Of a stretch of DNA of 64,000 bases, positions 1 through 64,000 are shown one piece after another. This DNA is from an uncultured Oscillospiraceae bacterium (GTDB taxonomy: Bacteria > Bacillota > Clostridia > Oscillospirales > Oscillospiraceae). Under the pieces are notes generated by a model. The model did not search any database and had not been told where the DNA came from. It was given only the letters and a program-made list of their open reading frames with translations. How positions within the stretch are numbered: the stretch's first letter is position 1; each line of letters begins with the position of its first letter. Made by a program: the position numbers and the translations under genes. The stretch is taken from positions 62,001 through 126,000 of the forward strand of contig CAKTQE010000002.1 in assembly GCA_934593275.1 (NCBI GenBank). Reading direction: 5' to 3'.

Positions 1-975
1 CAGGCGGAACACATTGCTCCAACTCTGCCGCAGGGCCGCGGGATAGATTTTCGCCGCGTTATCCAGCCGCATCCACCGGAGTTTTCGCTCCCGGGAGAGG
101 TAGCGGGTCAAAAATCCATTGATTTTCTGCCAGTCCTCCCGGTCCTCGCTCAGGCCATAAAGCACATAGGCATGCCAGCGTTCAGGCCGGACAAAGATTT
201 GGCAGGGTACCCCCGCCTGTTTGAGAGCCGCCGCCATATTCTCGGAATCACTTCGGAGAATTTCATCTCCTCCCGCAAGAATAAGTGTGGGAGGCAGACC
301 TTGCAGCTTTCCAAAAAGCGGTGACACCAATGGATTTTCCGGCGTTTCTGAATAGCACCGGGCGTAAAAGGCCAGCTGCTCTTTGGAAAGGGACACGTCC
401 TTTGTTTCATTGTATCCGTAGCTTTCCCCGGAAGCGGTCAAATCGGTCCAGGGAGAAATGGCTGTGATGCTGCCGGGAAGTGGTTTTCCTTGCTCCATGA
501 GATACAGGCACAGGGCAAAGCACAGCCCTCCCCCGGCACTTTCGCCGCAAAGGCTGATTTTAGAGGGTGGGTAGCCCTTGCCCAGCAGATAATCATAGGC
601 CGTGGCCGCATCCTCCAGTGCCGCCGGAAAGGGATGCTCCGGAGCCAACCGGTAAGCCCCGCAAAACACCTGGACACCGCATTCGTCTGCCAGTACCGAG
701 CCAAAGCCCAGGGCGTAATCCAGGCCACCGCAGGTATAGCCGCCGCCATGGAGGTACAGCACCACCCCATCCCGGCGCAGGTCTTTGGGAAGCACCCAGG
801 CCCCCCGGAACGCCTCAAAGTCATGGCTTTTCACCCGCACCTGGGCATGGCGGGTGGCACGCATCAATTCTCCGATGGCATTCTGCCCTTTCCGGGTGGT
901 TTCCAGAGAGCAGTTTTCCAGCATCGGCTTCATATGGGCCAGCTGTTCCCGAACGGTATTTGCTGATAGCTGCAT
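1..975 (-). CDS. alpha/beta hydrolase fused to start of an acyltransferase-like domain (partial, 3' end outside window)
   Basis: The reading frame is open from the ATG at 973-975 to the window edge (325 codons), so only the N-terminal part is visible. It carries the hormone-sensitive-lipase type signature: oxyanion hole HGGGYTCGG and nucleophile elbow GESAGGG, then a late ERWHAY segment that should supply the catalytic His. The hydrolase fold should end near codon 300, but the frame continues with RERKLRWMRLDNAAKIYPAA, a sequence I know as the N-terminus of clostridial alcohol acetyltransferase/condensation-like proteins. Seen: the open frame and motifs. Known: the hydrolase family cleaves carboxyl esters. 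Inferred: a two-domain esterase-acyltransferase. A sigma-A promoter lies about 65 bp upstream. Substrate unknown. Confidence 0.8.
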   Translation of the reverse strand, partial: MQLSANTVREQLAHMKPMLENCSLETTRKGQNAIGELMRATRHAQVRVKSHDFEAFRGAWVLPKDLRRDGVVLYLHGGGYTCGGLDYALGFGSVLADECGVQVFCGAYRLAPEHPFPAALEDAATAYDYLLGKGYPPSKISLCGESAGGGLCFALCLYLMEQGKPLPGSITAISPWTDLTASGESYGYNETKDVSLSKEQLAFYARCYSETPENPLVSPLFGKLQGLPPTLILAGGDEILRSDSENMAAALKQAGVPCQIFVRPERWHAYVLYGLSEDREDWQKINGFLTRYLSRERKLRWMRLDNAAKIYPAALRQSWSNVFRL

Positions 976-1040
976 GGCAAAGCCCCCATCTGTAGGTTTT
1001 AAAAGGTTTCCTTGGGAAACGGTAAAGAATTTTCATAAAG

Positions 1041-1069
1041 ATTATAGGGGATAAACATGAATTTTTCAA
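1041..1069 (-). promoter_or_regulatory. sigma-A promoter of the hydrolase gene
   Basis: On the minus strand a -35 box TTGAAA (1064-1069), a 17-bp spacer and a perfect -10 TATAAT (1041-1046) precede the hydrolase start at 975. Confidence 0.75.
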
Positions 1070-1085
1070 TATCATTTCCGTATTT

Positions 1086-1130
1086 TCATAAAAAACACGT
1101 CCGCGGAGAATTGCATCCCGCAGACGTGTT
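1086..1130 (-). terminator. intrinsic terminator after the LCP gene
   Basis: Arms at 1094-1107 and 1116-1130 pair as an interrupted hairpin, followed on the minus strand by a run of T. It lies just past the LCP stop codon at 1143. Confidence 0.75.
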
Positions 1131-1142
1131 TGTTGTACCCTA

Positions 1143-2135
1143 TTACTGGTAGAAGAGCATGTCAACAACCTGTTCCAAAGAGTCCTGATCCGGGTAGAAT
1201 TCCATGAATTCCTCCCCCACCTTTGCCTCTCCGTCAATGGTCACAAAGTCTTCGATTTTTGCTTCCAGCAGCCGGTCTGCCAGCTTTTGGAGCTGATTGA
1301 CGGTATAGTCTGTCTGGAAAGCGTCGCCAAGGCTCAGGGTCAGCTTGGTGAGCAGATCAGGGTCTTTTTTGGCAGCACCGATCAGGTTCTCGATCAGGCC
1401 AGACATATACTGCTCCTGCCGCTTCATACGGCTGAGGTTTGTCTGATCTCCCGTACCGTGGCGGCTCCGGACATATTTCAAGGCGTCCTGTCCCATCAGC
1501 GTCACCGTATCGCCCTTTATCAAGGTCTCGCTGTCCTGAAAATCATCCAGCACGGTGACAGTGACACCGCCAACCGCATCGTTGACGGTGGGAACGGCAT
1601 CCATGGTGAAGCTCATATAGTGGTCGATGGTCACGCCACCCAGGAATTTGGACACCACCTTTTTGGCATTGATGCAGCTGTCAGAGCCGCCGCTGCCATA
1701 GGTATGGGCCAAAGCCAGCTGACCGGTATAGGTACCCGCCTCGTCACCAAAAACGCCAAGACGGATGATCTCAGTCATGGTATCCCGGTTCAGAAGCAAG
1801 GGTGTACAGACATTTGTATCTTTGTCCAGTACCAGCACCAGATTAAAGTCGGACTGCATATCGTTGATATAGGCCCGGCTGTCATCGGGGTATTCATTTT
1901 TATCCAATCCCAGAACCAGAATGGTTTCCAGGTTTTCCTTTCGTTTACGGACTTCCTCTGTGGACGGGACAGTGGACGCTTCCGTTACGGCTGCGGAGGT
2001 AGGCTCGGCAGGAGCCGGGTTTTGTTGGCAGCCGCAGAAAAGAAAAACAGCACTCAAGGCGAGCAAGCCCGCCCTGAGTGCTAGGTAGGAACGCTTACTT
2101 GTTCTCAACCAGGAACGCAATGGGACCAACGCCAT
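1143..2135 (-). CDS. LytR-CpsA-Psr (LCP) family protein, probable lipoprotein
   Basis: LCP proteins attach teichoic acids or other glycopolymers to peptidoglycan from undecaprenyl-linked donors. The 330-residue frame has a hydrophobic leader ending in FLFCGC, a low-complexity Pro/Ala/Thr/Ser linker, then the LCP domain from about residue 65: ILVLGLDKN, the LLNRDTMTEI motif and YVRSRHGTGDQTNLSRMKRQ, which hold the conserved Asp and Arg residues that bind the lipid phosphates. The start is uncertain: ATG at 2133-2135 gives a basic n-region but lies 41 bp inside the upstream gene and before that gene's terminator hairpin; the only later candidates are TTG codons without a good ribosome binding site. 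Reading through the upstream terminator may be needed for expression. Confidence 0.85.
   Translation of the reverse strand: MALVPLRSWLRTSKRSYLALRAGLLALSAVFLFCGCQQNPAPAEPTSAAVTEASTVPSTEEVRKRKENLETILVLGLDKNEYPDDSRAYINDMQSDFNLVLVLDKDTNVCTPLLLNRDTMTEIIRLGVFGDEAGTYTGQLALAHTYGSGGSDSCINAKKVVSKFLGGVTIDHYMSFTMDAVPTVNDAVGGVTVTVLDDFQDSETLIKGDTVTLMGQDALKYVRSRHGTGDQTNLSRMKRQEQYMSGLIENLIGAAKKDPDLLTKLTLSLGDAFQTDYTVNQLQKLADRLLEAKIEDFVTIDGEAKVGEEFMEFYPDQDSLEQVVDMLFYQ
2036..2081 (-). terminator. terminator of the secreted-protein gene, inside the LCP signal-peptide coding region
   Basis: Arms 2050-2061 and 2070-2081 pair over 12 bp with one mismatch, and the minus strand continues with a T-rich tract (2037-2049). 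It starts 14 bp after the stop codon of the upstream gene (2095-2097) but overlaps the LCP leader codons. Confidence 0.75.
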
Positions 2136-2682
2136 CCAGCTTTACGTCAACGGTGCCGTCCTTGTTGACCGTCACGTTTTCCAGAGCCAGGGGAACCCAC
2201 TTGCCGTCTACAAAACGCATGACAACAACAGTGGTGCCTTCCTTGACATCCAGCTTGAAGCTAACAGTAATGGTGGTACCCTCGGTTTCCAGCAGCTTGG
2301 CCACATCCTCAGAAACAGAAACGTTCACCAGGTCACGAACCACCAGGTTCGCCACGGGGACGTCGATCTTTGCTTCCTCCAACACGGTCTTCAGCTCGGG
2401 AACAGCCTTCTCCAGGGACTCAGCCTTGGCGATGACATCGTAAGCCTTGTCCAGCTCAGCCTTGACCTCGGGGGCCATGTCCTTTGCCGCAACAGACTCA
2501 ACCTTGATGTCGGAGGCCTTGACTTCCACCTTGGAGCCGTCAGCAGCCAGGACCTCGGCGGTCTTGGTTACAACAGGGGCATCCTTCTGCGTGACGCTGG
2601 GAGTAAAGCTATCAGCGAACACAGCCACAGACAGCATCGCAACCAGCAGCACGCAGGATACTACGCGTACAAGATTCTTCAT
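2095..2682 (-). CDS. small secreted protein of unknown function
   Basis: 195 residues. A classical Sec signal peptide is visible: MKNLVRVVSCVLLVAML followed by an A-x-A-like site near VFADS. The mature part is rich in Val, Lys, Glu and Asp, has no Cys, and looks like a helical segment (about residues 55-115) followed by beta-rich repeats ending in a GPIAFLVENK tail. The second half resembles the beta-sandwich stalk segments of clostridial exported proteins, but I do not recognise a named family. It precedes the LCP gene on the same strand and has its own terminator, so it is probably transcribed in excess over LCP. A ribosome binding site AAAGGTGAGG lies just before ATG 2680-2682. The function is not assigned. 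Confidence 0.75.
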   Translation of the reverse strand: MKNLVRVVSCVLLVAMLSVAVFADSFTPSVTQKDAPVVTKTAEVLAADGSKVEVKASDIKVESVAAKDMAPEVKAELDKAYDVIAKAESLEKAVPELKTVLEEAKIDVPVANLVVRDLVNVSVSEDVAKLLETEGTTITVSFKLDVKEGTTVVVMRFVDGKWVPLALENVTVNKDGTVDVKLDGVGPIAFLVENK

Positions 2683-2794
2683 GTTGTTTTCCTCACCTTT
2701 CTAAAGATTATAGAAATACCCTTTTGGGTAATTCTACCTATATGTACTGTCAAGCGAACACTCTCGACCAACACTTTCGCCAAACAGCGAAGCC

Positions 2795-2823
2795 ATCAGT
2801 TTTCTCCCTCGGAAAGAACTGAT
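2795..2823 (-). other. hairpin in the 5' leader of the secreted-protein gene
   Basis: Inverted repeat with perfect 7-bp outer arms ATCAGTT/AACTGAT and imperfect extension over a 3-nt loop. It lies at the very start of the predicted transcript. No T run follows, so it is not a plain terminator; it may protect the RNA. Confidence 0.4.
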
Positions 2824-2835
2824 TGCTCTTCCAGC

Positions 2836-2864
2836 ACTATACCATATTCTCCTCAGAAAGTCAA
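2836..2864 (-). promoter_or_regulatory. promoter giving a leader of about 145 nt before the secreted-protein gene
   Basis: Minus-strand -35 TTGACT (2859-2864), 17-bp spacer ending in TGG (extended -10), and -10 TATAGT (2836-2841). Transcription would start near 2829, well upstream of ATG 2682. A second TATAAT at 2707-2712 lacks a convincing -35. Confidence 0.6.
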
Positions 2865-2904
2865 CACTACGCCCATAGTCGTTGTATAAAACTTCCGAAA
2901 ATAT

Positions 2905-3099
2905 TTACACATCAATGACAGAGTTGGGGATGATCACCGCAGCGATCAGGTAGGCCACAATGCCGGTTCCTCCCATGAGACCCAGGATGGCCCATACGAG
3001 GCGAATGACGGTGGGGTCCACACCGAAGAACTCTCCCAGCCCGCCGCAGACACCGCAAATCATTTTGTTGGTATTGGATTTATAGAGTTTTTTGTTCAT
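2905..3099 (-). CDS. PspC domain membrane protein
   Basis: 64 residues covering essentially one PspC domain: basic start [20 protein letters not shown], the [17 protein letters not shown] segment, then a hydrophobic membrane segment [16 protein letters not shown]. PspC proteins sit in the cytoplasmic membrane and in some bacteria report envelope stress; in Bacillota the short stand-alone form is common and its role is mostly unknown. A strong AGGAGG site precedes the ATG. It lies 80 bp downstream of the topoisomerase A gene on the same strand with no clear terminator between, so it may be co-transcribed with it. Confidence 0.9.
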
Positions 3100-3179
3100 A
3101 TTGGTTCCTCCTATTTTTATTTACGGAAGCTCTGATTTCGCCAAAAAGCAAATCATTCCGTTTCCTTACACAGTTTCCC

Positions 3180-5423
3180 TTATACTTCAAAAGCCGCCTG
3201 TTTTTCCTGGCCATCCTCCGGCCGCAGCAAGGCACCGGCGGCGGGAATGGACTTCATGCGGTAGCGGGCCTGATTTTCAATGCCGCTTTCTTCCAGAAGC
3301 AGGGCATTTTGCAGCACCGACTTTTTCTTCAGGCTCATCACCGCCACGCCAATGGTGCTGCGGGTGGTCTTGGGCAGCAGCTCTGCCGTAGAGAAAATCA
3401 TGGCTCTGCCATCGGAAGAATACATGGCGATTTGGGCATCCACCGGCAGGGACAGGATTTTTACCACGGGACTCTTGTCCGAAAAAGCACCGGTAAGCTT
3501 TTTCCGGTTGGTCTTGGTCTCATAGGCGGACAGCGGCACCTTGGCCACCTTGCCGTTTTCAAAGAAGAACAGCACAAAGCCCTTGCCGTCTCCGGGGAAG
3601 ATCACTTGCAGGACGTTCTCTCCCGGGTCCATACCCAGCTTCTGGGGCAGATAATCCCCCAAGAGGGAGGCTTTTCCGTCCTCAAAGTCACTGAGTCGTG
3701 TTTTGTAGCACTGGAACCGGTCTGTAAAGACCAGCAGTTCTTCCCGATTGGTGGCCTCCTGGGAGTAGGCCAGGCTGTCGCCCTCTTTGAACTTCTGCTC
3801 ACCGCTCATACGCAGGGACTGGGCGGTGATTTTCTTCAGATAGCCTTCCTTGGATACAAACACCGTTACAGGATAATCCGGCACCGCGTCTTCTTCCCTC
3901 TCCGGCTCGGCCTCCTCGATGTTGTAGAGGATCTCCGTCTTTCGGGGCTGGCCGTATTTTTCGGACACCTGCCGCAGCTCCTGGATGATGACGTTTTTCA
4001 GCTTCCGGGGGCTATTCAGGGTGTCCTGCAATTCCTCAATTTCCTGTTCCAACTGGGAGGTGGCCTTGGTCTGTTTGAGGATGTATTCTTTATTGATATT
4101 GCGCAGCTTGATTTCCGAGACGAAATTGGCCTGGATCTCATCGATGCCGAAGCCGATCATCAGGTTGGGTACCACCTCATTTTCCAGTTCCGTTTCCCGG
4201 ATAATGGAAATGGCCTTGTCAATATCCAAAAGGATCCGTTCCAGACCTTTGAGCAGGTGCAGCCGCTCCTGCTTTTTCTGGATTTGGAAGAACAGCCGCC
4301 GCTTCACGCAGTCCATGCGCCAGGCGGTCCACTCCTCCAGAATCTCCCCAATGCCCATGACCCGGGGCATTCCGGCAATGAGAATATTGAAGTTACAGGC
4401 AAAGCTATCCTGCAAGGGGGTCATGCGGAAGAGCTTCTGCATGAGCTTCTCCGGGTCCACACCCCGCTTGAGGTCAATGGTCAGTTTCAGGCCCCCCAGG
4501 TCCGTCTCGTCCCGCATGTCGGAGATTTCCCGGATTTTTCCGGCCTTGATCAGCTCCGCCACCTTGTCCATAATGACTTCTGTAGCGGTGCTGTAGGGGA
4601 TCTCCGTGATTTCGATCAGGTTGTTTTCCTTTACATATCGCCACTTGGCCCGCAGACGGAAGCTTCCCCGGCCTGTTGCATAGATTTCCCGGGTCACGGC
4701 CTCATCAAAAAGCAGCTGGCCGCCGGTGGAAAAATCCGGACCCGGCAGGGTCTCCAGCAAATCATGGTCCGGGTTCTTCATGAGGGCAATGGTGGTTTCG
4801 CAGACTTCCTTTAAATTGAACGAGCAGATGTTGCTGGCCATGCCTACGGCAATGCCCTGGTTTGCAGAAACCAGGACGTTGGGGAAGGTGGTAGGAAGCA
4901 GACTGGGTTCTTTCATGGTGGCATCGTAGTTATCCACCATGTCCACGGTATCCGAGTCAATGTCCCGGAACAGCTCGGCGCAAATAGAATCCAGCTTGGC
5001 CTCTGTATATCGGGAGGCGGCGTAGGCCATATCCCGGGAATAGACCTTACCAAAGTTGCCCTTGGAGTCTACAAAGGGGTGCAGCAGTGTCTCATTGCCC
5101 CGGGCCAAGCGGACCATGGTTTCGTAAATGGCCGCGTCACCGTGGGGGTTTAGGCGCATGGTCTGGCCCACAATGTTGGCGGACTTGGTTCGTCCACCGG
5201 AGAGCAGCCCCATTTTATACATGGTATAGAGCAGTTTTCTGTGAGAGGGCTTAAAGCCGTCAATTTCCGGAATGGCCCGGGAGACGATGACGGACATGGC
5301 GTAGGGCATGTAGTTGACTTCCAGAGTCTCCGACACTGCCTGCTCGGTGGTGGAGCCTACCAGGCCCACCACGCCGTCTAAATTCACTTTCTTTTCTTCT
5401 TTTTCAGGTTTCTTCTTTGCCAT
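3180..5423 (-). CDS. type II DNA topoisomerase subunit A (ParC/GyrA-like)
   Basis: 747 residues. Breakage-reunion subunit that forms the transient phosphotyrosine link to DNA. The winged-helix region reads SHRKLLYTMYKMGLLSGGRT, then NPHGDAAIYETM, and the active-site Tyr is in AASRYTEAKL (Y139). The coiled-coil gate (around residues 370-490, LHLLKGLERILLDIDKAI) and a short C-terminal part follow; the full GyrA six-bladed beta-pinwheel appears reduced, closer to ParC. The quinolone-contact position equivalent to GyrA Ser83/ParC Ser80 is Ala97, the acidic partner is Glu101, and the loop before HGD is one residue shorter than in gyrase. It starts 12 bp after subunit B, in the same operon. It is probably the extra clostridial topoisomerase pair, not the main gyrase. 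Confidence 0.9.
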   Translation of the reverse strand: MAKKKPEKEEKKVNLDGVVGLVGSTTEQAVSETLEVNYMPYAMSVIVSRAIPEIDGFKPSHRKLLYTMYKMGLLSGGRTKSANIVGQTMRLNPHGDAAIYETMVRLARGNETLLHPFVDSKGNFGKVYSRDMAYAASRYTEAKLDSICAELFRDIDSDTVDMVDNYDATMKEPSLLPTTFPNVLVSANQGIAVGMASNICSFNLKEVCETTIALMKNPDHDLLETLPGPDFSTGGQLLFDEAVTREIYATGRGSFRLRAKWRYVKENNLIEITEIPYSTATEVIMDKVAELIKAGKIREISDMRDETDLGGLKLTIDLKRGVDPEKLMQKLFRMTPLQDSFACNFNILIAGMPRVMGIGEILEEWTAWRMDCVKRRLFFQIQKKQERLHLLKGLERILLDIDKAISIIRETELENEVVPNLMIGFGIDEIQANFVSEIKLRNINKEYILKQTKATSQLEQEIEELQDTLNSPRKLKNVIIQELRQVSEKYGQPRKTEILYNIEEAEPEREEDAVPDYPVTVFVSKEGYLKKITAQSLRMSGEQKFKEGDSLAYSQEATNREELLVFTDRFQCYKTRLSDFEDGKASLLGDYLPQKLGMDPGENVLQVIFPGDGKGFVLFFFENGKVAKVPLSAYETKTNRKKLTGAFSDKSPVVKILSLPVDAQIAMYSSDGRAMIFSTAELLPKTTRSTIGVAVMSLKKKSVLQNALLLEESGIENQARYRMKSIPAAGALLRPEDGQEKQAAFEV

Positions 5424-5435
5424 ACTGGACTCCTA

Positions 5436-7418
5436 TCAGGAAATATCCGCCAGTTCCAAATACTTGGCACCGTTTTCCGCAATAAAATTCTTTCGCTCCT
5501 GGAGGCCGTCACCCAGCAGCACATTAAAGTAGTGGGCCGTCCGCTCCGCATCCTCCGGCATGACCTTGATCAGCCGCCGGGTCTCCGGATTCATGGTGGT
5601 CATCCACATCATGGCCGGGTCGTTTTCACCAAGTCCCTTGGAGCGTTGGATGGAGACTTTCTTACCCTCCAGCTCTTTCAGAATCTGAACCTTTTCCTGC
5701 TCGTTATAAGCAAACCAGGTTTTGTCCTTGCAGGTGATCTCAAACAGCGGAGACTCCGCAATATACACATAGCCGTCCCGGATCAGGGTGGGACAAAGCC
5801 TATAGAGCATGGTGAGGATCAGGGTGCGGATCTGGAAGCCGTCCACGTCCGCATCGGTGCAGATGACGACTTTATTCCAGCGCAGGGCGGAAATGTCAAA
5901 GCTGGACAGCTCCTTGGCCCGTTTTCCATGGACCTCCACGCCGCAGCCCAGGACCTTTACCAGATCCGTAATAATGGGAGAAGCGAAAATCTTGCTGTAA
6001 TCCGCTTTCAGGCAGTTGAGGATTTTACCCCGAACCGGCATAATGCCCTGGAATTCCGCATCCCGGCCCATTTTTACGGAGCCTAAAGCGGAATCGCCCT
6101 CTACGATGTACAGTTCCCGGATGGAGGTATCCCGACTGCGGCAGTCTACGAATTTCTGGACCCGGTTGGAGATATCCACATTGCCGGAGAGCTTTTTCTT
6201 GACGGTGGACTTGGTTTTCTCCGCCGACTCTCTGGCCCGCTTGTTGACCAGAATCTGCTCTGCCGCCCGCTCCGCCTCCTGCTTGTTCTCAATGAACCAG
6301 ACTTGCAGCTGCTCTTTCAGGAAAGCGGTCATGGCCTCCTGGGTAAACTTGGAATTGACGGATTTTTTGGTCTGATTCTCAAAGCAGCCAATGGTGGAGA
6401 AACAGTTGGTCACCAGCACCAGGCTGTCCTGGATGTCCTGGAAAATGATTTTGCTTTCGCTTTTGGTATATTTGTTGTTGTCCCGCAGAAACTTGTCAAA
6501 GGCGGCAGTAAAGGCACTGCGCACCGCCTTGTCAGGGCTGCCGCCGTATTCCAGCCAGGAGGAGTTGTGATAAAACTCAATATGAGAAATCTGCTTGCTG
6601 AAGCAGAAAGAAGCCGTGATTTTCAGCTTCATCTCCGGCCGGTTGTCCGCGTCTCTGCCCCGGCGTTCCGTTTCCCAATACACGGGCATGGTAAAGGCAT
6701 TGTCCCCTACCAGCTCCTCCACATACTGCCGGATGCCGTCAGTGTAGCAGAATTCCTCGATTTCGAATTTACCCTTTACCTGGTTGCGGAACCGGAACGT
6801 GATGCCCTTGTTGACCACCGCCTGGCGGCGCAGCACATCCCGGAAGTATTCTACGGGAATGTCGATTTCCGTAAAAACCTGCCGGTCCGGCCGCCAGTGG
6901 AAGGTAGAACCGGTCTTTTTCCGGTCCGTAGGCTCTTTTTTCAGGCCGCCAACGTTTCTGCCCTTTTCAAAGTGCAGATCATAGCGAAAACCATCCCGGC
7001 GGATGGTGGCGTCAAAGAATTCCGAAGCGTACTGGGTGGCGCAGGAACCCAGGCCATTGAGGCCCAGAGAATACTCATAGTTTTCTCCGTTCTCCCCGTA
7101 TTTGCCACCGGCGTACATTTCGCAGAAAACCAATTCCCAGTTGAACCGCTTTTCTTTCTCGTTATAGTCTACAGGACAGCCACGGCCAAAATCCTCTACC
7201 TCAACGCTCAAATCCTCATAACGGGTGACGATGATGGTATCGCCGTAGCCCTCCCGAGCCTCGTCAATGGCGTTGGACAAAATCTCAAAAACCGCATGCT
7301 TGCAGCCTTCCAGATCGTCAGAGCCGAAAATGACCGCCGGACGCTTCCGGACCCGGTCCTCTCCTTTCAGCATGGAAATACTGGAATTTCCATAGTGTTC
7401 TTGTTGTTTTTTTGCCAT
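5436..7418 (-). CDS. type II DNA topoisomerase subunit B (ParE/GyrB-like ATPase)
   Basis: 660 residues from ATG 7416-7418 (AGGT-type site upstream; a TTG two codons earlier is less likely). ATPase subunit that pairs with the downstream subunit A. GHKL ATPase: ILSNAIDEA with the catalytic acidic residue and Mg-binding Asn, VEDFGRGCP, and the ATP-lid GLNGLGSCATQYAS. TOPRIM domain: IVEGDSALGS, MPVRGKILN and TDADVDG. TOPRIM wording (SALGS, LNCLKAD) diverges from standard GyrB SAGGSAK, as in the additional clostridial topoisomerases. Own sigma-A promoter at 7459-7487. It could be labelled topo IV, but no biochemical assignment can be made from sequence. Confidence 0.9.
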   Translation of the reverse strand: MAKKQQEHYGNSSISMLKGEDRVRKRPAVIFGSDDLEGCKHAVFEILSNAIDEAREGYGDTIIVTRYEDLSVEVEDFGRGCPVDYNEKEKRFNWELVFCEMYAGGKYGENGENYEYSLGLNGLGSCATQYASEFFDATIRRDGFRYDLHFEKGRNVGGLKKEPTDRKKTGSTFHWRPDRQVFTEIDIPVEYFRDVLRRQAVVNKGITFRFRNQVKGKFEIEEFCYTDGIRQYVEELVGDNAFTMPVYWETERRGRDADNRPEMKLKITASFCFSKQISHIEFYHNSSWLEYGGSPDKAVRSAFTAAFDKFLRDNNKYTKSESKIIFQDIQDSLVLVTNCFSTIGCFENQTKKSVNSKFTQEAMTAFLKEQLQVWFIENKQEAERAAEQILVNKRARESAEKTKSTVKKKLSGNVDISNRVQKFVDCRSRDTSIRELYIVEGDSALGSVKMGRDAEFQGIMPVRGKILNCLKADYSKIFASPIITDLVKVLGCGVEVHGKRAKELSSFDISALRWNKVVICTDADVDGFQIRTLILTMLYRLCPTLIRDGYVYIAESPLFEITCKDKTWFAYNEQEKVQILKELEGKKVSIQRSKGLGENDPAMMWMTTMNPETRRLIKVMPEDAERTAHYFNVLLGDGLQERKNFIAENGAKYLELADIS

Positions 7419-7458
7419 AATCAATTACCTGCCATAAAAATCCTATTATATTTTGAGT

Positions 7459-7487
7459 ATTATACCCGTTTTCCCCGGCAAAGTCAA
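7459..7487 (-). promoter_or_regulatory. promoter of the topoisomerase operon
   Basis: Minus strand: -35 TTGACT (7482-7487), 17-bp spacer, -10 TATAAT (7459-7464); about 40 bp before the subunit B start. Confidence 0.8.
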
Positions 7488-7574
7488 CCACGCGCCCAAA
7501 AAAGCGGATGGGGCCGAATGTTTGAAGTCAATGGGAAAGCCGTCGAATATGGGCAAATCCTCCAAAAAAAGCTC

Positions 7575-7603
7575 TTGTAATTTGTGTTGAGAGCGGTTAT
7601 AAT
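7575..7603 (+). promoter_or_regulatory. promoter of the DUF1858 gene
   Basis: -35 TTGTAA (7575-7580), 17-bp spacer, -10 TATAAT (7598-7603). The ribosome binding site AGGAGG follows at 7621-7628. Confidence 0.75.
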
Positions 7604-7635
7604 AGGCAACACACAGATGATAGGAGGTCATAATT

Positions 7636-7863
7636 ATGGCTGTTAAAATCGAAAAGGAAACCATTATCGGAGATATTCTGGACGTGGCACCTCAGGCTGC
7701 CCCCCTGTTCTTTGCCATCGGTATGCACTGCCTGGGCTGCCCTTCTTCCCGGGGGGAAACCGTTGAGGAAGCCTGCATGGTTCACGGCGTGGACTGCGAG
7801 CCTTTCCTGGCCCAGCTGAACCACTTCCTGGAAGCCTACGAAGCCAACAACGGTGAGAACTAA
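7636..7863 (+). CDS. DUF1858 domain protein (ScdA N-terminal-like)
   Basis: 75 residues spanning one DUF1858 domain. The family signature is visible: TIIGDILDVAPQAAPLFFAIGMHCLGCPSSRGETVEEAC, with the conserved CLGCP motif (C33 and C36). The domain occurs alone in Clostridia and at the N-terminus of ScdA/RIC-type iron-sulfur repair and hybrid-cluster-associated proteins; the two Cys suggest redox or metal binding, but the molecular role is not established. It has its own promoter and an intrinsic terminator, so it is a one-gene unit that can also read through into trmK. Confidence 0.88.
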   Translation: MAVKIEKETIIGDILDVAPQAAPLFFAIGMHCLGCPSSRGETVEEACMVHGVDCEPFLAQLNHFLEAYEANNGEN

Positions 7864-7880
7864 GAAAACTGCGAAGAATA

Positions 7881-7912
7881 AACGGGAGCCGGTTTGGCTC
7901 CCGTTTTTTAGG
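7881..7912 (+). terminator. terminator between the DUF1858 gene and trmK
   Basis: Perfect GC-rich stem (arms AACGGGAGCC / GGCTCCCGTT) with a 4-nt loop and six T. The T run directly touches the trmK ribosome binding site AGGAG (7910-7914), so termination and trmK translation are physically linked. Confidence 0.85.
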
Positions 7913-7920
7913 AGAACACT

Positions 7921-8586
7921 ATGAAATTGCCAATTTCTCAGCGGCTTCTGGCCTGCTGTGACTATGTTTCCCCAGGGGCTGTGGTGGCGGACGTGGGCTG
8001 CGACCACGGGTATCTATCCATCCATTTGCTGCAAACCGGACTGGCCCGTCAGGTCTATGCCTCGGACATCCGACCGGGGCCTCTGGACAGTGCCGTCAAA
8101 AACGCTGCCAAATTTGGGGTAGCCCAGCACATTTCTTTTTTCCTTTCCGATGGGGTGCAGGCCCTGCCCCGGGATTTTGACACCCTGGTCTGTGCCGGTA
8201 TGGGGGCGGATGTGATGATCTCCATTCTGGAAAAGGCCCCATGGCTGCAAGATGATCACTATCGTCTCGTTTTACAGTGCCAGTCCAAAACCCCGGTGCT
8301 GCGCCGGTATTTAAGCCAAACCGGCTGGACCATTCACCGGGAGCAGGTACTGCGGGACGGGCGGTTTCTCTACACCGTGCTGGAAGCCCTCTGGAATCCT
8401 GGCGAGCCTCTGACCCCGGGCCAGTGTCATATTTCCCCGGCACTGCTCAGAGGAAACGGACCCTTGGTGCCGGAATACATCACCTGGGTCCGGGAGCATC
8501 TGGCCCTTTCCGTCAACAACAAGTCAGACCCCAACCCCTGGGAAACGGACGCTTACAACGAGCTTCGCGCATTGGAGGAAATATGA
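7921..8586 (+). CDS. trmK: tRNA (adenine(22)-N(1))-methyltransferase
   Basis: 221 residues, the usual length for TrmK, an AdoMet-dependent enzyme methylating N1 of A22 in the D-loop of Bacillota tRNAs. AdoMet-binding motif I is VVADVGCDHGYLSIHL (about residues 21-36), the acidic residue after strand 2 is in YASDIRPG, and motif IV is LVCAGMGADVMISIL, all as in the family. The stop codon overlaps the start of the next gene (ATGA at 8583-8586), so trmK and the Nif3-like gene are translationally coupled, an order widely conserved in Bacillota. No promoter of its own is seen; expression is likely by read-through of the terminator at 7881. Confidence 0.93.
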   Translation: MKLPISQRLLACCDYVSPGAVVADVGCDHGYLSIHLLQTGLARQVYASDIRPGPLDSAVKNAAKFGVAQHISFFLSDGVQALPRDFDTLVCAGMGADVMISILEKAPWLQDDHYRLVLQCQSKTPVLRRYLSQTGWTIHREQVLRDGRFLYTVLEALWNPGEPLTPGQCHISPALLRGNGPLVPEYITWVREHLALSVNNKSDPNPWETDAYNELRALEEI

Positions 8587-9368
8587 GAACCACACAGGAG
8601 ATTTTTGACGTTCTAGATGGGTTGGCCCCCCAGGCCCTGGCCATGGATTGGGACAACTGCGGATTGCAGGTCGGAAGCCGGAATCGGGCGGTAAACCGGG
8701 TCCTCGTTGCCCTGGACCCCTTTGAAGATGTTTGCCGGGAGGCAGACGAAATCGGTGCGGAACTGATCGTGACCCACCATCCCCTGTTCTTTCCCTCCAC
8801 CTCCTGCATGAACGAAGACACTGCCCTGGGCCGTGCCGCTTCCATGCTGATTCGTGGGGGACACACGCTATACAGCTGCCACACCAACCTGGACATTGCC
8901 AAGGGCGGTGTCAATGACCGACTGGCCCAGGTTTTGGGGCTACAAAATGTGGAAACCATCGGCGCAGAGGGACTGCTCCGCCGGGGTACCGTTGCGCCGC
9001 AGCCCTTGGAGCAATTTTTGGCCACCGTCCAGGAGGCCCTGGGCTGCCCCGGTCTGCGGTACTGTGACGGTGGGAAGCCCTGCACCCGCATCGCCGTAGG
9101 CGGCGGTGCCTGTGGTTCGGAACTGCGGGAGGCAGCGGATAACGGCTGCGACACTTTTGTGACCTCCGACATCAAATACAATCAGTTCTGGGATGCCCAG
9201 GACCTGGGAATCACCCTCATTGACGCGGGCCACTTTTATACGGAGAACCCTGTTTGCGCCGTGCTGGCCCACACCCTGCGCCAGGCTTTTCCGGAGCTGG
9301 ATGTACGGATTTCTCAAAAACACAGGGATTGTATGAAATTCTTCGGAAAACCCGTTGATTTTTTCTGA
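8583..9368 (+). CDS. Nif3-like dinuclear metal centre protein (YqfO type)
   Basis: 261 residues from the ATG overlapping the trmK stop. The frame is open further upstream (to 8277) but that part is trmK in another frame, so the coupled start is chosen. Family features: WDNCGLQVGS near the start, the metal ligands in ELIVTHHPLFF (tandem His), SCHTNLDIAKGGVND, and the C-terminal TSDIKYNQFWDA plus LIDAGHFYTE, which place His, Asp and Glu at the two-metal site. It is proposed to be a GTP cyclohydrolase I type 2-like metal hydrolase, but the physiological substrate is unknown. Partner of TrmK by gene order only. Confidence 0.92.
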   Translation: MRTTQEIFDVLDGLAPQALAMDWDNCGLQVGSRNRAVNRVLVALDPFEDVCREADEIGAELIVTHHPLFFPSTSCMNEDTALGRAASMLIRGGHTLYSCHTNLDIAKGGVNDRLAQVLGLQNVETIGAEGLLRRGTVAPQPLEQFLATVQEALGCPGLRYCDGGKPCTRIAVGGGACGSELREAADNGCDTFVTSDIKYNQFWDAQDLGITLIDAGHFYTENPVCAVLAHTLRQAFPELDVRISQKHRDCMKFFGKPVDFF

Positions 9369-9383
9369 GAACGGCGTTATAAT
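9355..9383 (+). promoter_or_regulatory. promoter of yebC
   Basis: -35 TTGATT (9355-9360), 17-bp spacer, -10 TATAAT (9378-9383). It overlaps the stop codon of the preceding gene. Confidence 0.8.
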
Positions 9384-9428
9384 AGGTTGAACATTTTTGA
9401 AAACATTCCAGAAAGGGAAGATTATCCA

Positions 9429-10163
9429 ATGTCCGGACATTCCAAATGGCATAACATTCAGAAAACCAAGGGTGCGCAGGATGCCAAGCGTGCCGCTTCC
9501 TTTACGAAAATCGCAAAGGAAATGATCGTGGCTGTAAAGGAAGGCGGCGGCTCTGCCGATCCCACCTACAACTCCCGTCTGGCCACCGTTATCACCAAGG
9601 CCAAGGCCGCCAATATGCCCAATGACAACATCAAGCGGGTACTGGAAAAGGCCAGCTCCGCCGGCAGCGGTGACAACTACGAATCCATTACTTACGAAGG
9701 CTATGGACCCGGCGGCGTTGCCGTCATTGTAGAAGCCATGACCGACAACCGGAACCGGACCGCCGGCTCCGTCCGCCACCATTTTGACAAGTACGGTGGA
9801 AACCTGGGTGCCAACGGCTGCGTCAGCTGGAGCTTCGATAAGAAAGGCGTTCTGGTTATTGACAACGAGGACGGCGACTACGAAGAAGATCAGGTCATGA
9901 TGGACGCCATGGACTGCGGTGCCGATGACTTTGAAGCCGACGGCGATGTGTTCACCGTTTACACCGCCCCCGATGATTTCAACGCCGTTGCCGACGCCCT
10001 GACCGCCAAGAAGTACAGCTTTGTCTCCGCTCAGATTGAAATGGTTCCTCAGAATTATGTGAAACTCTCCCCTGAGGATGCCGACAAGATGGAAAAAATG
10101 CTGGATCTGTTTGAGGACGATGATGACGTTCAGAACACCTGGCACAACTGGGAGCAGGAATAA
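9429..10163 (+). CDS. yebC: YebC/PmpR family translation factor or regulator
   Basis: 244 residues. The start at 9429 (MSGHSKWHNIQKTKG) is preferred over an ATG at 9387 because the conserved family N-terminus begins there and AAAGGGAAG lies 12-20 bp upstream. Features: KAANMPNDNIKRVLEKAS, TYEGYGPGGVAVIVEAMTDN, GGNLGANGCVSWSFDKKG, all strongly conserved. Members were described as transcriptional regulators; more recent work on bacterial and mitochondrial homologues supports a role in translation of difficult proline-rich stretches. Monocistronic, with its own promoter and terminator. Confidence 0.95.
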   Translation: MSGHSKWHNIQKTKGAQDAKRAASFTKIAKEMIVAVKEGGGSADPTYNSRLATVITKAKAANMPNDNIKRVLEKASSAGSGDNYESITYEGYGPGGVAVIVEAMTDNRNRTAGSVRHHFDKYGGNLGANGCVSWSFDKKGVLVIDNEDGDYEEDQVMMDAMDCGADDFEADGDVFTVYTAPDDFNAVADALTAKKYSFVSAQIEMVPQNYVKLSPEDADKMEKMLDLFEDDDDVQNTWHNWEQE

Positions 10164-10179
10164 ACTCATTTTTTCAGAA

Positions 10180-10218
10180 ACCACTCCGGATTTTCTTCCG
10201 GGGTGGTTTTCTTTTTTT
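10180..10218 (+). terminator. terminator after yebC
   Basis: Arms 10180-10189 and 10198-10207 pair (one mismatch), followed by a long T tract. Confidence 0.85.
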
Positions 10219-10298
10219 CAGTTTCCCTCTTGCGAACCTTAGCAGATTATGGTAAACTTATTTTGCTTTCTACAAAAACAGACAATGCAGGTGAGCCT

Positions 10299-12242
10299 AT
10301 GAAAAAAAGAATCTCCTTTCTCCTTGCGGCCCTATTGATTCTGGGGCTGCTGTCCGGCTGTACCCCCACCGCCACTTCCTCCATACAGGAATCGGCTGCT
10401 ACCCAACCGCTCCCCCAGTCCCCCACCGCTCCCGCTGACGGTGATCCCAAAGATGTGACCTGTAAGGGAAGCTATTCCTCCGTCACATTCAACCGGGAAC
10501 TCATTGCCAGAGTGGGAGAAACAAACCTGACAAACGGAGAACTGCAATTTTATTATCTCGGTGCCATAGGCTCTTATTTTCAGGGAAACCCCACCCAAAA
10601 GCCGAATCTGACCCAGGATTTGGACACCCAAAGCTGCCCCATTGACAAAACGGTTCACTCCTGGCAGCAGTATTTTCTAAAAGAAGCCCTGTCCTCCTGG
10701 CATACGGCCCAGGCCCTGGTGGCTCTATCCAAGGCAGAGGGACTGCCGGTGGAGCCGGAATATGCCCCCAGCGATGGCTTCTATGAAGAATATATGGACG
10801 GTATGCCCGCCACCAAATATATGTACCGCTACACACCGGACTATGCTCCCAACTCCATGCACCAAAAATATCTGGATGAACTGCCCCAGGTTTTTGAGGC
10901 TCTGGCCAAGGAGCTTGGTTTTTCCTCCGGAGAGGAACTGGCGCAAACCCTGTGCGGCGTTTCTCTGGACACCCTGGTAGAAAGCGCGAACGTTTACAAC
11001 TGGGGGTATATGTATCTTTCCACCATGGCTGACTACCTGAAACCGGAAGAAGCGGACATTCAGGAGGCGGCGGACAAAAACAAGGAAAAAGATGCCCAGG
11101 TTCTCTACGTGGACTTTCATCAGGTCCTTCTGACTCCGGAGGAGGGCGAAACTTCAGAGGACTGCAAACAGCGGGCCGAAAAAATGGTCGCCAAGTGGAG
11201 TGGCTTCTTCCGCAAAAGCGAGGGTACCTTTGGCCAGATGGCCTATGACTATTCTGAGGATGAAGCCTCCCGACTTTTGGGCGGTGCCTATCTCCACGTT
11301 CCCAAAGGCGGCCTGATTCCCGAACTGGAAGATTGGCTGTTTGACGATGCCCGGGTCAGCGGTGACGCCACCGTGGTAGAATCTCCTCTGGGCATCCATA
11401 TGCTCTACTACACCGCCGGAAACACCCTGGCCTATGCCCAGGCGGAACAGTCTCTTCTGGCGGAAAACCTGCAAAAGCTTGCCCAGCGCGCCCGGGAAAC
11501 ATACCCCATGACCGTTTATTACGGGGCCATCCGTCTGATGCCCATTGCAAGTGATCGCCTGTTCTCTTTCTCCGATGTACTCTACCAGGACGTTGCCCAT
11601 GAGCGTTTCCCGGAAATTCCGCTGTATTTGCAGCAGGATTACGGTGCCACCCGATATGGCAACTATCCTCTGCGGACCTACGGCTGCGGCATTACCTCTC
11701 TTTCCATGCTCTCCACCTACATGACCGATACCGAGCTGACCCCTCCTGAAATGTGCAGACGTTATGGCTCTTACTGCCATTCTGACGGAACGGACGGTAT
11801 GATTTTCATCAACGAACCTTGCAACATGGGTTACTACGTCATCGACAAAATATTCAGCGGTGAGGAAGCCCTAAAGGCCCTGAAAGACGGCTACGTGGTG
11901 GTCTCCCTGCAAAATTATGGCTACTGGACCAGCAAGGGACACTACATCGTTCTTGAAAAAATTGACGAGGACGGCATTCAGGTCCGGGATTCCAATATTT
12001 ATAACTACAGAAAGCTGCCCGCCCACAAGCTGGACCGGCATTCCTGGAATAATATTTTCCCCAACAATGTGCGCTGGTGGGTATTTGAGAAAAAGCAGGT
12101 CCGCTCCCCCCTGTGTACCCGGTGCGGCACCCCGGAAAGCTACCCTGAGGGGATTTTGAAAACCGATTATCTGTGCCAGAGATGTGCCAAGGCCCTGACA
12201 CGGAGAAATCTGTATCTGTCTCTCGCAACAACGCTTCCATAA
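10299..12242 (+). CDS. lipoprotein with PpiC-like, C39-like peptidase and C-terminal zinc-ribbon parts
   Basis: 647 residues from ATG 10299 (AGGTGAG upstream; the upstream open frame lies in the yebC terminator). Lipobox LLSGC gives a lipid-anchored exported protein. Residues about 250-400 resemble a SurA/PpiC parvulin module (VDFHQVLLTPEEGET ... GGAYLHVPKGGLIPELEDW ... SPLGIHMLYY). Residues about 440-595 look like a C39-type papain-fold peptidase: RTYGCGITSLSML with candidate catalytic C463, KGHYIVLEKI with H548, and VRDSN supplying the third residue. The tail has CTRC and CQRC (C606, C609, C626, C629), a zinc ribbon that is unusual outside the cytoplasm. Inference: an extracytoplasmic folding/processing protein. 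Substrate unknown; flanked by terminators, so it stands alone. Confidence 0.75.
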   Translation: MKKRISFLLAALLILGLLSGCTPTATSSIQESAATQPLPQSPTAPADGDPKDVTCKGSYSSVTFNRELIARVGETNLTNGELQFYYLGAIGSYFQGNPTQKPNLTQDLDTQSCPIDKTVHSWQQYFLKEALSSWHTAQALVALSKAEGLPVEPEYAPSDGFYEEYMDGMPATKYMYRYTPDYAPNSMHQKYLDELPQVFEALAKELGFSSGEELAQTLCGVSLDTLVESANVYNWGYMYLSTMADYLKPEEADIQEAADKNKEKDAQVLYVDFHQVLLTPEEGETSEDCKQRAEKMVAKWSGFFRKSEGTFGQMAYDYSEDEASRLLGGAYLHVPKGGLIPELEDWLFDDARVSGDATVVESPLGIHMLYYTAGNTLAYAQAEQSLLAENLQKLAQRARETYPMTVYYGAIRLMPIASDRLFSFSDVLYQDVAHERFPEIPLYLQQDYGATRYGNYPLRTYGCGITSLSMLSTYMTDTELTPPEMCRRYGSYCHSDGTDGMIFINEPCNMGYYVIDKIFSGEEALKALKDGYVVVSLQNYGYWTSKGHYIVLEKIDEDGIQVRDSNIYNYRKLPAHKLDRHSWNNIFPNNVRWWVFEKKQVRSPLCTRCGTPESYPEGILKTDYLCQRCAKALTRRNLYLSLATTLP

Positions 12243-12247
12243 AAACA

Positions 12248-12299
12248 CTGCCGCGGCATGAGGACTCTTTGGTATCCTCATGCCGCGGCAGATATTTTT
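12248..12299. terminator. bidirectional terminator between the lipoprotein gene and mreB
   Basis: Perfect 17-bp inverted repeat (12248-12264 with 12275-12291) around a 10-nt loop. T tracts follow on both strands, serving the convergent genes on each side. Confidence 0.9.
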
Positions 12300-12304
12300 T
12301 ATCG

Positions 12305-13348
12305 TTACAGGCCACTCTTCATGGCCCGCTTCCGGGCAATGTTGATGGGGCCTTCTTCCATGTTGTTGATCCAGGCCAGGCTCTTGCCGCAGCCGTAGGC
12401 CGTGCAGGAATCCGGGTCATCGGCAACGATGCAGGGAATGCCGGTACGCTCCATTAAAAGCTCCGCAAAACCCCAAAGCTGGCTGGAACCGCCGGTCAGG
12501 GTAATGCCGTTTTCGGACACGTCACTGACAAGTTCCGGGCTGGCCTGTTCCAGTACCGCCATGGTTTCATCGGCGATCATCCGGGCGGGGCGGCGCAGAA
12601 CCTCATAGATTTCTTTGGAGCTGATGGTCACCATCTTCGGCATACCGGTCTTGGAATCCCGGCCCTTGACGTTCATAGTCAGTTCCTCATTCCGGGGATA
12701 GACCTCACCGATCTGGATTTTGATTTCCTCGGCGGTGACCTGGCCCACCACCATATTGTGCTGGCGGCGGATATACCGGGCAATGGCCTCGTCAAAGGCA
12801 TCACCCGCCATTTTTAAGGAGGAGGAAACGGAAACGCCGTTCATGCTCAGCACGGCAATGTCCGTGGTGCCGCCGCCGATATCCACCACCATATGGCCGT
12901 TGGGGTCCTTGATATTCAGTCCGGCACCCAGAGCCGCTGCCAGCGGTTCTTCGATCAGGAACACACGGCGGGCACCGGCCTCAATGGCGGCGTTGATCAC
13001 GCTGCGTTCCTCTACCTCGGTAACACCGCTGGGAACACTGACGACCACACGGGGCTTGGGGGTAAAAATAGAAGCCTTGGTGGCGGTTTTGAACATTTCG
13101 CTCAGCATTTTCACGGTCATTTCGTGGTCGGAAATAATGCCGTCCTTTAAAGGCCGCATGGCCACCACGTTGCCGGGGGTCCGGTTCAGCATGTTCCGGG
13201 CCGCAGAGCCGACCTGTAGAATTTTGCCGGTGTTTCGGTCCACCGCCACAACAGAGGGCTCCCGAACCACCAGGCCCTTGCCGTCGGCATAAATCAGTAC
13301 ATTCGATGTTCCCAGGTCCACACCCAGGTCATTGGAAAACAGCTGCAT
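12305..13348 (-). CDS. mreB: MreB-family cell-shape actin homologue
   Basis: 347 residues, normal MreB/Mbl length. The start is at 13348 (MQLFSNDLGVDLGTSNVL) behind GGAGGT; an upstream ATG at 13375 lacks support. Actin-fold ATP-binding motifs are present: phosphate-1 DLGTSNVLIYADGKG, phosphate-2 MVVDIGGGTTDIAVLS, adenosine motif ITLTGGSSQLWGF. MreB filaments guide lateral wall synthesis at the membrane. There is no mreC or mreD alongside; the gene is instead last in a recD2-comFC-mreB unit, 45 bp after comFC. It could equally be called Mbl or MreBH, as these paralogues cannot be told apart by eye. Confidence 0.93.
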   Translation of the reverse strand: MQLFSNDLGVDLGTSNVLIYADGKGLVVREPSVVAVDRNTGKILQVGSAARNMLNRTPGNVVAMRPLKDGIISDHEMTVKMLSEMFKTATKASIFTPKPRVVVSVPSGVTEVEERSVINAAIEAGARRVFLIEEPLAAALGAGLNIKDPNGHMVVDIGGGTTDIAVLSMNGVSVSSSLKMAGDAFDEAIARYIRRQHNMVVGQVTAEEIKIQIGEVYPRNEELTMNVKGRDSKTGMPKMVTISSKEIYEVLRRPARMIADETMAVLEQASPELVSDVSENGITLTGGSSQLWGFAELLMERTGIPCIVADDPDSCTAYGCGKSLAWINNMEEGPINIARKRAMKSGL

Positions 13349-13392
13349 TTGGTACCTCCGCGCCTGAAGGCGCAATCATAGAATCAACAAAT

Positions 13393-14091
13393 TTATTTGG
13401 GGGACTGCTTCTGGGCTGCCGCCACCGTTCCGCAGGAAACGCTTTTGGCTCCTGCGGACAAAAGGACTCTGGCGCATTCCTCCGCCGTGGCCCCGGTGGT
13501 AAACACATCGTCGATCAGCAGGATGCGTTTTCCTTTTACGGAATACTTTGGGTGCATCTCATAGACCCCAAGCACATTTCCCCTGCGTTCTTCCCCGGTA
13601 AGCGAGGATTGGGGACGGTTATGGCGGCGCTTTCTCAAAAGCTTCCTGGGCTTTATTCCCAGCTCTGCGCCCACAGCCTCTGCCAGAAGCTGGGCCTGGT
13701 CGTAACCTCTGCGGAATCGGCGCAGGGGGCTCACCGGGGCCCAGGTGAGTTCATCGAAGCCCTCCGGGTGCTGCTGTTCCAGGCACATGGCAAGCCTGTG
13801 CCCCAAAGGCACCGCCAAATCGGTACGCCCGTGGAACTTGAGTTTCAGAATAGAAGCCCGGACGTTCCCCTTATAGTACCAGACCGAAGTGAAACTGTCA
13901 AGAAATTGAAGCTTTGTTTTTCTGTTTGGATGCTCTTTTTCCGGAAGGCAGGGAAAATCCGGGCCGATCCGGCGGCATTTTTCGCAAAAATCCGTTTCAT
14001 TTTTGGAAAGAAGCCGGTCACACAGGGCGCATCTTGGGGGAAACAGCAAATCCAGCACCCAGTACCAGGGAAACAGCAGCACCTCTTTCAT
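13393..14091 (-). CDS. comFC: ComFC-like amidophosphoribosyltransferase-fold protein
   Basis: 232 residues. The N-terminal zinc-binding motif is CALCDRLL ... CEKC, followed by the FHGR region (LKLKFHGRTDLA), RFRRGYDQAQLLA, RKRRHNRPQSSLTGEERRGN, and the PRPP-loop VLLIDDVFTTGAT-like ILLIDDVFTTGATAEECA. ComFC/GntX proteins take part in DNA uptake and handling of incoming single strands in competent bacteria; here no other competence genes are visible. Its start overlaps the recD2 stop by four bases (ATGA), so the helicase and ComFC are coupled, which fits a DNA processing role. Confidence 0.9.
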   Translation of the reverse strand: MKEVLLFPWYWVLDLLFPPRCALCDRLLSKNETDFCEKCRRIGPDFPCLPEKEHPNRKTKLQFLDSFTSVWYYKGNVRASILKLKFHGRTDLAVPLGHRLAMCLEQQHPEGFDELTWAPVSPLRRFRRGYDQAQLLAEAVGAELGIKPRKLLRKRRHNRPQSSLTGEERRGNVLGVYEMHPKYSVKGKRILLIDDVFTTGATAEECARVLLSAGAKSVSCGTVAAAQKQSPK

Positions 14092-16316
14092 CCTACTTTT
14101 CCCTGAAGCCGCAGCTTTAAGCCGGTGTAACGCTTGTTTTTCCGGGCATTGGCGGTCATGGCCGCCACGGTCTCCTCCCGGCCCACCAGAATCAGCAGTT
14201 CCTTTGCCCGGGTGACAGCCGTATACAAAACACTGCGGCTGAGAAGATAAGGGGACCCGCCCCAGGCCGCAAGGATCACCGCCCGGTATTCGCTGCCCTG
14301 ACTTTTATGGACGGTAATGGCAAAGGCCGGTTCCAGCTCCCCAAGCTGGGTAAAATCGTAGTCGGCCTCCCGGTCGTCATAGACCACGGTGACTGTCTCC
14401 TTATTTCGGTCAATTTCCAGAATCACGCCCACGTCCCCGTTGAACACCCCAGCTCCGGCAGCGGTGCCGTCACATTTTTTCCATACGATGTCATAGTTAT
14501 TGCGGATCTGCATGACCCGGTCCCCCTCCCGGAACGTGAAATCCCCATAGCTATGTTCCTTTTTATCCGGACTGGGGGGATTCAACGCCCCCTGCAGCAG
14601 CTTATTCAGGGCCACCGTTCCAACGCCTCCCTTTCGGGTGGGAGAGAGTACCTGAATCTGGTCCGCGGGAATGCCCATATTCTTGGGAAGCCGGGTGCTG
14701 CACAGATCCCGGATGAGTTTGGTCAATTCCTCCTCGGAGTTGCGGCGCATGAAAAAGAAGTCGCTTTTCACATTTTTAAGCTCCGGCATTTCTCCCTGAT
14801 TGATCTTGTGGGCGTTCATAACGATAAGGCTCTGTTGGGCCTGACGGAAAATTTCGGTCAGACGGACTGCGGGAAGCTGGCCGCTGCGCAGCATATCCCC
14901 AAAGGGAGAGCCAGGGCCTACCGGAGGCAGCTGATCCGGGTCACCCACCAGAATCAGCCGTTTCCCTTTGGGAATTGCCCGCAAAAGCCTGTATAGCAGG
15001 CGAATATCCACCATAGACATTTCATCCACAATGACGGCATCAGCCTTTAAGGGGTTATCCTCATCCCGGGCAAAGTACATTTTTCCGGTATTCTGGTCAA
15101 TGCCCGCCTCCAAAAGCCTGTGGATGGTGGAAGCCTCCTCGCCGGTGACCTCTGCCATGCGCTTGGCCGCCCGGCCTGTGGGGGCCGCCACCAGGCATTT
15201 CATCTGCAAATTTCCCAAAAGGGACAGAATGCCCGTCAAAAGGGTCGTTTTGCCGGTACCGGGGCCGCCGGTGATCAGCAGCAGGCCGGAAGTCGCCGCC
15301 TCCCGAATGGCCTGGGTCTGCTCTGCGGAATACTCGATGCCGCTGTCCCGGGCCACCTGGGCAATGCGTTCCTCCAAATCTTCCGGCTCCGGAAAAGCTT
15401 TTTTCGCCAGTTCCTGCAAGCGCATGGTGGTATAGACTTCTGCCTCGTGAAGCTCCGGCAGATAATCCACGGTGATGTTTGCCAGAACATCCCGAACCAC
15501 CCGCCCGGCTTCCAATAGCCGCTCCAAGCCCTGGGCAATCGGCTCCGGCTCCAGGCTCAACAGCTGGGCGGCAGACAGCAGCAGCTTTTCTTCCGGAAGA
15601 AAGCTGTGACCTACGGTGAGATTGTATTCCAGCTGAAATAGGATGCCCGCCTCCACCCGGCGGGGGTCGTCTCCGGCCACTCCCAGTTCAATGGCAAATC
15701 GGTCCACGGCTCCAAAGGGGGCTTCCAGCCCCTCCTCCATGAGCAGATAGGGGTCGTCATACAATAAATCCACCGTACTCTCTCCAAAGAGCTTGTAGGC
15801 CCGCAGTGCCAGTTCTGCCGGGAGCTGATGCTGGGTAAAAAATTCCATCAGCTGCCGCATACCCACCCGGACCCGGAATTCCTCACCGATGGCCTTGGCT
15901 CTGGCCTCGGAGATCCCAGAGACCTCTGCCAGACGCAACGGCTCCCGCTCCATGATCTGCAGGGTCTTGTCTCCGAATTTTGCCACGATGCGGGCAGCGG
16001 ATACAGGGCCAATGCCTTTGATGACCCGGCCCGCCAGATAGGCCTGGATTTGAGCGGCGGTTTCCGGCATCAGTCGTTCCAGGAATTCCGCCTCAAACTG
16101 CCGCCCGTAGGAAGCGTGGCTGCTCCACTTCCCTGTGACCATGAGCCGCTCTCCCACCACAGGCAGGGGGATGGTGCCTACCACGGTCACCGCCTGTTTT
16201 TCTCCCACATTCAGCCGCAGTACACTGTAGCCGTTGTCGTAATTCTGGTAGACCACCGTTTCGATGGTCCCCTGCAATATTTCCAGTTCCTGTGTCAAAA
16301 CCCGTTCCTCTCTCAT
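14088..16316 (-). CDS. recD2: RecD2-family ATP-dependent DNA helicase
   Basis: 742 residues from the ATG at 16316 (MREERVLTQELE); an earlier ATG at 16406 adds 30 unconvincing residues. N-terminal OB-like and helix-hairpin-helix part (GRVIKGIGPVSAARIVAKFG), which marks RecD2 rather than RecD. Superfamily 1B motor: Walker A LLITGGPGTGKTTL, Walker B VIVDEMSMVD, LVGDPDQLPPVGPG, and the late motif AITVHKSQGSEY. It unwinds DNA 5' to 3' and limits replication fork trouble and recombination in organisms without RecBC. First gene of a recD2-comFC-mreB unit. No confident promoter was found in the 250 bp upstream. Confidence 0.93.
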   Translation of the reverse strand: MREERVLTQELEILQGTIETVVYQNYDNGYSVLRLNVGEKQAVTVVGTIPLPVVGERLMVTGKWSSHASYGRQFEAEFLERLMPETAAQIQAYLAGRVIKGIGPVSAARIVAKFGDKTLQIMEREPLRLAEVSGISEARAKAIGEEFRVRVGMRQLMEFFTQHQLPAELALRAYKLFGESTVDLLYDDPYLLMEEGLEAPFGAVDRFAIELGVAGDDPRRVEAGILFQLEYNLTVGHSFLPEEKLLLSAAQLLSLEPEPIAQGLERLLEAGRVVRDVLANITVDYLPELHEAEVYTTMRLQELAKKAFPEPEDLEERIAQVARDSGIEYSAEQTQAIREAATSGLLLITGGPGTGKTTLLTGILSLLGNLQMKCLVAAPTGRAAKRMAEVTGEEASTIHRLLEAGIDQNTGKMYFARDEDNPLKADAVIVDEMSMVDIRLLYRLLRAIPKGKRLILVGDPDQLPPVGPGSPFGDMLRSGQLPAVRLTEIFRQAQQSLIVMNAHKINQGEMPELKNVKSDFFFMRRNSEEELTKLIRDLCSTRLPKNMGIPADQIQVLSPTRKGGVGTVALNKLLQGALNPPSPDKKEHSYGDFTFREGDRVMQIRNNYDIVWKKCDGTAAGAGVFNGDVGVILEIDRNKETVTVVYDDREADYDFTQLGELEPAFAITVHKSQGSEYRAVILAAWGGSPYLLSRSVLYTAVTRAKELLILVGREETVAAMTANARKNKRYTGLKLRLQGKVG

Positions 16317-16562
16317 TCCCGGCCCCATGGGACAGGCCGTGTGTTTCTCCCCCAAAAACGGGGACAGCATACAAGGCAGCCTGGTGTAATGGACCTTGCA
16401 AGTCATCCATCTTTAAAAAGCTGCCGTTTCTTTCTTTTCAGTTTACTATATTTCCGTAGAATTGGGAAGTAGTTTCTGAAAAAAATTTACATTTGCAGAA
16501 ATTTGATCAGACCCAATCCTCTCTTTTTTTAACAGTTTCGGAAAAGTGATGAATAATTCTAC

Positions 16563-16591
16563 TTGCAAGAATGAACAATTTGCAGTACAAT
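16563..16591 (+). promoter_or_regulatory. promoter of the ATP synthase operon
   Basis: -35 TTGCAA (16563-16568), 17-bp spacer, -10 TACAAT (16586-16591). GAGGAGG follows at 16601-16607 before atpZ. The rest of the recD2-atpZ gap (16317-16562) shows nothing I can name. Confidence 0.7.
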
Positions 16592-16613
16592 AAGATACAT
16601 GAGGAGGTTCGCC

Positions 16614-16871
16614 ATGAAAGAGTGGAGTTTACTGATATGGATACCTCAATTTGGTATTTCCATTGTGTTTCCTCTGATTGCTTTTATCATGCTGGCTGTT
16701 TGGCTTCGGGATTATTGGGGCTGGGGTGACTGGGTCATCGCCGCCGGTATTTTTTGCGGTCTCATCACTGCTGCCATCGGTTTTCGGGATACGGCCAGAG
16801 CCATGCTGGAAGCCTCGGGACACAAAAAAGAACACAAAGACCATGGTGTCAGTTTTAACAGCCATGATTAA
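16614..16871 (+). CDS. atpZ: AtpZ-like ATP synthase accessory membrane protein
   Basis: 85 residues from the ATG at 16614, placed 6 bp after GAGGAGG. Two hydrophobic helices (IPQFGISIVFPLIAFIMLAVW and DWVIAAGIFCGLITAAIGF) with an aromatic linker (LRDYWGWG), then a charged His/Lys tail. This matches the small AtpZ/AtpI-type proteins at the head of atp operons, some of which are proposed Mg2+ or Ca2+ transporters or assembly helpers. First gene of the operon; the assignment rests on topology and position more than on strong motifs. Confidence 0.75.
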   Translation: MKEWSLLIWIPQFGISIVFPLIAFIMLAVWLRDYWGWGDWVIAAGIFCGLITAAIGFRDTARAMLEASGHKKEHKDHGVSFNSHD

Positions 16872-16889
16872 GGAAAGGAGATCTGATAC

Positions 16890-17378
16890 ATGATCTTACA
16901 ACCCGCTTCCCGTAGGGAAGTCCGACGCATTGCCCTGGGAAGCTCCCTGTGCGCCCTGATTCAAATCGGCGTATTCTGGCTGTTGGCTTTTTTTGAAATC
17001 GGCTCTTTCGGCGTTTCCATTGTCACCGGCACCATTGGCGGTACCTTGATGGCAATTCTGAACTTTGCCCTGATGTGCATCACCATTCAGAATGCCACCG
17101 GCATTGAAGACGAGAAAGTGATGAAAGCAAAGGTCCGCAATGGCTACAATCTGCGGAAAATCATTCAGATTCTGTGGGTTATTGCCGCGTTCTTCCTGCC
17201 CCATGTAAACGTCCTGGCCTCGGCCATTCCGCTGTTTTTCCCCAATGTGGTCATCTACTATTTGCAGTTTCACGGAAAGCTCTTCCCCCAGCAGGAAGCC
17301 GCCCCGGCCACTGCCGCTCCCCGGGCCGTACCGGAGGAGGAGGAAGAAAACGATGACCTGGGACCTTTTGAAGCATAA
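16890..17378 (+). CDS. atpI: ATP synthase subunit I (AtpI-like)
   Basis: 162 residues with four hydrophobic segments: SLCALIQIGVFWLLAFF, IVTGTIGGTLMAILNFALM, IIQILWVIAAFFLPHV and SAIPLFFPNVVIYYLQF. The G-G-x(3)-A/N region in the second helix is typical of AtpI. The family assists c-ring assembly. The C-terminal 30 residues are an acidic Ala/Pro tail (AVPEEEEENDDLGPFEA) not needed for the family. Strong AAAGGAG site; second gene in the atp operon. Confidence 0.85.
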   Translation: MILQPASRREVRRIALGSSLCALIQIGVFWLLAFFEIGSFGVSIVTGTIGGTLMAILNFALMCITIQNATGIEDEKVMKAKVRNGYNLRKIIQILWVIAAFFLPHVNVLASAIPLFFPNVVIYYLQFHGKLFPQQEAAPATAAPRAVPEEEEENDDLGPFEA

Positions 17379-17424
17379 TACAAAGAAACAGATATACTAG
17401 ATTCGGATGAGGTGATTATTCCTT

Positions 17425-18309
17425 ATGGAAATGTCAATCAACGGCGCAAAAATTCTCGCCACCTTCGAAAACGTCCCTGTGCTGGGAACGGTACACATCA
17501 CCCAGACGCTGGTGGTCGGCTGGCTGGTCATGCTGATCATCTCTGCCCTGTGCATCTGGCTGGGTTCCGGGCTGAAAGTCACCGGCATCTCCCGGAAACA
17601 GGCCGCCGCGGAAACCATCGTCAACGCTCTGGTGAATTTTGTTCACGACAAAATGGGGACGGACTTTGACCGGTACATTCCCCTGGTGGGTACCATTTTT
17701 GTGACCAGTATCGTCTCCAATCTCATAAGCCTTGTGGGCATCTGGAGTCCCACGGCGGATTTGATGACGGAGCTTGCCTGGGCGTTGGTGGTTTTTGTTC
17801 TCATCACCTACCACAAGATCAAGTCCTCCGGCATCGGCGGGTATCTGAAAGGCTTCCTGGACCCCATCTTTATTATGGCACCCATCAACGTTATGAGTGA
17901 GCTGTTTACCCCCATCAGCATGGCCTGCCGTCATTTCGGCAACATTCTCTCCGGCACGGTTATTTCCGCTTTGATTTACGGCTCCCTTACCGCTGCCAGC
18001 TATGCCCTGTTTGGCGCGCTGGGTTCCAGCCCTGTTGCGGCCATCCTGGTGGTTCTGGCAGGAGCGGCACTGATTTTCTTCGGCAAGAAGAAAGGCAAAA
18101 AGGGTCTGTTTATTTTCGGCATCATTCTCGCGGTGCTGGGCGGGCTGGGACTTCTTTCCAGCCTGGGCGGGGTGTTCGCCAGCTTCCCCTGGCTGACCAT
18201 CGGTATTCCCGCCATCACCAGCTTCTACTTTGACTGGTTCAGCGGCTGCATCCAGGCCTTTATCTTCTGCACCCTGACCACCATCTTCATCAAACAGGCC
18301 GCGGGCTAA
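17425..18309 (+). CDS. atpB: ATP synthase Fo subunit a, with a large insertion
   Basis: 294 residues. Subunit a forms the ion half-channels next to the c ring in the membrane. The essential arginine is R169 in PISMACRHFGNILSG, and the C-terminal helix keeps FSGCIQAFIFCTLTTIFI with Q277. Between these two landmarks there are 108 residues, whereas E. coli subunit a has 42; the surplus (about residues 203-255) forms two extra hydrophobic stretches around a basic GKKKGKKG loop, so an added membrane hairpin is likely. The start at 17425 follows GAGGTGA; ATG 17431 is also possible. Confidence 0.92.
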   Translation: MEMSINGAKILATFENVPVLGTVHITQTLVVGWLVMLIISALCIWLGSGLKVTGISRKQAAAETIVNALVNFVHDKMGTDFDRYIPLVGTIFVTSIVSNLISLVGIWSPTADLMTELAWALVVFVLITYHKIKSSGIGGYLKGFLDPIFIMAPINVMSELFTPISMACRHFGNILSGTVISALIYGSLTAASYALFGALGSSPVAAILVVLAGAALIFFGKKKGKKGLFIFGIILAVLGGLGLLSSLGGVFASFPWLTIGIPAITSFYFDWFSGCIQAFIFCTLTTIFIKQAAG

Positions 18310-18360
18310 ACCAAAGCGGCCATTTGAATAAAAAAGCACCAATGCAAAGCAAAAAAATAG

Positions 18361-18654
<294 letters not shown>

Positions 18655-18700
18655 TCTTCCGGAATCACTACTTTTCATTATACCGGAAGGAGGCAAATCA

Positions 18701-19210
18701 ATGGAGACACTTTATCAGTCTCTCGTGGCGGTGGAACCTGTCACCCTGATTGCCAACATCTGCAATCTGTTTATTCAGATGCTGATCGTCAAAAAGTTTT
18801 TCCTGGATAAAATCATGGCCGTTCTGGACCAACGCCGCAGTGCCGCCGATAAAGAGATCAGCGACGCCAAGGAAGCCAAGGATGAGGCTCTGAGCATTAA
18901 AAAGACCTACGAGGACAATATGCTCCAGGCCAATGCCAAGGCCAACGAAATTCTGGCCACTGCTCAGAAAACCGCTGCCGAGCGCAGCGAAAAGATCATT
19001 GGGGAAGCACAGCAAGCTGCCGCCCAGATCAAGAGCAAGGCCTCTGCGGACATTGCCCAGGAAAAGAAAAAGGCAATTAACGACGCCAAAAACGAGATTT
19101 CCGGCCTGGCTCTGGCCATTGCCGGAAAGGTCGTAGAGCGGGAGTTGGCAGATTCCGATCAGGCCGGTCTTATTGACCGCTTCATTGACGAATTGGGTGA
19201 TCAGGTATGA
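18701..19210 (+). CDS. atpF: ATP synthase Fo subunit b
   Basis: 169 residues. One N-terminal membrane helix (LIANICNLFIQMLIVKKFFL) followed by a long charged, Ala-rich coiled coil (residues about 40-150, DAKEAKDEALSIKKTYEDN through IAQEKKKAINDAKNEI) that forms the peripheral stalk linking Fo to the delta subunit. Ribosome binding site GGAAGGAGG. The stop overlaps the atpH start by four bases (ATGA at 19207-19210). Confidence 0.95.
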   Translation: METLYQSLVAVEPVTLIANICNLFIQMLIVKKFFLDKIMAVLDQRRSAADKEISDAKEAKDEALSIKKTYEDNMLQANAKANEILATAQKTAAERSEKIIGEAQQAAAQIKSKASADIAQEKKKAINDAKNEISGLALAIAGKVVERELADSDQAGLIDRFIDELGDQV

Positions 19211-19746
19211 CCCAGGTTGGAAGCGTCTATGGAGAGGCCCTGTATGAGCTGGCCAAAAGCGAGGGCTTGCAGGAAAGCATCCTGGAAGAGCTGAAGGCTT
19301 TAAATGAAAGCTTTCGTCAGGAGCCGGGCTTTATCCAGCTGCTCAGCAGCCACGCCATTTCCAAGCAGGAGCGGTGCAAGGTCCTGGATGACAGTTTTCG
19401 GGGGAAAATCAACCAATATGTGCTGAACTTCCTGAAAATTCTCACCGAAAAGGGCTATATGCACCACTTCTCCCATTGCTGCGAAGCCTATACCAGGCTT
19501 TACAATGAAGACAACAACATTCTGAGCGTTCGGGCGGTCACTGCGGTTTCTCTGACGGAAACCCAGTCCCAAGCCCTGACTCAGAAGCTGACCCGCCTGA
19601 CCGGCAAGACCATTTTGCTGGAAAACCGGGTCGATCCCACCTGTCTGGGCGGCGTTCGTCTGGACTATGATGGGCAGCGGCTGGACGATACCATCTCCCA
19701 CAGACTGGACTCGGTGCGTGAGCTGCTGAAAAACACCGTACTCTGA
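19207..19746 (+). CDS. atpH: ATP synthase F1 subunit delta
   Basis: 179 residues, the OSCP/delta family length. N-terminal helical bundle begins VGSVYGEALYELAKSEG and the C-terminal half contains SVRAVTAVSLTETQSQALTQKL and DPTCLGGVRLDYDGQRLDDT, matching the conserved G-G-x-x-x-x-x-G-x-x-x-D motif. It ties the b stalk to the top of the alpha/beta hexamer. Coupled to atpF by a 4-base overlap. Confidence 0.94.
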   Translation: MTQVGSVYGEALYELAKSEGLQESILEELKALNESFRQEPGFIQLLSSHAISKQERCKVLDDSFRGKINQYVLNFLKILTEKGYMHHFSHCCEAYTRLYNEDNNILSVRAVTAVSLTETQSQALTQKLTRLTGKTILLENRVDPTCLGGVRLDYDGQRLDDTISHRLDSVRELLKNTVL

Positions 19747-21276
<1,530 letters not shown>

Positions 21277-21291
21277 AAGGAGGGAAACAGC

Positions 21292-22140
21292 ATGGCTGGC
21301 GTTTCCACTAAGGAGATCAAAACCCGCATCCGAAGCATGGAGAGTACCAAGCAGATCACCAAAGCCATGGAAATGGTTGCTGCCTCCAAGCTCCGTCATG
21401 CCCAGGCCCAGGTTCAGAACTCCCGGCCCTATTTTGAGATCCTGCACTCCACGATTGAAGACATTGTGCGTACCAACCGGGACTTTTCCTCCCCGTTCTT
21501 CACCCAACGTGCCGAGGGCAAAACAGTATTTATCGTCATTGCCGGTGACCGGGGACTGGCCGGGGGCTATAACAGCAATGTCCTCAAAATGGTCCAGCAA
21601 AAGCTGGACGGGTGTCCCGATGCCCTGGTGCTGCCCATCGGCAAGCGGGCCCTTGATTATTTCGTAAGCCATAAGGTCCCTGTACTGACAGAGACCTACG
21701 CCGAGGCCGCCGGTGTTTCCATCGGTGACTGCTTCTCCATTGCCAAACAGCTCTCCAAGGGCTTTTTGGCCGGAGAATACAACGGCATTCACATTGCTTA
21801 CACCAATTTTGTTTCCATGCTTTCTCAGACACCTGATACCATGCAGCTGCTGCCCCTAACGTGCAGCGAGGAAATGCGGCGGGAAGGTGTTGAAAGCGGC
21901 ATTCTTTACGAGCCATCCGGTGAGGAGGTTTTTGCCTCCATCGTTCCGGAGTATCTGGGCGGTATTCTCTATGGCACCCTTTGCGAAAGCCGGGCCTCTG
22001 AACAGGCCGCGCGGCGCAGCGCAATGGACTCTGCCACACAGAACGCCGAAGATATGATTGCGGACCTGAGCCTGAAGTTCAACCGCGCACGGCAGGCCTC
22101 CATTACCCAGGAGATCACCGAAATCGTGGCCGGCTCTTGA
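21292..22140 (+). CDS. atpG: ATP synthase F1 subunit gamma
   Basis: 282 residues. The two long terminal helices of the rotor shaft are visible: STKEIKTRIRSMESTKQITK and KAMEMVAASKLRHAQ at the N-terminus, and RRSAMDSATQNAEDMIADL plus LKFNRARQASITQEITEIVAG at the C-terminus, the latter the family signature. The central Rossmann-like part contains VIAGDRGLAGGYNSNV. AAAGGAGGG site; 15 bp after atpA. Confidence 0.96.
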   Translation: MAGVSTKEIKTRIRSMESTKQITKAMEMVAASKLRHAQAQVQNSRPYFEILHSTIEDIVRTNRDFSSPFFTQRAEGKTVFIVIAGDRGLAGGYNSNVLKMVQQKLDGCPDALVLPIGKRALDYFVSHKVPVLTETYAEAAGVSIGDCFSIAKQLSKGFLAGEYNGIHIAYTNFVSMLSQTPDTMQLLPLTCSEEMRREGVESGILYEPSGEEVFASIVPEYLGGILYGTLCESRASEQAARRSAMDSATQNAEDMIADLSLKFNRARQASITQEITEIVAGS

Positions 22141-22157
22141 TCCCGTACCCATCCTAA

Positions 22158-23977
<1,820 letters not shown>

Positions 23978-23982
23978 ACTGC

Positions 23983-24017
23983 ACCGGGACCTGATCCATT
24001 CAGGCCCCGGTTTTTGC
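23983..24017 (+). terminator. terminator of the atp operon
   Basis: Arms ACCGGGACCTGA and TCAGGCCCCGGT pair with one mismatch around a 5-nt loop, followed by TTTTTG. It begins 6 bp past the atpC stop. Confidence 0.85.
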
Positions 24018-24147
24018 TTTTCAAAAAGCATTTTGCCGCTCTATTGCATTGGTAGTTCTTGTGTGCTATATTATTGGTGATGAGAAGCCGAAGTTTTTTA
24101 GGAATATGGGCCAATAAGCAATGCAGGACTTTGAGGAAGTTGTGTGT

Positions 24148-24354
24148 ATGAAAAAAGAATTAGAACATTCAAAACACTCTGGCTTAGACCCCATAATTAC
24201 TTTGGTACTGATTTTGGCAGTGTTAAAGGTGACAGGGTATATTTCATGGTCTTGGTTGTGGGTATTTAGTCCGATTTGGTTGACATGCTTGTTTTTCACT
24301 GTTGTTTTTTCGGCTATATTAATTGGTGGTCGAATCGTCAAAGGAAAGTGGTAA
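24148..24354 (+). CDS. small two-helix membrane protein (transmembrane Fragile-X-F-like)
   Basis: 68 residues from ATG 24148, which has GAGGAAG 12 bp upstream (a 77-residue version from 24121 has no such site). Two membrane segments flank the aromatic core SWSWLWVFSPIWLTCLFF, the wording of small bacterial proteins annotated as transmembrane Fragile-X-F family; these are common in clostridial accessory regions and phages, with no known function. The region 24018-24360 is clearly more AT-rich than its neighbours, which suggests acquired DNA. A 23-codon frame starting at 24079 ends on the overlapping ATGA. Confidence 0.6.
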   Translation: MKKELEHSKHSGLDPIITLVLILAVLKVTGYISWSWLWVFSPIWLTCLFFTVVFSAILIGGRIVKGKW

Positions 24355-24427
24355 CTTTCCGCCCGTATAGCACTACCACAATCCCATGCGTTCCGAAAAC
24401 CCTGATTTATAAAGATGGTGTATCCAA

Positions 24428-24958
24428 ATGAAACTGGTAAAACCTACTATGGAATATGATCAAGCGATCCAACAGTTCCGGCAGGAGTTTTTGGAGTACG
24501 AAGGCTCCATGGACGGCTGCGGTTCGCTGCGGAAATTTGACCGAACCCAGGATTGGCTGGATCAGGTACAACTGCTTCAAAATCCCCAAACGGTGCCTGA
24601 CGGTCTTGTCCCTATGACACAGTACATCTATGTCCGAGAAACTGACAAAAAAATCATCGGTGTCATCCAGATACGGCATTATTTGAATACATTTTTAGAA
24701 AAATACGGCGGTCATATCGGCTACAGCGTATGTCCCAGTGAACGCCGAAAGGGGTATGCCACGCAAATGCTCCGGTCTGTCCTGCCAAAATGCCAGAAGC
24801 TGGGCATTGAGCGGGTTCTCATCAGCTGTGTTCAGGGAAATGCCGGAAGCCGGGGCGTGATTCTAAATAACGGCGGCGTATATGAATCCGTGGTTTTCGA
24901 ACCGGAACACCAGGTCTATTTAGAGCGATATTGGATTGATTTATCAAATGTTCTTTGA
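24428..24958 (+). CDS. GNAT family N-acetyltransferase
   Basis: 176 residues. The acetyl-CoA binding motif A is HIGYSVCPSERRKGYATQML (about residues 97-116) with the R/Q-x-x-G-x-G/A pattern RRKGYA; motif D follows as IERVLISCVQGNAGSRGVILNNGG. The closest naming is the RimJ/RimL or predicted acetyltransferase group with an N-terminal YDQAIQQFRQEFLE helix. The acceptor is not predictable. The ribosome binding site is weak (GATGGTG). It stands between the atp operon and the TerY-type operon; the hairpin after it serves both. Confidence 0.85.
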   Translation: MKLVKPTMEYDQAIQQFRQEFLEYEGSMDGCGSLRKFDRTQDWLDQVQLLQNPQTVPDGLVPMTQYIYVRETDKKIIGVIQIRHYLNTFLEKYGGHIGYSVCPSERRKGYATQMLRSVLPKCQKLGIERVLISCVQGNAGSRGVILNNGGVYESVVFEPEHQVYLERYWIDLSNVL

Positions 24959-25013
24959 CAACATTGCAAACTGAGGGGGCTGTCGTCTCGCAATAAAGTT
25001 GCCTACCAAAAAA

Positions 25014-25057
25014 TGTTAAGTCAGGGCCACAGGCGAAGCCTGTGGCCCTGACTTTTG
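25014..25057. terminator. bidirectional terminator between the GNAT gene and the TerY-type operon
   Basis: Perfect 14-bp inverted repeat (arms of GTCAGGGCCACAGG and its complement, 25019-25052) with a 4-5 nt loop. TTTTGTTTT follows on the plus strand and a shorter T-rich tract on the minus strand. Confidence 0.85.
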
Positions 25058-25059
25058 TT

Positions 25060-26760
25060 TTAGGGATTGCCGATGGATGGTAGGTAGTTTCCGGTGGCGG
25101 TGTTGTACACGTCTCCCCGGGAGCCGGAAACGTAGCTGTTGCCCAGGTCCTCACCGATCAGGGAGGCTAAAATGCCCTTCGTGTTTCTCGTATCAACGGT
25201 GCCGCCTGCGGTGCAGTCCTGGAGGGTGCCGCCGTTTGCGTAGGAAATGCCGCCCATGCCGGTGGGGGTCTTGACCTCAAGCTGGGCTGTGCAGCGCAGC
25301 AGCGTCCCGGTCTGATATTCCGCAATGCCGCCTACAAAACCGCACCTGTCAGCATTTAAGTATACGGAGCAGTCCTTGATGACGCCGGAATCTGTATTGT
25401 TCCGGCAAATACCGCCGATGGCATGGCAGTTGGCGGCGTAGACCGTGACCGCACAGCCCGTAACGGTGCCTCCATTGCTCAGAACCAATCCCCCGCCGTC
25501 GGCATTTTCCAGTTTGCCCCCATCCATGGTACAGGAAAGGGTGAGATTTTCGATTCGCCCCTCACTCGTCAGATTCCAGATCAGGGCTGCCGCCCGGATG
25601 CTTTCGCCGGGGGCAAAGTCATAGGAAAGGCCATAGATGGCATGGTTGTTTCCTTCCAGAACGCCGCTGAATTCTTTGATGGGAGAGAAGGTTCTTCCCC
25701 GGAAATCAATGTCGTTTTCCAGCCGGAACCAGGCGTTTGGCATGGCGCGCAGGTATTCTAAATCCTCCGGCGTTCTTAAAAGATAGGGGTCCCACTGGGT
25801 ACCGCTGCCCTGGCTTCCCCCAATGCTGTAGCCATCGGGCAGGTTTGTTGTCTGAACGCTGTTGGACCTGTCAAAGCTCTCGTTCATTCCCGGGTAGCTG
25901 GCATCCCAGTATGCCATTGCGGCCACAGGGGCCTGCAATTGGGCGGTAAAATGGCTGTTTTGGACGGTGCCGTAATTCTGGGAGGCTACGTAATAGAAAT
26001 ACTGAACGTATTTTGCGTTGACGGATACCGTGCAGTCTTTCACGGTTTCCCAGTTTCGGGCGGCAATGCCGCTGACATTCCAGCATCCATCCGTATTCAG
26101 CTCCACCTTGCATTTTGTAATGGAGCCGTTGTTTTCCTCTACAGCACCGTAGACAACGCCAAAACCCGTTCCGGTGGTCTGTAGGGTGCAATCATTGATT
26201 TTGCCGCTGTTGTTCTGGGCCACCGGTGCGTAAACGCCCAAATCCATGGCTTCCTCTGCCCCACCGGATGCGCTGCATTGGATGGTTGACAGCACATAGC
26301 AGCACTCAATGGTTCCCTGGTTGCTTCTGGCCATGCCGGAAATGTGGGCGGGAAGCCGGTTATCCATCTGAACCTTTACCTCAACGCCCAGGCTATGCAC
26401 CAGGGCCTTGCTGCCCAGGGAATCAAACAGCCCTGTGACCACATTGCTCTCGACCCGGGGAGACAGGCCAAAAATCCAGTGGCCGTTTCCGTTCAGGGTT
26501 CCGTTAAACTCCTCAATAGGAGAAAAAGTGGAGCCGTTCACCGTAATATCCTGGGCCAGCACAAAGCGGCCCTCCGGGTTTTTGCGCAGCTGTTCCAAGT
26601 CTTCCGCCGTGCGAAGTTCCGTGGTTTTCTTGTTTTTCCATAAATCCAATATAGAGGCTTCCGCCGGAACGGCCAGAATATCCAGGGCCGTTTTTCCGCC
26701 GCAGCTCAGCAGAAACGCCGTCAGTACGGTGGCAAGAAGCCAGCTTGTCCATCGTTTCAT
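25060..26760 (-). CDS. beta-helix lipoprotein with GLUG-like repeats
   Basis: 566 residues. N-terminal lipoprotein signal ends in AFLLSCGG, so C20 should be lipidated and the protein should sit on the outer face of the membrane. The mature part has two similar halves, each opening with a RT.EDLE.LR...... F.L..DI...G.TFSPI.EF.G.L.GN.H.I.GL pattern (about residues 50-100 and 335-390), followed by short Gly/Thr-rich repeats (GTIECCYV, GKINDCTL, GSITKCKV, GTVTGCAV, GVIKDCSV, GTLLRCTA) typical of right-handed beta-helices with GLUG-like motifs. Such proteins often mediate surface adhesion. It is the last gene of the TerY-type operon, 11 bp after the zinc protein, with TAGGAGG upstream. A role as receptor or target of the phosphorylation system is inference. 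Confidence 0.8.
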   Translation of the reverse strand: MKRWTSWLLATVLTAFLLSCGGKTALDILAVPAEASILDLWKNKKTTELRTAEDLEQLRKNPEGRFVLAQDITVNGSTFSPIEEFNGTLNGNGHWIFGLSPRVESNVVTGLFDSLGSKALVHSLGVEVKVQMDNRLPAHISGMARSNQGTIECCYVLSTIQCSASGGAEEAMDLGVYAPVAQNNSGKINDCTLQTTGTGFGVVYGAVEENNGSITKCKVELNTDGCWNVSGIAARNWETVKDCTVSVNAKYVQYFYYVASQNYGTVQNSHFTAQLQAPVAAMAYWDASYPGMNESFDRSNSVQTTNLPDGYSIGGSQGSGTQWDPYLLRTPEDLEYLRAMPNAWFRLENDIDFRGRTFSPIKEFSGVLEGNNHAIYGLSYDFAPGESIRAAALIWNLTSEGRIENLTLSCTMDGGKLENADGGGLVLSNGGTVTGCAVTVYAANCHAIGGICRNNTDSGVIKDCSVYLNADRCGFVGGIAEYQTGTLLRCTAQLEVKTPTGMGGISYANGGTLQDCTAGGTVDTRNTKGILASLIGEDLGNSYVSGSRGDVYNTATGNYLPSIGNP

Positions 26761-26771
26761 ATGTACGCCTC

Positions 26772-27122
26772 CTATAGGTCGCCGCCGCTGAAATCAAACT
26801 TGTCCTGTGATGTAACAACATCATATTCCCCGCCGCACCAGGGGCAGCTGTGGCGAGTCCCGCCGTGATAGCAGCTGATTTTCTTGCAGTGCCAGTCATA
26901 AAACCAGCCCTTGGTGCCGCAATAGGGGCAGCCGGGGTACTCTGCGGTCTGGGGCAAACAGCTTTTGATATTCATACTCGTGTACCCCTCCCGCCCTGCC
27001 CGGGCCTCGTCAATGGGGAACGCCCAGGTTTCGTACCATTCCCCATCCTCCATCTGCTGCACACGGATGCCGAAGGTCTTTCCGGACTGTCCGCATTTTT
27101 GCAGGATGACCATTGCATTCAT
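26772..27122 (-). CDS. stand-alone TerY-C-like zinc-binding protein
   Basis: 116 residues. N-terminal half is a small beta-rich region (VILQKCGQSGKTFGIRVQQM ... WYETWAFPIDEA). C-terminal half is Cys/His-rich: GCPYCGTKGWFYDWHCKKISCYHGGTRHSCPWCGGEYD, the double CPYCG/CPWCG arrangement of the TerY-C metal-binding domain. In many genomes this domain is fused behind a TerY von Willebrand A protein; here it is a separate gene two positions downstream of the vWA gene. It starts 4 bp after the phosphatase, whose last codons supply its GAGGAGG ribosome site. Inference: zinc-dependent adaptor of the kinase/phosphatase system. Confidence 0.8.
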   Translation of the reverse strand: MNAMVILQKCGQSGKTFGIRVQQMEDGEWYETWAFPIDEARAGREGYTSMNIKSCLPQTAEYPGCPYCGTKGWFYDWHCKKISCYHGGTRHSCPWCGGEYDVVTSQDKFDFSGGDL

Positions 27123-27126
27123 TGGC

Positions 27127-28068
27127 TCATTCCTCCTCTTTTTCTTCTGCTTTCTGTGCCTGTGGCTCCCAACCGTCAGGAGCGAGATAGGCCATCAGCA
27201 AAGTGGTATCGTCTCCGCAGCCCAAACGACTGGTTTCCGAGAGCCATTCCGGCAGATTCTCCTCCACCGCGTCAGGGCCATAGGTCTTTAAGGCTTCAAA
27301 ATACTGTGCGCAGGTCTGCCTGAAAGCCTCGTCATCCGCATAGCTGTTGGACAGCCCATCGGTAGACAGCAGGAACGCGCAGGGCAAATGCTGCTCCCAG
27401 GACTGAAAATGCACCGTGGAAGCCGCCGTGTCAGGGCCATAGGTCTTTAAGGCTTCAAAATGCTGCTCCCAGGGCTGAAAACGCACCGTGGAAACCGCCT
27501 TTTTCCAGGCCTCCCGGGAACACAGGGAATGGGACTCCACCCCTAAGAGCTTGTCCGCCACCACCACCGGCTGTACGCCCCCATCGTCGGCATAGGTAAT
27601 GTCCCCATCTCCGATTTGAAAGGCAAATACAAACGTCGGCGCAATCAGCAGTCCCAGCAGCGTGGTGCCGTACAGGCGGTAGAGGGCGTTCAGGTCCTCC
27701 TCCCCTGTCTGGGTCATGGGCATGGGCAGGCCTACTTTCAGGTGGTAGGCCTGTACATCCTCTTTCCAGGCCCGCTCCACCGTCTGGGCAAATTTCAGGC
27801 TGCCCTGGTGGTTGAGGTAGTCGGATAATAGGTCCCCGGCGTTTTGGAAGCCAGAGTGGAGTTCTTCGATGAGTTTGCAAAAGGTGTTCACCGCCAGCTC
27901 CGCACCCGTGCCGCTATAGGGGCAGGAACGGCTTCCGTGACCGTCCGCCACGGACAAAACCAGGCTTCCATCCTCCAATTCCCGGGACAACTTTCTATCC
28001 TGGCATTCCAGATTTCGCTGAATGTGGGTATAGCCCTGAATGGACTCCCCAAGAATTCGTTGCATCAT
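27127..28068 (-). CDS. PP2C-family Ser/Thr phosphatase
   Basis: 313 residues. Metal-dependent phosphatase: VLSVADGHGS (D42-G43-H44-G45) supplies the first metal ligands, LLSTDGLSN the third Asp (D237), and CGDDTTLLMAY the last (D286 and D287). The N-terminal QGYTHIQRNLECQDRK replaces the usual RxxNEDs substrate-phosphate Arg region with R18. Residues 193-216 form a chimeric 24-residue insertion: STVRFQPWEQH repeats at 217-227 and FEALKTYGPD repeats at 257-266. The insertion precedes the strand carrying D237 and keeps the frame. Expected to reverse phosphorylation by the operon's kinase. Confidence 0.9.
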   Translation of the reverse strand: MMQRILGESIQGYTHIQRNLECQDRKLSRELEDGSLVLSVADGHGSRSCPYSGTGAELAVNTFCKLIEELHSGFQNAGDLLSDYLNHQGSLKFAQTVERAWKEDVQAYHLKVGLPMPMTQTGEEDLNALYRLYGTTLLGLLIAPTFVFAFQIGDGDITYADDGGVQPVVVADKLLGVESHSLCSREAWKKAVSTVRFQPWEQHFEALKTYGPDTAASTVHFQSWEQHLPCAFLLSTDGLSNSYADDEAFRQTCAQYFEALKTYGPDAVEENLPEWLSETSRLGCGDDTTLLMAYLAPDGWEPQAQKAEEKEEE

Positions 28069-28095
28069 GTGGGTTCTCCCATGGCAGCGGTGTGC

Positions 28096-28836
28096 TTACC
28101 ACACATCTTCCGCGTTCACGTCATCCAAATCCGGCAGGGTGATGTTGCCGTCCAGCATACGGGGTTCCTGGGTTTCCTGGGAGGACTGCTCCGTCTTCTG
28201 CACATCCCCCACCTCCATAGGATTGCTGGTGGGGTTGGAAACGGCACTGGCAACGGTGGAGGCCCACTTGATGAAATGGGTCAGCACTTCCGGGTTGCCC
28301 GCATCCAGAACGGCCTCCGGGTTGCCGGTGAAAGCCTCCAGCACGCTCCGCTCTGCATCCTTGCCGATGGCAATGGCCACCTTTACGGCTTTCTTGCCCC
28401 AGGGCATTTTCAGCAGCTTTTCCAGGGGCCGCTTCCAGTCATCCGTGGGATAGCCATCGGTCAGCAGGACGATCACCGGGGGCAAGGCCCGGTCGGGCAT
28501 CGGGGGCATGGAAAGCTGTCCGGCCAGCAGTTCAAAGGCCTTGCCCATATCGGTAATGCCGTTGGCCTCCACATCCTCCCAGGCAAACTCCTCAATAGGC
28601 ACCGGCTCTGCCGTGACCCAGGATGCGCCGCTGGCGAATTTCAGCGTGTGGATGTACAGCTGGGCATTGGGGTTCCCCGCCGCCTCCTCCCGCATGGGTT
28701 CGATGCACTCCTGGATGGCGTGGTTCACCGCACCAATCCTGTCCCCGGCCATGGAGCTGGAGCAGTCCACCATCCAGAAAAAATGCAGGGGGCGATTGGC
28801 CAAAGCTCCTCCCGGAATTTTCAGTTTGTCAGCCAT
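28096..28836 (-). CDS. TerY-like von Willebrand factor A protein
   Basis: 246 residues. The metal-ion-dependent adhesion site is complete: DCSSSM (D24-x-S26-x-S28), NGITDMGKAF for the Thr, and VLLTDGYPTDD for the late Asp. Close to TerY of tellurite-resistance/stress operons, where TerY acts in the cytoplasm as a scaffold beside a kinase and PP2C phosphatase (TerY-P triad). The C-terminal 50 residues are acidic and proline-containing (NPMEVGDVQKTEQSSQETQE) and lack the zinc domain usually fused to TerY, which is encoded separately downstream. GGAGG-type site before the ATG; 22 bp after the kinase. Confidence 0.9.
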   Translation of the reverse strand: MADKLKIPGGALANRPLHFFWMVDCSSSMAGDRIGAVNHAIQECIEPMREEAAGNPNAQLYIHTLKFASGASWVTAEPVPIEEFAWEDVEANGITDMGKAFELLAGQLSMPPMPDRALPPVIVLLTDGYPTDDWKRPLEKLLKMPWGKKAVKVAIAIGKDAERSVLEAFTGNPEAVLDAGNPEVLTHFIKWASTVASAVSNPTSNPMEVGDVQKTEQSSQETQEPRMLDGNITLPDLDDVNAEDVW

Positions 28837-28858
28837 TTGTTATTCCTCCAAGTTATTA

Positions 28859-30148
28859 TTATTTGAATTCGCCTTTTTTAGAGCCAAAATCAATGCCCGC
28901 CCCCCGGACAATGGCAGCACTTCTGCCGGGGGCAATGGGCAGCTGGGTGCCATCGGTTTTGAGGTAGGTCCAGTTCTCCTGGCTGTCGTTTCGCAGACCC
29001 AAAAGGGCGGGATTTTTGGGGTTCCGAACCACCGTACCCACCACGGTGTGCATGTCGTAATCTCCGGAAATCTGGTGGCGGTAAAGCCGGGCATCGGGCT
29101 GGATCAGTAGTCTTCTTCTGCCGATTTGCAGCACCCCGGCCATGGCCACAGGGGCTTTGCAATTCCAGCAGCAATGGCCTTTTTCGGCCTTTGCGGTGTC
29201 GTAAAAAACCTCCGCCCCGCACTTGGGGCAATGGCGAATGCCGCTCATCATATTGGCCGCCAAGTCCATCCAGCGTTTCTCCGTCACCCGCCGGTTTGGC
29301 TCAAGCCCGGTGGTGAAACTCTCGGTAAACAAATCCTTGAGTTCCTGGGGATAGACCTGCCAATAGGCAATGGCGTTGCCATGGACCGCCGGGTCCGGGC
29401 GGTTGCTGTCGTCCGCAGGGTCATAGATGAACACCGGATGGGTGCCATAGAGCATTTCCTGGGCGGGGATGTCCCAGCATCTGATATTGGACTCCCGTTT
29501 GCCCAGCAGCGGATGGGCAATGCAGAACAGGTGGAACAGCAGTACCGCCAGGGAAAACTGGTCCGTATACCGGGAGGGTTTGGCCTCCCCCCGAATGATT
29601 TCCGGGGCCATAAAGCCGTAAGTACCTTTCACCAGCCCCGGCATGTCCTTGGGGGCCACATTGTCGTTGTCGCAAATCAGCACATCCCCGGTGTCCGGGT
29701 CAAAGAACAGGTTGTTGTAGTTGATGTCCCGGTAGCAGTTGCCGGAGGCGTGAAGCTTTTCGTAGGCTCCGGCCAGGTTGTAGGCGGTGCGGCAGCGGGT
29801 ATAGAGGGACATCTCCACCCGGCATTTCAGCAAATCCACCAGGCCCTTGTAGTTTTTCTGCCGCAGGGGCATGATGTAGCCAAAGGTCTTTCCCTCCGGG
29901 GCAAAAATCAGGTCCTCCGGCCACAAAAAGGCCTTGTCCGGTGCGCCCATTTCCACCAGCCGTTTCAGAATTTCCAGCTGCTGGGGCAGGGCGGTTTGGG
30001 GAAAGTACCATTTGAGGGCCATCTTCGCCCCCTCGGTCTCCACCTCGTAAACCTCCCCCTGTCCCCCGGCCCCCAGCAGGGCCAGGACCTTATAAGAGAT
30101 CTGCGTCTGGGAGACCAGAACAGTCCCCGGCTGTAATTGTCCGTTCAT
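28859..30148 (-). CDS. Ser/Thr protein kinase with C-terminal zinc ribbon
   Basis: 429 residues, no membrane segment. Kinase core: glycine loop GAGGQGEVYEV, Lys46 in MALKWY, catalytic YRDINYNNLFF (D141, N146; Tyr replaces the His of HRD), metal Asp160 in CDNDN instead of DFG, and MAPEII. All catalytic residues are present, so it should be active. Residues 307-330 form a zinc ribbon (CPKCG ... CCWNC), and the last 100 residues (NPALLGLRNDSQENW ... PIAPGRSAA ... GIDFG) resemble a degenerate FHA-like beta sandwich; the latter is a guess. Start behind AGGAGTG. The kinase, vWA and PP2C genes together make a TerY-P type triad. Confidence 0.88.
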   Translation of the reverse strand: MNGQLQPGTVLVSQTQISYKVLALLGAGGQGEVYEVETEGAKMALKWYFPQTALPQQLEILKRLVEMGAPDKAFLWPEDLIFAPEGKTFGYIMPLRQKNYKGLVDLLKCRVEMSLYTRCRTAYNLAGAYEKLHASGNCYRDINYNNLFFDPDTGDVLICDNDNVAPKDMPGLVKGTYGFMAPEIIRGEAKPSRYTDQFSLAVLLFHLFCIAHPLLGKRESNIRCWDIPAQEMLYGTHPVFIYDPADDSNRPDPAVHGNAIAYWQVYPQELKDLFTESFTTGLEPNRRVTEKRWMDLAANMMSGIRHCPKCGAEVFYDTAKAEKGHCCWNCKAPVAMAGVLQIGRRRLLIQPDARLYRHQISGDYDMHTVVGTVVRNPKNPALLGLRNDSQENWTYLKTDGTQLPIAPGRSAAIVRGAGIDFGSKKGEFK

Positions 30149-30160
30149 TGTTTTTCACTC

Positions 30161-31081
30161 CTATGTTTTTTCTGATGAAGATTGGCTGTTGAAGTTTTTT
30201 TCACACGCTGTAGATCTCCACAAATCCCAAATAAAACCAAAAACCACATAGCCCATCATTCCTAGAACAAACTCCTGCCAAACCCATGTTCCAACCAATG
30301 GACTATCCCGACAAAAGGCTACTAGATCGGCCGCTGCAAATAATCCGCCTGCCGTGTATATCGCAGAATATGGGATCATAAGAAATCCTATAACTTCTTT
30401 CAGCAGAGGGCTTCTTGAAACCAATGCGCCGTATACACCGGGGTACCCCGCTCCCTCATAGGAAAAAAGGCTAAAAAGGCTCCACACATACAGTATAAAA
30501 TGTGCCAAACAAAGCAAAACGGAAAGAGTGCCATCTGTTTCCGCTACACCTGCGAATACCAGTACCAGTGCAATCGCATAGGAAATTGCCCCGTACAGCC
30601 CAATCACAAACATAATACGTGCGAAAATCGACATTCCCTGCCAGTGCTTGCCCGCAGAGGCAAGTACCGCATTTTGCTGTCGCTTCTGCCTTGCAGGCTG
30701 CTTTTCAGAGGGCTTTATTACCGGCTTCTCTTTCTTCTCCTGCCCAGCTATGGCCGGGGCCTGTGTACCCAGTGCCGTTTTCCAGAAGGTGCTGCTGATT
30801 TCCAGGGCGCATTCCTGCTGCATACCGTAGGCGTCCATCATTTCCCCGACCAGGCGGTGGTATTCCCGCTGCTGTTTTCGAGGGGCTTCGTCCCGGAGAG
30901 CCAGAATGCGGGTGTTTCCTCCGCATTTTAGAAAAATATCCAATTGATTTTTCTGCGCCCGGAGCTGTCCGCCGGAAAAATCCGCAAACAAACCGGAAAG
31001 CCGCCGCCCGTCCGCAAAGGCATCCGGATATGCTTCATAAATCTCCTTTAAGACCGACTCCGTGCTTTTCTTTTTGAACAC
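30161..31081 (-). CDS. membrane protein paralogue 1 with N-terminal helical domain
   Basis: 306 residues from a GTG at 31079-31081, 7 bp behind AGGAGGAG. Domain 1 (residues about 5-100) is helical: VLKEIYEAYPDAFADGRRLS, QKNQLDIFLKCG, and a last helix ending SSTFWKTALGTQAP. It resembles the 90-residue helical domain ending in W-x-x-ALG found at the ends of many clostridial multidomain signalling proteins. A Pro/Lys/Glu linker (residues about 103-135) leads to a C-terminal region with four or five membrane helices. The same gene is present three times in a row. Last of the three and 12 bp before the kinase. Function unknown; a membrane anchor or sensor for the kinase is inference. Confidence 0.8.
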   Translation of the reverse strand: MFKKKSTESVLKEIYEAYPDAFADGRRLSGLFADFSGGQLRAQKNQLDIFLKCGGNTRILALRDEAPRKQQREYHRLVGEMMDAYGMQQECALEISSTFWKTALGTQAPAIAGQEKKEKPVIKPSEKQPARQKRQQNAVLASAGKHWQGMSIFARIMFVIGLYGAISYAIALVLVFAGVAETDGTLSVLLCLAHFILYVWSLFSLFSYEGAGYPGVYGALVSRSPLLKEVIGFLMIPYSAIYTAGGLFAAADLVAFCRDSPLVGTWVWQEFVLGMMGYVVFGFIWDLWRSTACEKNFNSQSSSEKT

Positions 31082-31119
31082 GCCGCTCTCCTCCTGTCCC
31101 CCGGCTGTAATTGTCCGTT
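31082..31119 (-). pseudogene. remnant of the kinase gene 5' end before paralogue 1
   Basis: The first 23 bases of the kinase gene (ATGAACGG through CAGCCGGGG) are repeated exactly, complete with the AGGAG-type site, then jump to a sequence matching the kinase glycine-loop codons (GGGGGACAGG). The resulting short frame runs into paralogue 1 out of frame, so it might work as a leader peptide. Confidence 0.7.
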
Positions 31120-31141
31120 CATTGTTTTTCTCTCCTTCTTT

Positions 31142-31954
31142 CTACTGCCACATAGAGCCGTTCTTTTTTGTAGATTTAAAAAGTCTGACAAGCCAGACTA
31201 TGGTGTATAGCCAACAGGCGAAAACACCTATCGTAGGTCCATCTGTTAGAAACAAAAGAAATAGCCACCCAAATAGAACATCAAAAAAAGCAAAAGTGCT
31301 GAATAACTCAGAATATATGACTGATTCCTCTATCCAGGAAAGCTCCCTGGGAAGCATGTAGAAGACCTTTGCTCCAACATCCAACAGATAAATCCCGCCC
31401 AATAGATAAAGGTTCCACATATAATTTGCAAAACCATCTGTGATCATGACCTGTACCAACCGAATCGTACAGGCGATCACGCCATAGGCACCGACCACAA
31501 ACATCAGCCGCGCAAAGCCGGACATTTTCCCAAAGAGCTTCAGCAGTCCCTTTATTCGTTGCCCTCGTGGCTGCTTTTCCGATGGCTTTTTCGCCGGCTT
31601 CTCTTTCTGCTCCTGCCCACCCATGGCCGGGGCCTGTGTACCCAGTGCCGTTTTCCAGAAGATGCTGCTGATTTCCAGGGCGCGTTCCTGCTGCATACTG
31701 TAGGCGTCCGTCATTTCTCCGACCAGGCGGTGGAATTCCCGCTGCTGTATCCGAGGGGCTTCGTCCCGGAGGGCCAGAATGCGGGTGTTTCCTCCGCATT
31801 TCAGGAAAATATCCAATTGATTTTTCTGCGCCCGGAGCTGTCCGCCGGAAAAATCCGCAAACAAACCGGAAAGCCGCCGCCCGTCTGCAAAGGCATCCGG
31901 GTATGCTTCATAAATCTCCTTTAAGACCGACTCCGTGCTTTTCTTTTTGAACAC
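31142..31954 (-). CDS. membrane protein paralogue 2 with N-terminal helical domain
   Basis: 270 residues from GTG 31952-31954, chosen because it has the same AGGAGGAG spacing and the same first residues (FKKKSTESVLKE) as paralogue 1; an in-frame GTG at 32014 lies in a kinase remnant. The N-terminal helical domain is almost identical to that of paralogue 1, down to FWKTALGTQAP, but the membrane half is different and shorter (FARLMFVVGAYGVIACTIRLV, LYLLGGIYLLDVGAKVFYML, FAFFDVLFGWLFLLFL). So the cytoplasmic domain is conserved while the membrane part has diverged or been swapped. 60 bp upstream of paralogue 1. Confidence 0.78.
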   Translation of the reverse strand: MFKKKSTESVLKEIYEAYPDAFADGRRLSGLFADFSGGQLRAQKNQLDIFLKCGGNTRILALRDEAPRIQQREFHRLVGEMTDAYSMQQERALEISSIFWKTALGTQAPAMGGQEQKEKPAKKPSEKQPRGQRIKGLLKLFGKMSGFARLMFVVGAYGVIACTIRLVQVMITDGFANYMWNLYLLGGIYLLDVGAKVFYMLPRELSWIEESVIYSELFSTFAFFDVLFGWLFLLFLTDGPTIGVFACWLYTIVWLVRLFKSTKKNGSMWQ

Positions 31955-32048
31955 ACCGCTCTCCTCCTGCCCCCCGGACCCCAGCAGGGCCAGGACCTTG
32001 TAAAGAATCCACACCCGGAAGACCGGAACAGTCCCCCGGCTGTCATTG
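31955..32048 (-). pseudogene. degenerate copy of the kinase gene 5' end before paralogue 2
   Basis: About 90 bp align with the first 90 bp of the kinase gene: MNGQ start codons, then a stop after four codons, then small indels, then the codons for YKVLALLG and the glycine-loop region, where GGACAGGGGGAG has become GGGCAGGAGGAG, the ribosome binding site of paralogue 2. Confidence 0.75.
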
Positions 32049-32108
32049 ACCGTTCATTGCTTTTCCCATTGTTTTTCTGATGACCCACTGTAGTGGTTCT
32101 CTATTTTT

Positions 32109-33164
32109 CTACTTTTTGTGATAAGCGTATTTCTTGCACGCTATAGGCCTCCACCAAGCCCAAACAAAAGTAAACAAACCGTATGCCAGTAGGCCGAACG
32201 CTAGAAAATCGCCCCACGTTCCATCCAATATTGCATTCAAACAGAGACCATATACAGAGAAACCGCTGCTCGCCATGTAGAGAGTCCAATAAGAAGCAGC
32301 CACCATTGTTACCAATAGTGCTAATGGAAAGTCCGCTAATTTTGGCCGTGGGGTGATTATTGAAACAAGTGCGCCGTATACACCAAGGTACCCCGCTTCC
32401 TCATTGGAAAAAAGGCGAAAAAGGTACCACACATACAGCAGAAAATGTACCAGACAATACAAAACGGGAAAAGTGTCATCTGTTTCCGCTACACCTGTGA
32501 ATACCAGTACCAGTACAATCGCATAGGAAATTGCCCCATACAGCCCGATCACAAACATAATACGTGCGAAAATCGACATTCCCTGCCAGTGCTTGCCCGC
32601 AGAGGCAAGCACCGCATTTTGCTGTCGCTTCTGCCTTGCAGGCTGCTTTTCAGACGGCTTTTCAGAGGGCTTTATTACCGGCTTCTCTTTCTGCTCCTGT
32701 CCACCCATGGTCGGGGCCTGTGTACCCAGGGGCTTTTTCGCCGGCTTCTCGTTCTTCTCCTGCCCAGCCATGGTCGGGGCCTGTGTATCCAGGGGCTTTT
32801 TCGCTGGCTTCTCGTTCTTCTCCTGCCCAGCCATGGCCGGGGCCTGTGTACCCAGTGCCGTTTTCCAGAAGGTGCTGCTGATTTCCAGGGCAAGTTCCTG
32901 CCGCATACCGTAGGTATCCGTCATTTCTCCGACCAGGCGGCGGTATTCCCGCTGCTGTATCCGAGGGACTTCGTCCCGGAGGGCCAGAATACGGGTGTTT
33001 CCCCTGCATTCCAGAAAAATGTCCAATTGTTTTTTCTGCGCCCGGAGCTGCCCGCCGGAAAAATCCGCAATCAAACCGGAAAGCCGCTGCCCGTCCGCAA
33101 AGGCATCCGGGTATGCTTCATAAATCTCCTTTAAGACCGTCTCCATGCTTTTCTTTTTGAACAC
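32109..33164 (-). CDS. membrane protein paralogue 3 with repeat linker
   Basis: 351 residues from GTG 33162-33164 behind AGGAGGAG. First gene of the operon. N-terminal helical domain as in paralogues 1 and 2 (ETVLKEIYEAYPDAFADGQR to SSTFWKTALGTQAP). The linker is expanded by three 21-residue repeats (unit TQAPTMAGQEKNEKPAKKPL). The membrane half begins like paralogue 1 (KHWQGMSIFARIMFVIGLYG ... YAIVLVLVFTGVAETD), so paralogues 1 and 3 are the closer pair there. Five hydrophobic segments are visible. Function unknown. The high similarity over the first 300 bp of all three suggests recent duplication or gene conversion. Confidence 0.8.
   Translation of the reverse strand: MFKKKSMETVLKEIYEAYPDAFADGQRLSGLIADFSGGQLRAQKKQLDIFLECRGNTRILALRDEVPRIQQREYRRLVGEMTDTYGMRQELALEISSTFWKTALGTQAPAMAGQEKNEKPAKKPLDTQAPTMAGQEKNEKPAKKPLGTQAPTMGGQEQKEKPVIKPSEKPSEKQPARQKRQQNAVLASAGKHWQGMSIFARIMFVIGLYGAISYAIVLVLVFTGVAETDDTFPVLYCLVHFLLYVWYLFRLFSNEEAGYLGVYGALVSIITPRPKLADFPLALLVTMVAASYWTLYMASSGFSVYGLCLNAILDGTWGDFLAFGLLAYGLFTFVWAWWRPIACKKYAYHKK
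32708..32860 (-). repeat. 63-bp tandem repeats in paralogue 3
   Basis: Unit boundaries at 32708, 32771 and 32834, exactly 63 bp apart; the first two units differ at a few bases and the third is partial. Each encodes 21 residues of Lys/Pro/Glu-rich linker, so copy-number change keeps the frame. Confidence 0.9.
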
Positions 33165-33222
33165 GCCGCTCTCCTCCTGTCCCCCGGACCTGTACAAAGG
33201 ACGGGGGCGTTATCTTATGGCT

Positions 33223-33231
33223 ATTATAGCA
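33223..33231 (-). promoter_or_regulatory. extended -10 promoter of the TerY-type operon
   Basis: Minus strand TGCTATAAT (TATAAT at 33223-33228). No good -35 at 17 bp, so this fits an extended -10 or an activated promoter. A 6-bp inverted repeat CCCCCG/CGGGGG (33181-33186, 33202-33207) lies in the leader. Confidence 0.6.
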
Positions 33232-33259
33232 CACAGAACCGCCTCCATCATCTGCCAAG

Positions 33260-33308
33260 AACGACGTTATGGTGCGAATTTTGACGGTTCGCTGCTAAAA
33301 ACGACGTT
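33260..33308. promoter_or_regulatory. pair of AACGACGTT palindromes between divergent promoters
   Basis: AACGACGTT, itself palindromic around its central base, occurs at 33260-33268 and 33300-33308, 40 bp apart, between the promoters of the TerY-type operon and the histidine kinase operon. Candidate operator, possibly for the LytTR regulator next door. Confidence 0.45.
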
Positions 33309-33324
33309 TTTTTCTGGGCGCACC

Positions 33325-33352
33325 TTGCTTTCCCGGCGGTGTCATGTATAAT
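33325..33352 (+). promoter_or_regulatory. promoter of the histidine kinase/LytTR operon
   Basis: -35 TTGCTT (33325-33330), 16-bp spacer, -10 TATAAT (33347-33352). GGGAGGT follows before the kinase start at 33384. Confidence 0.65.
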
Positions 33353-33383
33353 AAACGTATAGAACAACTCCGGGAGGTAAGCA

Positions 33384-34727
33384 ATGTTTCCTCTGATTTT
33401 TCTCTGCAATTGCCTGGGTATCTTGGTGGGCAATCTGCTTTTGTTTTATACATCCGCCCGACTGGTGGAGCCGAAGCGGCCCCGGCTGTATGTGTGGGCG
33501 GCAAGTCTGCTGGGTCTTGCCATCTGGACCCTCAATAACTATTTGCTTCCGAGCCCTTCCCCTTTGCTGGATACCTTTACGGTGGTGTTTGCGGTGGTGA
33601 GCAGCTTCTGTGTTAGCCCCCGGGGGCAGAAATGGCAGGGTGCCGTGGCCACCCTGGGACTGGCGGTGCTGACCATTGCCATTATGTTTGTGGTCAGTCT
33701 GGTCGCCTTTCCCGTGGCCGAAAAGCTCCATATCCCCGCCCAGGTGCTGACAGACAGAAAACGATCCTTTGGCAATGCCATGATGTCTTTCCTGTGTCAG
33801 CCCATCTTTGCGCTGGTTTGCTTTTTCTATTACCGTCTGGTGAAAAACCGCCTTCCCCGGCTGCATCTTTCCCCTACGCTGCTGTTCCTCCTGCTCATCC
33901 CCATCAGCCAGGGGTTGCTGATGAATATTATCAACCGATTCCTATCCTATGGCATCAGCATTGGCGGCATCCGCCAACTCTACGGCCTGGCCGTCCTGCT
34001 GTCCGTTGCCGCAGACGTAGGCTTTGCTTTCGGAATGTGGAAAATCCAGCAGAGTGAGGAGCTGCGCCAGCAAGTACGCAGAGCCAACGAGCAGCTGGAA
34101 GTGCAGATGGGGTACTATCGGCAGCTGCAGGAGAGTATTCTCACCGTAAATCAGATCCGTCACGACCTGAACAACCAGCTTCAGGCCGCTTACCGCCTGA
34201 TGGATTCCGGCCAGACCGAGCTTGCACGGCAGCAGCTGACCCGGTTGCAGCGTGATGTTGGTCCCCGGGTCGGGCCACGGTTCACCAGCAATCTTTTGGT
34301 GGATGCGGTACTCTCTGACAAGGCCATGCTTTGCCGGGAGGAGGGCATTGCGCTGACCATCAGCACAGAACTGCCCGCCGAACTGCCGATAGAAAGCACC
34401 CACCTGTGCAGCATATTCTCGAATTTGCTGGACAACAGCATTCAGGGCGTTCTGAACAGCGATACGGCGCAGAAGCAAATCGAGCTGCAAGCATCGGTCC
34501 GTGGAAACTGCCTGATGATTCGCTGCACCAACCCCGCAAAAAAGCCCGTTCGGAGTCAAAGGCACGACCCCCTGCGAACCCACGGCCTGGGGCTGGGTAT
34601 TCTCAATACCATTGCCTCCAAATACAGCGGCACCCTGAACACCGAATATCGGGATGGCAGTTTCCGCACCGATCTGTGTATACCGCTGCCAGAAAAGACG
34701 GAAGGAGAAATGGCCCATGTGCAATAA
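33384..34727 (+). CDS. GHKL-domain sensor histidine kinase (AgrC-like)
   Basis: 447 residues. N-terminal half has six or seven membrane helices (from FPLIFLCNCLGILVGNLLLF to about residue 215). A linker coiled coil (SEELRQQVRRANEQLEVQ) leads to the phospho-acceptor motif QIRHDLNNQLQ (H260), typical of HPK10 peptide-sensing kinases. ATP-binding part: IFSNLLDNSIQGV (N box) and THGLGLGILNTIAS (G box). Such kinases often detect secreted peptides. It is coupled to the LytTR regulator by an 11-bp overlap. No peptide precursor gene is recognisable nearby. Divergent from the TerY-type operon, whose control it could share. Confidence 0.9.
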   Translation: MFPLIFLCNCLGILVGNLLLFYTSARLVEPKRPRLYVWAASLLGLAIWTLNNYLLPSPSPLLDTFTVVFAVVSSFCVSPRGQKWQGAVATLGLAVLTIAIMFVVSLVAFPVAEKLHIPAQVLTDRKRSFGNAMMSFLCQPIFALVCFFYYRLVKNRLPRLHLSPTLLFLLLIPISQGLLMNIINRFLSYGISIGGIRQLYGLAVLLSVAADVGFAFGMWKIQQSEELRQQVRRANEQLEVQMGYYRQLQESILTVNQIRHDLNNQLQAAYRLMDSGQTELARQQLTRLQRDVGPRVGPRFTSNLLVDAVLSDKAMLCREEGIALTISTELPAELPIESTHLCSIFSNLLDNSIQGVLNSDTAQKQIELQASVRGNCLMIRCTNPAKKPVRSQRHDPLRTHGLGLGILNTIASKYSGTLNTEYRDGSFRTDLCIPLPEKTEGEMAHVQ

Positions 34728-35448
34728 TCCCCAACAGTGGAATGTTTTTCTGTGTGATGACGAGCCGCTGGTTCTGGACCGTCTAGAGGAATTGTGTCAG
34801 AAAACCCTGCTGCCCCAGTTCAGCACCGTATTCCACTGCGCTGCCGGACCGGATGCCCTGCCAGACCCAGAGGTTCCGCTCCACATTGCGGTGCTGGACA
34901 TTGCATTGAAGCAGGACAGCGGTATCTCCCTGGCCCGGACCATTCTGAAAAACTGGCCTGATTGCCAGATCATTTTTGTCAGCGGCTACCCCCGGTATGT
35001 CAGCGATGTTTACGATGTTCCCCACCTGGGCATGGTTCTCAAGGAGCAGCTGGATACCCAGCTCCCCAAATTTCTTCTCCGGGCCGCTGCCAACCTCAGC
35101 AGCACCCAGGAGCAGACCCTGACCGTTCTGTCCAACAGAGTTCCTCTGGAAATTCTGCTCTCCTCTGTCCTCTATCTGGAACGGAATGACCATAGCACCT
35201 ACCTCCATCTTTTTTCCGGACACACCATCCGTACCCGGCAAAAAATCAGCGAAATTCTTTCTCAACCGGATACTCAAACCCTGTGCCGGTGCCATGTGAG
35301 CTATGCGGTGAATCTGCGCCATGTAAAAACCCACAACGTCCGTAAATTCTGCCTCATCAACGACGAGCAGATCCCCATCAGCCGCATTTACGCCCAATCC
35401 GCCCGCACCGCCTACTATGCGTACCTGCAAGGCTCCCTGCTGCAATGA
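34717..35448 (+). CDS. LytTR-family response regulator
   Basis: 243 residues from ATG 34717, which has AAGGAG 9 bp upstream and overlaps the kinase stop. Receiver: acidic pair in FLCDDEPLV, phospho-acceptor D61 in AVLDIALKQDSG, Lys in MVLKEQLD. C-terminal LytTR DNA-binding domain from about residue 145: RVPLEILLSSVLYLERNDHS, then CRCHVSYAVNLRHVKTH. LytTR regulators usually bind paired direct repeats upstream of targets. The receiver lacks some usual hydrophobic stretches but keeps the catalytic set. Confidence 0.9.
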   Translation: MCNNPQQWNVFLCDDEPLVLDRLEELCQKTLLPQFSTVFHCAAGPDALPDPEVPLHIAVLDIALKQDSGISLARTILKNWPDCQIIFVSGYPRYVSDVYDVPHLGMVLKEQLDTQLPKFLLRAAANLSSTQEQTLTVLSNRVPLEILLSSVLYLERNDHSTYLHLFSGHTIRTRQKISEILSQPDTQTLCRCHVSYAVNLRHVKTHNVRKFCLINDEQIPISRIYAQSARTAYYAYLQGSLLQ

Positions 35449-35462
35449 CCGGTAAAAGATTT

Positions 35463-35503
35463 ATGGGGCCAGCTCCTTTTGTGGAGCTGGCCCCTTGGGT
35501 CTT
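35463..35503. terminator. hairpin between convergent genes
   Basis: Perfect 12-bp arms (GGGGCCAGCTCC and complement, 35465-35494) with a 6-nt loop. The T runs on both sides are weak, so termination strength is uncertain. Confidence 0.65.
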
Positions 35504-35505
35504 TA

Positions 35506-36528
35506 TTATGCTAATTTGAACACCAGAGTTCCGATGACTTCATCGTCCCAATTGTAGTAATCCACAGTCAGGGTGTCGCCTACGGTGCCCTCTACACGCC
35601 AGGGCATACTGTGGAGTTTGCCCTGACCATCATCGACCCAGCCGCCGCCTTCTTTCCAGGTCACTTCCCGGGCTTCTGCCTTTTTTAAGGAGGAGAAGAT
35701 GGTCTCATCCGTGATTTCATCGTCGAATTCCAGCATGGTGCCGGTGGCGGTTTCGTTCATCGTAATGCTGCGGACGATCATTCCGGCTACTGCGTTGGGG
35801 TCCTGGGCGTAGAGGACCTTGCTCTCCCCCTCCGGGGCCTCAGTCACCGGGAATTTCAGCTCCACCCGCTGAATGTTTTCTTCACCGGTGCCATGCTCCC
35901 AGGCGATCACACGGCAGGCAGCTTCCGTCACGGTCACGTTGGGATCCCGCTGTCCGGAAACCAGAATGGTGGCCTCGCTGTCAGACTGGTTCTTAATCAG
36001 CACATCGGCAACCGCCACACCCAGTTCCTCCCGGTTGGCAATATCCGCCATGATCCGCAGAATTTTTTTCCCCTTGCTGTCGGCATACTCCTGAATGGTC
36101 TGGGAGCCTGACAGGCCGATTTCGCTGACGGATTGGTCCGGCTCTACATAGTCCGGCATCAGGATGTAGTTATCGCCGCCGGAAACCCCCACCGTGACCA
36201 TAAAGTAGCCCTTGTCAAACAGGGTCTCTACCACAGAACAGCTCCAATCCTGTCTTGTTTCCTGAACGGTTTGGGTCTCGATATATTCCGTTGCCGTCTG
36301 GGGCAGTTCATTATAGTGTCCCCTGGTCATGTCCCAAATGCCCAGATAGCAGCCCGCCGCATAGGCCGTCACGCTCAGAATAGAAATTACCAGGGCAGCT
36401 ACCAGCAGCATTTTTCCAAAGCGTTTTCCCTTGGGCTTCACCGTTTCAAATTTTCCCATATTCTGTACCTCCAGGATGTACTCATCCGCAATATTGCCAA
36501 ATTGGCTTAAAAAGTCAAAGGATCTCAC
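35506..36528 (-). CDS. membrane protein paired with an ECF sigma factor (probable anti-sigma factor)
   Basis: 340 residues from GTG 36526-36528, which overlaps the sigma stop (GTGA) and uses AAAGGAGGAG. A cytoplasmic N-terminal helix (SFDFLSQFGNIADEYILEVQ), one membrane segment (MLLVAALVISILSVTAYAAG, residues about 45-65), then a 275-residue extracytoplasmic beta-rich domain with no Cys pairs or catalytic motif I recognise. The layout resembles DUF4179-type anti-sigma factors of Clostridia. The cytoplasmic part is short, so how it would hold the sigma factor is unclear. Immediately co-translated with the sigma gene. Confidence 0.7.
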   Translation of the reverse strand: MRSFDFLSQFGNIADEYILEVQNMGKFETVKPKGKRFGKMLLVAALVISILSVTAYAAGCYLGIWDMTRGHYNELPQTATEYIETQTVQETRQDWSCSVVETLFDKGYFMVTVGVSGGDNYILMPDYVEPDQSVSEIGLSGSQTIQEYADSKGKKILRIMADIANREELGVAVADVLIKNQSDSEATILVSGQRDPNVTVTEAACRVIAWEHGTGEENIQRVELKFPVTEAPEGESKVLYAQDPNAVAGMIVRSITMNETATGTMLEFDDEITDETIFSSLKKAEAREVTWKEGGGWVDDGQGKLHSMPWRVEGTVGDTLTVDYYNWDDEVIGTLVFKLA

Positions 36529-37082
36529 AATAGCTCCTCCTTTTGCAGAAAGAATCTCAATCGGTTGCGGGTGCGAAACAGCTGGGTCTTGACCCTGCTC
36601 TCGGAAGCCCCGGTACGCTGGGCAATTTCCTTTACGGAGTAGAGATACCAATACCGGGATACAAAAATCATCCGCTCGTTTTTAGGGAGACCCTCCAAAA
36701 ACCGGTCCAGGGCCTCTTGCATCTGCTTGCCCATAAGTGCTGCCTGGGTGGTGTCACCGCCGGAAAGGCAATCTTCCAGTTCCTCCAAGGCCAGGGCCGT
36801 TTCCCCGCTGCCCCGTTTTTCGGTGTTTCTTTTGCGCCAGCAGTCCAAAGCATGGTGCCGCGTGAGTTTTGCCAGGTAGGCAGCAAGTCTTTTGGGCCTT
36901 GTGGGAGGGATGCTCCGCCAGGCACTTAAATATGTATCATTGACACTTTCTTCGGAATCCTCCCGGTTTTCCAGAATATTCCAGGCAATTTTGTAGCAGA
37001 AGTTCCCGTATTTTTCATGGACCTGCCGAATTGCTTCCTCCGTTCGGGAGAAGAACAGATTGATGATCTGACTGTCTTCCAT
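36525..37082 (-). CDS. ECF-type RNA polymerase sigma factor
   Basis: 185 residues. Region 2: IREVHEKYGNFCYKIAWNIL, REDSEESVNDTYLSAWRSIP and KLTRHHALDCWRKR, the -10 recognition part. Region 4: EGLPKNERMIFVSRYWYLYSVKEIAQRTGASESRVKTQLFRTRNRL with the helix-turn-helix for -35 recognition. AGGAGG site before the ATG. It is coupled to the membrane protein downstream and has an ECF-like promoter of its own at 37136-37161, pointing to self-activation. Confidence 0.9.
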   Translation of the reverse strand: MEDSQIINLFFSRTEEAIRQVHEKYGNFCYKIAWNILENREDSEESVNDTYLSAWRSIPPTRPKRLAAYLAKLTRHHALDCWRKRNTEKRGSGETALALEELEDCLSGGDTTQAALMGKQMQEALDRFLEGLPKNERMIFVSRYWYLYSVKEIAQRTGASESRVKTQLFRTRNRLRFFLQKEELL

Positions 37083-37112
37083 TCCCGCACCTCCTGATTG
37101 ATTTTCTATTGC

Positions 37113-37127
37113 TGTAAGGGCCTTACA
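37113..37127. promoter_or_regulatory. palindrome at the sigma operon transcription start
   Basis: TGTAAGG-G-CCTTACA: perfect 7-bp arms around one base, placed between the -10-like element (37136-37139) and the ribosome site. It could be a repressor operator or a short 5' hairpin. Confidence 0.4.
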
Positions 37128-37135
37128 CCTATCAA

Positions 37136-37161
37136 GACGTTTTTTACAACCGTTGGTTACA
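37136..37161 (-). promoter_or_regulatory. ECF-like promoter of the first sigma operon
   Basis: Minus strand TGTAAC (37156-37161), 16-bp spacer, CGTC (37136-37139). This matches the TGTAAC-N16-CGTC layout of SigX/SigM-like promoters, about 45 bp before the sigma start. Confidence 0.55.
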
Positions 37162-37211
37162 CCATCATCCCATATTTTTTTGGAAATTTCAATAAAATTT
37201 TCCTTTTGCTC

Positions 37212-37240
37212 TTGTAAATTCCGCCGATTTAGCGTATACT
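37212..37240 (+). promoter_or_regulatory. promoter of asnS
   Basis: -35 TTGTAA (37212-37217), 17-bp spacer, -10 TATACT (37235-37240). The leader is only about 30 nt, too short for a T-box. Confidence 0.75.
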
Positions 37241-37278
37241 TAGCCTATATTTTCAGCGAGAGAGAGGGTTTTATTCCT

Positions 37279-38670
37279 ATGGATCTGATTTCTGTCAGAG
37301 AGCTGTTCAAAAACACAGATGCCTACGCCGGTAAAGAAGTGACTGTAGGCGGCTGGGTCCGGTCTGTTCGGGCCAGCAAGCAGTTTGGCTTTATCGTGCT
37401 GAATGACGGCACTTTCTTTACCCCTGTCCAGGTGGTCTACCACGACACCATGGATAATTTTAATGAGATTTCCAAGGTAAATGTGGGTGCTGCCCTGGTC
37501 GTCAAAGGCGAGGTGCTGCTGACCCCCGATGCCAAGCAGCCTTTTGAAATCCAGGCCACCCAGGTCACTATTGAGGGTCCCTCTGCCAGTGACTACCCCA
37601 TGCAGAAGAAGCGGCACACCGTAGAGTTCCTGCGGACCATGCCCCATCTGCGGCCCCGGACCAATATGTTCCAGGCCATCTTCCGTGTGCGCAGCCTGGC
37701 AGCCTATGCCATCCACCAGTTCTTCCAGGAGCAGGACTTTGTATATGTCCATACCCCCCTGATCACCGGGTCTGACTGCGAGGGTGCCGGTGAAATGTTC
37801 CAGGTCACCACTCTGGATCTCAACAACGTCCCCAAGACCGAGGACGGCAAGGTGGATTTCAGCCAGGACTTCTTTGGCAAGCCCACCAACCTGACGGTTT
37901 CCGGTCAGCTCAACGGCGAGACCTTCGCCATGGCTTTTAAAAACATCTACACCTTCGGACCCACTTTCCGGGCAGAGAACTCCAACACCAGCCGCCACGC
38001 CGCTGAGTTCTGGATGATCGAGCCTGAAATCGTCTTTGCGGACCTGGAAGACAATATGGAACTGGCCGAGGCCATGATCAAGTATATCATCTCCTATGTG
38101 CTGGAACACGCCCCCGAGGAAATGAACTTCTTCAATTCCTTTGTTGACAAGGGTCTGCTGGATCGGCTGAACCATGTTGTAAACTCCGAGTTTGGCCGCA
38201 TTACCTATACGGATGCCGTGAAGATTCTGGAAGAACACAACGACCAGTTTGAGTATCCCGTCCACTGGGGCTGCGACTTGCAGACCGAGCATGAACGCTA
38301 CCTGACCGAGCAAATCTTCAAGCGGCCCGTCTTTGTCACTGACTACCCCAAGGATATCAAGGCTTTCTATATGAAGCTGAATCCCGACGGAAAGACCGTT
38401 GCGGCTATGGACTGCCTGGTTCCCGGCATCGGTGAAATCATCGGCGGCAGCCAGCGTGAGGACAATTACGACATCCTCAAGGCCCGTATTGAAGAACTGG
38501 GTATGCGGGCAGAAGACTATGACTTCTACCTGGACCTGCGTAAGTACGGCTCCGCCCGCCACGCCGGCTTCGGCCTGGGCTTTGAACGCTGCGTCATGTA
38601 CCTGACCGGCGTCAGCAACATCCGTGATGCCATTCCTTTCCCCCGCACTGTGGGCAACTGCGAACTGTAA
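37279..38670 (+). CDS. asnS: asparaginyl-tRNA synthetase
   Basis: 463 residues from ATG 37279 (an upstream in-frame ATG at 37153 precedes the promoter and is rejected). N-terminal OB-fold anticodon-binding domain: [22 protein letters not shown]. Class II catalytic core: motif 1 region [17 protein letters not shown], motif 2 [25 protein letters not shown], and motif 3 [15 protein letters not shown]. The [10 protein letters not shown] segment and the insertion with [19 protein letters not shown] are typical of AsnS. Stand-alone gene with its own promoter and terminator. Confidence 0.96.
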
Positions 38671-38673
38671 AAA

Positions 38674-38707
38674 ATATCCCCTCTCATTTTTTGAGAGGGG
38701 ATATTTC
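38674..38707. terminator. bidirectional terminator between asnS and dut
   Basis: Arms ATATCCCCTCTCA and TGAGAGGGGATAT are perfectly complementary; T-rich runs follow on both strands for the convergent genes. Confidence 0.85.
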
Positions 38708-38714
38708 ATAGCCT

Positions 38715-39152
38715 TTATTTCCCAGTGGAACCGAAGCCGCCGGTTCCTCGGGGGGTGTCGTCCAGGGTGTCGGCTTCATAGTAATCCGGCTGGATCACCG
38801 GGGTCACCACCAGCTGGGCGATCCGGTCCCCGTGTTCAACCACTCTGGCTTCGGTGCCGTGGTTGTGGAGGGCGATCATAAACTCCCCCCGGTAGTCGCT
38901 GTCGATGACCCCCACCTTATTGGCAGGGGCCAACCCCTGCTTGCAGGCCAGACCGCTGCGGGCATAAACGAGACCCACATAGCCCTTGGGCAGGGCCATG
39001 GAAAGGCCCGTGGGGAGAAACACCGTTTCCCCCGGCTCAATGGTCACAGGCTCCTCCAAACAGGCGTACAGGTCCGCCCCTGCCGCTTCCCGGGAGCCGA
39101 AAGTGGGCATTTTTGCCCCGGGGCGCAATTTTTTTACCGCTACTTTTTCCAT
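38715..39152 (-). CDS. dut: dUTP diphosphatase
   Basis: 145 residues from ATG 39150-39152, which lies 13 bp inside the end of nrdG behind AAAGGG. Trimeric dUTPase motifs in order: AGADLYACLEEP (motif 1), YARSGLACKQGL (motif 2), VGVIDSDYRGEF (motif 3 with the catalytic Asp), RIAQLVVTPV (motif 4) and the C-terminal GTGGFGSTG (motif 5). It hydrolyses dUTP to dUMP, keeping uracil out of DNA. Pairing with nrdG suggests shared deoxynucleotide supply. Confidence 0.95.
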   Translation of the reverse strand: MEKVAVKKLRPGAKMPTFGSREAAGADLYACLEEPVTIEPGETVFLPTGLSMALPKGYVGLVYARSGLACKQGLAPANKVGVIDSDYRGEFMIALHNHGTEARVVEHGDRIAQLVVTPVIQPDYYEADTLDDTPRGTGGFGSTGK

Positions 39153-39697
39153 TCTTTCATTCCCTTTCCCTGGGTCTGCCAATCCTGCCACAGTACGACC
39201 TGCCCTGCCTGACGGCTGGCAGGAACATCAATGAGTCTTTGATTCTCGGAGCCACGGAACCGCAGAGAGAGATTTTTCTGCTCCTCTACAAAAGGCCCGT
39301 CCACCAGCACATCGATGTTTTTCAAAAAGCGTTCGGTGGTGTCCCAGTCTCCCAGGGTGTGGGAGGTGATTTTTTCATAGGTGTAACCGGAGAACGCCCA
39401 GATGCTTTTTTCGGGATAGGTTTCCCGGACCGCCTCTACCAATTCTGCCAACGGCCCCTGGTTCTGCGGCTCAAAGGGTTCACCGCCCAAAAGGGTCAGG
39501 CCCTGGATGAAGTCAGGCTTCATCATATCCAAAATGCTTTGGAGGGTTTCAGCCGTAAAAGGGTCGCCATACTGAAAATCCCAGGCCACTTCATTAAAGC
39601 ATCCCTTGCAATGGTGGGTGCAGCCGGAGACAAACAGGCTCACCCGCACACCGGGCCCATTGGCAATGTCACAGTTTTTAATAACCGCATAATTCAT
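39140..39697 (-). CDS. nrdG: anaerobic ribonucleoside-triphosphate reductase activating protein
   Basis: 185 residues. Radical SAM cluster motif SGCTHHCKGC (C26, C30, C33), glycine motif LTLLGGEPFEP, and the VDGPFVEEQKNLSLRFRGSENQRLIDV segment typical of NrdG. It installs the glycyl radical on NrdD, which is not in this window. The presence of a class III reductase activase supports an anaerobic host. Ends overlapping dut; 17 bp after the AI-2E family gene. Confidence 0.95.
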   Translation of the reverse strand: MNYAVIKNCDIANGPGVRVSLFVSGCTHHCKGCFNEVAWDFQYGDPFTAETLQSILDMMKPDFIQGLTLLGGEPFEPQNQGPLAELVEAVRETYPEKSIWAFSGYTYEKITSHTLGDWDTTERFLKNIDVLVDGPFVEEQKNLSLRFRGSENQRLIDVPASRQAGQVVLWQDWQTQGKGMKEWKK

Positions 39698-39714
39698 AAA
39701 TCAAAACCTTCTTT

Positions 39715-40929
39715 TCAGGAGGATTTGGAGCTGTCTGCCCCGGAATCGGGGAACTGGGCGCGATAATCGTCCCATAGCTCCGTGTGGTTTCTTTTCCGCA
39801 GTCCCCGGCGGACCAGGCGGCGGATCAAATCATAAATCACCGCAAAGAGGGGCACGCAAATGACCATGCCCACAACGCCCCAGAGTCCGCCAAAGAGGAT
39901 AATGGCAAACATGACCCAGAAGCCGGAAAGGCCGGTACGGTTGCCCAGAATCTTGGGTCCGATGACGTTGCCGTCCAGCTGCTGCAGCACCAATATCCAA
40001 ATCACAAACCACAAAGCCTTGATGGGGCTTTCAATGAGAATCAGCAGTGTTGCAGGCACTGCGCCGATCACCGGGCCAAAGAAAGGGATAATATTGGTAA
40101 CGCCCACCAGAACCGAGACAAGCAAGGTGTTGGGGATGCGCAAAATGGTACAGCCGATATAGCACAGCACACCGATAATGGCCGAGTCCATGATTTTACC
40201 GTCAATAAATCCGGCAAACATCCGGTCAATAAAGGCGACCTCCTGCAAAATCAGCTCCGCCCAGCGGTCCGGAAACATACCGCGAACCAAGAGTCTGGCT
40301 TGCTTGCCGAAACGCTTCCGGCCATGGAGGACATAGATGGCCACAATGAGACCGATCAAGACGTTATACAGGAACGTCATGACCCGCCAAACGCTGGTAC
40401 CCAGGTTGGTGACCAGGCTGGTTATCTGGGGCATGACTTTGGACTGGACCCATTTTTCAATGTCCGCAAAGTAATTCTCATAGTTGTTCCTATAGAACTG
40501 CACCAGCCGCTCGTCCTCGCCAAAGGTGGCCGTGGCCCAACTGAGCAGCTGGTCCGCCTTGCCGGGCAGGGCGTTCCACAGCATCTCAATGCTCTGCAGC
40601 AGCTGGGGTACCACCATGGTGATCAGGGCGTAGACCACCAGAATGCCCACCAGCAGAGAAAAAGCCACCGCAAAGGCATTGGCGAACCGGCGCATGTTCT
40701 TGGGCAGCCGGAGCTGGAAGAAGGCTTCCAGGGCATTGCACATGGGCCGGAGCAGATAGGCGATAACACCGCCGTAAATAAAGGGGGCCAAGATGGTGCT
40801 GAGGTTGGACAGCACCGCACCGATGCCCTGGAGCCTGTACAGGAAGAAGAACAGCAGCACACTGAGGCTGATGGCTCCAAATCCCGCGATCATGGAGTAA
40901 AAATATTTTTCCTTGCTGGGGTCTTTCAA
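39715..40929 (-). CDS. AI-2E family transporter-like permease
   Basis: 404 residues, eight membrane helices in the usual pattern: three near the N-terminus, a soluble middle region (about residues 115-190), then five. Family landmarks: GFIDGKIMDSAIIGVLCYIG, PNTLLVSVLVGVTNIIPFFGP, GPVIGAVPATLL and DGNVIGPKILGNRTGLSGFW. Despite the name, members include Na+(Li+)/H+ antiporters and proteins of unknown cargo. No ATG is available: the frame is blocked by TGA at 40944, leaving TTG at 40927-40929 as the likely start, with only a poor ribosome site. Confidence 0.88.
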   Translation of the reverse strand: MKDPSKEKYFYSMIAGFGAISLSVLLFFFLYRLQGIGAVLSNLSTILAPFIYGGVIAYLLRPMCNALEAFFQLRLPKNMRRFANAFAVAFSLLVGILVVYALITMVVPQLLQSIEMLWNALPGKADQLLSWATATFGEDERLVQFYRNNYENYFADIEKWVQSKVMPQITSLVTNLGTSVWRVMTFLYNVLIGLIVAIYVLHGRKRFGKQARLLVRGMFPDRWAELILQEVAFIDRMFAGFIDGKIMDSAIIGVLCYIGCTILRIPNTLLVSVLVGVTNIIPFFGPVIGAVPATLLILIESPIKALWFVIWILVLQQLDGNVIGPKILGNRTGLSGFWVMFAIILFGGLWGVVGMVICVPLFAVIYDLIRRLVRRGLRKRNHTELWDDYRAQFPDSGADSSKSS

Positions 40930-41035
40930 ATTTACATCAACTCATTTCTGTTTGGGACGTTCTGAATTTTCGGGCAGACCCGCTGCAAGAGCTGCGGGCC
41001 GCTTTCTCAGAGGTTCCCTTTGTTCCATCCCCCTC

Positions 41036-41044
41036 AGTATACCA
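41036..41044 (-). promoter_or_regulatory. extended -10 promoter of the AI-2E family operon
   Basis: Minus strand TGGTATACT (TATACT at 41036-41041), giving a leader of about 100 nt before the TTG start. The leader holds a short GC-rich hairpin (CCCGC/GCGGG around 40979-40998). Nothing else is seen in 40930-41140. Confidence 0.5.
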
Positions 41045-41141
41045 GTACCGCCCCTGTAATAAATGAACAAAATATGAATTATTGTAGCAGCCTCAGAGCA
41101 GAATGTTTACAATTTCTTCTTTTCTTCTGCCCCGGGAAGTC

Positions 41142-41170
41142 TTGCCTTTTCCCTCGTTTTAGAGTAAAAT
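41142..41170 (+). promoter_or_regulatory. promoter of the metallopeptidase gene
   Basis: -35 TTGCCT (41142-41147), 17-bp spacer, -10 TAAAAT (41165-41170). Confidence 0.6.
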
Positions 41171-41200
41171 GATGCCACAAAGAATGCAAGGAGTGGTTTT

Positions 41201-41923
41201 ATGCCCTACTATTACGGTTTTGACTGGACCTATGTGGTTCTGGTACTGCCCTGCGTGATTCTGTCCCTCTGGGCCAGTGCCAATGTCAACAGCACTTTTA
41301 AGCGTTATTCCAAACAGTTCTCCCGCAGAGGGCTGACCGGTGCCCAGGCTGCCGCCCAGGTTCTTTCTGCCAACGGCGTTACCGGCGTTCGGGTGGAGCG
41401 CATCAGCGGCAGTCTGACGGACCACTTTGACCCCCGGACCAATGTAATCCGGCTGTCCGATGACGTCTACGGCAGCACCTCCACCGCGGCCATTGGCGTT
41501 GCCTGTCACGAGGCAGGACACGCCGTTCAGTACGCCCAGGATTACGCCCCCATGCGGGTGCGGGCGGCGGTGATCCCCGCCACCAACTTAGGCTCCAAGC
41601 TGGCCATGCCCCTGATTCTGGCGGGACTGCTGTTCTCCTCCCTGGGGGAGCTTTCCTACGCCCTGGTGTATCTGGGCATTGCCTGTTTTGGCCTGTCTTT
41701 GGTATTCCAGCTGGTGACCCTTCCCGTGGAATTTGACGCCAGCCACCGGGCCATGGTGGCCATTTCCCAGACCGGGCTTCTGACCGAGGACGAGCAGCAG
41801 GGCGCACGAAAGACCCTGCGGGCAGCGGCACTGACCTATGTAGCCGCCACCGCCACAGCCCTTGCCCAGCTGCTGCGGCTGATCATCCTTTTCGGCAACC
41901 GTGGAAACCGAAGAAACGACTGA
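41201..41923 (+). CDS. neutral zinc metallopeptidase, YugP family
   Basis: 240 residues. One N-terminal membrane helix (YVVLVLPCVILSLWASA), the catalytic motif ACHEAGHAVQYAQDY (HEAGH, about residues 107-111), then two or three further hydrophobic segments (LAMPLILAGLLFSSLG, YALVYLGIACFGLSLVFQLVTLP) and EFDASHRAMVAI, which supplies the third zinc ligand Glu. The family is an integral membrane peptidase with unknown substrate. Own promoter and terminator. Confidence 0.9.
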   Translation: MPYYYGFDWTYVVLVLPCVILSLWASANVNSTFKRYSKQFSRRGLTGAQAAAQVLSANGVTGVRVERISGSLTDHFDPRTNVIRLSDDVYGSTSTAAIGVACHEAGHAVQYAQDYAPMRVRAAVIPATNLGSKLAMPLILAGLLFSSLGELSYALVYLGIACFGLSLVFQLVTLPVEFDASHRAMVAISQTGLLTEDEQQGARKTLRAAALTYVAATATALAQLLRLIILFGNRGNRRND

Positions 41924-41927
41924 GCTT

Positions 41928-41962
41928 TTCCCCGCAGGAATCCTCCTGCGGGGTCTTTTTAT
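41928..41962 (+). terminator. terminator after the metallopeptidase gene
   Basis: Perfect 10-bp arms CCCCGCAGGA/TCCTGCGGGG (41930-41953) with a 4-nt loop, then TCTTTTT. Confidence 0.88.
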
Positions 41963-41972
41963 GGGAAATCCC

Positions 41973-42001
41973 TTGACTTTTTGGGGTATTTTTCATATAA
42001 T
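41973..42001 (+). promoter_or_regulatory. promoter of the PLP-enzyme gene
   Basis: -35 TTGACT (41973-41978), 17-bp spacer, -10 TATAAT (41996-42001). It lies inside the upstream part of the open frame, so translation must begin later. Confidence 0.8.
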
Positions 42002-42031
42002 GCTCAAAGTGTAAAAAAATCAGAAGAAAGC

Positions 42032-43324
42032 GTGAATTTTTTGGAAGAACTTGTAAATATGTATATGGAAATGGGCGTTTCTCCCGGAGTCTATGCCTAC
42101 GGTGAAAAAGCCCTGGAACGGCTGCGTGAGCGTTTTGCCGCCATTGATGCCGTGGCCGAGTACAATCAGGCCAAGGTTCTGTCTGCCATGCAGAAAAATC
42201 GGGTCTCTGCCGCCTGTTTCACCACCACCACCGGCTACGGCTATGATGACCTGGGCCGGGATACCCTGGAAAAGGTCTATGCCGATGTGTTCCACACGGA
42301 AGCCGCCCTGGTGCGGCCCCAGATCACCTGCGGCACCCATGCCCTGACCGTTGCCCTCAGTGCCAACCTGCTGCCCGGTGACGAGCTGCTTTCTCCCGTG
42401 GGGATGCCCTATGACACCTTGCAGGAGGTCATCGGCATCCGGGAAAGCCCCTGCTCTCTGGCAGAGTATGGCGTTCACTACCGGCAGGTGGATCTGCTTC
42501 CCGATGGGGACTTTAATTACGACGGCATCAAAAAAGCCATCAACGAAAAAACCAAGCTGATCACCATTCAGCGTTCCAAGGGCTACGCCACCCGGCCCAG
42601 TTTTTCTGTGGCGCAAATCGGCAAACTCATTGCATTCTGTAAAGCGTGCAAGCCCGACGTCACCGTGATGGTAGACAACTGCTACGGCGAATTTGTGGAG
42701 ACCATGGAACCCTCGGACGTGGGGGCGGACATGGTGGTCGGTTCCCTGATCAAAAACCCCGGCGGGGGTCTTGCCCCCATTGGCGGCTACATCTGCGGCA
42801 CGGAACAGTGCGTGTCCCGCTGTGCTTACCGGCTCTCCGCTCCCGGTCTGGGCCAGGAGGTCGGTGCCAACCTGGGGCTGATGAAAGATTTGTTCCAGGG
42901 CTTCTTCCTGGCACCCACGGTGGTGGCCGGTGCGGAAAAGGGTGCGGTCTTTGCCGCCAACCTCTATGAGCCGCTGGGCTATCACTGCGTTCCCAACGCC
43001 ACGGAATCCCGGCATGATATCATCCAGGCCGTGGAACTGGGCAGCGAACAGGCCATGGTGGCATTCTGCAAGGGCATTCAGGAAGCGGCCCCGGTAGATT
43101 CCTTTGCAACCCCCCTGCCCTGGGATATGCCCGGGTATGACAGCCAGGTGATCATGGCAGCCGGTGCCTTTGTCCAAGGCTCCTCCATTGAACTGTCCGC
43201 CGACGGACCCATTCGGGAACCCTACGCCGTTTATTTCCAGGGCGGTCTGACCTGGTACCACGCAAAGCTTGGCATCCTCCTGAGTCTGCAAGAAATGGTC
43301 AATGCGGGACTTATCAAGCTGTAA
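42032..43324 (+). CDS. PLP-dependent enzyme, methionine gamma-lyase/aluminium-resistance family
   Basis: 430 residues if the GTG at 42032 is the start; ATG 42059 is the alternative. Starts before 42008 are excluded by the promoter. Fold type I aminotransferase-like: FTTTTGYGYDDLGRDTLE, RPQITCGTHALTVALSANLL, VDNCYGEFVE and the PLP Schiff-base lysine in GSLIKNPGGGLAP (about K241), then RLSAPGLGQEVGA. Annotated in other genomes as aluminium resistance protein or methionine gamma-lyase family; the true reaction is not settled, carbon-sulfur lyase activity being only a family guess. Confidence 0.88.
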   Translation: MNFLEELVNMYMEMGVSPGVYAYGEKALERLRERFAAIDAVAEYNQAKVLSAMQKNRVSAACFTTTTGYGYDDLGRDTLEKVYADVFHTEAALVRPQITCGTHALTVALSANLLPGDELLSPVGMPYDTLQEVIGIRESPCSLAEYGVHYRQVDLLPDGDFNYDGIKKAINEKTKLITIQRSKGYATRPSFSVAQIGKLIAFCKACKPDVTVMVDNCYGEFVETMEPSDVGADMVVGSLIKNPGGGLAPIGGYICGTEQCVSRCAYRLSAPGLGQEVGANLGLMKDLFQGFFLAPTVVAGAEKGAVFAANLYEPLGYHCVPNATESRHDIIQAVELGSEQAMVAFCKGIQEAAPVDSFATPLPWDMPGYDSQVIMAAGAFVQGSSIELSADGPIREPYAVYFQGGLTWYHAKLGILLSLQEMVNAGLIKL

Positions 43325-43338
43325 CCCCTATTAAAAAC

Positions 43339-43369
43339 TTAAATGCCCGGCTGAGCCGGGCATTTGTTG
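43339..43369. terminator. bidirectional terminator between the PLP enzyme and trpS
   Basis: Arms AAATGCCCGGCT and its near-perfect complement (43341-43365) with a short loop; T-rich runs lie on both sides. Confidence 0.85.
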
Positions 43370-43370
43370 T

Positions 43371-44393
43371 TTATTTGGCCACGAAACCAACTTTTTTGTA
43401 GACTTTTCGCAGGGTCTTTTCTGCCACGTAGCTGGCCTTTTCGGCACCGGCCTTGTAGACCTGCTCCAAGTAGGCCTTGTCTTTCATAATGCGGGTGGAC
43501 TCCTCCCGGATGGGCCGCAGGGTCTCTACCACGGCTTCGCCTACCGCAGGCTTAAAAGCACCGTAGCCTTGCCCCGCAAACTCCCGCTCGATTTCCTCAA
43601 AGCTCTTGCCGGTACAGGCGGAGTAAATGGTCATCAGGTTGCTGACACCGGGCTTGTTCTCCTTGTCGTAGCGGACACAATTTTCCGTATCGGAGTCGGT
43701 AATGGCACGCTTGAACTGGCGCATGATGGTCTCCGGGGTGTCCATGATGATGACACGACCCGTATCCTCGTTTTCGGACTTGCTCATCTTGGCGGCAGGG
43801 TTGGTCAGGCTCATGATCCGGGCACCGACCTTGGGAACAAAAGGCTCCGGCATCTTGAATACATCCCCGTAAACGCCGTTAAACCGCCGGGCGATGGTGT
43901 GGCATAGCTCCACATGCTGCTTCTGGTCCTCACCCACAGGCACCAGATCCGGCTGGTACAGCAGGATGTCCGCTGCCATCAGGCTGGGATAGGAAAACAG
44001 GCCGCCATTGATGTTGTCGGCGTTTTTGGCGGACTTGTCTTTGAACTGGGTCATACGGCTGAGTTCACCGAACATAGAGTAGCACTGGAGTACCCAGCCC
44101 AGCTCCGCATGCTGGTGGACGTGGCTCTGGATGAACAGGGTGTTTTTCTCCGGGTCCAGGCCACAGGCAATGTACTGGGCCAGCTGCTCCAAAGTCCGCC
44201 GCCGCAAGTCCGCGGGGTTCTGCCGGACGGTAATGGCATGGAGGTCCGCCATGAAGTAAAAGCAGTCGTAGTCGTCAGCCCGCTCCGCCCAGTTTTTAAC
44301 GGCACCTAAGTAGCTGCCCAGGGTCAGATCACCGGAGGGCTTGATGCCGGAAAGCATTCTCTTTTTAGGAAGAAGCTCTGTTGTTTCACTCAT
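43371..44393 (-). CDS. trpS: tryptophanyl-tRNA synthetase
   Basis: 340 residues from ATG 44391-44393, behind AAAGGAAG; an ATG at 44420 has no ribosome site. Class I synthetase: HIGH-like motif SGDLTLGSYLGAVKNW, tRNA/Trp pocket residues in FYFMADLHAITVRQNP, and the signature loop AAKMSKSENE (KMSKS). Catalyses Trp activation and tRNA charging. No T-box or leader is seen; the leader is about 30 nt. Confidence 0.95.
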   Translation of the reverse strand: MSETTELLPKKRMLSGIKPSGDLTLGSYLGAVKNWAERADDYDCFYFMADLHAITVRQNPADLRRRTLEQLAQYIACGLDPEKNTLFIQSHVHQHAELGWVLQCYSMFGELSRMTQFKDKSAKNADNINGGLFSYPSLMAADILLYQPDLVPVGEDQKQHVELCHTIARRFNGVYGDVFKMPEPFVPKVGARIMSLTNPAAKMSKSENEDTGRVIIMDTPETIMRQFKRAITDSDTENCVRYDKENKPGVSNLMTIYSACTGKSFEEIEREFAGQGYGAFKPAVGEAVVETLRPIREESTRIMKDKAYLEQVYKAGAEKASYVAEKTLRKVYKKVGFVAK

Positions 44394-44428
44394 ACTTTCT
44401 ACACTTCCTTTAGTAGTCATGATTCATT

Positions 44429-44457
44429 ATTTTACCATAGGCAGCAGTGTAACGCAA
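44429..44457 (-). promoter_or_regulatory. promoter of trpS
   Basis: Minus strand -35 TTGCGT (44452-44457), 17-bp spacer ending TGG, -10 TAAAAT (44429-44434). Confidence 0.65.
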
Positions 44458-44481
44458 GTTTATTTTCTCTTTTCCTTTGAA

Positions 44482-44510
44482 TTGATTTTATTCCGGCAAT
44501 ATGCTATACT
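44482..44510 (+). promoter_or_regulatory. promoter of gltX
   Basis: -35 TTGATT (44482-44487), 17-bp spacer, -10 TATACT (44505-44510). Confidence 0.75.
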
Positions 44511-44551
44511 TTATCCTGAAATCTTTTTATAGATAACGAGGTAATTGAGAT

Positions 44552-46198
44552 ATGGATCATCAAGCGTTAGCAGAGCTTTTGTTTCCCGATGTGACCGGCA
44601 CCCCGGAGGAGCTGGAGCAGCGGTTCCCGGCCAGAAATCTTCCGGAGGGGGCAGTGGTCACCCGGATGGCCCCCTCTCCCACGGGTTTTGTACACCTGGG
44701 CAACCTGGTACAGGGCATGATCTCGGAGCGGATGGCCCATCGCTCCGGCGGCGTTCTCTTCCTGCGGGTAGAGGATACCGATGCCAAGCGGGAAGTCCCC
44801 GGGGCTGTGGAAGTGCTGATCAGCTCTTTGAAGCATTACAACATCCACTTTGACGAGGGCGCTACCATTGACGGGGACAACGGCAATTACGGTCCCTACC
44901 GGCAGCGTCAGCGGGCGGAGATCTACCATGTTTACGCCAAGAATCTGGTATCCGAGGGCAAGGCCTACCCCTGCTTCTGCACGGAGGAAGAGCTGTCCGC
45001 CATGCGGGAAAAGCAGGAGGCCAACAAGGAGACCACCGGCTACTATGGCCCCTATGCGCTGTGGCGTGACCGGCCCATGGAGGACATTCAGGCAGAGCTT
45101 GCCGCCGGACACCCCTGGGTGCTGCGGTTCCGCTCCACCGGCTCCATTGAAAACCAGTTTAAGTTTGACGACCTGGTAAAGGGCAAGCTGACCATTACGG
45201 AAAACAACGTGGATCATGTGCTGCTCAAATCCGATGGCATCCCCACCTACCACTTTGCCCACGCCGTGGATGACCACCTGATGCGCACCACCCATGTGGT
45301 CCGGGGCGATGAGTGGCTGTCCACCCTGCCTTTCCACATCCAGCTGTTCCAGGCCCTGGGCTTCAAGCTGCCTAAGTACGTCCACATTGGACCCTTGATG
45401 AAAATGGACGGCAACTCCAAGCGCAAGCTCTCCAAGCGGAAAGACCCGGAACTGGCCCTGACCTACTACAAAGCAGAGGGCTTCTCCACCCAGGCCATGC
45501 GGGAGTACCTGATGACCGTGCTGAACTCCAATTTTGAGGACTGGCGGCGGGCCAATCCCCAGGCGGACATTGACGCCTTCCCCTTTAGCCCCAAGAAGCT
45601 GAACCCCGCCGGCTCCCTCTTTGACTACGCCAAGCTGATTGACGTTTCCAAAAACGTCATCTCCCGGATGGATGCGGAAACGGTCTACACCCAATTGGCA
45701 GAATGGGCCAAGGAGTTCCAGCCGGACTTTGGCCGGAAGCTCACCGAGAACCCCGACTACGCAAAGGCCATTCTGGCCATTGGCCGGGGCGGGAAAAAGC
45801 CCAGAAAGGATCTGGCCACCTGGAAAGATGCCAAGGATTATATGGGCTTCTTCTATGACGAGTATTTGCAGACCCCGGATTTTGGAGACCAGTTCCCCAA
45901 GGCCACCGTTGCCGAGGTACTGAACCGGTTCCTGAAAGAATTTGACATAGCGGACGATGCCACCGTCTGGTTTGACAAAGTGAAAGCCATTACCGAGGCC
46001 ATTGGCTTTACCACAGATATGAAAGCCTACAAGCAAGACCCCCAGGCCTTCCCCGGTACCGTTGCCGATGTGTCTACGTTCCTGCGTCTGGCCGTCACCG
46101 GCAAGACCAATTCTCCGGATCTTTACACCGTGATGCAGCTGCTGGGCTATGAGCGCACCCAGGAGCGGATTCGGAAAGCACTGGCCACTTTGGGCTGA
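44552..46198 (+). CDS. gltX: glutamyl-tRNA synthetase
   Basis: 548 residues. Class I: HIGH-type motif MAPSPTGFVHLGNLV, then RVEDTDAKREVPGAVE, the DGIPTYHFAHAVDDH segment, RGDEWLSTLPFH, and KMSKS-type KRKLSKRKDPEL. An N-terminal extension of about 35 residues precedes the HIGH motif, and the C-terminal anticodon-binding domain runs to the end. The Bacillota enzyme often charges tRNA-Gln as well, followed by amidation; the GatCAB genes are not here. Confidence 0.95.
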   Translation: MDHQALAELLFPDVTGTPEELEQRFPARNLPEGAVVTRMAPSPTGFVHLGNLVQGMISERMAHRSGGVLFLRVEDTDAKREVPGAVEVLISSLKHYNIHFDEGATIDGDNGNYGPYRQRQRAEIYHVYAKNLVSEGKAYPCFCTEEELSAMREKQEANKETTGYYGPYALWRDRPMEDIQAELAAGHPWVLRFRSTGSIENQFKFDDLVKGKLTITENNVDHVLLKSDGIPTYHFAHAVDDHLMRTTHVVRGDEWLSTLPFHIQLFQALGFKLPKYVHIGPLMKMDGNSKRKLSKRKDPELALTYYKAEGFSTQAMREYLMTVLNSNFEDWRRANPQADIDAFPFSPKKLNPAGSLFDYAKLIDVSKNVISRMDAETVYTQLAEWAKEFQPDFGRKLTENPDYAKAILAIGRGGKKPRKDLATWKDAKDYMGFFYDEYLQTPDFGDQFPKATVAEVLNRFLKEFDIADDATVWFDKVKAITEAIGFTTDMKAYKQDPQAFPGTVADVSTFLRLAVTGKTNSPDLYTVMQLLGYERTQERIRKALATLG

Positions 46199-46233
46199 TT
46201 TCATAATTTTTTCCAAGGGGACCTTTCAACGGA

Positions 46234-46262
46234 TTGACATTTCCCGTCAATTTGACTATAAT
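46234..46262 (+). promoter_or_regulatory. perfect-consensus sigma-A promoter
   Basis: TTGACA (46234-46239), 17-bp spacer, TATAAT (46257-46262): both hexamers match consensus exactly, 36 bp before the kinase-like gene. Confidence 0.9.
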
Positions 46263-46297
46263 GGGACCATCAAGAAACACTTTTTGGAGGCGATGTT

Positions 46298-46912
46298 ATG
46301 GAAAAGAAAATCATTACGATCAGCCGTGAGTTCGGTTCCGGCGGACGGACCATCGGACATATGGTAGCGGATAAGCTGGGAATTCCTTTCTATGACGGTA
46401 AACTCGTTGAAGATATTGCCAAAGAGTCCGGTTTTGCGCCTAAGTTTGTTGCGGAGCATTCCGAGCATTCTCCCAGCGGCAGCGTGTTCTCCTATGCCTT
46501 TGCCCCCCAGGGCGTACCGGGCATTATGAACGGCCTTTCCACGGCGGATTACCTGTGGAACGCACAGTGCAACGTGATTTTGGATTTGGCGGAAAAAGGC
46601 CCCTGCGTCATTGTAGGCCGCAACGCCGACTACATTCTGAAAGACCGTCCGGATGCAATGCACATCTACGTCAACGCCGACAAGGCTTTCCGGGCCAAGC
46701 ACATTGTGGATTTCTACGGTGAGACCGACAAGTCCCCGGAAGTCCGTCTGGCCGAAAAGGACAAACGCCGCCGGGTCAACTACCAGCACTACACCGGCAG
46801 AACCTGGGGCATGTCCCAGAACTACGACCTGTGCCTGCGCTCCAGCACCTTGGGCCTGGAACAGTGCGCCGAGATCATCGTCAACGCAGTCCTCAAATCC
46901 AGAGAAAAGTAA
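46298..46912 (+). CDS. cytidylate kinase-like family protein
   Basis: 204 residues. P-loop-like N-terminus IITISREFGSGGRTIGHMVADKLG, where the usual GxxGxGKS/T loop is FGSGGRTIG as in the cytidylate-kinase-like (PF13189 type) group; then PFYDGKLVEDIAKESGF and CVIVGRNADYILKDRPDAMHIYV, and the arginine-rich lid DKRRRVNYQHYTGRTWG. The family is widespread in Clostridia; nucleotide kinase activity is likely but the substrate is unproven, and it is not the housekeeping Cmk. Driven by the strongest promoter in the window; single gene with terminator. Confidence 0.9.
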   Translation: MEKKIITISREFGSGGRTIGHMVADKLGIPFYDGKLVEDIAKESGFAPKFVAEHSEHSPSGSVFSYAFAPQGVPGIMNGLSTADYLWNAQCNVILDLAEKGPCVIVGRNADYILKDRPDAMHIYVNADKAFRAKHIVDFYGETDKSPEVRLAEKDKRRRVNYQHYTGRTWGMSQNYDLCLRSSTLGLEQCAEIIVNAVLKSREK

Positions 46913-46928
46913 CTTCTATTACCAGAAA

Positions 46929-46962
46929 CAGCCGAGATGCGTAAACATCCCGGCTGTTTTTT
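46929..46962 (+). terminator. terminator after the cytidylate kinase-like gene
   Basis: Arms CAGCCG(A)GATG and CATC(C)CGGCTG pair around a 6-nt loop, followed by TTTTTT. Confidence 0.85.
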
Positions 46963-47002
46963 GCAATGATTCATGAACTGTTCTTTTTTGCTCTACTCAT
47001 AA

Positions 47003-47057
47003 GAAAAGGGCCGTCTCACGGTGACTTTGCAAACACCGGAGACGGCCCCATTTTTTC
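47003..47057. terminator. bidirectional terminator downstream of the DUF4317 gene
   Basis: Long inverted repeat GGGCCGTCTC-CGGTG/CACCG-GAGACGGCCC (47008-47049) with T-rich runs on both strands. Confidence 0.85.
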
Positions 47058-47065
47058 TGTTCGCT

Positions 47066-48223
47066 TTAGACCGTGGCGGTTTCCTTTTCCGGTTGGTCGA
47101 TGTGGATGCTGACGCCGTTGACCTCTACGTTTTCATCGGCGCAGATCATAATGTATTTGACACCGCCGATGATCCGGGTCTCGATCAGGTCGCTTCTGGT
47201 GGGGTCAACTTTGATGGAAACATCCGGGGTTTTGATTTCAAAACGCTTGTTGTCAATAATGTTCTTGGGGTGCAGGTCCGCTTCAAAGCCGAAGGTCTCA
47301 TCGTAATCCACGCTGAACTTTGCCAGATGTTCCTCCGAGACGCCGCAGGAGGCCAGGGCTTCCTTTACATCGGCCTTGGCGATCATCAGAGGTTCAGGCA
47401 CCTTGGCCTCTTTGTGCAGCTCAATGCGCTGGCACAGCTGGTCGTGGACCGTCTGCACCACATCCAGGCTGCACTCCTCCCCCAGGGCCGTGGTGAGCAG
47501 GGCCTCGAAGCACTTTTTCTGCTCGTAGGCGGGCATGGGGACCGGGGTATTGAACAGGGCCTCGATCAGGGCATCCTGGCTGGTTTTGACGTCGTGGGTG
47601 TAGTACAAAGCGTTATAAATATTGGTGGCCCGGTTGTCAAAGGCCGGGAACAGGAAGCCCAGAACGGGCGCAGACACCGGCTGATTTATGGCTCCATCGT
47701 GGAACAGCTTTTCCTGGGGTACATAATGGAGGTTGGCCTTGGTCTGCTTCACGGGGCAAATGGCGCAGATGAGATAGGTATACACCTCCTCGGATTTATC
47801 GGAATCGGACAAATCGTCCTTTCCCTTAAAGGGCACATCATAGCTGTCACAGCCCAGCAAAATCAGGTAATTCCCCTCCATGGTCACGGAGTCAATGATT
47901 TTCTGGAAGAAGGAATGGAGCAACTCATCGTCTTTGAGTTTGGATTCCCGCAGGTCCATCAAAAGCTTATGCTCCGGACTTCCCGCCACCTGGGCGGTTT
48001 TGAAAGTGATGTCAATGAGGTTCTTGCCAATGGCACCGGAGAGTACCCGCTTGAACAGGGCAAAATACTTATCCCCCTCGTTTTCCGGCATCATTCCGGT
48101 ACTCTGGCTGAACTCTGTAATAATTTCCTTGTTGTCATTGACAAAGCAGCCGTAAATCTTCGTAATATTGCTGCGGTCCCGCCGCAGATGTCGGCGGATC
48201 TCGCCGATTTCCTTATCGTTCAT
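47066..48223 (-). CDS. DUF4317 family protein
   Basis: 385 residues from ATG 48221-48223 (MNDKEIGEIRRHLRRDRSNI), the conserved family N-terminus, behind GAGGA; 12 more codons upstream are open but precede the family start. The family is restricted mostly to Clostridia, soluble, and of unknown function. Visible features: KIYGCFVNDNKEIITEFSQS, FKRVLSGAIGKNLIDITF, a short ICAICPVKQTK motif, and a C-terminal FEIKTPDVSIKVDPTRSDLIETRIIGG region that would form beta strands. No catalytic motif or signal peptide is evident. Own extended -10 promoter at 48258. Confidence 0.9.
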   Translation of the reverse strand: MNDKEIGEIRRHLRRDRSNITKIYGCFVNDNKEIITEFSQSTGMMPENEGDKYFALFKRVLSGAIGKNLIDITFKTAQVAGSPEHKLLMDLRESKLKDDELLHSFFQKIIDSVTMEGNYLILLGCDSYDVPFKGKDDLSDSDKSEEVYTYLICAICPVKQTKANLHYVPQEKLFHDGAINQPVSAPVLGFLFPAFDNRATNIYNALYYTHDVKTSQDALIEALFNTPVPMPAYEQKKCFEALLTTALGEECSLDVVQTVHDQLCQRIELHKEAKVPEPLMIAKADVKEALASCGVSEEHLAKFSVDYDETFGFEADLHPKNIIDNKRFEIKTPDVSIKVDPTRSDLIETRIIGGVKYIMICADENVEVNGVSIHIDQPEKETATV

Positions 48224-48257
48224 GGATCGTCCTCGCTTTCCTTGGAAATGCCAGGAC

Positions 48258-48266
48258 ATTATAGCA
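48258..48266 (-). promoter_or_regulatory. extended -10 promoter of the DUF4317 gene
   Basis: Minus strand TGCTATAAT (TATAAT at 48258-48263), about 35 bp before the start; the -35 region is poor. Confidence 0.6.
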
Positions 48267-48288
48267 CAGTCGTTCTAGAAAATCCAGC

Positions 48289-48319
48289 AAAAATTAGGAG
48301 GGGCCAAGCCCCTCCTAAC
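48289..48319 (-). terminator. terminator of the second sigma operon
   Basis: Perfect arms TTAGGAGGGGC/GCCCCTCCTAA (48294-48318) with a 3-nt loop, followed on the minus strand by TTTTTG. Confidence 0.85.
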
Positions 48320-48329
48320 GGTTGTATGT

Positions 48330-49883
48330 TCAGTTATCCTCTGGCATCTCATCCATGGGCTTTCGTTCCAGGGGAATCTCCCGGTAGGCGTTCAATATAG
48401 ACTCCGCTTCCTCCCGTGTGATGTTCTTAACGATATGGATGCCGCTAAGGCTCAGGCCCCAGGCATCGTTGGCAATGTCATAGACCACCCGGTTCTGCTC
48501 TACAAGGGATCCCTGCTCCACGGTATAGAAGCAGTAGAGCTTATAGGCCTGTCCCACTTCCTCGTAGGTTTTCAAAACATTGTTTTCGCAGAGGGTAACT
48601 GCCCCATGGATGCCGAGGGGTTTCTCTCCCTGGGTATGCACCGGGGCGGTTTTTCCGTCCTTCATGGTGTAAAGGGACGGATTGTCATCCCGGTCCCAGA
48701 AGATGCACTCCTCTACCCCATCGCCATCCAAATCCATAAGTGTGTATTCCTTTACCGCTCCCAGAACCTTCCACAGCTTCCGGTAGCTGTCCTGGATAAA
48801 GGGATCATCCGCATACAAAAGGGCGTCATAGGCGGCATCCTCCTTTTGAAGCAGGGGCAGCACCGCATCCATATCCGGCTGTTTGGTCTGAAGCGAGAAA
48901 TCAATATGCTCTGCCAGCCATTCAATATCCTTGTCAGACATTTCTTCCCTGGGCCCGTCTCCGTTATTCAGGTAGTAGTCCGGAGGGAAGATCGCATACA
49001 GGAAGGCATCCTCCCGGTCACAGATGAGATAGAGCTTGTCATTGGAAACCACGATCAAGATCGTTTTTCCGTCGCTTCTTTTGTAGGTCCATTCCCTTGT
49101 GGAGGCCCCGTTGATCAGGCTGACAATTTGGTCCCCCATAAAGCCTTTTTTATTACAATTTAAAACCAAATTGGTGGGGTGCTGCCAGGAAAAAGCCGGG
49201 TCTGTTACATGAAAGCCTGTATAGATGTAATAGCTGCCGGATTCAAAAAAGGTACAACCCCGAAGATCAAAGGTATCATCCGTACCGGAGATCACCGGCT
49301 CCTGAATGCCTAAAGCATCCCAGCCCAGTTTCCAATCGTAGTGGTAAGCCTGGCCCTTTCTGCCCATGAGCTTTAAGCCGTACTTCTGGGAAATCTCTTG
49401 GAGCTTCTCCACCATTTCCTGGGAATAGACATTGTAAGCCCCATATTCCTCCGGGGCCTGGAACTTCCCGCCAGAGGCAATATAAATAGAATGGTCCTGG
49501 TCATAGCTCTTACAAAAATCGTACCATTCCTTGGCAGCCATTTGCTCCGGCGTTCCCTGGAGGCCCTGTAGGGACAGGACGGTTTTTGTCACCTCCACCG
49601 CCTCATGCCGCTGACCGTCAGCGTCGATCCAGGCGGGGGCTGTGGTTTCGTACTCGTCCAGCTTCAATTGCTTGGTGGTCATGGCCACTACGGCGCAGCC
49701 CATAAAAATTGCCATGGCAGCAACGATGGCCGCAATCAACAGTGTCTTTTTATACTTCATGGTCCTTTTCCTTTCCGTAGGCCGATGACCGGATACGGAC
49801 AGGATTTGTTCAAGCATGGCATCCTTTTCCTCTTGGGTCAGCGTAATGGAATCGTATGCCTGATGAATGCTCTGTTTTTTCAT
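48330..49883 (-). CDS. membrane-anchored protein paired with a sigma factor (possible anti-sigma factor)
   Basis: 517 residues. A 45-residue cytoplasmic N-terminus rich in charged residues (YDSITLTQEEKDAMLEQIL), one membrane helix (TLLIAAIVAAMAIFMGCAVVA), then a 450-residue extracytoplasmic region. The N-terminal LTxEEKxxML pattern is common in sigma-partner membrane proteins of Clostridia. The outer region includes an EF-hand-like loop DLDGDGVEECIFWDRDDNPS (about residue 390), as in VCBS/FG-GAP-type calcium segments. No enzyme motif seen. Its ATG overlaps the sigma stop by four bases, so the two are co-translated. Function beyond this pairing is unknown. Confidence 0.7.
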   Translation of the reverse strand: MKKQSIHQAYDSITLTQEEKDAMLEQILSVSGHRPTERKRTMKYKKTLLIAAIVAAMAIFMGCAVVAMTTKQLKLDEYETTAPAWIDADGQRHEAVEVTKTVLSLQGLQGTPEQMAAKEWYDFCKSYDQDHSIYIASGGKFQAPEEYGAYNVYSQEMVEKLQEISQKYGLKLMGRKGQAYHYDWKLGWDALGIQEPVISGTDDTFDLRGCTFFESGSYYIYTGFHVTDPAFSWQHPTNLVLNCNKKGFMGDQIVSLINGASTREWTYKRSDGKTILIVVSNDKLYLICDREDAFLYAIFPPDYYLNNGDGPREEMSDKDIEWLAEHIDFSLQTKQPDMDAVLPLLQKEDAAYDALLYADDPFIQDSYRKLWKVLGAVKEYTLMDLDGDGVEECIFWDRDDNPSLYTMKDGKTAPVHTQGEKPLGIHGAVTLCENNVLKTYEEVGQAYKLYCFYTVEQGSLVEQNRVVYDIANDAWGLSLSGIHIVKNITREEAESILNAYREIPLERKPMDEMPEDN

Positions 49884-50368
49884 TCCAAATCACCGCCTAA
49901 CATCAGTTTCAGTTGTTTTCTGGCACGGGCAAGCCGGGTTCGGACCGTAGGCTGAGGGCAATGGAGGGCTTTTGCGATTTCCCCGGTGGTATAGCCCTCG
50001 TAGTAATAGAGGTATACCACCGTTTTGTAATCCATGGGCAGCCGGAGAATGGCCTCCAACACCGGGTTTTCTCCCAGGGGCGATTCTGCCGCCAGTTCTG
50101 TGTGCTGCTCCAAGTCCTCCTCATGCCTGTAAAACCGCTTAAGCTGGTCTTTACAGAGATTGGAAGCCGTAACGATGAGCCAGGCTTTTTCATGCCGTTG
50201 GTTTTCAAAGGCTTTCCCAGAGGCGATCAGCCGCAGAAAGGTCTCCTGGGTCATATCCTCCGCCTCGGGCTTGTTCCTCATAAAGGAATAACAGACACGG
50301 TAGACCGTATCCACATTTCTTCCGTAGATTTCCGTGATTTCTCTGTCCGTACGCAACAAAGAAGTCAT
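49880..50368 (-). CDS. sigma-70 family RNA polymerase sigma factor (ECF type)
   Basis: 162 residues from ATG 50366-50368, which has AAAGGAGGT at the right distance; an in-frame GTG three codons earlier lies inside that site. Region 2: VDTVYRVCYSFMRNKPEAED and MTQETFLRLIASG with KAWLIVTASNLCKDQLKR. Region 4: LPMDYKTVVYLYYYEGYTTGEIAKALHCPQPTVRTRLARARKQL. It has an ECF-type promoter directly upstream, so self-activation is likely. Coupled to the membrane protein downstream. Confidence 0.9.
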   Translation of the reverse strand: MTSLLRTDREITEIYGRNVDTVYRVCYSFMRNKPEAEDMTQETFLRLIASGKAFENQRHEKAWLIVTASNLCKDQLKRFYRHEEDLEQHTELAAESPLGENPVLEAILRLPMDYKTVVYLYYYEGYTTGEIAKALHCPQPTVRTRLARARKQLKLMLGGDLE

Positions 50369-50391
50369 GGTCCCCACCTCCTTTCACTATG

Positions 50392-50420
50392 GATACGACT
50401 GCGCAGCGGGATTTGTTTCA
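50392..50420 (-). promoter_or_regulatory. ECF-type promoter of the second sigma operon
   Basis: Minus strand TGAAAC (50415-50420), 17-bp spacer, CGTATC (50392-50397), the classic TGAAAC-N16/17-CGTA pattern of ECF sigma factors. Confidence 0.7.
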
Positions 50421-50427
50421 CCAAAAG

Positions 50428-50473
50428 TAAAAAAGGACCTGCCGCCTTTGGATTTACCGGAAAGGGGCAGGTT
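50428..50473 (-). terminator. terminator after pgsA
   Basis: Arms ACCTGCC-CCTTT and AAAGG-GGCAGGT (50437-50472), followed on the minus strand by TTTTTT. It ends 8 bp before the sigma promoter -35. Confidence 0.8.
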
Positions 50474-50498
50474 CTGATGTTTTGCGCCTTGGGAAGCA

Positions 50499-51029
50499 TC
50501 AGTCCCACAGGCAGCTCCAATTCTTGATAAAATACTCTACGCCGGAGTAAACCGTGGTCAGCACGATGACGGAGGAGACGATGAGGCCCACAACAGTGTT
50601 TTCAGGCAGCATCATCCAAAGGATCAGGCCCACCATGGTGCTGGCGGTTTTCACCTTTCCGCTCCAGGCGGCGGCAATGACACGGCCCTTGGGTGCTGCC
50701 ACCAGGCGCAGACCCGTAACGGCAAACTCCCGGGTGAGAACGATCATCAACGCCCAGGCGGGGAACCGGCCCCACTGGCAGAACACGGTCATGACCGCAA
50801 TGGTCAAAAGCTTATCTGCCAAGGGGTCTAAGAATTTGCCAAAGTCCGTGACCTGGTTGCACCGGCGGGCGATCTGGCCGTCTATATAGTCGCTGAGACT
50901 GCCTACCACAAAAATGCCAAGGGAGACCCACATCCAGACTCCGCTCTGGCCGCCGCTTAAGTACAGCGTGACCATCATCACCGGAATGAGAAATACCCGA
51001 ACCAGGGTGATTTTACTTGCAGTTGTCAT
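50499..51029 (-). CDS. pgsA: CDP-diacylglycerol-glycerol-3-phosphate 3-phosphatidyltransferase
   Basis: 176 residues, integral membrane. The CDP-alcohol phosphotransferase signature is SDYIDGQIARRCNQVTDFGKFLDPLADK, i.e. D-x2-DG-x2-AR-x8-G-x3-D-x3-D; here the first Asp pair is SDYIDG. It makes phosphatidylglycerol phosphate for anionic membrane lipids. Hydrophobic helices are visible before and after. It overlaps the rimO end by one base; the recA-recX-rimO-pgsA order is common in Clostridia. Confidence 0.94.
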   Translation of the reverse strand: MTTASKITLVRVFLIPVMMVTLYLSGGQSGVWMWVSLGIFVVGSLSDYIDGQIARRCNQVTDFGKFLDPLADKLLTIAVMTVFCQWGRFPAWALMIVLTREFAVTGLRLVAAPKGRVIAAAWSGKVKTASTMVGLILWMMLPENTVVGLIVSSVIVLTTVYSGVEYFIKNWSCLWD

Positions 51030-52360
51030 TATTCTTCCTCCACTACATAGCCAGCCAAGTCCCCATCAACGCAGCCGTCAATGGTCACATTTACGAACAT
51101 ACCCTCCCGCAGGGGTTCCTCGGAGGCGATCCAGACTCTCCCGTCAATATCCGGGGAGTCGGCATAGGTCCGGCCATAGAATTGCTCCTGCTCCTGGTCA
51201 TAGCCGTCTACCAGAACCTCCAGGGTCTTGCCCATCATAGAAGCGTTGTATTCGTCCATGATCTGAGACTGGATCATTTCCAGGGTCTCCGCCCGCTCCC
51301 GGGCCACGTCCTCGTCCACGTGTTCCATTTGAGCGGCGGGAGTCCCCTCCTCCGGGGAGAACACAAAGGCCCCCACCCGTTCCAGCTTCTGCTCCCGTAG
51401 GAACTGGCACAGTTCCTGGAATTCCTCTTCCCCCTCACCGGGCAGGCCCGCAATCAGGCTGGTGCGGATCACCAGGCCGGGAATCCGGCGGCGCAGCTCC
51501 GCAAACAGGTCTGTAATCAGCTTCTTGTCCCCCCGGCGGTGCATGGTCCCCAGAATCTTGTCATTGCAGTGCTGGATGGGAATATCCAGATACTTGACGA
51601 TTTTCGGCTCGGAAGCCAGCACATCGATCAGTTCATCGTCAATTTCATCGGGGTAAACATAGTGGACACGGATCCAGTGAAGTCCGTCAATTTTGCACAG
51701 TTCCCGCAGAAGCTCCGGCAGCAGCCGCTTATGTTCCGGAAGGTCCGTACCGTAGCGGCTGGTATCCTGGGCTACCACGATCAGTTCCTTGGTGCCGTTG
51801 GCAGCCAGAACCCGGGCTTCGTAGAGAACATCGTCCAATTGGCGGCTGCGGTACTTGCCCCGCAGATAGGGAATGATGCAGAAAGCGCAGCGGTTGTTGC
51901 AGCCCTCGGCAATTTTGATAAAGGAATAATGTTCCGGGGTGGTTACGACCCGGCCCACTTCTTCCTCTGGGGCATCGATGGAGCCAAAGTCCACCACGGT
52001 ATGGCCGGAGAGCAGCTGCTCAATGGCAGGAACGATTTTGGTGTAGCTGCCGGTACCCAGAATGCCGTCTACCTCCGGCATCTCCTGCATAATATCCCCC
52101 TGATAACGCTGGGACAGGCAGCCGGTGACCAGGATTTTTCCCACCTTGCCCTCTGCCTTTAGAGCAGCGGTCTGCAAAATGTAATCAATGGCCTCGCTTT
52201 TTGCGGAGTCAATAAATCCGCAGGTGTTGATCACCACCACATCGCTGCCGACGATGTCCGCCTTTACCGTATGTCCGGCTTCCTGGACACGGAACATCAT
52301 CCGCTCGCAGTCCACCTGATTCTTGGCACAGCCAAGGGAAATAAAACCAATATTTGCCAT
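51029..52360 (-). CDS. rimO: ribosomal protein S12 methylthiotransferase
   Basis: 443 residues. Radical SAM methylthiotransferase that modifies the conserved Asp of ribosomal protein S12. N-terminal UPF0004 domain with its three cluster Cys (SLGCAKNQVD, VINTCGFIDSAKSE, LVTGCLSQRY), radical SAM motif EGCNNRCAFCIIPYLRGKYRSR, then the C-terminal TRAM domain (GKTLEVLVDGYDQEQ ... VNVTIDGCVDGDLAG). SLGCAKN distinguishes RimO from MiaB. Joined end to end with recX and pgsA. Confidence 0.96.
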   Translation of the reverse strand: MANIGFISLGCAKNQVDCERMMFRVQEAGHTVKADIVGSDVVVINTCGFIDSAKSEAIDYILQTAALKAEGKVGKILVTGCLSQRYQGDIMQEMPEVDGILGTGSYTKIVPAIEQLLSGHTVVDFGSIDAPEEEVGRVVTTPEHYSFIKIAEGCNNRCAFCIIPYLRGKYRSRQLDDVLYEARVLAANGTKELIVVAQDTSRYGTDLPEHKRLLPELLRELCKIDGLHWIRVHYVYPDEIDDELIDVLASEPKIVKYLDIPIQHCNDKILGTMHRRGDKKLITDLFAELRRRIPGLVIRTSLIAGLPGEGEEEFQELCQFLREQKLERVGAFVFSPEEGTPAAQMEHVDEDVARERAETLEMIQSQIMDEYNASMMGKTLEVLVDGYDQEQEQFYGRTYADSPDIDGRVWIASEEPLREGMFVNVTIDGCVDGDLAGYVVEEE

Positions 52361-52989
52361 TATCCATCCTCCGGGAAATCATCTGTGTCTAGGGAAAGTT
52401 CGTTCAGGGCCTGCCGGATGGCACCATAGCTGTGGCCCCGGCGCAGCAGGGCATCAATGGCCCGCTTTTGCTGCTTGGCATCCTGATTTTGCCCCAGTCT
52501 CGCCCGAAGAAAATCCTGAATTTTCTCCGACTGATCCGGGTAATCCTCCAGAACTTCTTCCCAAAGTTCCCGGGGGATCCGTTTTTCATAAAGGACCTGT
52601 TTGGCCCGGTTCCTGCCGTAGCCCTTGGCCACGCAGGAGCGCACCACCGTCTCGGCGGTAGAGCGGTCGTCCAGCAGGTGCATTTCGGAGAGCCAGCCCA
52701 CCGCCTGCTTGGCGCAGCCCGGGTCCTCCCCTTTTTGGATCAGTCTGCTTTCCAAGTCCCTTTTGGAAACATTGGTGGCAGAGACGATCCGCACCGCCCG
52801 CATTTTGGCGGACATTTCCGATGCCGCCTTTAAAAGGCTGTCATACTGCTCCTGGGACAGTTCCAGCCCCGTATAGAGGCAAAAGTCCTCAATGGTCTGC
52901 CGGTAGAGCCGCAGGGTGGAGCCGTCTTCAAAGCGCAGGGTATACCGGCCTGAACGGTCCGGTGCTGTTTTTAGAAACTCAATCCTCAT
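52360..52989 (-). CDS. recX: RecX-family regulator of RecA
   Basis: 209 residues from ATG 52987-52989, which overlaps the recA stop; four codons more (ATG 53001) are possible. Three-helix tandem repeats are visible: [66 protein letters not shown] and [16 protein letters not shown], the usual RecX pattern. RecX binds and limits RecA filaments. The overlap with recA means the two are co-translated, keeping the regulator in proportion. Confidence 0.92.
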
Positions 52990-54085
52990 CGCTGAAATCA
53001 TCGGCGCTTACGGCAATGGGCTTTTCCGCCGCCTTAGCGGGGGCCTTAGGCGCGCCGCCGGTGAGCTTCCAGAGATTCTCCCGAACCTCTGCCTCCACCT
53101 GCTCCGCCAGCTCCGGCCGCTCCTGCAGGAAGGCCTTTACGCTGTCCTTGCCCTGGCCGATGCGCTCGTCACCCATGCTGAACCAGCTGCCGCTTTTCTG
53201 AATAATCTCCATCTGCACCGCCAGGTCAATAAGTTCACTCCACTTGGAAATGCCCTGACCGTACATAATGTCAAACACGGCTTCCTTAAAGGGCGGGGCC
53301 ACCTTGTTTTTGACCACCTTGACCCGGGTCTTGTTGCCGATGACGTTGCCGCCCTCTTTAATGGCCTCAATGCGACGCACATCCAGACGAACGGAGGCGT
53401 AGAACTTGAGTGCATTGCCGCCGGTGGTGGTTTCGGGGTTGCCGTACATGACACCGATCTTCATACGCAGCTGGTTAATGAAGATGACCACGCAGTTGGT
53501 CTTGTTGATGGTACCGGCCAGTTTCCGCAATGCCTGGGACATGAGTCGGGCCTGGAGACCTACAAAGGTATCGCCCATTTCGCCCTCAATTTCCTGCTTG
53601 GGAACAAGAGCGGCTACGGAGTCCACGACCACCGCATCCACCGCACCGGAACGGACCAGGGCATCGGTGATTTCCAAAGCCTGCTCACCGGTATCCGGCT
53701 GGGAGACCAGCAGATTGTCAATATCCACCCCCAGGGCAGCGGCATAAACCGGGTCCAGGGCGTGTTCCGCATCCACGAAGGCCACTTCCCCGCCCCGCTT
53801 CTGGGCTTCTGCCAGAATGTGCAGGGCCAGCGTGGTCTTACCGGAGGATTCCGGGCCGTAAATCTCAATAATTCTGCCCTTGGGTACGCCGCCGATACCC
53901 AGCGCCGCATCCAGTGCCAGAGAGCCGGTGGGGATGGCCTCCACGTTCATTTCCGGGCGGTCACCCAGACGCATGACGGTTCCCTTTCCGAAGGTCTTGT
54001 CCAGCTGGGACAGGGCGGTCTGCAATGCCTTTTTCTTATCGGATGCAGGGGACGGTGCTTCATAGGGAGTCTTTTTTGTTGCCAT
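52979..54085 (-). CDS. recA: recombinase RecA
   Basis: 368 residues. Walker [12 protein letters not shown] (about residues 80-90), catalytic Glu and Walker B in [12 protein letters not shown] and [21 protein letters not shown], loop L2 region [27 protein letters not shown], and the C-terminal [14 protein letters not shown]. Acidic tail (SADDFSDED). It forms ATP-dependent filaments on single-stranded DNA for strand exchange and SOS control. No LexA-type operator is visible, since the gene sits inside a longer run; AAGGAACG precedes the ATG. Confidence 0.97.
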
Positions 54086-54087
54086 AT

Positions 54088-54957
54088 TTATCGTTCCTTC
54101 CTGCCGTACTGAGCCAGCACGGCGCGTTCTCTGTCGTTATAATCCCGGGTTCTTTCCAGGACCGTAAACCCATTCTCTTCCAGAATAGCGCACACCGCGT
54201 CCCCCTGGCCCATGCCGAATTCATAGCACAAAAAGCCCCCGGGTTTGAGAATGGAGCGGTAGCGTTCCGTAATGGACCGGTAAAAATCCAGGCCGTCCGG
54301 GCCGCCGTAAAGGGCCATGTGGGGTTCATAATTCTTGACGCTAGGAGGAAGCTCCTCCATTTCCCCGGCGGTAACATAGGGCGGATTGGACACGATCATG
54401 TCAAATTTCCCCAGAAAGGCCGGGGGGGCTTCCATGGCATCCACTTGGACGCAGCTGACTCTGCCCCCCAGGTGGTTGCGCTGAATATTTTTCCGGGCAA
54501 CGGAAAGGGCCTCTTTGGAAAGATCACCCAGAGTCACCCGGGCATCCTTTAACCGGCTGGCAATGGCCAGACCAATGCAGCCGGAGCCGCAGCACAAATC
54601 CAGAATGCGGGGATCCTGGTCTAAAAACAAAGCCCTGTGAATGGCCAGTTCTGCCAGTGCGCAGGTATCATCCCGGGGAATCAGCACCTGTGGCCCAACA
54701 TACAGCGGAAGACCGTAAAAATTCCACTCCCCCAGTACATAGGGCAGGGGTTCTCCTTGCCGGAGTCTGGTCAGAGCCTCATCTACCCGCTGACAGATTT
54801 CGGCACTGACGGGGCTGTTTTTTTCTGCCAGAAAAGCCTCCTGGGTCATGCCGGACAGGGTGCTTACCAAATCTCTTGCCATTGGCCCTGCCGACTCCGG
54901 GGACTCCGTGGCCAAAAGGCAGGCCCTGGTTTGCAGATACAGTTCTCCAAAGGTCAC
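54088..54957 (-). CDS. prmC: release factor glutamine methyltransferase
   Basis: 289 residues. N-terminal helical domain, then the AdoMet domain: [18 protein letters not shown] (motif I, about residues 118-135), and the N5-glutamine methyltransferase motif VSNPPYV, which binds the release factor Gln of the GGQ loop. It methylates RF1/RF2 to aid termination. Only 2 bp separate its stop from the recA ATG region, and its ATG overlaps the DUF1385 stop; the RF1 gene usually next to prmC is absent here. Confidence 0.94.
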
Positions 54958-55949
54958 CAGCGATCTTCCCCCTCTTTTTCCGGCAGCACGGCCTGAACCG
55001 CGGCAATGCCTACCTCGATCATGGAGTCATCCGGCTCGTTGGTGGTAAAGTGCTGCAAATACATGCCGGGAGCGGTCAGGACTCTGGTAAATCCATTGTC
55101 ATGGCGGCCTGCCCAGCGGTTGAGTTCATAGGTAATGCTGACCACCAGCGGCAGCAGCAGCAGCTTGAAAAGGATCATCAGAAGCCGATACAGGAAGCTC
55201 CCCCGCATGGCAGCCAGCCCCGGGGCCAGGGACAGCAGCAGCGAAGATGCCATGGAGAAAACCAAAATGGAAATTACCATGACCACCAGCAGGAAGCTGG
55301 TACCGCAGCGGGGATGGAATCTGGTTTGCGCCCGGACGTTTTCTACCGTCAACGGTAGACCGCACTCGTAGCAGCGGATGGTCTTATGCTCCGCCCCATG
55401 GTAGGAAAACACCCGCTTCATATCTTTCATTCTGGAAATCAGCAGCATATAGCACAGGAATATGACCATGCGGATTAGGCCCTCCACCAGGTTCAGGCCC
55501 AGATTGCTTTTGATCCATTTGTCAAAAAAAGAGGCAATGGTCATGGGCAGCAGGAAAAACAGCAGAATGGACAGCCCCAGGCCCATGGCCACTGCCAGGC
55601 CTACCAGGGCTTTCTGGAATTTTTCGCCCCCCAGCTTTTTTTCAAGCCACAGGTCAAACTTGCTGGGTTCCTCCTGGGCTTCCTCCGGGGCCAGGTCCGC
55701 CGATCGCATAAGGGCTTTGACGCCCACCACTTGGGCATCAAAGAAATTGAAAACACCCCGGATAAAGGGCAGATTCTTAGGAGAACCCTTTGGGTGGAGC
55801 TTTCGGGGCGTTACTTCCAGGGTCAGGCCCTCCGCCCCACGGATGACCACCGCGTCCTTTTCCGGGCCACGCATCAGAATTCCCTCGATCAGTGCCTGAC
55901 CGCCGATGGAGGTCTTGAATTGTTCTTTTGTTTCTTGAGATTGATTCAT
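54954..55949 (-). CDS. DUF1385 membrane protein (YqhQ-like)
   Basis: 331 residues. Conserved N-terminal signature GGQALIEGILMRGP, then FIRGVFNFFDAQVVGVKALM, and the metal-like motif FSYHGAEHKTIRCYECG followed by TRFHPRCGTSFLLVVMV, with conserved His and Cys suitable for zinc. Four membrane segments are evident (LAVAMGLGLSILLFFLLP, MVIFLCYMLLIS, LVVMVISILVFSMASSLLLS, LMILFKLLLLPLVVSI). The family lies beside prmC and prfA in many Clostridia; its function is unknown. Overlaps prmC by four bases. Confidence 0.93.
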   Translation of the reverse strand: MNQSQETKEQFKTSIGGQALIEGILMRGPEKDAVVIRGAEGLTLEVTPRKLHPKGSPKNLPFIRGVFNFFDAQVVGVKALMRSADLAPEEAQEEPSKFDLWLEKKLGGEKFQKALVGLAVAMGLGLSILLFFLLPMTIASFFDKWIKSNLGLNLVEGLIRMVIFLCYMLLISRMKDMKRVFSYHGAEHKTIRCYECGLPLTVENVRAQTRFHPRCGTSFLLVVMVISILVFSMASSLLLSLAPGLAAMRGSFLYRLLMILFKLLLLPLVVSITYELNRWAGRHDNGFTRVLTAPGMYLQHFTTNEPDDSMIEVGIAAVQAVLPEKEGEDRW

Positions 55950-55961
55950 GTGGTTCCTTTC

Positions 55962-57392
55962 TCACTCCTGGGAAGCAGGCAGCGCAATGGTCACCAGGGT
56001 GCCGCCGCCCTCCGCGTTTTCCAGGGTCAGGGTGCCGCCGTGGAGCTGGACGATTTCGTCACAGACCGCCAGACCGATACCGGTACCCCGGGCCTTGGAG
56101 CTGCCTTTGTAGAACTTCTTTTTTACCAGCGGCAGCTCATCCTCCGGAATGCCGGGGCCAAAGTCCCGGATGCGGATCACGACCTGGTCATGTTCATAAG
56201 AAATGCTGGTTTCAATACGCTTGCCGTCCTTGCCATGCTTGGCGGCATTGTCTAAGATGTTCAAAAACACCTGCCGCAGCCGCTTGGGGTCACAGGAGAT
56301 TTCGGGAATGTCCTCATCGTTGTCCAGGTAATCCAATGTAATACCGTCCTGGGCCAGACGGCTGCCGTACATAAAGACCGTGTCCTCAAACTCGCCCCGA
56401 ATGTCCGCCTGCTCCATGGTCAGGGTCATGCGGCCATCCTGTAGTCTTGTAAAGTCCAGCAGTTCCATGACCATTTCCGTCAGGCGTTTGGCCTCGGAGG
56501 AAATGATTTTCAGGCCCTGGGCCGTGTCCGCGTCCAGACTTTCGTCTGCCAGCAAGGTCTCGCTCCAACCGTTGATAACGGTCAGAGGGGTCCGCAGCTC
56601 GTGGGACAGCTGGGAAATGAATTCCGCCTGCATTTTCTCATTCTGGCTGATTTTGACGGACATTTCGTTGATGGTCTCTGCCAGGTCCGCAATTTCGTCA
56701 TTGTATTTCGTTTTGATCTGTGCGCCGTAGCTGCCGTTGGCAATGCGCCGCGCCTTTTCGGTGATCTGCTCCACGGGAGTCATGACAGAGCGGATGAACA
56801 AAGAGCTTGTCAGCAAGACGATGGCCAGGGCCGCCGCCAGAACGGCCAGACTGACAAAGGCAATGCCCACGATCTGGCTGTCCATCACGGCGGTGGAGGT
56901 CACGAACCGCAGCACACCGATGACCTGGCCGTTGCTGTAAATCATGGGGCTGCTGACCGCCATGATCCGCTCCCCGGTGTCCGGGTCCCTGCCTACAAAG
57001 GGCTGAATGGAGCGGGTGGAAATGGCATCCTGAATTTCCGGCGTTCTGGGAGATACTGCCGCCCAGCTGCCGTAGGAGGAGGCCACGATTTTCCCCCACT
57101 GGTCAATAAACTGCAGTTCCAGCTTTTCCCCTTTTTCAAAGGTTTCGGCATAGGTGATGCAGGACTGATAGAACGAATCATAATCCTGCCCCATATACTC
57201 CTTAAAAAACTCCGTGGTACTGCGGGCGCGGTTTTGCAGATCCGCATCCATATTCCGGTAGCAGTAGGCGGCATAAGAGGCGGTAATAGCCGCCACGCAG
57301 ACCATGCCCACCGCCGTAATGACCACGGTGATATTGGTAAGCCAGCGTTTGTGCAGATTTCCGATTTTTTTGAATGTGATTGGAATTTTCAC
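55962..57392 (-). CDS. sensor histidine kinase (HAMP, HisKA, HATPase)
   Basis: 476 residues. Membrane helix 1 (ITVVITAVGMVCVAAITASYA), a 130-residue extracellular sensor with a cache-like look (residues about 45-165), membrane helix 2 (IVGIAFVSLAVLAAALAIVLL), HAMP (RSVMTPVEQITEKARRIANGSY), HisKA with QLSHELRTPLTVINGW, and HATPase (VFLNILDNAAKHG, VRIRDFGPGIPEDE, GTGIGLAVCDEIVQLHGG). It starts directly after the response regulator with no gap. The signal is unknown; the lipoprotein gene upstream may be a partner. Confidence 0.94.
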   Translation of the reverse strand: MKIPITFKKIGNLHKRWLTNITVVITAVGMVCVAAITASYAAYCYRNMDADLQNRARSTTEFFKEYMGQDYDSFYQSCITYAETFEKGEKLELQFIDQWGKIVASSYGSWAAVSPRTPEIQDAISTRSIQPFVGRDPDTGERIMAVSSPMIYSNGQVIGVLRFVTSTAVMDSQIVGIAFVSLAVLAAALAIVLLTSSLFIRSVMTPVEQITEKARRIANGSYGAQIKTKYNDEIADLAETINEMSVKISQNEKMQAEFISQLSHELRTPLTVINGWSETLLADESLDADTAQGLKIISSEAKRLTEMVMELLDFTRLQDGRMTLTMEQADIRGEFEDTVFMYGSRLAQDGITLDYLDNDEDIPEISCDPKRLRQVFLNILDNAAKHGKDGKRIETSISYEHDQVVIRIRDFGPGIPEDELPLVKKKFYKGSSKARGTGIGLAVCDEIVQLHGGTLTLENAEGGGTLVTIALPASQE

Positions 57393-58079
57393 TTATGCGC
57401 CCCACTTGTAGCCCAAGCCCCAGACGGTGGTGATATAGGTGGGATTGGCCGTATCGTCCTCGATTTTAATACGCAGACGGCGAATATTCACGTCTACGAT
57501 CTTCAGTTCTCCATCGTAATCCTTGCCCCAAACGGCAGAGAGAATATCTTCCCGGGAAAGTGCTCTGCCGGGATTTTGCATAAAGAGCTTCAAAATGGCG
57601 TACTCCACCTGGGTCAGACGAATGCGGTTGCCCGCCTTTTCCAGGGTGTGGTTCCGGGTGTTCATCACGAAAGGGCCCTGGGTCAGAAGCTCCGGACTGG
57701 CGGCACTGTCGCCGCCAATGCGGCGGTAGAGGGCGTCAATACGGGCGGTAAGCTCCGCCGGGGAGAAAGGCTTGGTCACATAGTCATCGGCCCCGGTCAT
57801 CAGGCCCGTGACCTTGTCCATTTCCTGGGTCCGGGCGGTGAGCATGATGATGCCCATCTGCTTATTGGTGGCCCGAATGCGGCGGCAAACCTCAAATCCA
57901 TCAATATCCGGCAGCATAATATCCAGAATGGCCACGCCAATATCCGGGTTCTCTGCCAGACGGTCCAGAGCCGCCTGACCCGTACCGGCCTCCACCACAT
58001 CGTAACCGGCCCGGCGAAGATTGATCACCACGAAATTGCGGATGTTCTCTTCATCTTCCAAAATCAAAACCTTTTTCAT
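57393..58079 (-). CDS. OmpR/PhoB-type response regulator
   Basis: 228 residues. Receiver: acidic pair in VLILEDEENI, phospho-acceptor Asp in VAILDIMLPDIDGFEVC (about D51), Thr in IIMLTARTQ, Lys in YVTKPFSPAEL. C-terminal winged helix (RLTQVEYAILKLFMQNPGRALSREDIL, and VDVNIRRLRIKIEDDTANPTYITTVWGLGYKW). It works with the kinase that follows immediately. 11 bp separate it from the upstream lipoprotein gene, so all three form one transcript. Confidence 0.95.
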   Translation of the reverse strand: MKKVLILEDEENIRNFVVINLRRAGYDVVEAGTGQAALDRLAENPDIGVAILDIMLPDIDGFEVCRRIRATNKQMGIIMLTARTQEMDKVTGLMTGADDYVTKPFSPAELTARIDALYRRIGGDSAASPELLTQGPFVMNTRNHTLEKAGNRIRLTQVEYAILKLFMQNPGRALSREDILSAVWGKDYDGELKIVDVNIRRLRIKIEDDTANPTYITTVWGLGYKWGA

Positions 58080-58090
58080 ATGCTACCTCT

Positions 58091-59416
58091 TTATCCTTCT
58101 TGTTTCCAGTCTGTACCGATCAAGCGGAACGACTTGATCAGGCTTTCCTGGGTAATGCCGTTGACTCCGGAGCCAACCTCCAGTTTTCCGGCAAAAATCA
58201 CATTGTCACCGCTGTAAATGGGGAATCGGTTCTGCTCTGTGGCCAGCTTCTCCCGGTCCTTTCCGGTAAAGGAATAGATGGAGAACAGGGCTGCGGCAGA
58301 GGTGCCGGTTTCGTCCCACAGATAGAAGGTATAGCTGCTGCTTTCCTTGGAAACGGCCAGCCGCTCCACGGCCAGGGCATCCATTTTTAGCAGTAAGTAC
58401 CAGCCTCCGTCCACATTATGGAACGTAAAGGCTTTTTGAATTTCGTAGCCCTCGGAATCGATGGCGTACCAGTATACCAGCTGTTGGGGTTTGGCATCGG
58501 CCTGGTTGGGGGCCGGGCGAATTTCCATCAGGCTGGGCATTTCCATCACGCCGTCATCATCAATATCCTCCATATAGAGGTAATAATTCCGCAGGGTCTC
58601 CACGCTATAGGAAAGCTTGCCGCCGCTGTTCAGATTGGTCAGATTTCCGTTCTGAATGGTCAGCACATCCGTGACGATGGCACTGTCGTGAAAGACGCTG
58701 GAAATGTACAGGGCCGGTTCCCCGCTTTGCAGACGGCTGACCTTGGTGCGCTTGATTTGGTCCACCCGCTGGGAGAGCCGCACTTCCTTGGAGCGGACCA
58801 TGGCGTTATCCACATAGGAATAGACCACGGCAGAACCGTAGGAGGCCTCCGTATCCCCCTCCCGCAGCACCATCAAATCCGCTTTTCCGTCAGAATCCAT
58901 ATCCGTTGTATAGAATTTTGCGTAAATGGTATTGATCAGCTGATTGCTCTGGCCCTCGGCAAAGGAGAACACCGCGGCGATACGCATCATCTGGTCCCCC
59001 AGGCGGCGGCCTACCACCAGCTCACAGCCGGGGTTGCCGTCAATATCCACATAATCCACCTGTTCAAAGGCAGCACCGTTCATCTGGATCATCTCTGCCA
59101 GTTCGTAGTGCTGATCCTCGGTTTCGTGGAAAATCAGTATTTTTAAAGGCTTGTCGGACTTTCCCTTGGCGAAAACCAGGTATTCCTGCCGTCCGTCCCC
59201 GTCCAGATCCGCGCTTTGGACCGTCTGCTGATTGTCGCCATAGGTCGGGGAGGCAAAGGTCAGCCCCACCATGGCTTGCTCAATGGTGCTTTGCAGCAGC
59301 GTATATTCCTGGGCCCGCCGGGGGATCTGGTACATATCCTCCACCGTGCGATAGCCACAGCCGGACAGCAGCGAAGCGGCTGCCAGGAGGCCCGCAATGA
59401 TTTTTTTCCTTTTCAA
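58091..59416 (-). CDS. VCBS/FG-GAP-like repeat lipoprotein linked to a two-component system
   Basis: 441 residues from TTG 59414-59416, behind AAGGGAG; the frame is open to 59467 but that part is upstream of the -10 box. Lipobox LLSGCG after a KRKK start marks a lipoprotein. The mature protein has several Asp-rich loops of calcium-binding FG-GAP/VCBS style: ADLDGDGRQEYLVF, VDIDGNPGCELVVG, TDMDSDGKADLMVL, EDIDDDGVMEMPSL, suggesting a beta-propeller. Ligand unknown. As the first gene before a regulator and kinase, it may be a cell-surface input to the kinase; this is inference. Confidence 0.8.
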   Translation of the reverse strand: MKRKKIIAGLLAAASLLSGCGYRTVEDMYQIPRRAQEYTLLQSTIEQAMVGLTFASPTYGDNQQTVQSADLDGDGRQEYLVFAKGKSDKPLKILIFHETEDQHYELAEMIQMNGAAFEQVDYVDIDGNPGCELVVGRRLGDQMMRIAAVFSFAEGQSNQLINTIYAKFYTTDMDSDGKADLMVLREGDTEASYGSAVVYSYVDNAMVRSKEVRLSQRVDQIKRTKVSRLQSGEPALYISSVFHDSAIVTDVLTIQNGNLTNLNSGGKLSYSVETLRNYYLYMEDIDDDGVMEMPSLMEIRPAPNQADAKPQQLVYWYAIDSEGYEIQKAFTFHNVDGGWYLLLKMDALAVERLAVSKESSSYTFYLWDETGTSAAALFSIYSFTGKDREKLATEQNRFPIYSGDNVIFAGKLEVGSGVNGITQESLIKSFRLIGTDWKQEG

Positions 59417-59447
59417 TGCACCAGCTCCCTTCCGTTGGTCACAGAAT

Positions 59448-59456
59448 ATTATAACA
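59448..59456 (-). promoter_or_regulatory. extended -10 promoter of the lipoprotein/two-component operon
   Basis: Minus strand TGTTATAAT (TATAAT at 59448-59453), about 32 bp before the TTG start and 24 bp after the dnaE stop; this rules out starts upstream of 59440. Confidence 0.65.
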
Positions 59457-59476
59457 CATTTTTCCAAAATGAAAAG

Positions 59477-62400
59477 CTATTTTAGAACAACATTCCCCTC
59501 GCCCAGTACCCTTTTCAGTTCCAGCAGCATATTCTCCCGAAACTGGCAGGCTGTACCCCGGCGAGCCCGGGTATCTTCAAAGAACAGCACCGTTTTTTGG
59601 GTTCCCGGGAACATATTGAGGATGGCCTTGATCTTGGGGTAGAGTTTTCCATCCTCTGAGGGAAGCCGAAGATAGAGGGTACTGGCACAGTCCGGGCAAG
59701 CTTCCTGGGACTGGCCCTCAAAATCAGAAATGGGTCTGACCCGATTGATGAGAATCTGAGGCTCCTTGTCGTCCCGGAGGGACAGTCTGCCCGTTACCAC
59801 CACAGGGCTATTCTCCCGGATATAGCCGCCATACTGGCCGATGACGCTGGAAAAGGCCAGCATTTCAATGGAGGCCGTATCGTCTTCCAACGTCACATAG
59901 GCCATTATGGAGTTATTGCGGGTGGTTTTGGTTTTGACCACCTGAATGATGCCCGCCACGCTGACGATTTGTTCATCCTCAAAAGGCCGGTCCTCCCGCA
60001 TCAGCTCCGCAATGGGAACCACATGGGTATTTTGGAGTAGTTTGCGGTAATCGTCCATGGGATGGCCTGAGAGATAAATGCCGGTGGTTTCCTTTTCCAT
60101 GGCCATACACTCGGCTTTGGAATACTCCGGTCTTCTTGGGATTTCCATTTTCCCCGGACCCTGGTCCGTATCCAGCATGGAAAACAGGCCCATTTGCCCT
60201 TCCAGATTCCGCTTTCGGGAAGAAGAAATGGCATCCATCATGCCTTCATAAGCACCGATCAGCTCACTGCGGTGATAGCCAAAGCAGTCCATGGCACCGC
60301 AGCGGATCAGGTTTTCCACCGCCCGCTTGTTCAGCTCTCCCTCGTCCATCCGTTCCAGGAAATCCTGCATGGAACGGAACGGGCCATCCTGGTCCCGCTT
60401 GGCTGCCATGCTGCGGATCAAGGCTCTGCCGATGTTTTTAACGGCACCCAACCCAAAGCGGATGCCCCCCTCCTCTACGGAGAAATGGTCCTGGGAGTGG
60501 TTGATATCCGGGCTTAACAGGGCAATGCCCAGTTCCTTGCACTCGGCAATGTAGGTAGAGATTTTTACCGCCGAATCCAGCACGGAGGTCATCAGGGCCG
60601 CCATATACTGCCGGGGATAGTGGCACTTGAGGTAGGCGGTCTGATAAGCCACCACCGCATAGCACACGGCGTGGGATTTATTAAAGGCGTAGTTGGCGAA
60701 ATCCACGATCTCGTCATAAATAGACTGGGCTGCCGTCTCGGAAACGCCCTTGGCGATGGCACCGGAAATCCCCTGCTGCCGGTCTCCATAAACAAAGACC
60801 TTCCGCTCCTCCTCAATGACTTTCATCTTCTTTTTGGAGATGGCCCGGCGAATGTTGTCGGCCTGGCCCATGGTATAGCCGCCCAGGGTCCTGAAAATCT
60901 CAATGACCTGCTCCTGGTAGACGATACAGCCGTAAGTCACCCGGAGAATCGGCTCCAGCAAAGGCGTTTTGTAGGTCACCTTGGAGGCATCCAGCTTGTT
61001 GGCGACAAACCGGGGAATGGAGTCCATAGGGCCGGGGCGGTAGAGGGCCACGATAGCGGTAATGTCTTCAATGGAGCTGGGCTTCATGCTGATACATACA
61101 CCGGTCATACCGGCGGATTCCATCTGGAAAACGCCCTGGGTCTTGCCCTCGGAGAGCATGGCAAAGGTCTCCGGGTCGTTATCCGGGATATGCGCCACGG
61201 AAAACGCCGGATCTTTCTGCCGGATCTGCTCTTCCGCATCCTGAATGACCGTCAGGTTCCGCAGACCCAGGAAGTCCATTTTAAGCAGGCCCAGCTCCTC
61301 AATGGTGGTCATGGTATACTGGGTGACCACCGTATCATCGTTTTTAGACAGGGGTACATAGCTGCACACCGGTTTTGCCGTGATCACCACACCGGCGGCA
61401 TGGGTGGAGGAATTGCGGGGCATACCCTCCAAACGCATGGCAATATCCACCAGCTTGTGGACCCGCTCATCCCCGTTGTAAAGCTCCCGGAATTTGGGAG
61501 ATTCTTCCAATGCGGATTTTAAGGTCACATGAGGCCCGGCGGGTACCAGCTTGGCCACCACATCGGTCTCGGCAAAGGTAAAATTCAAAACCCTGCCCAC
61601 GTCCCGGATGGCACCCCGGGCGGCCATGGTGCCGAAGGTCACGATCTGGGCCACATGGTCCGCGCCGTACTTTCTGTAAACATAGTCAATGACCTCGCCC
61701 CGGCGTTCCTGGCAGAAATCCGTATCGAAATCCGGCATACTGACCCGCTCCGGGTTCAGGAAGCGTTCAAAAATCAGGCCGTATTTCATGGGGTCCACTT
61801 CGGTGATGTGGATGCAGTAGGCCACAATAGAACCGGCACCGGAACCACGGCCCGGGCCTACCGGGATCCCCGCCTCCTTGGCGTAATGAATGAAATCCCA
61901 GACGATGAGGTAATAGTTCACATAGCCCATGGAGCTGATGACGCTGATCTCATACTCCATCCGCTCCCTGTATTCCTTGGGAGCCTGGGGGTAACGCTCC
62001 CGGAAGCCCTCGTCACAGAGCTTTCGGAAGTATTCTTCATTGGTGTAACCCTCCGGCACCGGAAAGGCCGGAAGCTGGTATTCGTGGAATGTGAATTCCA
62101 CATTGCACATATCCGCGATTTTGACCGTATTCTCAAAGGCCTCCTCGCAGCCGGGGAAAAGGGTGCGGAGTTCTTCTTCGCTTTTCAGATAAAATTCCTG
62201 GGTTTCAAACCGCATCCGGTTCAAATCATCCATGGTTTTCCCGGTTTGGATGCACAATAGGATATCCTGCACATCCGCGTCCTCTTTCCGCAGGTAATGG
62301 GCGTCATTGGTCACCACCAGCGGCAGCCCCGTCTCCCGGGCCAGCCGCATCAGGCCCTGGTTCACAGGCCGCTGAGAGGCAATGCCGTGATCCTGGAGTT

Positions 62401-62917
62401 CCAGGTAGAAATGCTCCGGCCCAAAAATCCGGGAAAGCTCCTGGGCAAAGCGAGTCGCCTGGTCGTAGTCCTCATTCAGGAGGGCCTGGGGAATGGCACC
62501 GCCCAGACAGGCAGACAGGGCAATCAGCCCCTCATGGTGGGCTTCCAACAGTTCCATGTCCACCCGAGGCTTTCCGTAGAATCCATTCAGAAAGGCCTGG
62601 GAAACCAGATAGCACAGGTTTTCGTAGCCCGTTCTGTTTTCACACAGCAGTACCAGATGGTAGGGGTCATTGTCAATGCCATGAACCCGGTCTGACATCC
62701 GGCGGCGGGCCAGATAGACCTCGCACCCGATAATGGGCTTGACCCCGGCGGCCTTGGCGGCCTTGTAAAAATCAATGCAGCCGTACATTACGCCGTGGTC
62801 CGTCAGGGCAATGGCACTCTGGCCCAGCTCTTTCACCCGGTCCATCATGCCGTCAATGCGGCAGGCTCCATCCAAAAGGCTGTATTCACTATGGACATGC
62901 AGATGTACAAAGCTCAT
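59477..62917 (-). CDS. dnaE: DNA polymerase III alpha subunit, DnaE type
   Basis: 1146 residues from ATG 62915-62917 behind AAGGAGGCG. N-terminal PHP domain (FVHLHVHSEYSLLDGACRI, ALTDHGVMYG), catalytic palm with the Asp pair in VSMPDFDTDFCQERR, then the fingers (NKSHAVCYAVVAYQTAYLK), helix-hairpin-helix part (GEGELNKRAVENLIRCGAMDC-like region), and a C-terminal OB fold (VSVAGIIQVVKTKTTRNN). It lacks the exonuclease insertion of PolC. In Bacillota DnaE usually starts strands and PolC extends them; whether a PolC gene exists elsewhere is unknown. Its ribosome site overlaps the end of whiA. Confidence 0.96.
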   Translation of the reverse strand: MSFVHLHVHSEYSLLDGACRIDGMMDRVKELGQSAIALTDHGVMYGCIDFYKAAKAAGVKPIIGCEVYLARRRMSDRVHGIDNDPYHLVLLCENRTGYENLCYLVSQAFLNGFYGKPRVDMELLEAHHEGLIALSACLGGAIPQALLNEDYDQATRFAQELSRIFGPEHFYLELQDHGIASQRPVNQGLMRLARETGLPLVVTNDAHYLRKEDADVQDILLCIQTGKTMDDLNRMRFETQEFYLKSEEELRTLFPGCEEAFENTVKIADMCNVEFTFHEYQLPAFPVPEGYTNEEYFRKLCDEGFRERYPQAPKEYRERMEYEISVISSMGYVNYYLIVWDFIHYAKEAGIPVGPGRGSGAGSIVAYCIHITEVDPMKYGLIFERFLNPERVSMPDFDTDFCQERRGEVIDYVYRKYGADHVAQIVTFGTMAARGAIRDVGRVLNFTFAETDVVAKLVPAGPHVTLKSALEESPKFRELYNGDERVHKLVDIAMRLEGMPRNSSTHAAGVVITAKPVCSYVPLSKNDDTVVTQYTMTTIEELGLLKMDFLGLRNLTVIQDAEEQIRQKDPAFSVAHIPDNDPETFAMLSEGKTQGVFQMESAGMTGVCISMKPSSIEDITAIVALYRPGPMDSIPRFVANKLDASKVTYKTPLLEPILRVTYGCIVYQEQVIEIFRTLGGYTMGQADNIRRAISKKKMKVIEEERKVFVYGDRQQGISGAIAKGVSETAAQSIYDEIVDFANYAFNKSHAVCYAVVAYQTAYLKCHYPRQYMAALMTSVLDSAVKISTYIAECKELGIALLSPDINHSQDHFSVEEGGIRFGLGAVKNIGRALIRSMAAKRDQDGPFRSMQDFLERMDEGELNKRAVENLIRCGAMDCFGYHRSELIGAYEGMMDAISSSRKRNLEGQMGLFSMLDTDQGPGKMEIPRRPEYSKAECMAMEKETTGIYLSGHPMDDYRKLLQNTHVVPIAELMREDRPFEDEQIVSVAGIIQVVKTKTTRNNSIMAYVTLEDDTASIEMLAFSSVIGQYGGYIRENSPVVVTGRLSLRDDKEPQILINRVRPISDFEGQSQEACPDCASTLYLRLPSEDGKLYPKIKAILNMFPGTQKTVLFFEDTRARRGTACQFRENMLLELKRVLGEGNVVLK

Positions 62918-62918
62918 G

Positions 62919-63824
62919 TTACGCCTCCTTGGAAAGCTGCACAATGCGTTGCAGCCGATGATTCATGGCGGGCTTGGTGATAGGCGGCTCCATCATGGCC
63001 GCCAGTTCTGACAGCGATGCCTCCGGGTTTGTCTCCCGGGCCTGGGCCGCCTGACGAAGCTTTTCCGGCAGCTTTTCCAAAAGCCCCCGGTCCCGCAGCA
63101 GACGGATGGCCACCAGCTGCTCCTGGGCGGCCTCCACCACCTTGGAGGTATTGGCATCATCACAGTTGCAGCAGCGGTTGACCTTGTTGTTCAGTTCCTT
63201 TTCAAGCTTGGCTTCCATGATGCCCATGGCCGCCACAGGCGCACCAAGGAACGTGAGGAAATCGGAAATCAGGTCACTCTGCTTGAGGTAAAGCACCTGG
63301 GCACCGGACCTGGTGGCGGTTTTGGGGTAAAAGCCCATGGTCTCGTGGAGCAGCATATAGCATTCTCTGGCAACGCTCTGATGGGTGGTGGTAAATTCCA
63401 GGTGGTAGGCCTTGGCCGGATGGGTCACACTGCCGCCGGCAAGAAAGGCACCCCGCAGAAAGGCCTCTTTACAGGCATCCTCCTCCACCACCGCCAGATT
63501 GATGTGCAGTGACAGCGTATCTCCGGGGGTAAAACCAAAGGACTCCATAATAAGCCTGATTTTTTCCTCAGAGGTAATCCAATAGGACAGCTTTCCCTGG
63601 GTTCCCTCCTCCGGAAGCTGGTCAAATCCGACCCCAAAGGCCTTGCGGAACAGTTTTGGGAGCAGACGGCCAAAATCCTGGCTCTCGGTGATGATTTTAA
63701 TGCACCGGTCTTGAAAGCTGTTGCAAAACAGCAGAATCCCGAAGCACTCCGCCAGGGCGCAGTCAATGCGCTGGGGAACTTCCCGGCATATTTCCGCCTT
63801 TGCGGCGGCAGAAAAGGACTGCAT
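62919..63824 (-). CDS. whiA: WhiA-family regulator
   Basis: 301 residues from ATG 63822-63824 (MQSFSAAAKAEICREV) behind AGAGGGGGAA. N-terminal LAGLIDADG-like homing-endonuclease fold without catalytic residues (LRGAFLAGGSVTHPAKAYHLE), then a C-terminal helix-turn-helix (LRQAAQARETNPEASLSELA, PPITKPAMNHRLQRIV). WhiA controls sporulation septation in actinomycetes and influences division and chromosome segregation in Bacillus. The rapZ-yvcK genes that usually lie before it are missing: murB ends only 14 bp upstream. Confidence 0.95.
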   Translation of the reverse strand: MQSFSAAAKAEICREVPQRIDCALAECFGILLFCNSFQDRCIKIITESQDFGRLLPKLFRKAFGVGFDQLPEEGTQGKLSYWITSEEKIRLIMESFGFTPGDTLSLHINLAVVEEDACKEAFLRGAFLAGGSVTHPAKAYHLEFTTTHQSVARECYMLLHETMGFYPKTATRSGAQVLYLKQSDLISDFLTFLGAPVAAMGIMEAKLEKELNNKVNRCCNCDDANTSKVVEAAQEQLVAIRLLRDRGLLEKLPEKLRQAAQARETNPEASLSELAAMMEPPITKPAMNHRLQRIVQLSKEA

Positions 63825-63838
63825 GGTTCCCCCTCTTT

Positions 63839-64000
63839 CTACTTCCAAATTCGAATTTCCGGCTCCAACGTGATGCCGGAGTTGGTTTTAACGTTCTGGG
63901 CCACCTCGTAAAGAAGCTGCCGTACCTGGGCGGCGGTGGCATTTCCCAAATTGACGGCAAAGCCCGCGTGTTTTTCGGAAATGGCCGCATCCCCCACCCG
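63839..64000 (-). CDS. murB: UDP-N-acetylmuramate dehydrogenase, C-terminal end (partial)
   Basis: Only the last 53 codons are in the window. The frame reads RVGDAAISEKHAGFAVNLGN, then ATAAQVRQLLYEV and a terminal GITLEPEIRIW, the MurB substrate-binding domain end; the Glu of SEKHAGF is the conserved catalytic acid of the family. MurB reduces UDP-GlcNAc-enolpyruvate to UDP-MurNAc in peptidoglycan synthesis. The stop codon TAG at 63839-63841 lies just ahead of the whiA ribosome site, so the two are probably co-transcribed. Confidence 0.9.
   Translation of the reverse strand, partial: RVGDAAISEKHAGFAVNLGNATAAQVRQLLYEVAQNVKTNSGITLEPEIRIWK

Follow-up and report, generated by a model that had tools for sequence, protein, structure and literature searches.

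A TerY-P kinase/phosphatase/vWA operon coupled to an array of paralogues with a common helical head domain: a candidate phospho-switch with exchangeable clients

Which proteins are acted on by the kinase and phosphatase of a TerY-P triad? Excerpts of PMC11090510 and PMC7699616 define the triad as a vWA protein, a PP2C phosphatase and a Ser/Thr kinase with a zinc ribbon or OB-fold, and stand-alone TerY-P is described as antiphage in other bacteria in excerpts of PMC10889362, PMC7699616 and PMC11090510. The question arises at a locus within a 64,000-nucleotide stretch from an uncultured Oscillospiraceae bacterium (contig CAKTQE010000002.1, positions 62,001 to 126,000), the whole of which is called the window here. 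An earlier, sequence-only reading had proposed that eight same-strand genes form one unit, and the ORF list of the window confirmed this: between 33164 and 25060 the minus strand carries eight ORFs, in the order of transcription P1, P2, P3, kinase, vWA, PP2C, TerY-C and lipoprotein. The gaps from P3 through the lipoprotein gene are tight (4-27 nt), a strong terminator-like hairpin closes the unit, and remnants of the kinase 5' end lie inside the P2-P3 gap (60 nt) and the P1-P2 gap (154 nt). The starts of P1-P3 were set by the common GTG-TTC-AAA (33164, 31954 and 31081); the P1 ORF is open from a TTG at 33197 too, and the mechanical start of the P2 ORF, 32014, falls within a kinase remnant. The features are as follows.

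25018..25054, both strands listed: terminator-like hairpin of 17 pairs after the last gene (hairpin scan)
25060..26760, minus strand: last gene of the unit, encoding a putative lipoprotein that contains repeats and is accessory (ORF; non-recurrent in the neighbourhoods checked)
26772..27122, minus strand: stand-alone TerY-C zinc protein (PF15616, TerY_C, 6.3e-9)
27127..28068, minus strand: PP2C phosphatase (PP2C_2, 8e-37)
28096..28836, minus strand: TerY-like vWA protein with DxSxS (VWA, 6.6e-6; terY homology)
28859..30148, minus strand: Ser/Thr protein kinase with zinc ribbon and strand-rich C-terminal part (Pkinase, 1.2e-14; model pLDDT 94.1)
30161..31081, minus strand: P3, third paralogue, head P2-like, first tail part P1-like (ORF, repeats, sequence reading)
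30758..31081, minus strand: P3 head domain, modelled as seven helices, pLDDT 94.3 (head profile and structure model)
31096..31152, minus strand: shorter kinase 5'-end remnant between P2 and P3, a duplication scar (57-nt repeat; alignment)
31142..31954, minus strand: P2, second paralogue, head and class B hydrophobic tail (ORF, repeats, sequence reading)
31631..31954, minus strand: P2 head domain (head profile)
31961..32087, minus strand: kinase 5'-end remnant in the P1-P2 gap, a duplication scar (repeats of 76 nt at 82% and 57 nt at 77%; alignment)
32109..33164, minus strand: P1, the first of the membrane paralogues, composed of head, a linker that holds three 21-residue repeats and class A hydrophobic tail (ORF, repeats, sequence reading)
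32841..33164, minus strand: P1 head domain (head profile)
33223..33231, minus strand: candidate extended -10 element TGC-TATAAT upstream of P1 (by eye; absent from the promoter-scan output)
33252..33308, minus strand: two 17-bp direct repeats (33252-33268 and 33292-33308), candidate regulator site (repeat count against chance)

The two 17-bp repeats are spaced 40 bp start to start (2 found vs 0.02 expected by chance) and sit where the promoter regions of P1 and of a divergently oriented GHKL/LytTR-type two-component pair meet. The surroundings are of housekeeping type, with topoisomerase subunits, MreB, RecD2, RecA and DNA polymerase III among the window proteins scanned and no mobile element among them. 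In line with the sequence-only reading, TerD and TerC were not found: neither was detected in the eight genes or their two neighbours (Pfam, E<=1) or in 18 further window proteins (E<=1e-5), a scan that covered part of the window ORFs, and the locus differs in this respect from the Ter (tellurite) system.

Judged by its domains and homologies, the core of the operon is a TerY-P triad. The proposed triad with a separate TerY-C protein is borne out by the Pfam matches, and the kinase indeed carries a zinc ribbon, with CxxC pairs at 307 and 327. In kinase, vWA and PP2C alike, the motifs for catalysis and metal binding can be read in the sequence. Plasmid records, the majority from enterobacteria, were matched in large numbers by the vWA (2238) and the kinase (2255); among the vWA matches listed one is annotated terY, at about 30% identity, and the kinase profile recovers the ter-plasmid kinase at 9.7e-46. 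The window therefore resembles TerY-P, as far as the excerpts cited above describe it, in the three enzymes or domains, the zinc ribbon after the kinase domain, the TerY-C module and the ter-plasmid homology. It differs in its separate TerY-C, which in the ter plasmid is joined to a vWA, in the absence of TerD/TerC from the proteins scanned and in the coupling to head-domain clients described below. Stand-alone TerY-C also adjoins a kinase or triad in five other loci (L001, L003, L004, L068 and L094) and accompanies the triad in a Prevotella plasmid and two spirochaetes. The window vWA, PP2C and TerY-C were matched by no PADLOC model, and neither were related ter-type proteins. Excerpts of PMC7159879 report a kinase-zinc ribbon-beta-rich, PP2C and vWA theme in the GAP1-N2 systems of actinobacteria. 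The window shares this theme, in that a kinase which carries a zinc ribbon and ends in a strand-rich part adjoins PP2C and a stand-alone vWA; among the eight genes, however, neither a GTPase nor a GAP1 gene was identified, and the head array does not appear in the excerpted GAP1-N2 description. Within the PP2C gene, an internal partial duplication at 27264-27499 (55-nt and 42-nt repeats) inserts repeated sequence ahead of the STDG motif.

The three genes in front of the triad had been called paralogous membrane proteins. Their paralogy is firm, as P1-P3 are true duplicates with 300-nt repeats at 86-92%, far above chance, while the label "membrane" refers to hydropathy peaks only. The kinase remnants in the P1-P2 and P2-P3 gaps (76 nt at 82%, and a 57-nt family at 72-77%) are of unequal length, and their joins coincide with kinase Gly-loop codons that resemble the paralogue leader. 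Such remnants fit tandem duplication of a client gene together with the kinase start, as judged from the alignments. The P3 head is 98% identical to that of P2 over the first 180 nt (comparisons with P1 gave 96 and 90%), and the first part of its tail is P1-like at 97%; exchange thus took place as well.

Among metagenome variants, heads are more conserved than tails. The paralogue family matched 129 clusters, of which 120 were listed; in the 97 variants that could be compared (the rest lack the anchor motifs), mean identity was 93.8% for heads and 48.4% for tails. A kinase-derived N-terminal extension is present on 10 of the 120 listed variants, and the 63-nt repeats at 32643-32865 of P1, which encode the 21-residue linker repeat, correspond to 0 to 3 motif copies in the listed variants. 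Against these 129 clusters, a number inflated by several paralogues per genome, stand at least seven kinase relatives that are at least 88% identical to that of the window, two of them partial, among the 120 listed of 2369. The 108 sequences used for tail clustering fell into 2, 12 and 39 clusters at 50, 70 and 80% identity; as these are metagenome proteins read on their own, we do not speak of "active shuffling".

What P1-P3 have in common is a head of about 105 residues. No Pfam family matched P1-P3 at E<=1, in a library that includes EAD1, and the seven-helix model of the P3 head gave no significant PDB or viral structure match. A profile built from 13 heads of other loci, with none from the window, nevertheless matched P1 (1.3e-8), P2 (6.7e-8) and P3 (1.5e-8) among 3330 ORFs. 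Upon iteration it converged on 47 of 2612 ORFs, 43 of which make up set A1. Head carriers span Firmicutes and spirochaetes and include a gammaproteobacterial plasmid, and their tails differ between lineages. In 71 head proteins, for which 25 of 93 Pfam families are listed, the tails include RCC1_2 (25), LRR_5 (20) and Sel1 (11), and more rarely DUF6273 (4), TPR_2 (3), WD40 (1) and UvrD (1). Further partners are a DEAD helicase, Clp_N, a ClpX zinc finger and Tim44; one locus (L053) joins the head to a vWA, and none was seen on the core components of the window, the kinase included. Helicase tails in the nearest relatives of the window score best with GajB (1.1e-86) and DpdF (2.7e-45), which is a hint only, since models of this sort are broadly matched by helicases of the UvrD and DEAD types. 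One helicase client adjoins a HIRAN protein. An FHA-like end of the client in L002 was weak (2.8e-4, under its cut-off) and was set aside. From these sequence comparisons, the membrane tail appears as one flavour among several.

We then compared the distribution of heads and triads. Across 295 genomes of one order (thresholds: kinase E<=1e-25, head E<=1e-3), the kinase was found in 42, the head in 40 and both in 35 (Fisher 4.7e-33); the head counts rest on the candidates scored, first-look candidates being more numerous in some genomes, and the association is partly circular, because the head profile was drawn partly from such loci. Seven of the 42 kinase genomes have no head match and five of the 40 head genomes no kinase. 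A head lies within 10 kb of 23 of 46 kinase loci and a kinase within 10 kb of 37 of 125 head matches, and in 13 genomes of the order both are present and unlinked. The held-out family was the one containing the genome closest in its atpD gene, which showed 79% DNA identity in a comparison of 391 genomes from the class. Kinase and head were each found in 4 of its 250 genomes, three of them in common (p 6.2e-6), the distances between head and kinase being 0.2, 0.9 and 2.7 kb. Altogether 29 of 52 kinase-bearing neighbourhoods, many of which end at contig ends, contain a head gene. Among the 198 spirochaete genomes sampled the kinase occurs in four and the head in two, with one genome having both; two spirochaete triads with TerY-C have no head gene nearby, and head-triad adjacency was met in Treponema loci too. 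On the Methylomonas plasmid CP157007.1 (L119:11834-16370) five head genes come after the triad. Their heads are near-identical; two are linked to Clp_N and ClpX zinc finger with the head C-terminal and one to Tim44, and a link to Clp proteases is possible. A near-complete contig of 3.3 Mb (C1 of G075, L096-L103) has 15 head matches, 12 of them distant from the triad, possibly clients that act in trans.

The proposed coupling of the triad to paralogue-head genes thus recurs in other genomes. Its specificity for membrane proteins did not survive, since in other lineages this head bears RCC1, LRR_5, Sel1, WD40, TPR, DUF6273, helicase and Clp-type modules. Triad plus head genes were found together in other genomes and the full set of eight genes was not, so that the refuting condition named in the sequence-only reading applies to the set of eight and spares triad plus head genes. 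As a separate observation, the Prevotella plasmid pE2-28 (L118:8411-19242) carries HTH, TerY-C, kinase, vWA, PP2C, further genes, a UvrD-like exonuclease and FtsK; two of its genes, one with an FGE-sulfatase, start with a head-like helical stretch by eye, to which the head profile gave no match.

The lipoprotein behaved differently from what had been suggested. Its lipobox was read by eye, and the description as GLUG-type comes down to a resemblance, as the GLUG Pfam family gave no match at E<=1, nor at 0.05. No relative lies beside the triads of L001-L087, where the window copy stands alone among the ORFs, and searches of four whole triad-bearing genomes (G823, G740, G685 and G146) revealed none near the triad. 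Matches in G823, G685, G146 and G485 are large proteins at other sites, and G740 has none. We therefore do not count the lipoprotein as a member of the system.

We consider it probable that the locus encodes a phospho-switch of TerY-P type whose clients share the head domain and carry exchangeable tails, by analogy to effector-associated domains. The triad, with its kinase, PP2C, vWA and separate TerY-C zinc module, would act on clients that have one helical head; the head would dock a client onto the triad, and the tail would be the exchangeable module. In the window the tails appear to be two classes of hydrophobic, membrane-type domains, and we therefore propose that phosphorylation by the kinase, reversed by PP2C, would gate a membrane event. 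The output would most likely be a permeability change or similar, during stress or phage attack. The array may have grown by tandem duplication of a client gene with the start of the kinase gene, plus exchange of heads and tails. The head joined to a vWA in L053 and the helicase clients are hints in favour of this reading; kinase genomes without a head match, head genomes without the kinase, head matches distant from the triad, the two spirochaete triads with no head gene nearby and the missing PADLOC matches count against it.

The paralogues could instead sense envelope or external signals that the triad relays inward, their tails diversifying for different ligands. Divergent tails next to constant heads would suit this idea, as would the binding-type repeats (RCC1, LRR_5, Sel1, TPR, WD40) on many relatives and the lipoprotein gene at the end of the unit. 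We nevertheless regard it as unlikely, as the helicase, Clp_N and ClpX zinc finger joined to the head elsewhere are not receptors and the lipoprotein was not recurrent in the loci and genomes checked. We lean toward the membrane tails being outputs rather than inputs, output being at least as likely as sensing.

A phospho-switch with no phage link, regulating envelope or stress proteins as part of ordinary housekeeping, would agree with the housekeeping neighbours, with the absence of mobile elements from the proteins scanned and with the paired RCC1 clients that are stable in one order. Such an ordinary role is made improbable by the scattered occurrence of the kinase (4 of 250 genomes in the nearest family that was searched), by relatives on plasmids and by the antiphage activity of stand-alone TerY-P in excerpts of PMC10889362 and PMC7699616. 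Most improbable is that head genes and triad are linked merely through an inherited common region: the 12 of 15 head matches away from the kinase in the near-complete G075 contig would be expected then, but heads and triads co-occur and adjoin each other both in one order and in the held-out family, and they are neighbours again on a gammaproteobacterial plasmid and in Treponema loci.

The phospho-switch with exchangeable clients has its closest parallel in the effector-associated domains (EADs) of PMC7159879, described in excerpts of that paper as small, non-enzymatic, mostly helical domains on many different modules, with adjacent and dispersed copies. The head is likewise joined to many modules, has adjacent and dispersed copies, and copies within one array are more alike (here 45% vs 22%). 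It differs from the EADs so described in that the window heads have no Pfam match at E<=1, EAD1 included, and in that the core is a kinase triad, with the head present on one vWA (L053) and not seen on the kinase. The triad and, from the same excerpts, effector-recruiting domains are already known; the head is the new part. The combination of triad and head domain was not found in the open-licence papers searched, a scope outside which the 2012 TerY-P paper (Anantharaman et al.) falls.

Tentatively, and with somewhat less than even confidence, we suggest that the head is an unnamed recruitment domain serving TerY-P kinases, such that one phospho-core has many exchangeable clients, near and dispersed. 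In this lineage the membrane clients may make up an array that recombines, its heads staying constant and its tails diverging fast, within an immune or stress system that is run by phosphorylation and has interchangeable effectors. The targets of TerY-P kinases are unnamed in the antiphage accounts, as excerpted from PMC10889362, PMC7699616 and PMC11090510, and the head proteins beside the triad are candidate clients whose tail types (membrane, helicase, Clp-linked) predict outputs. This would extend the logic of effector-associated domains to kinase-centred systems.
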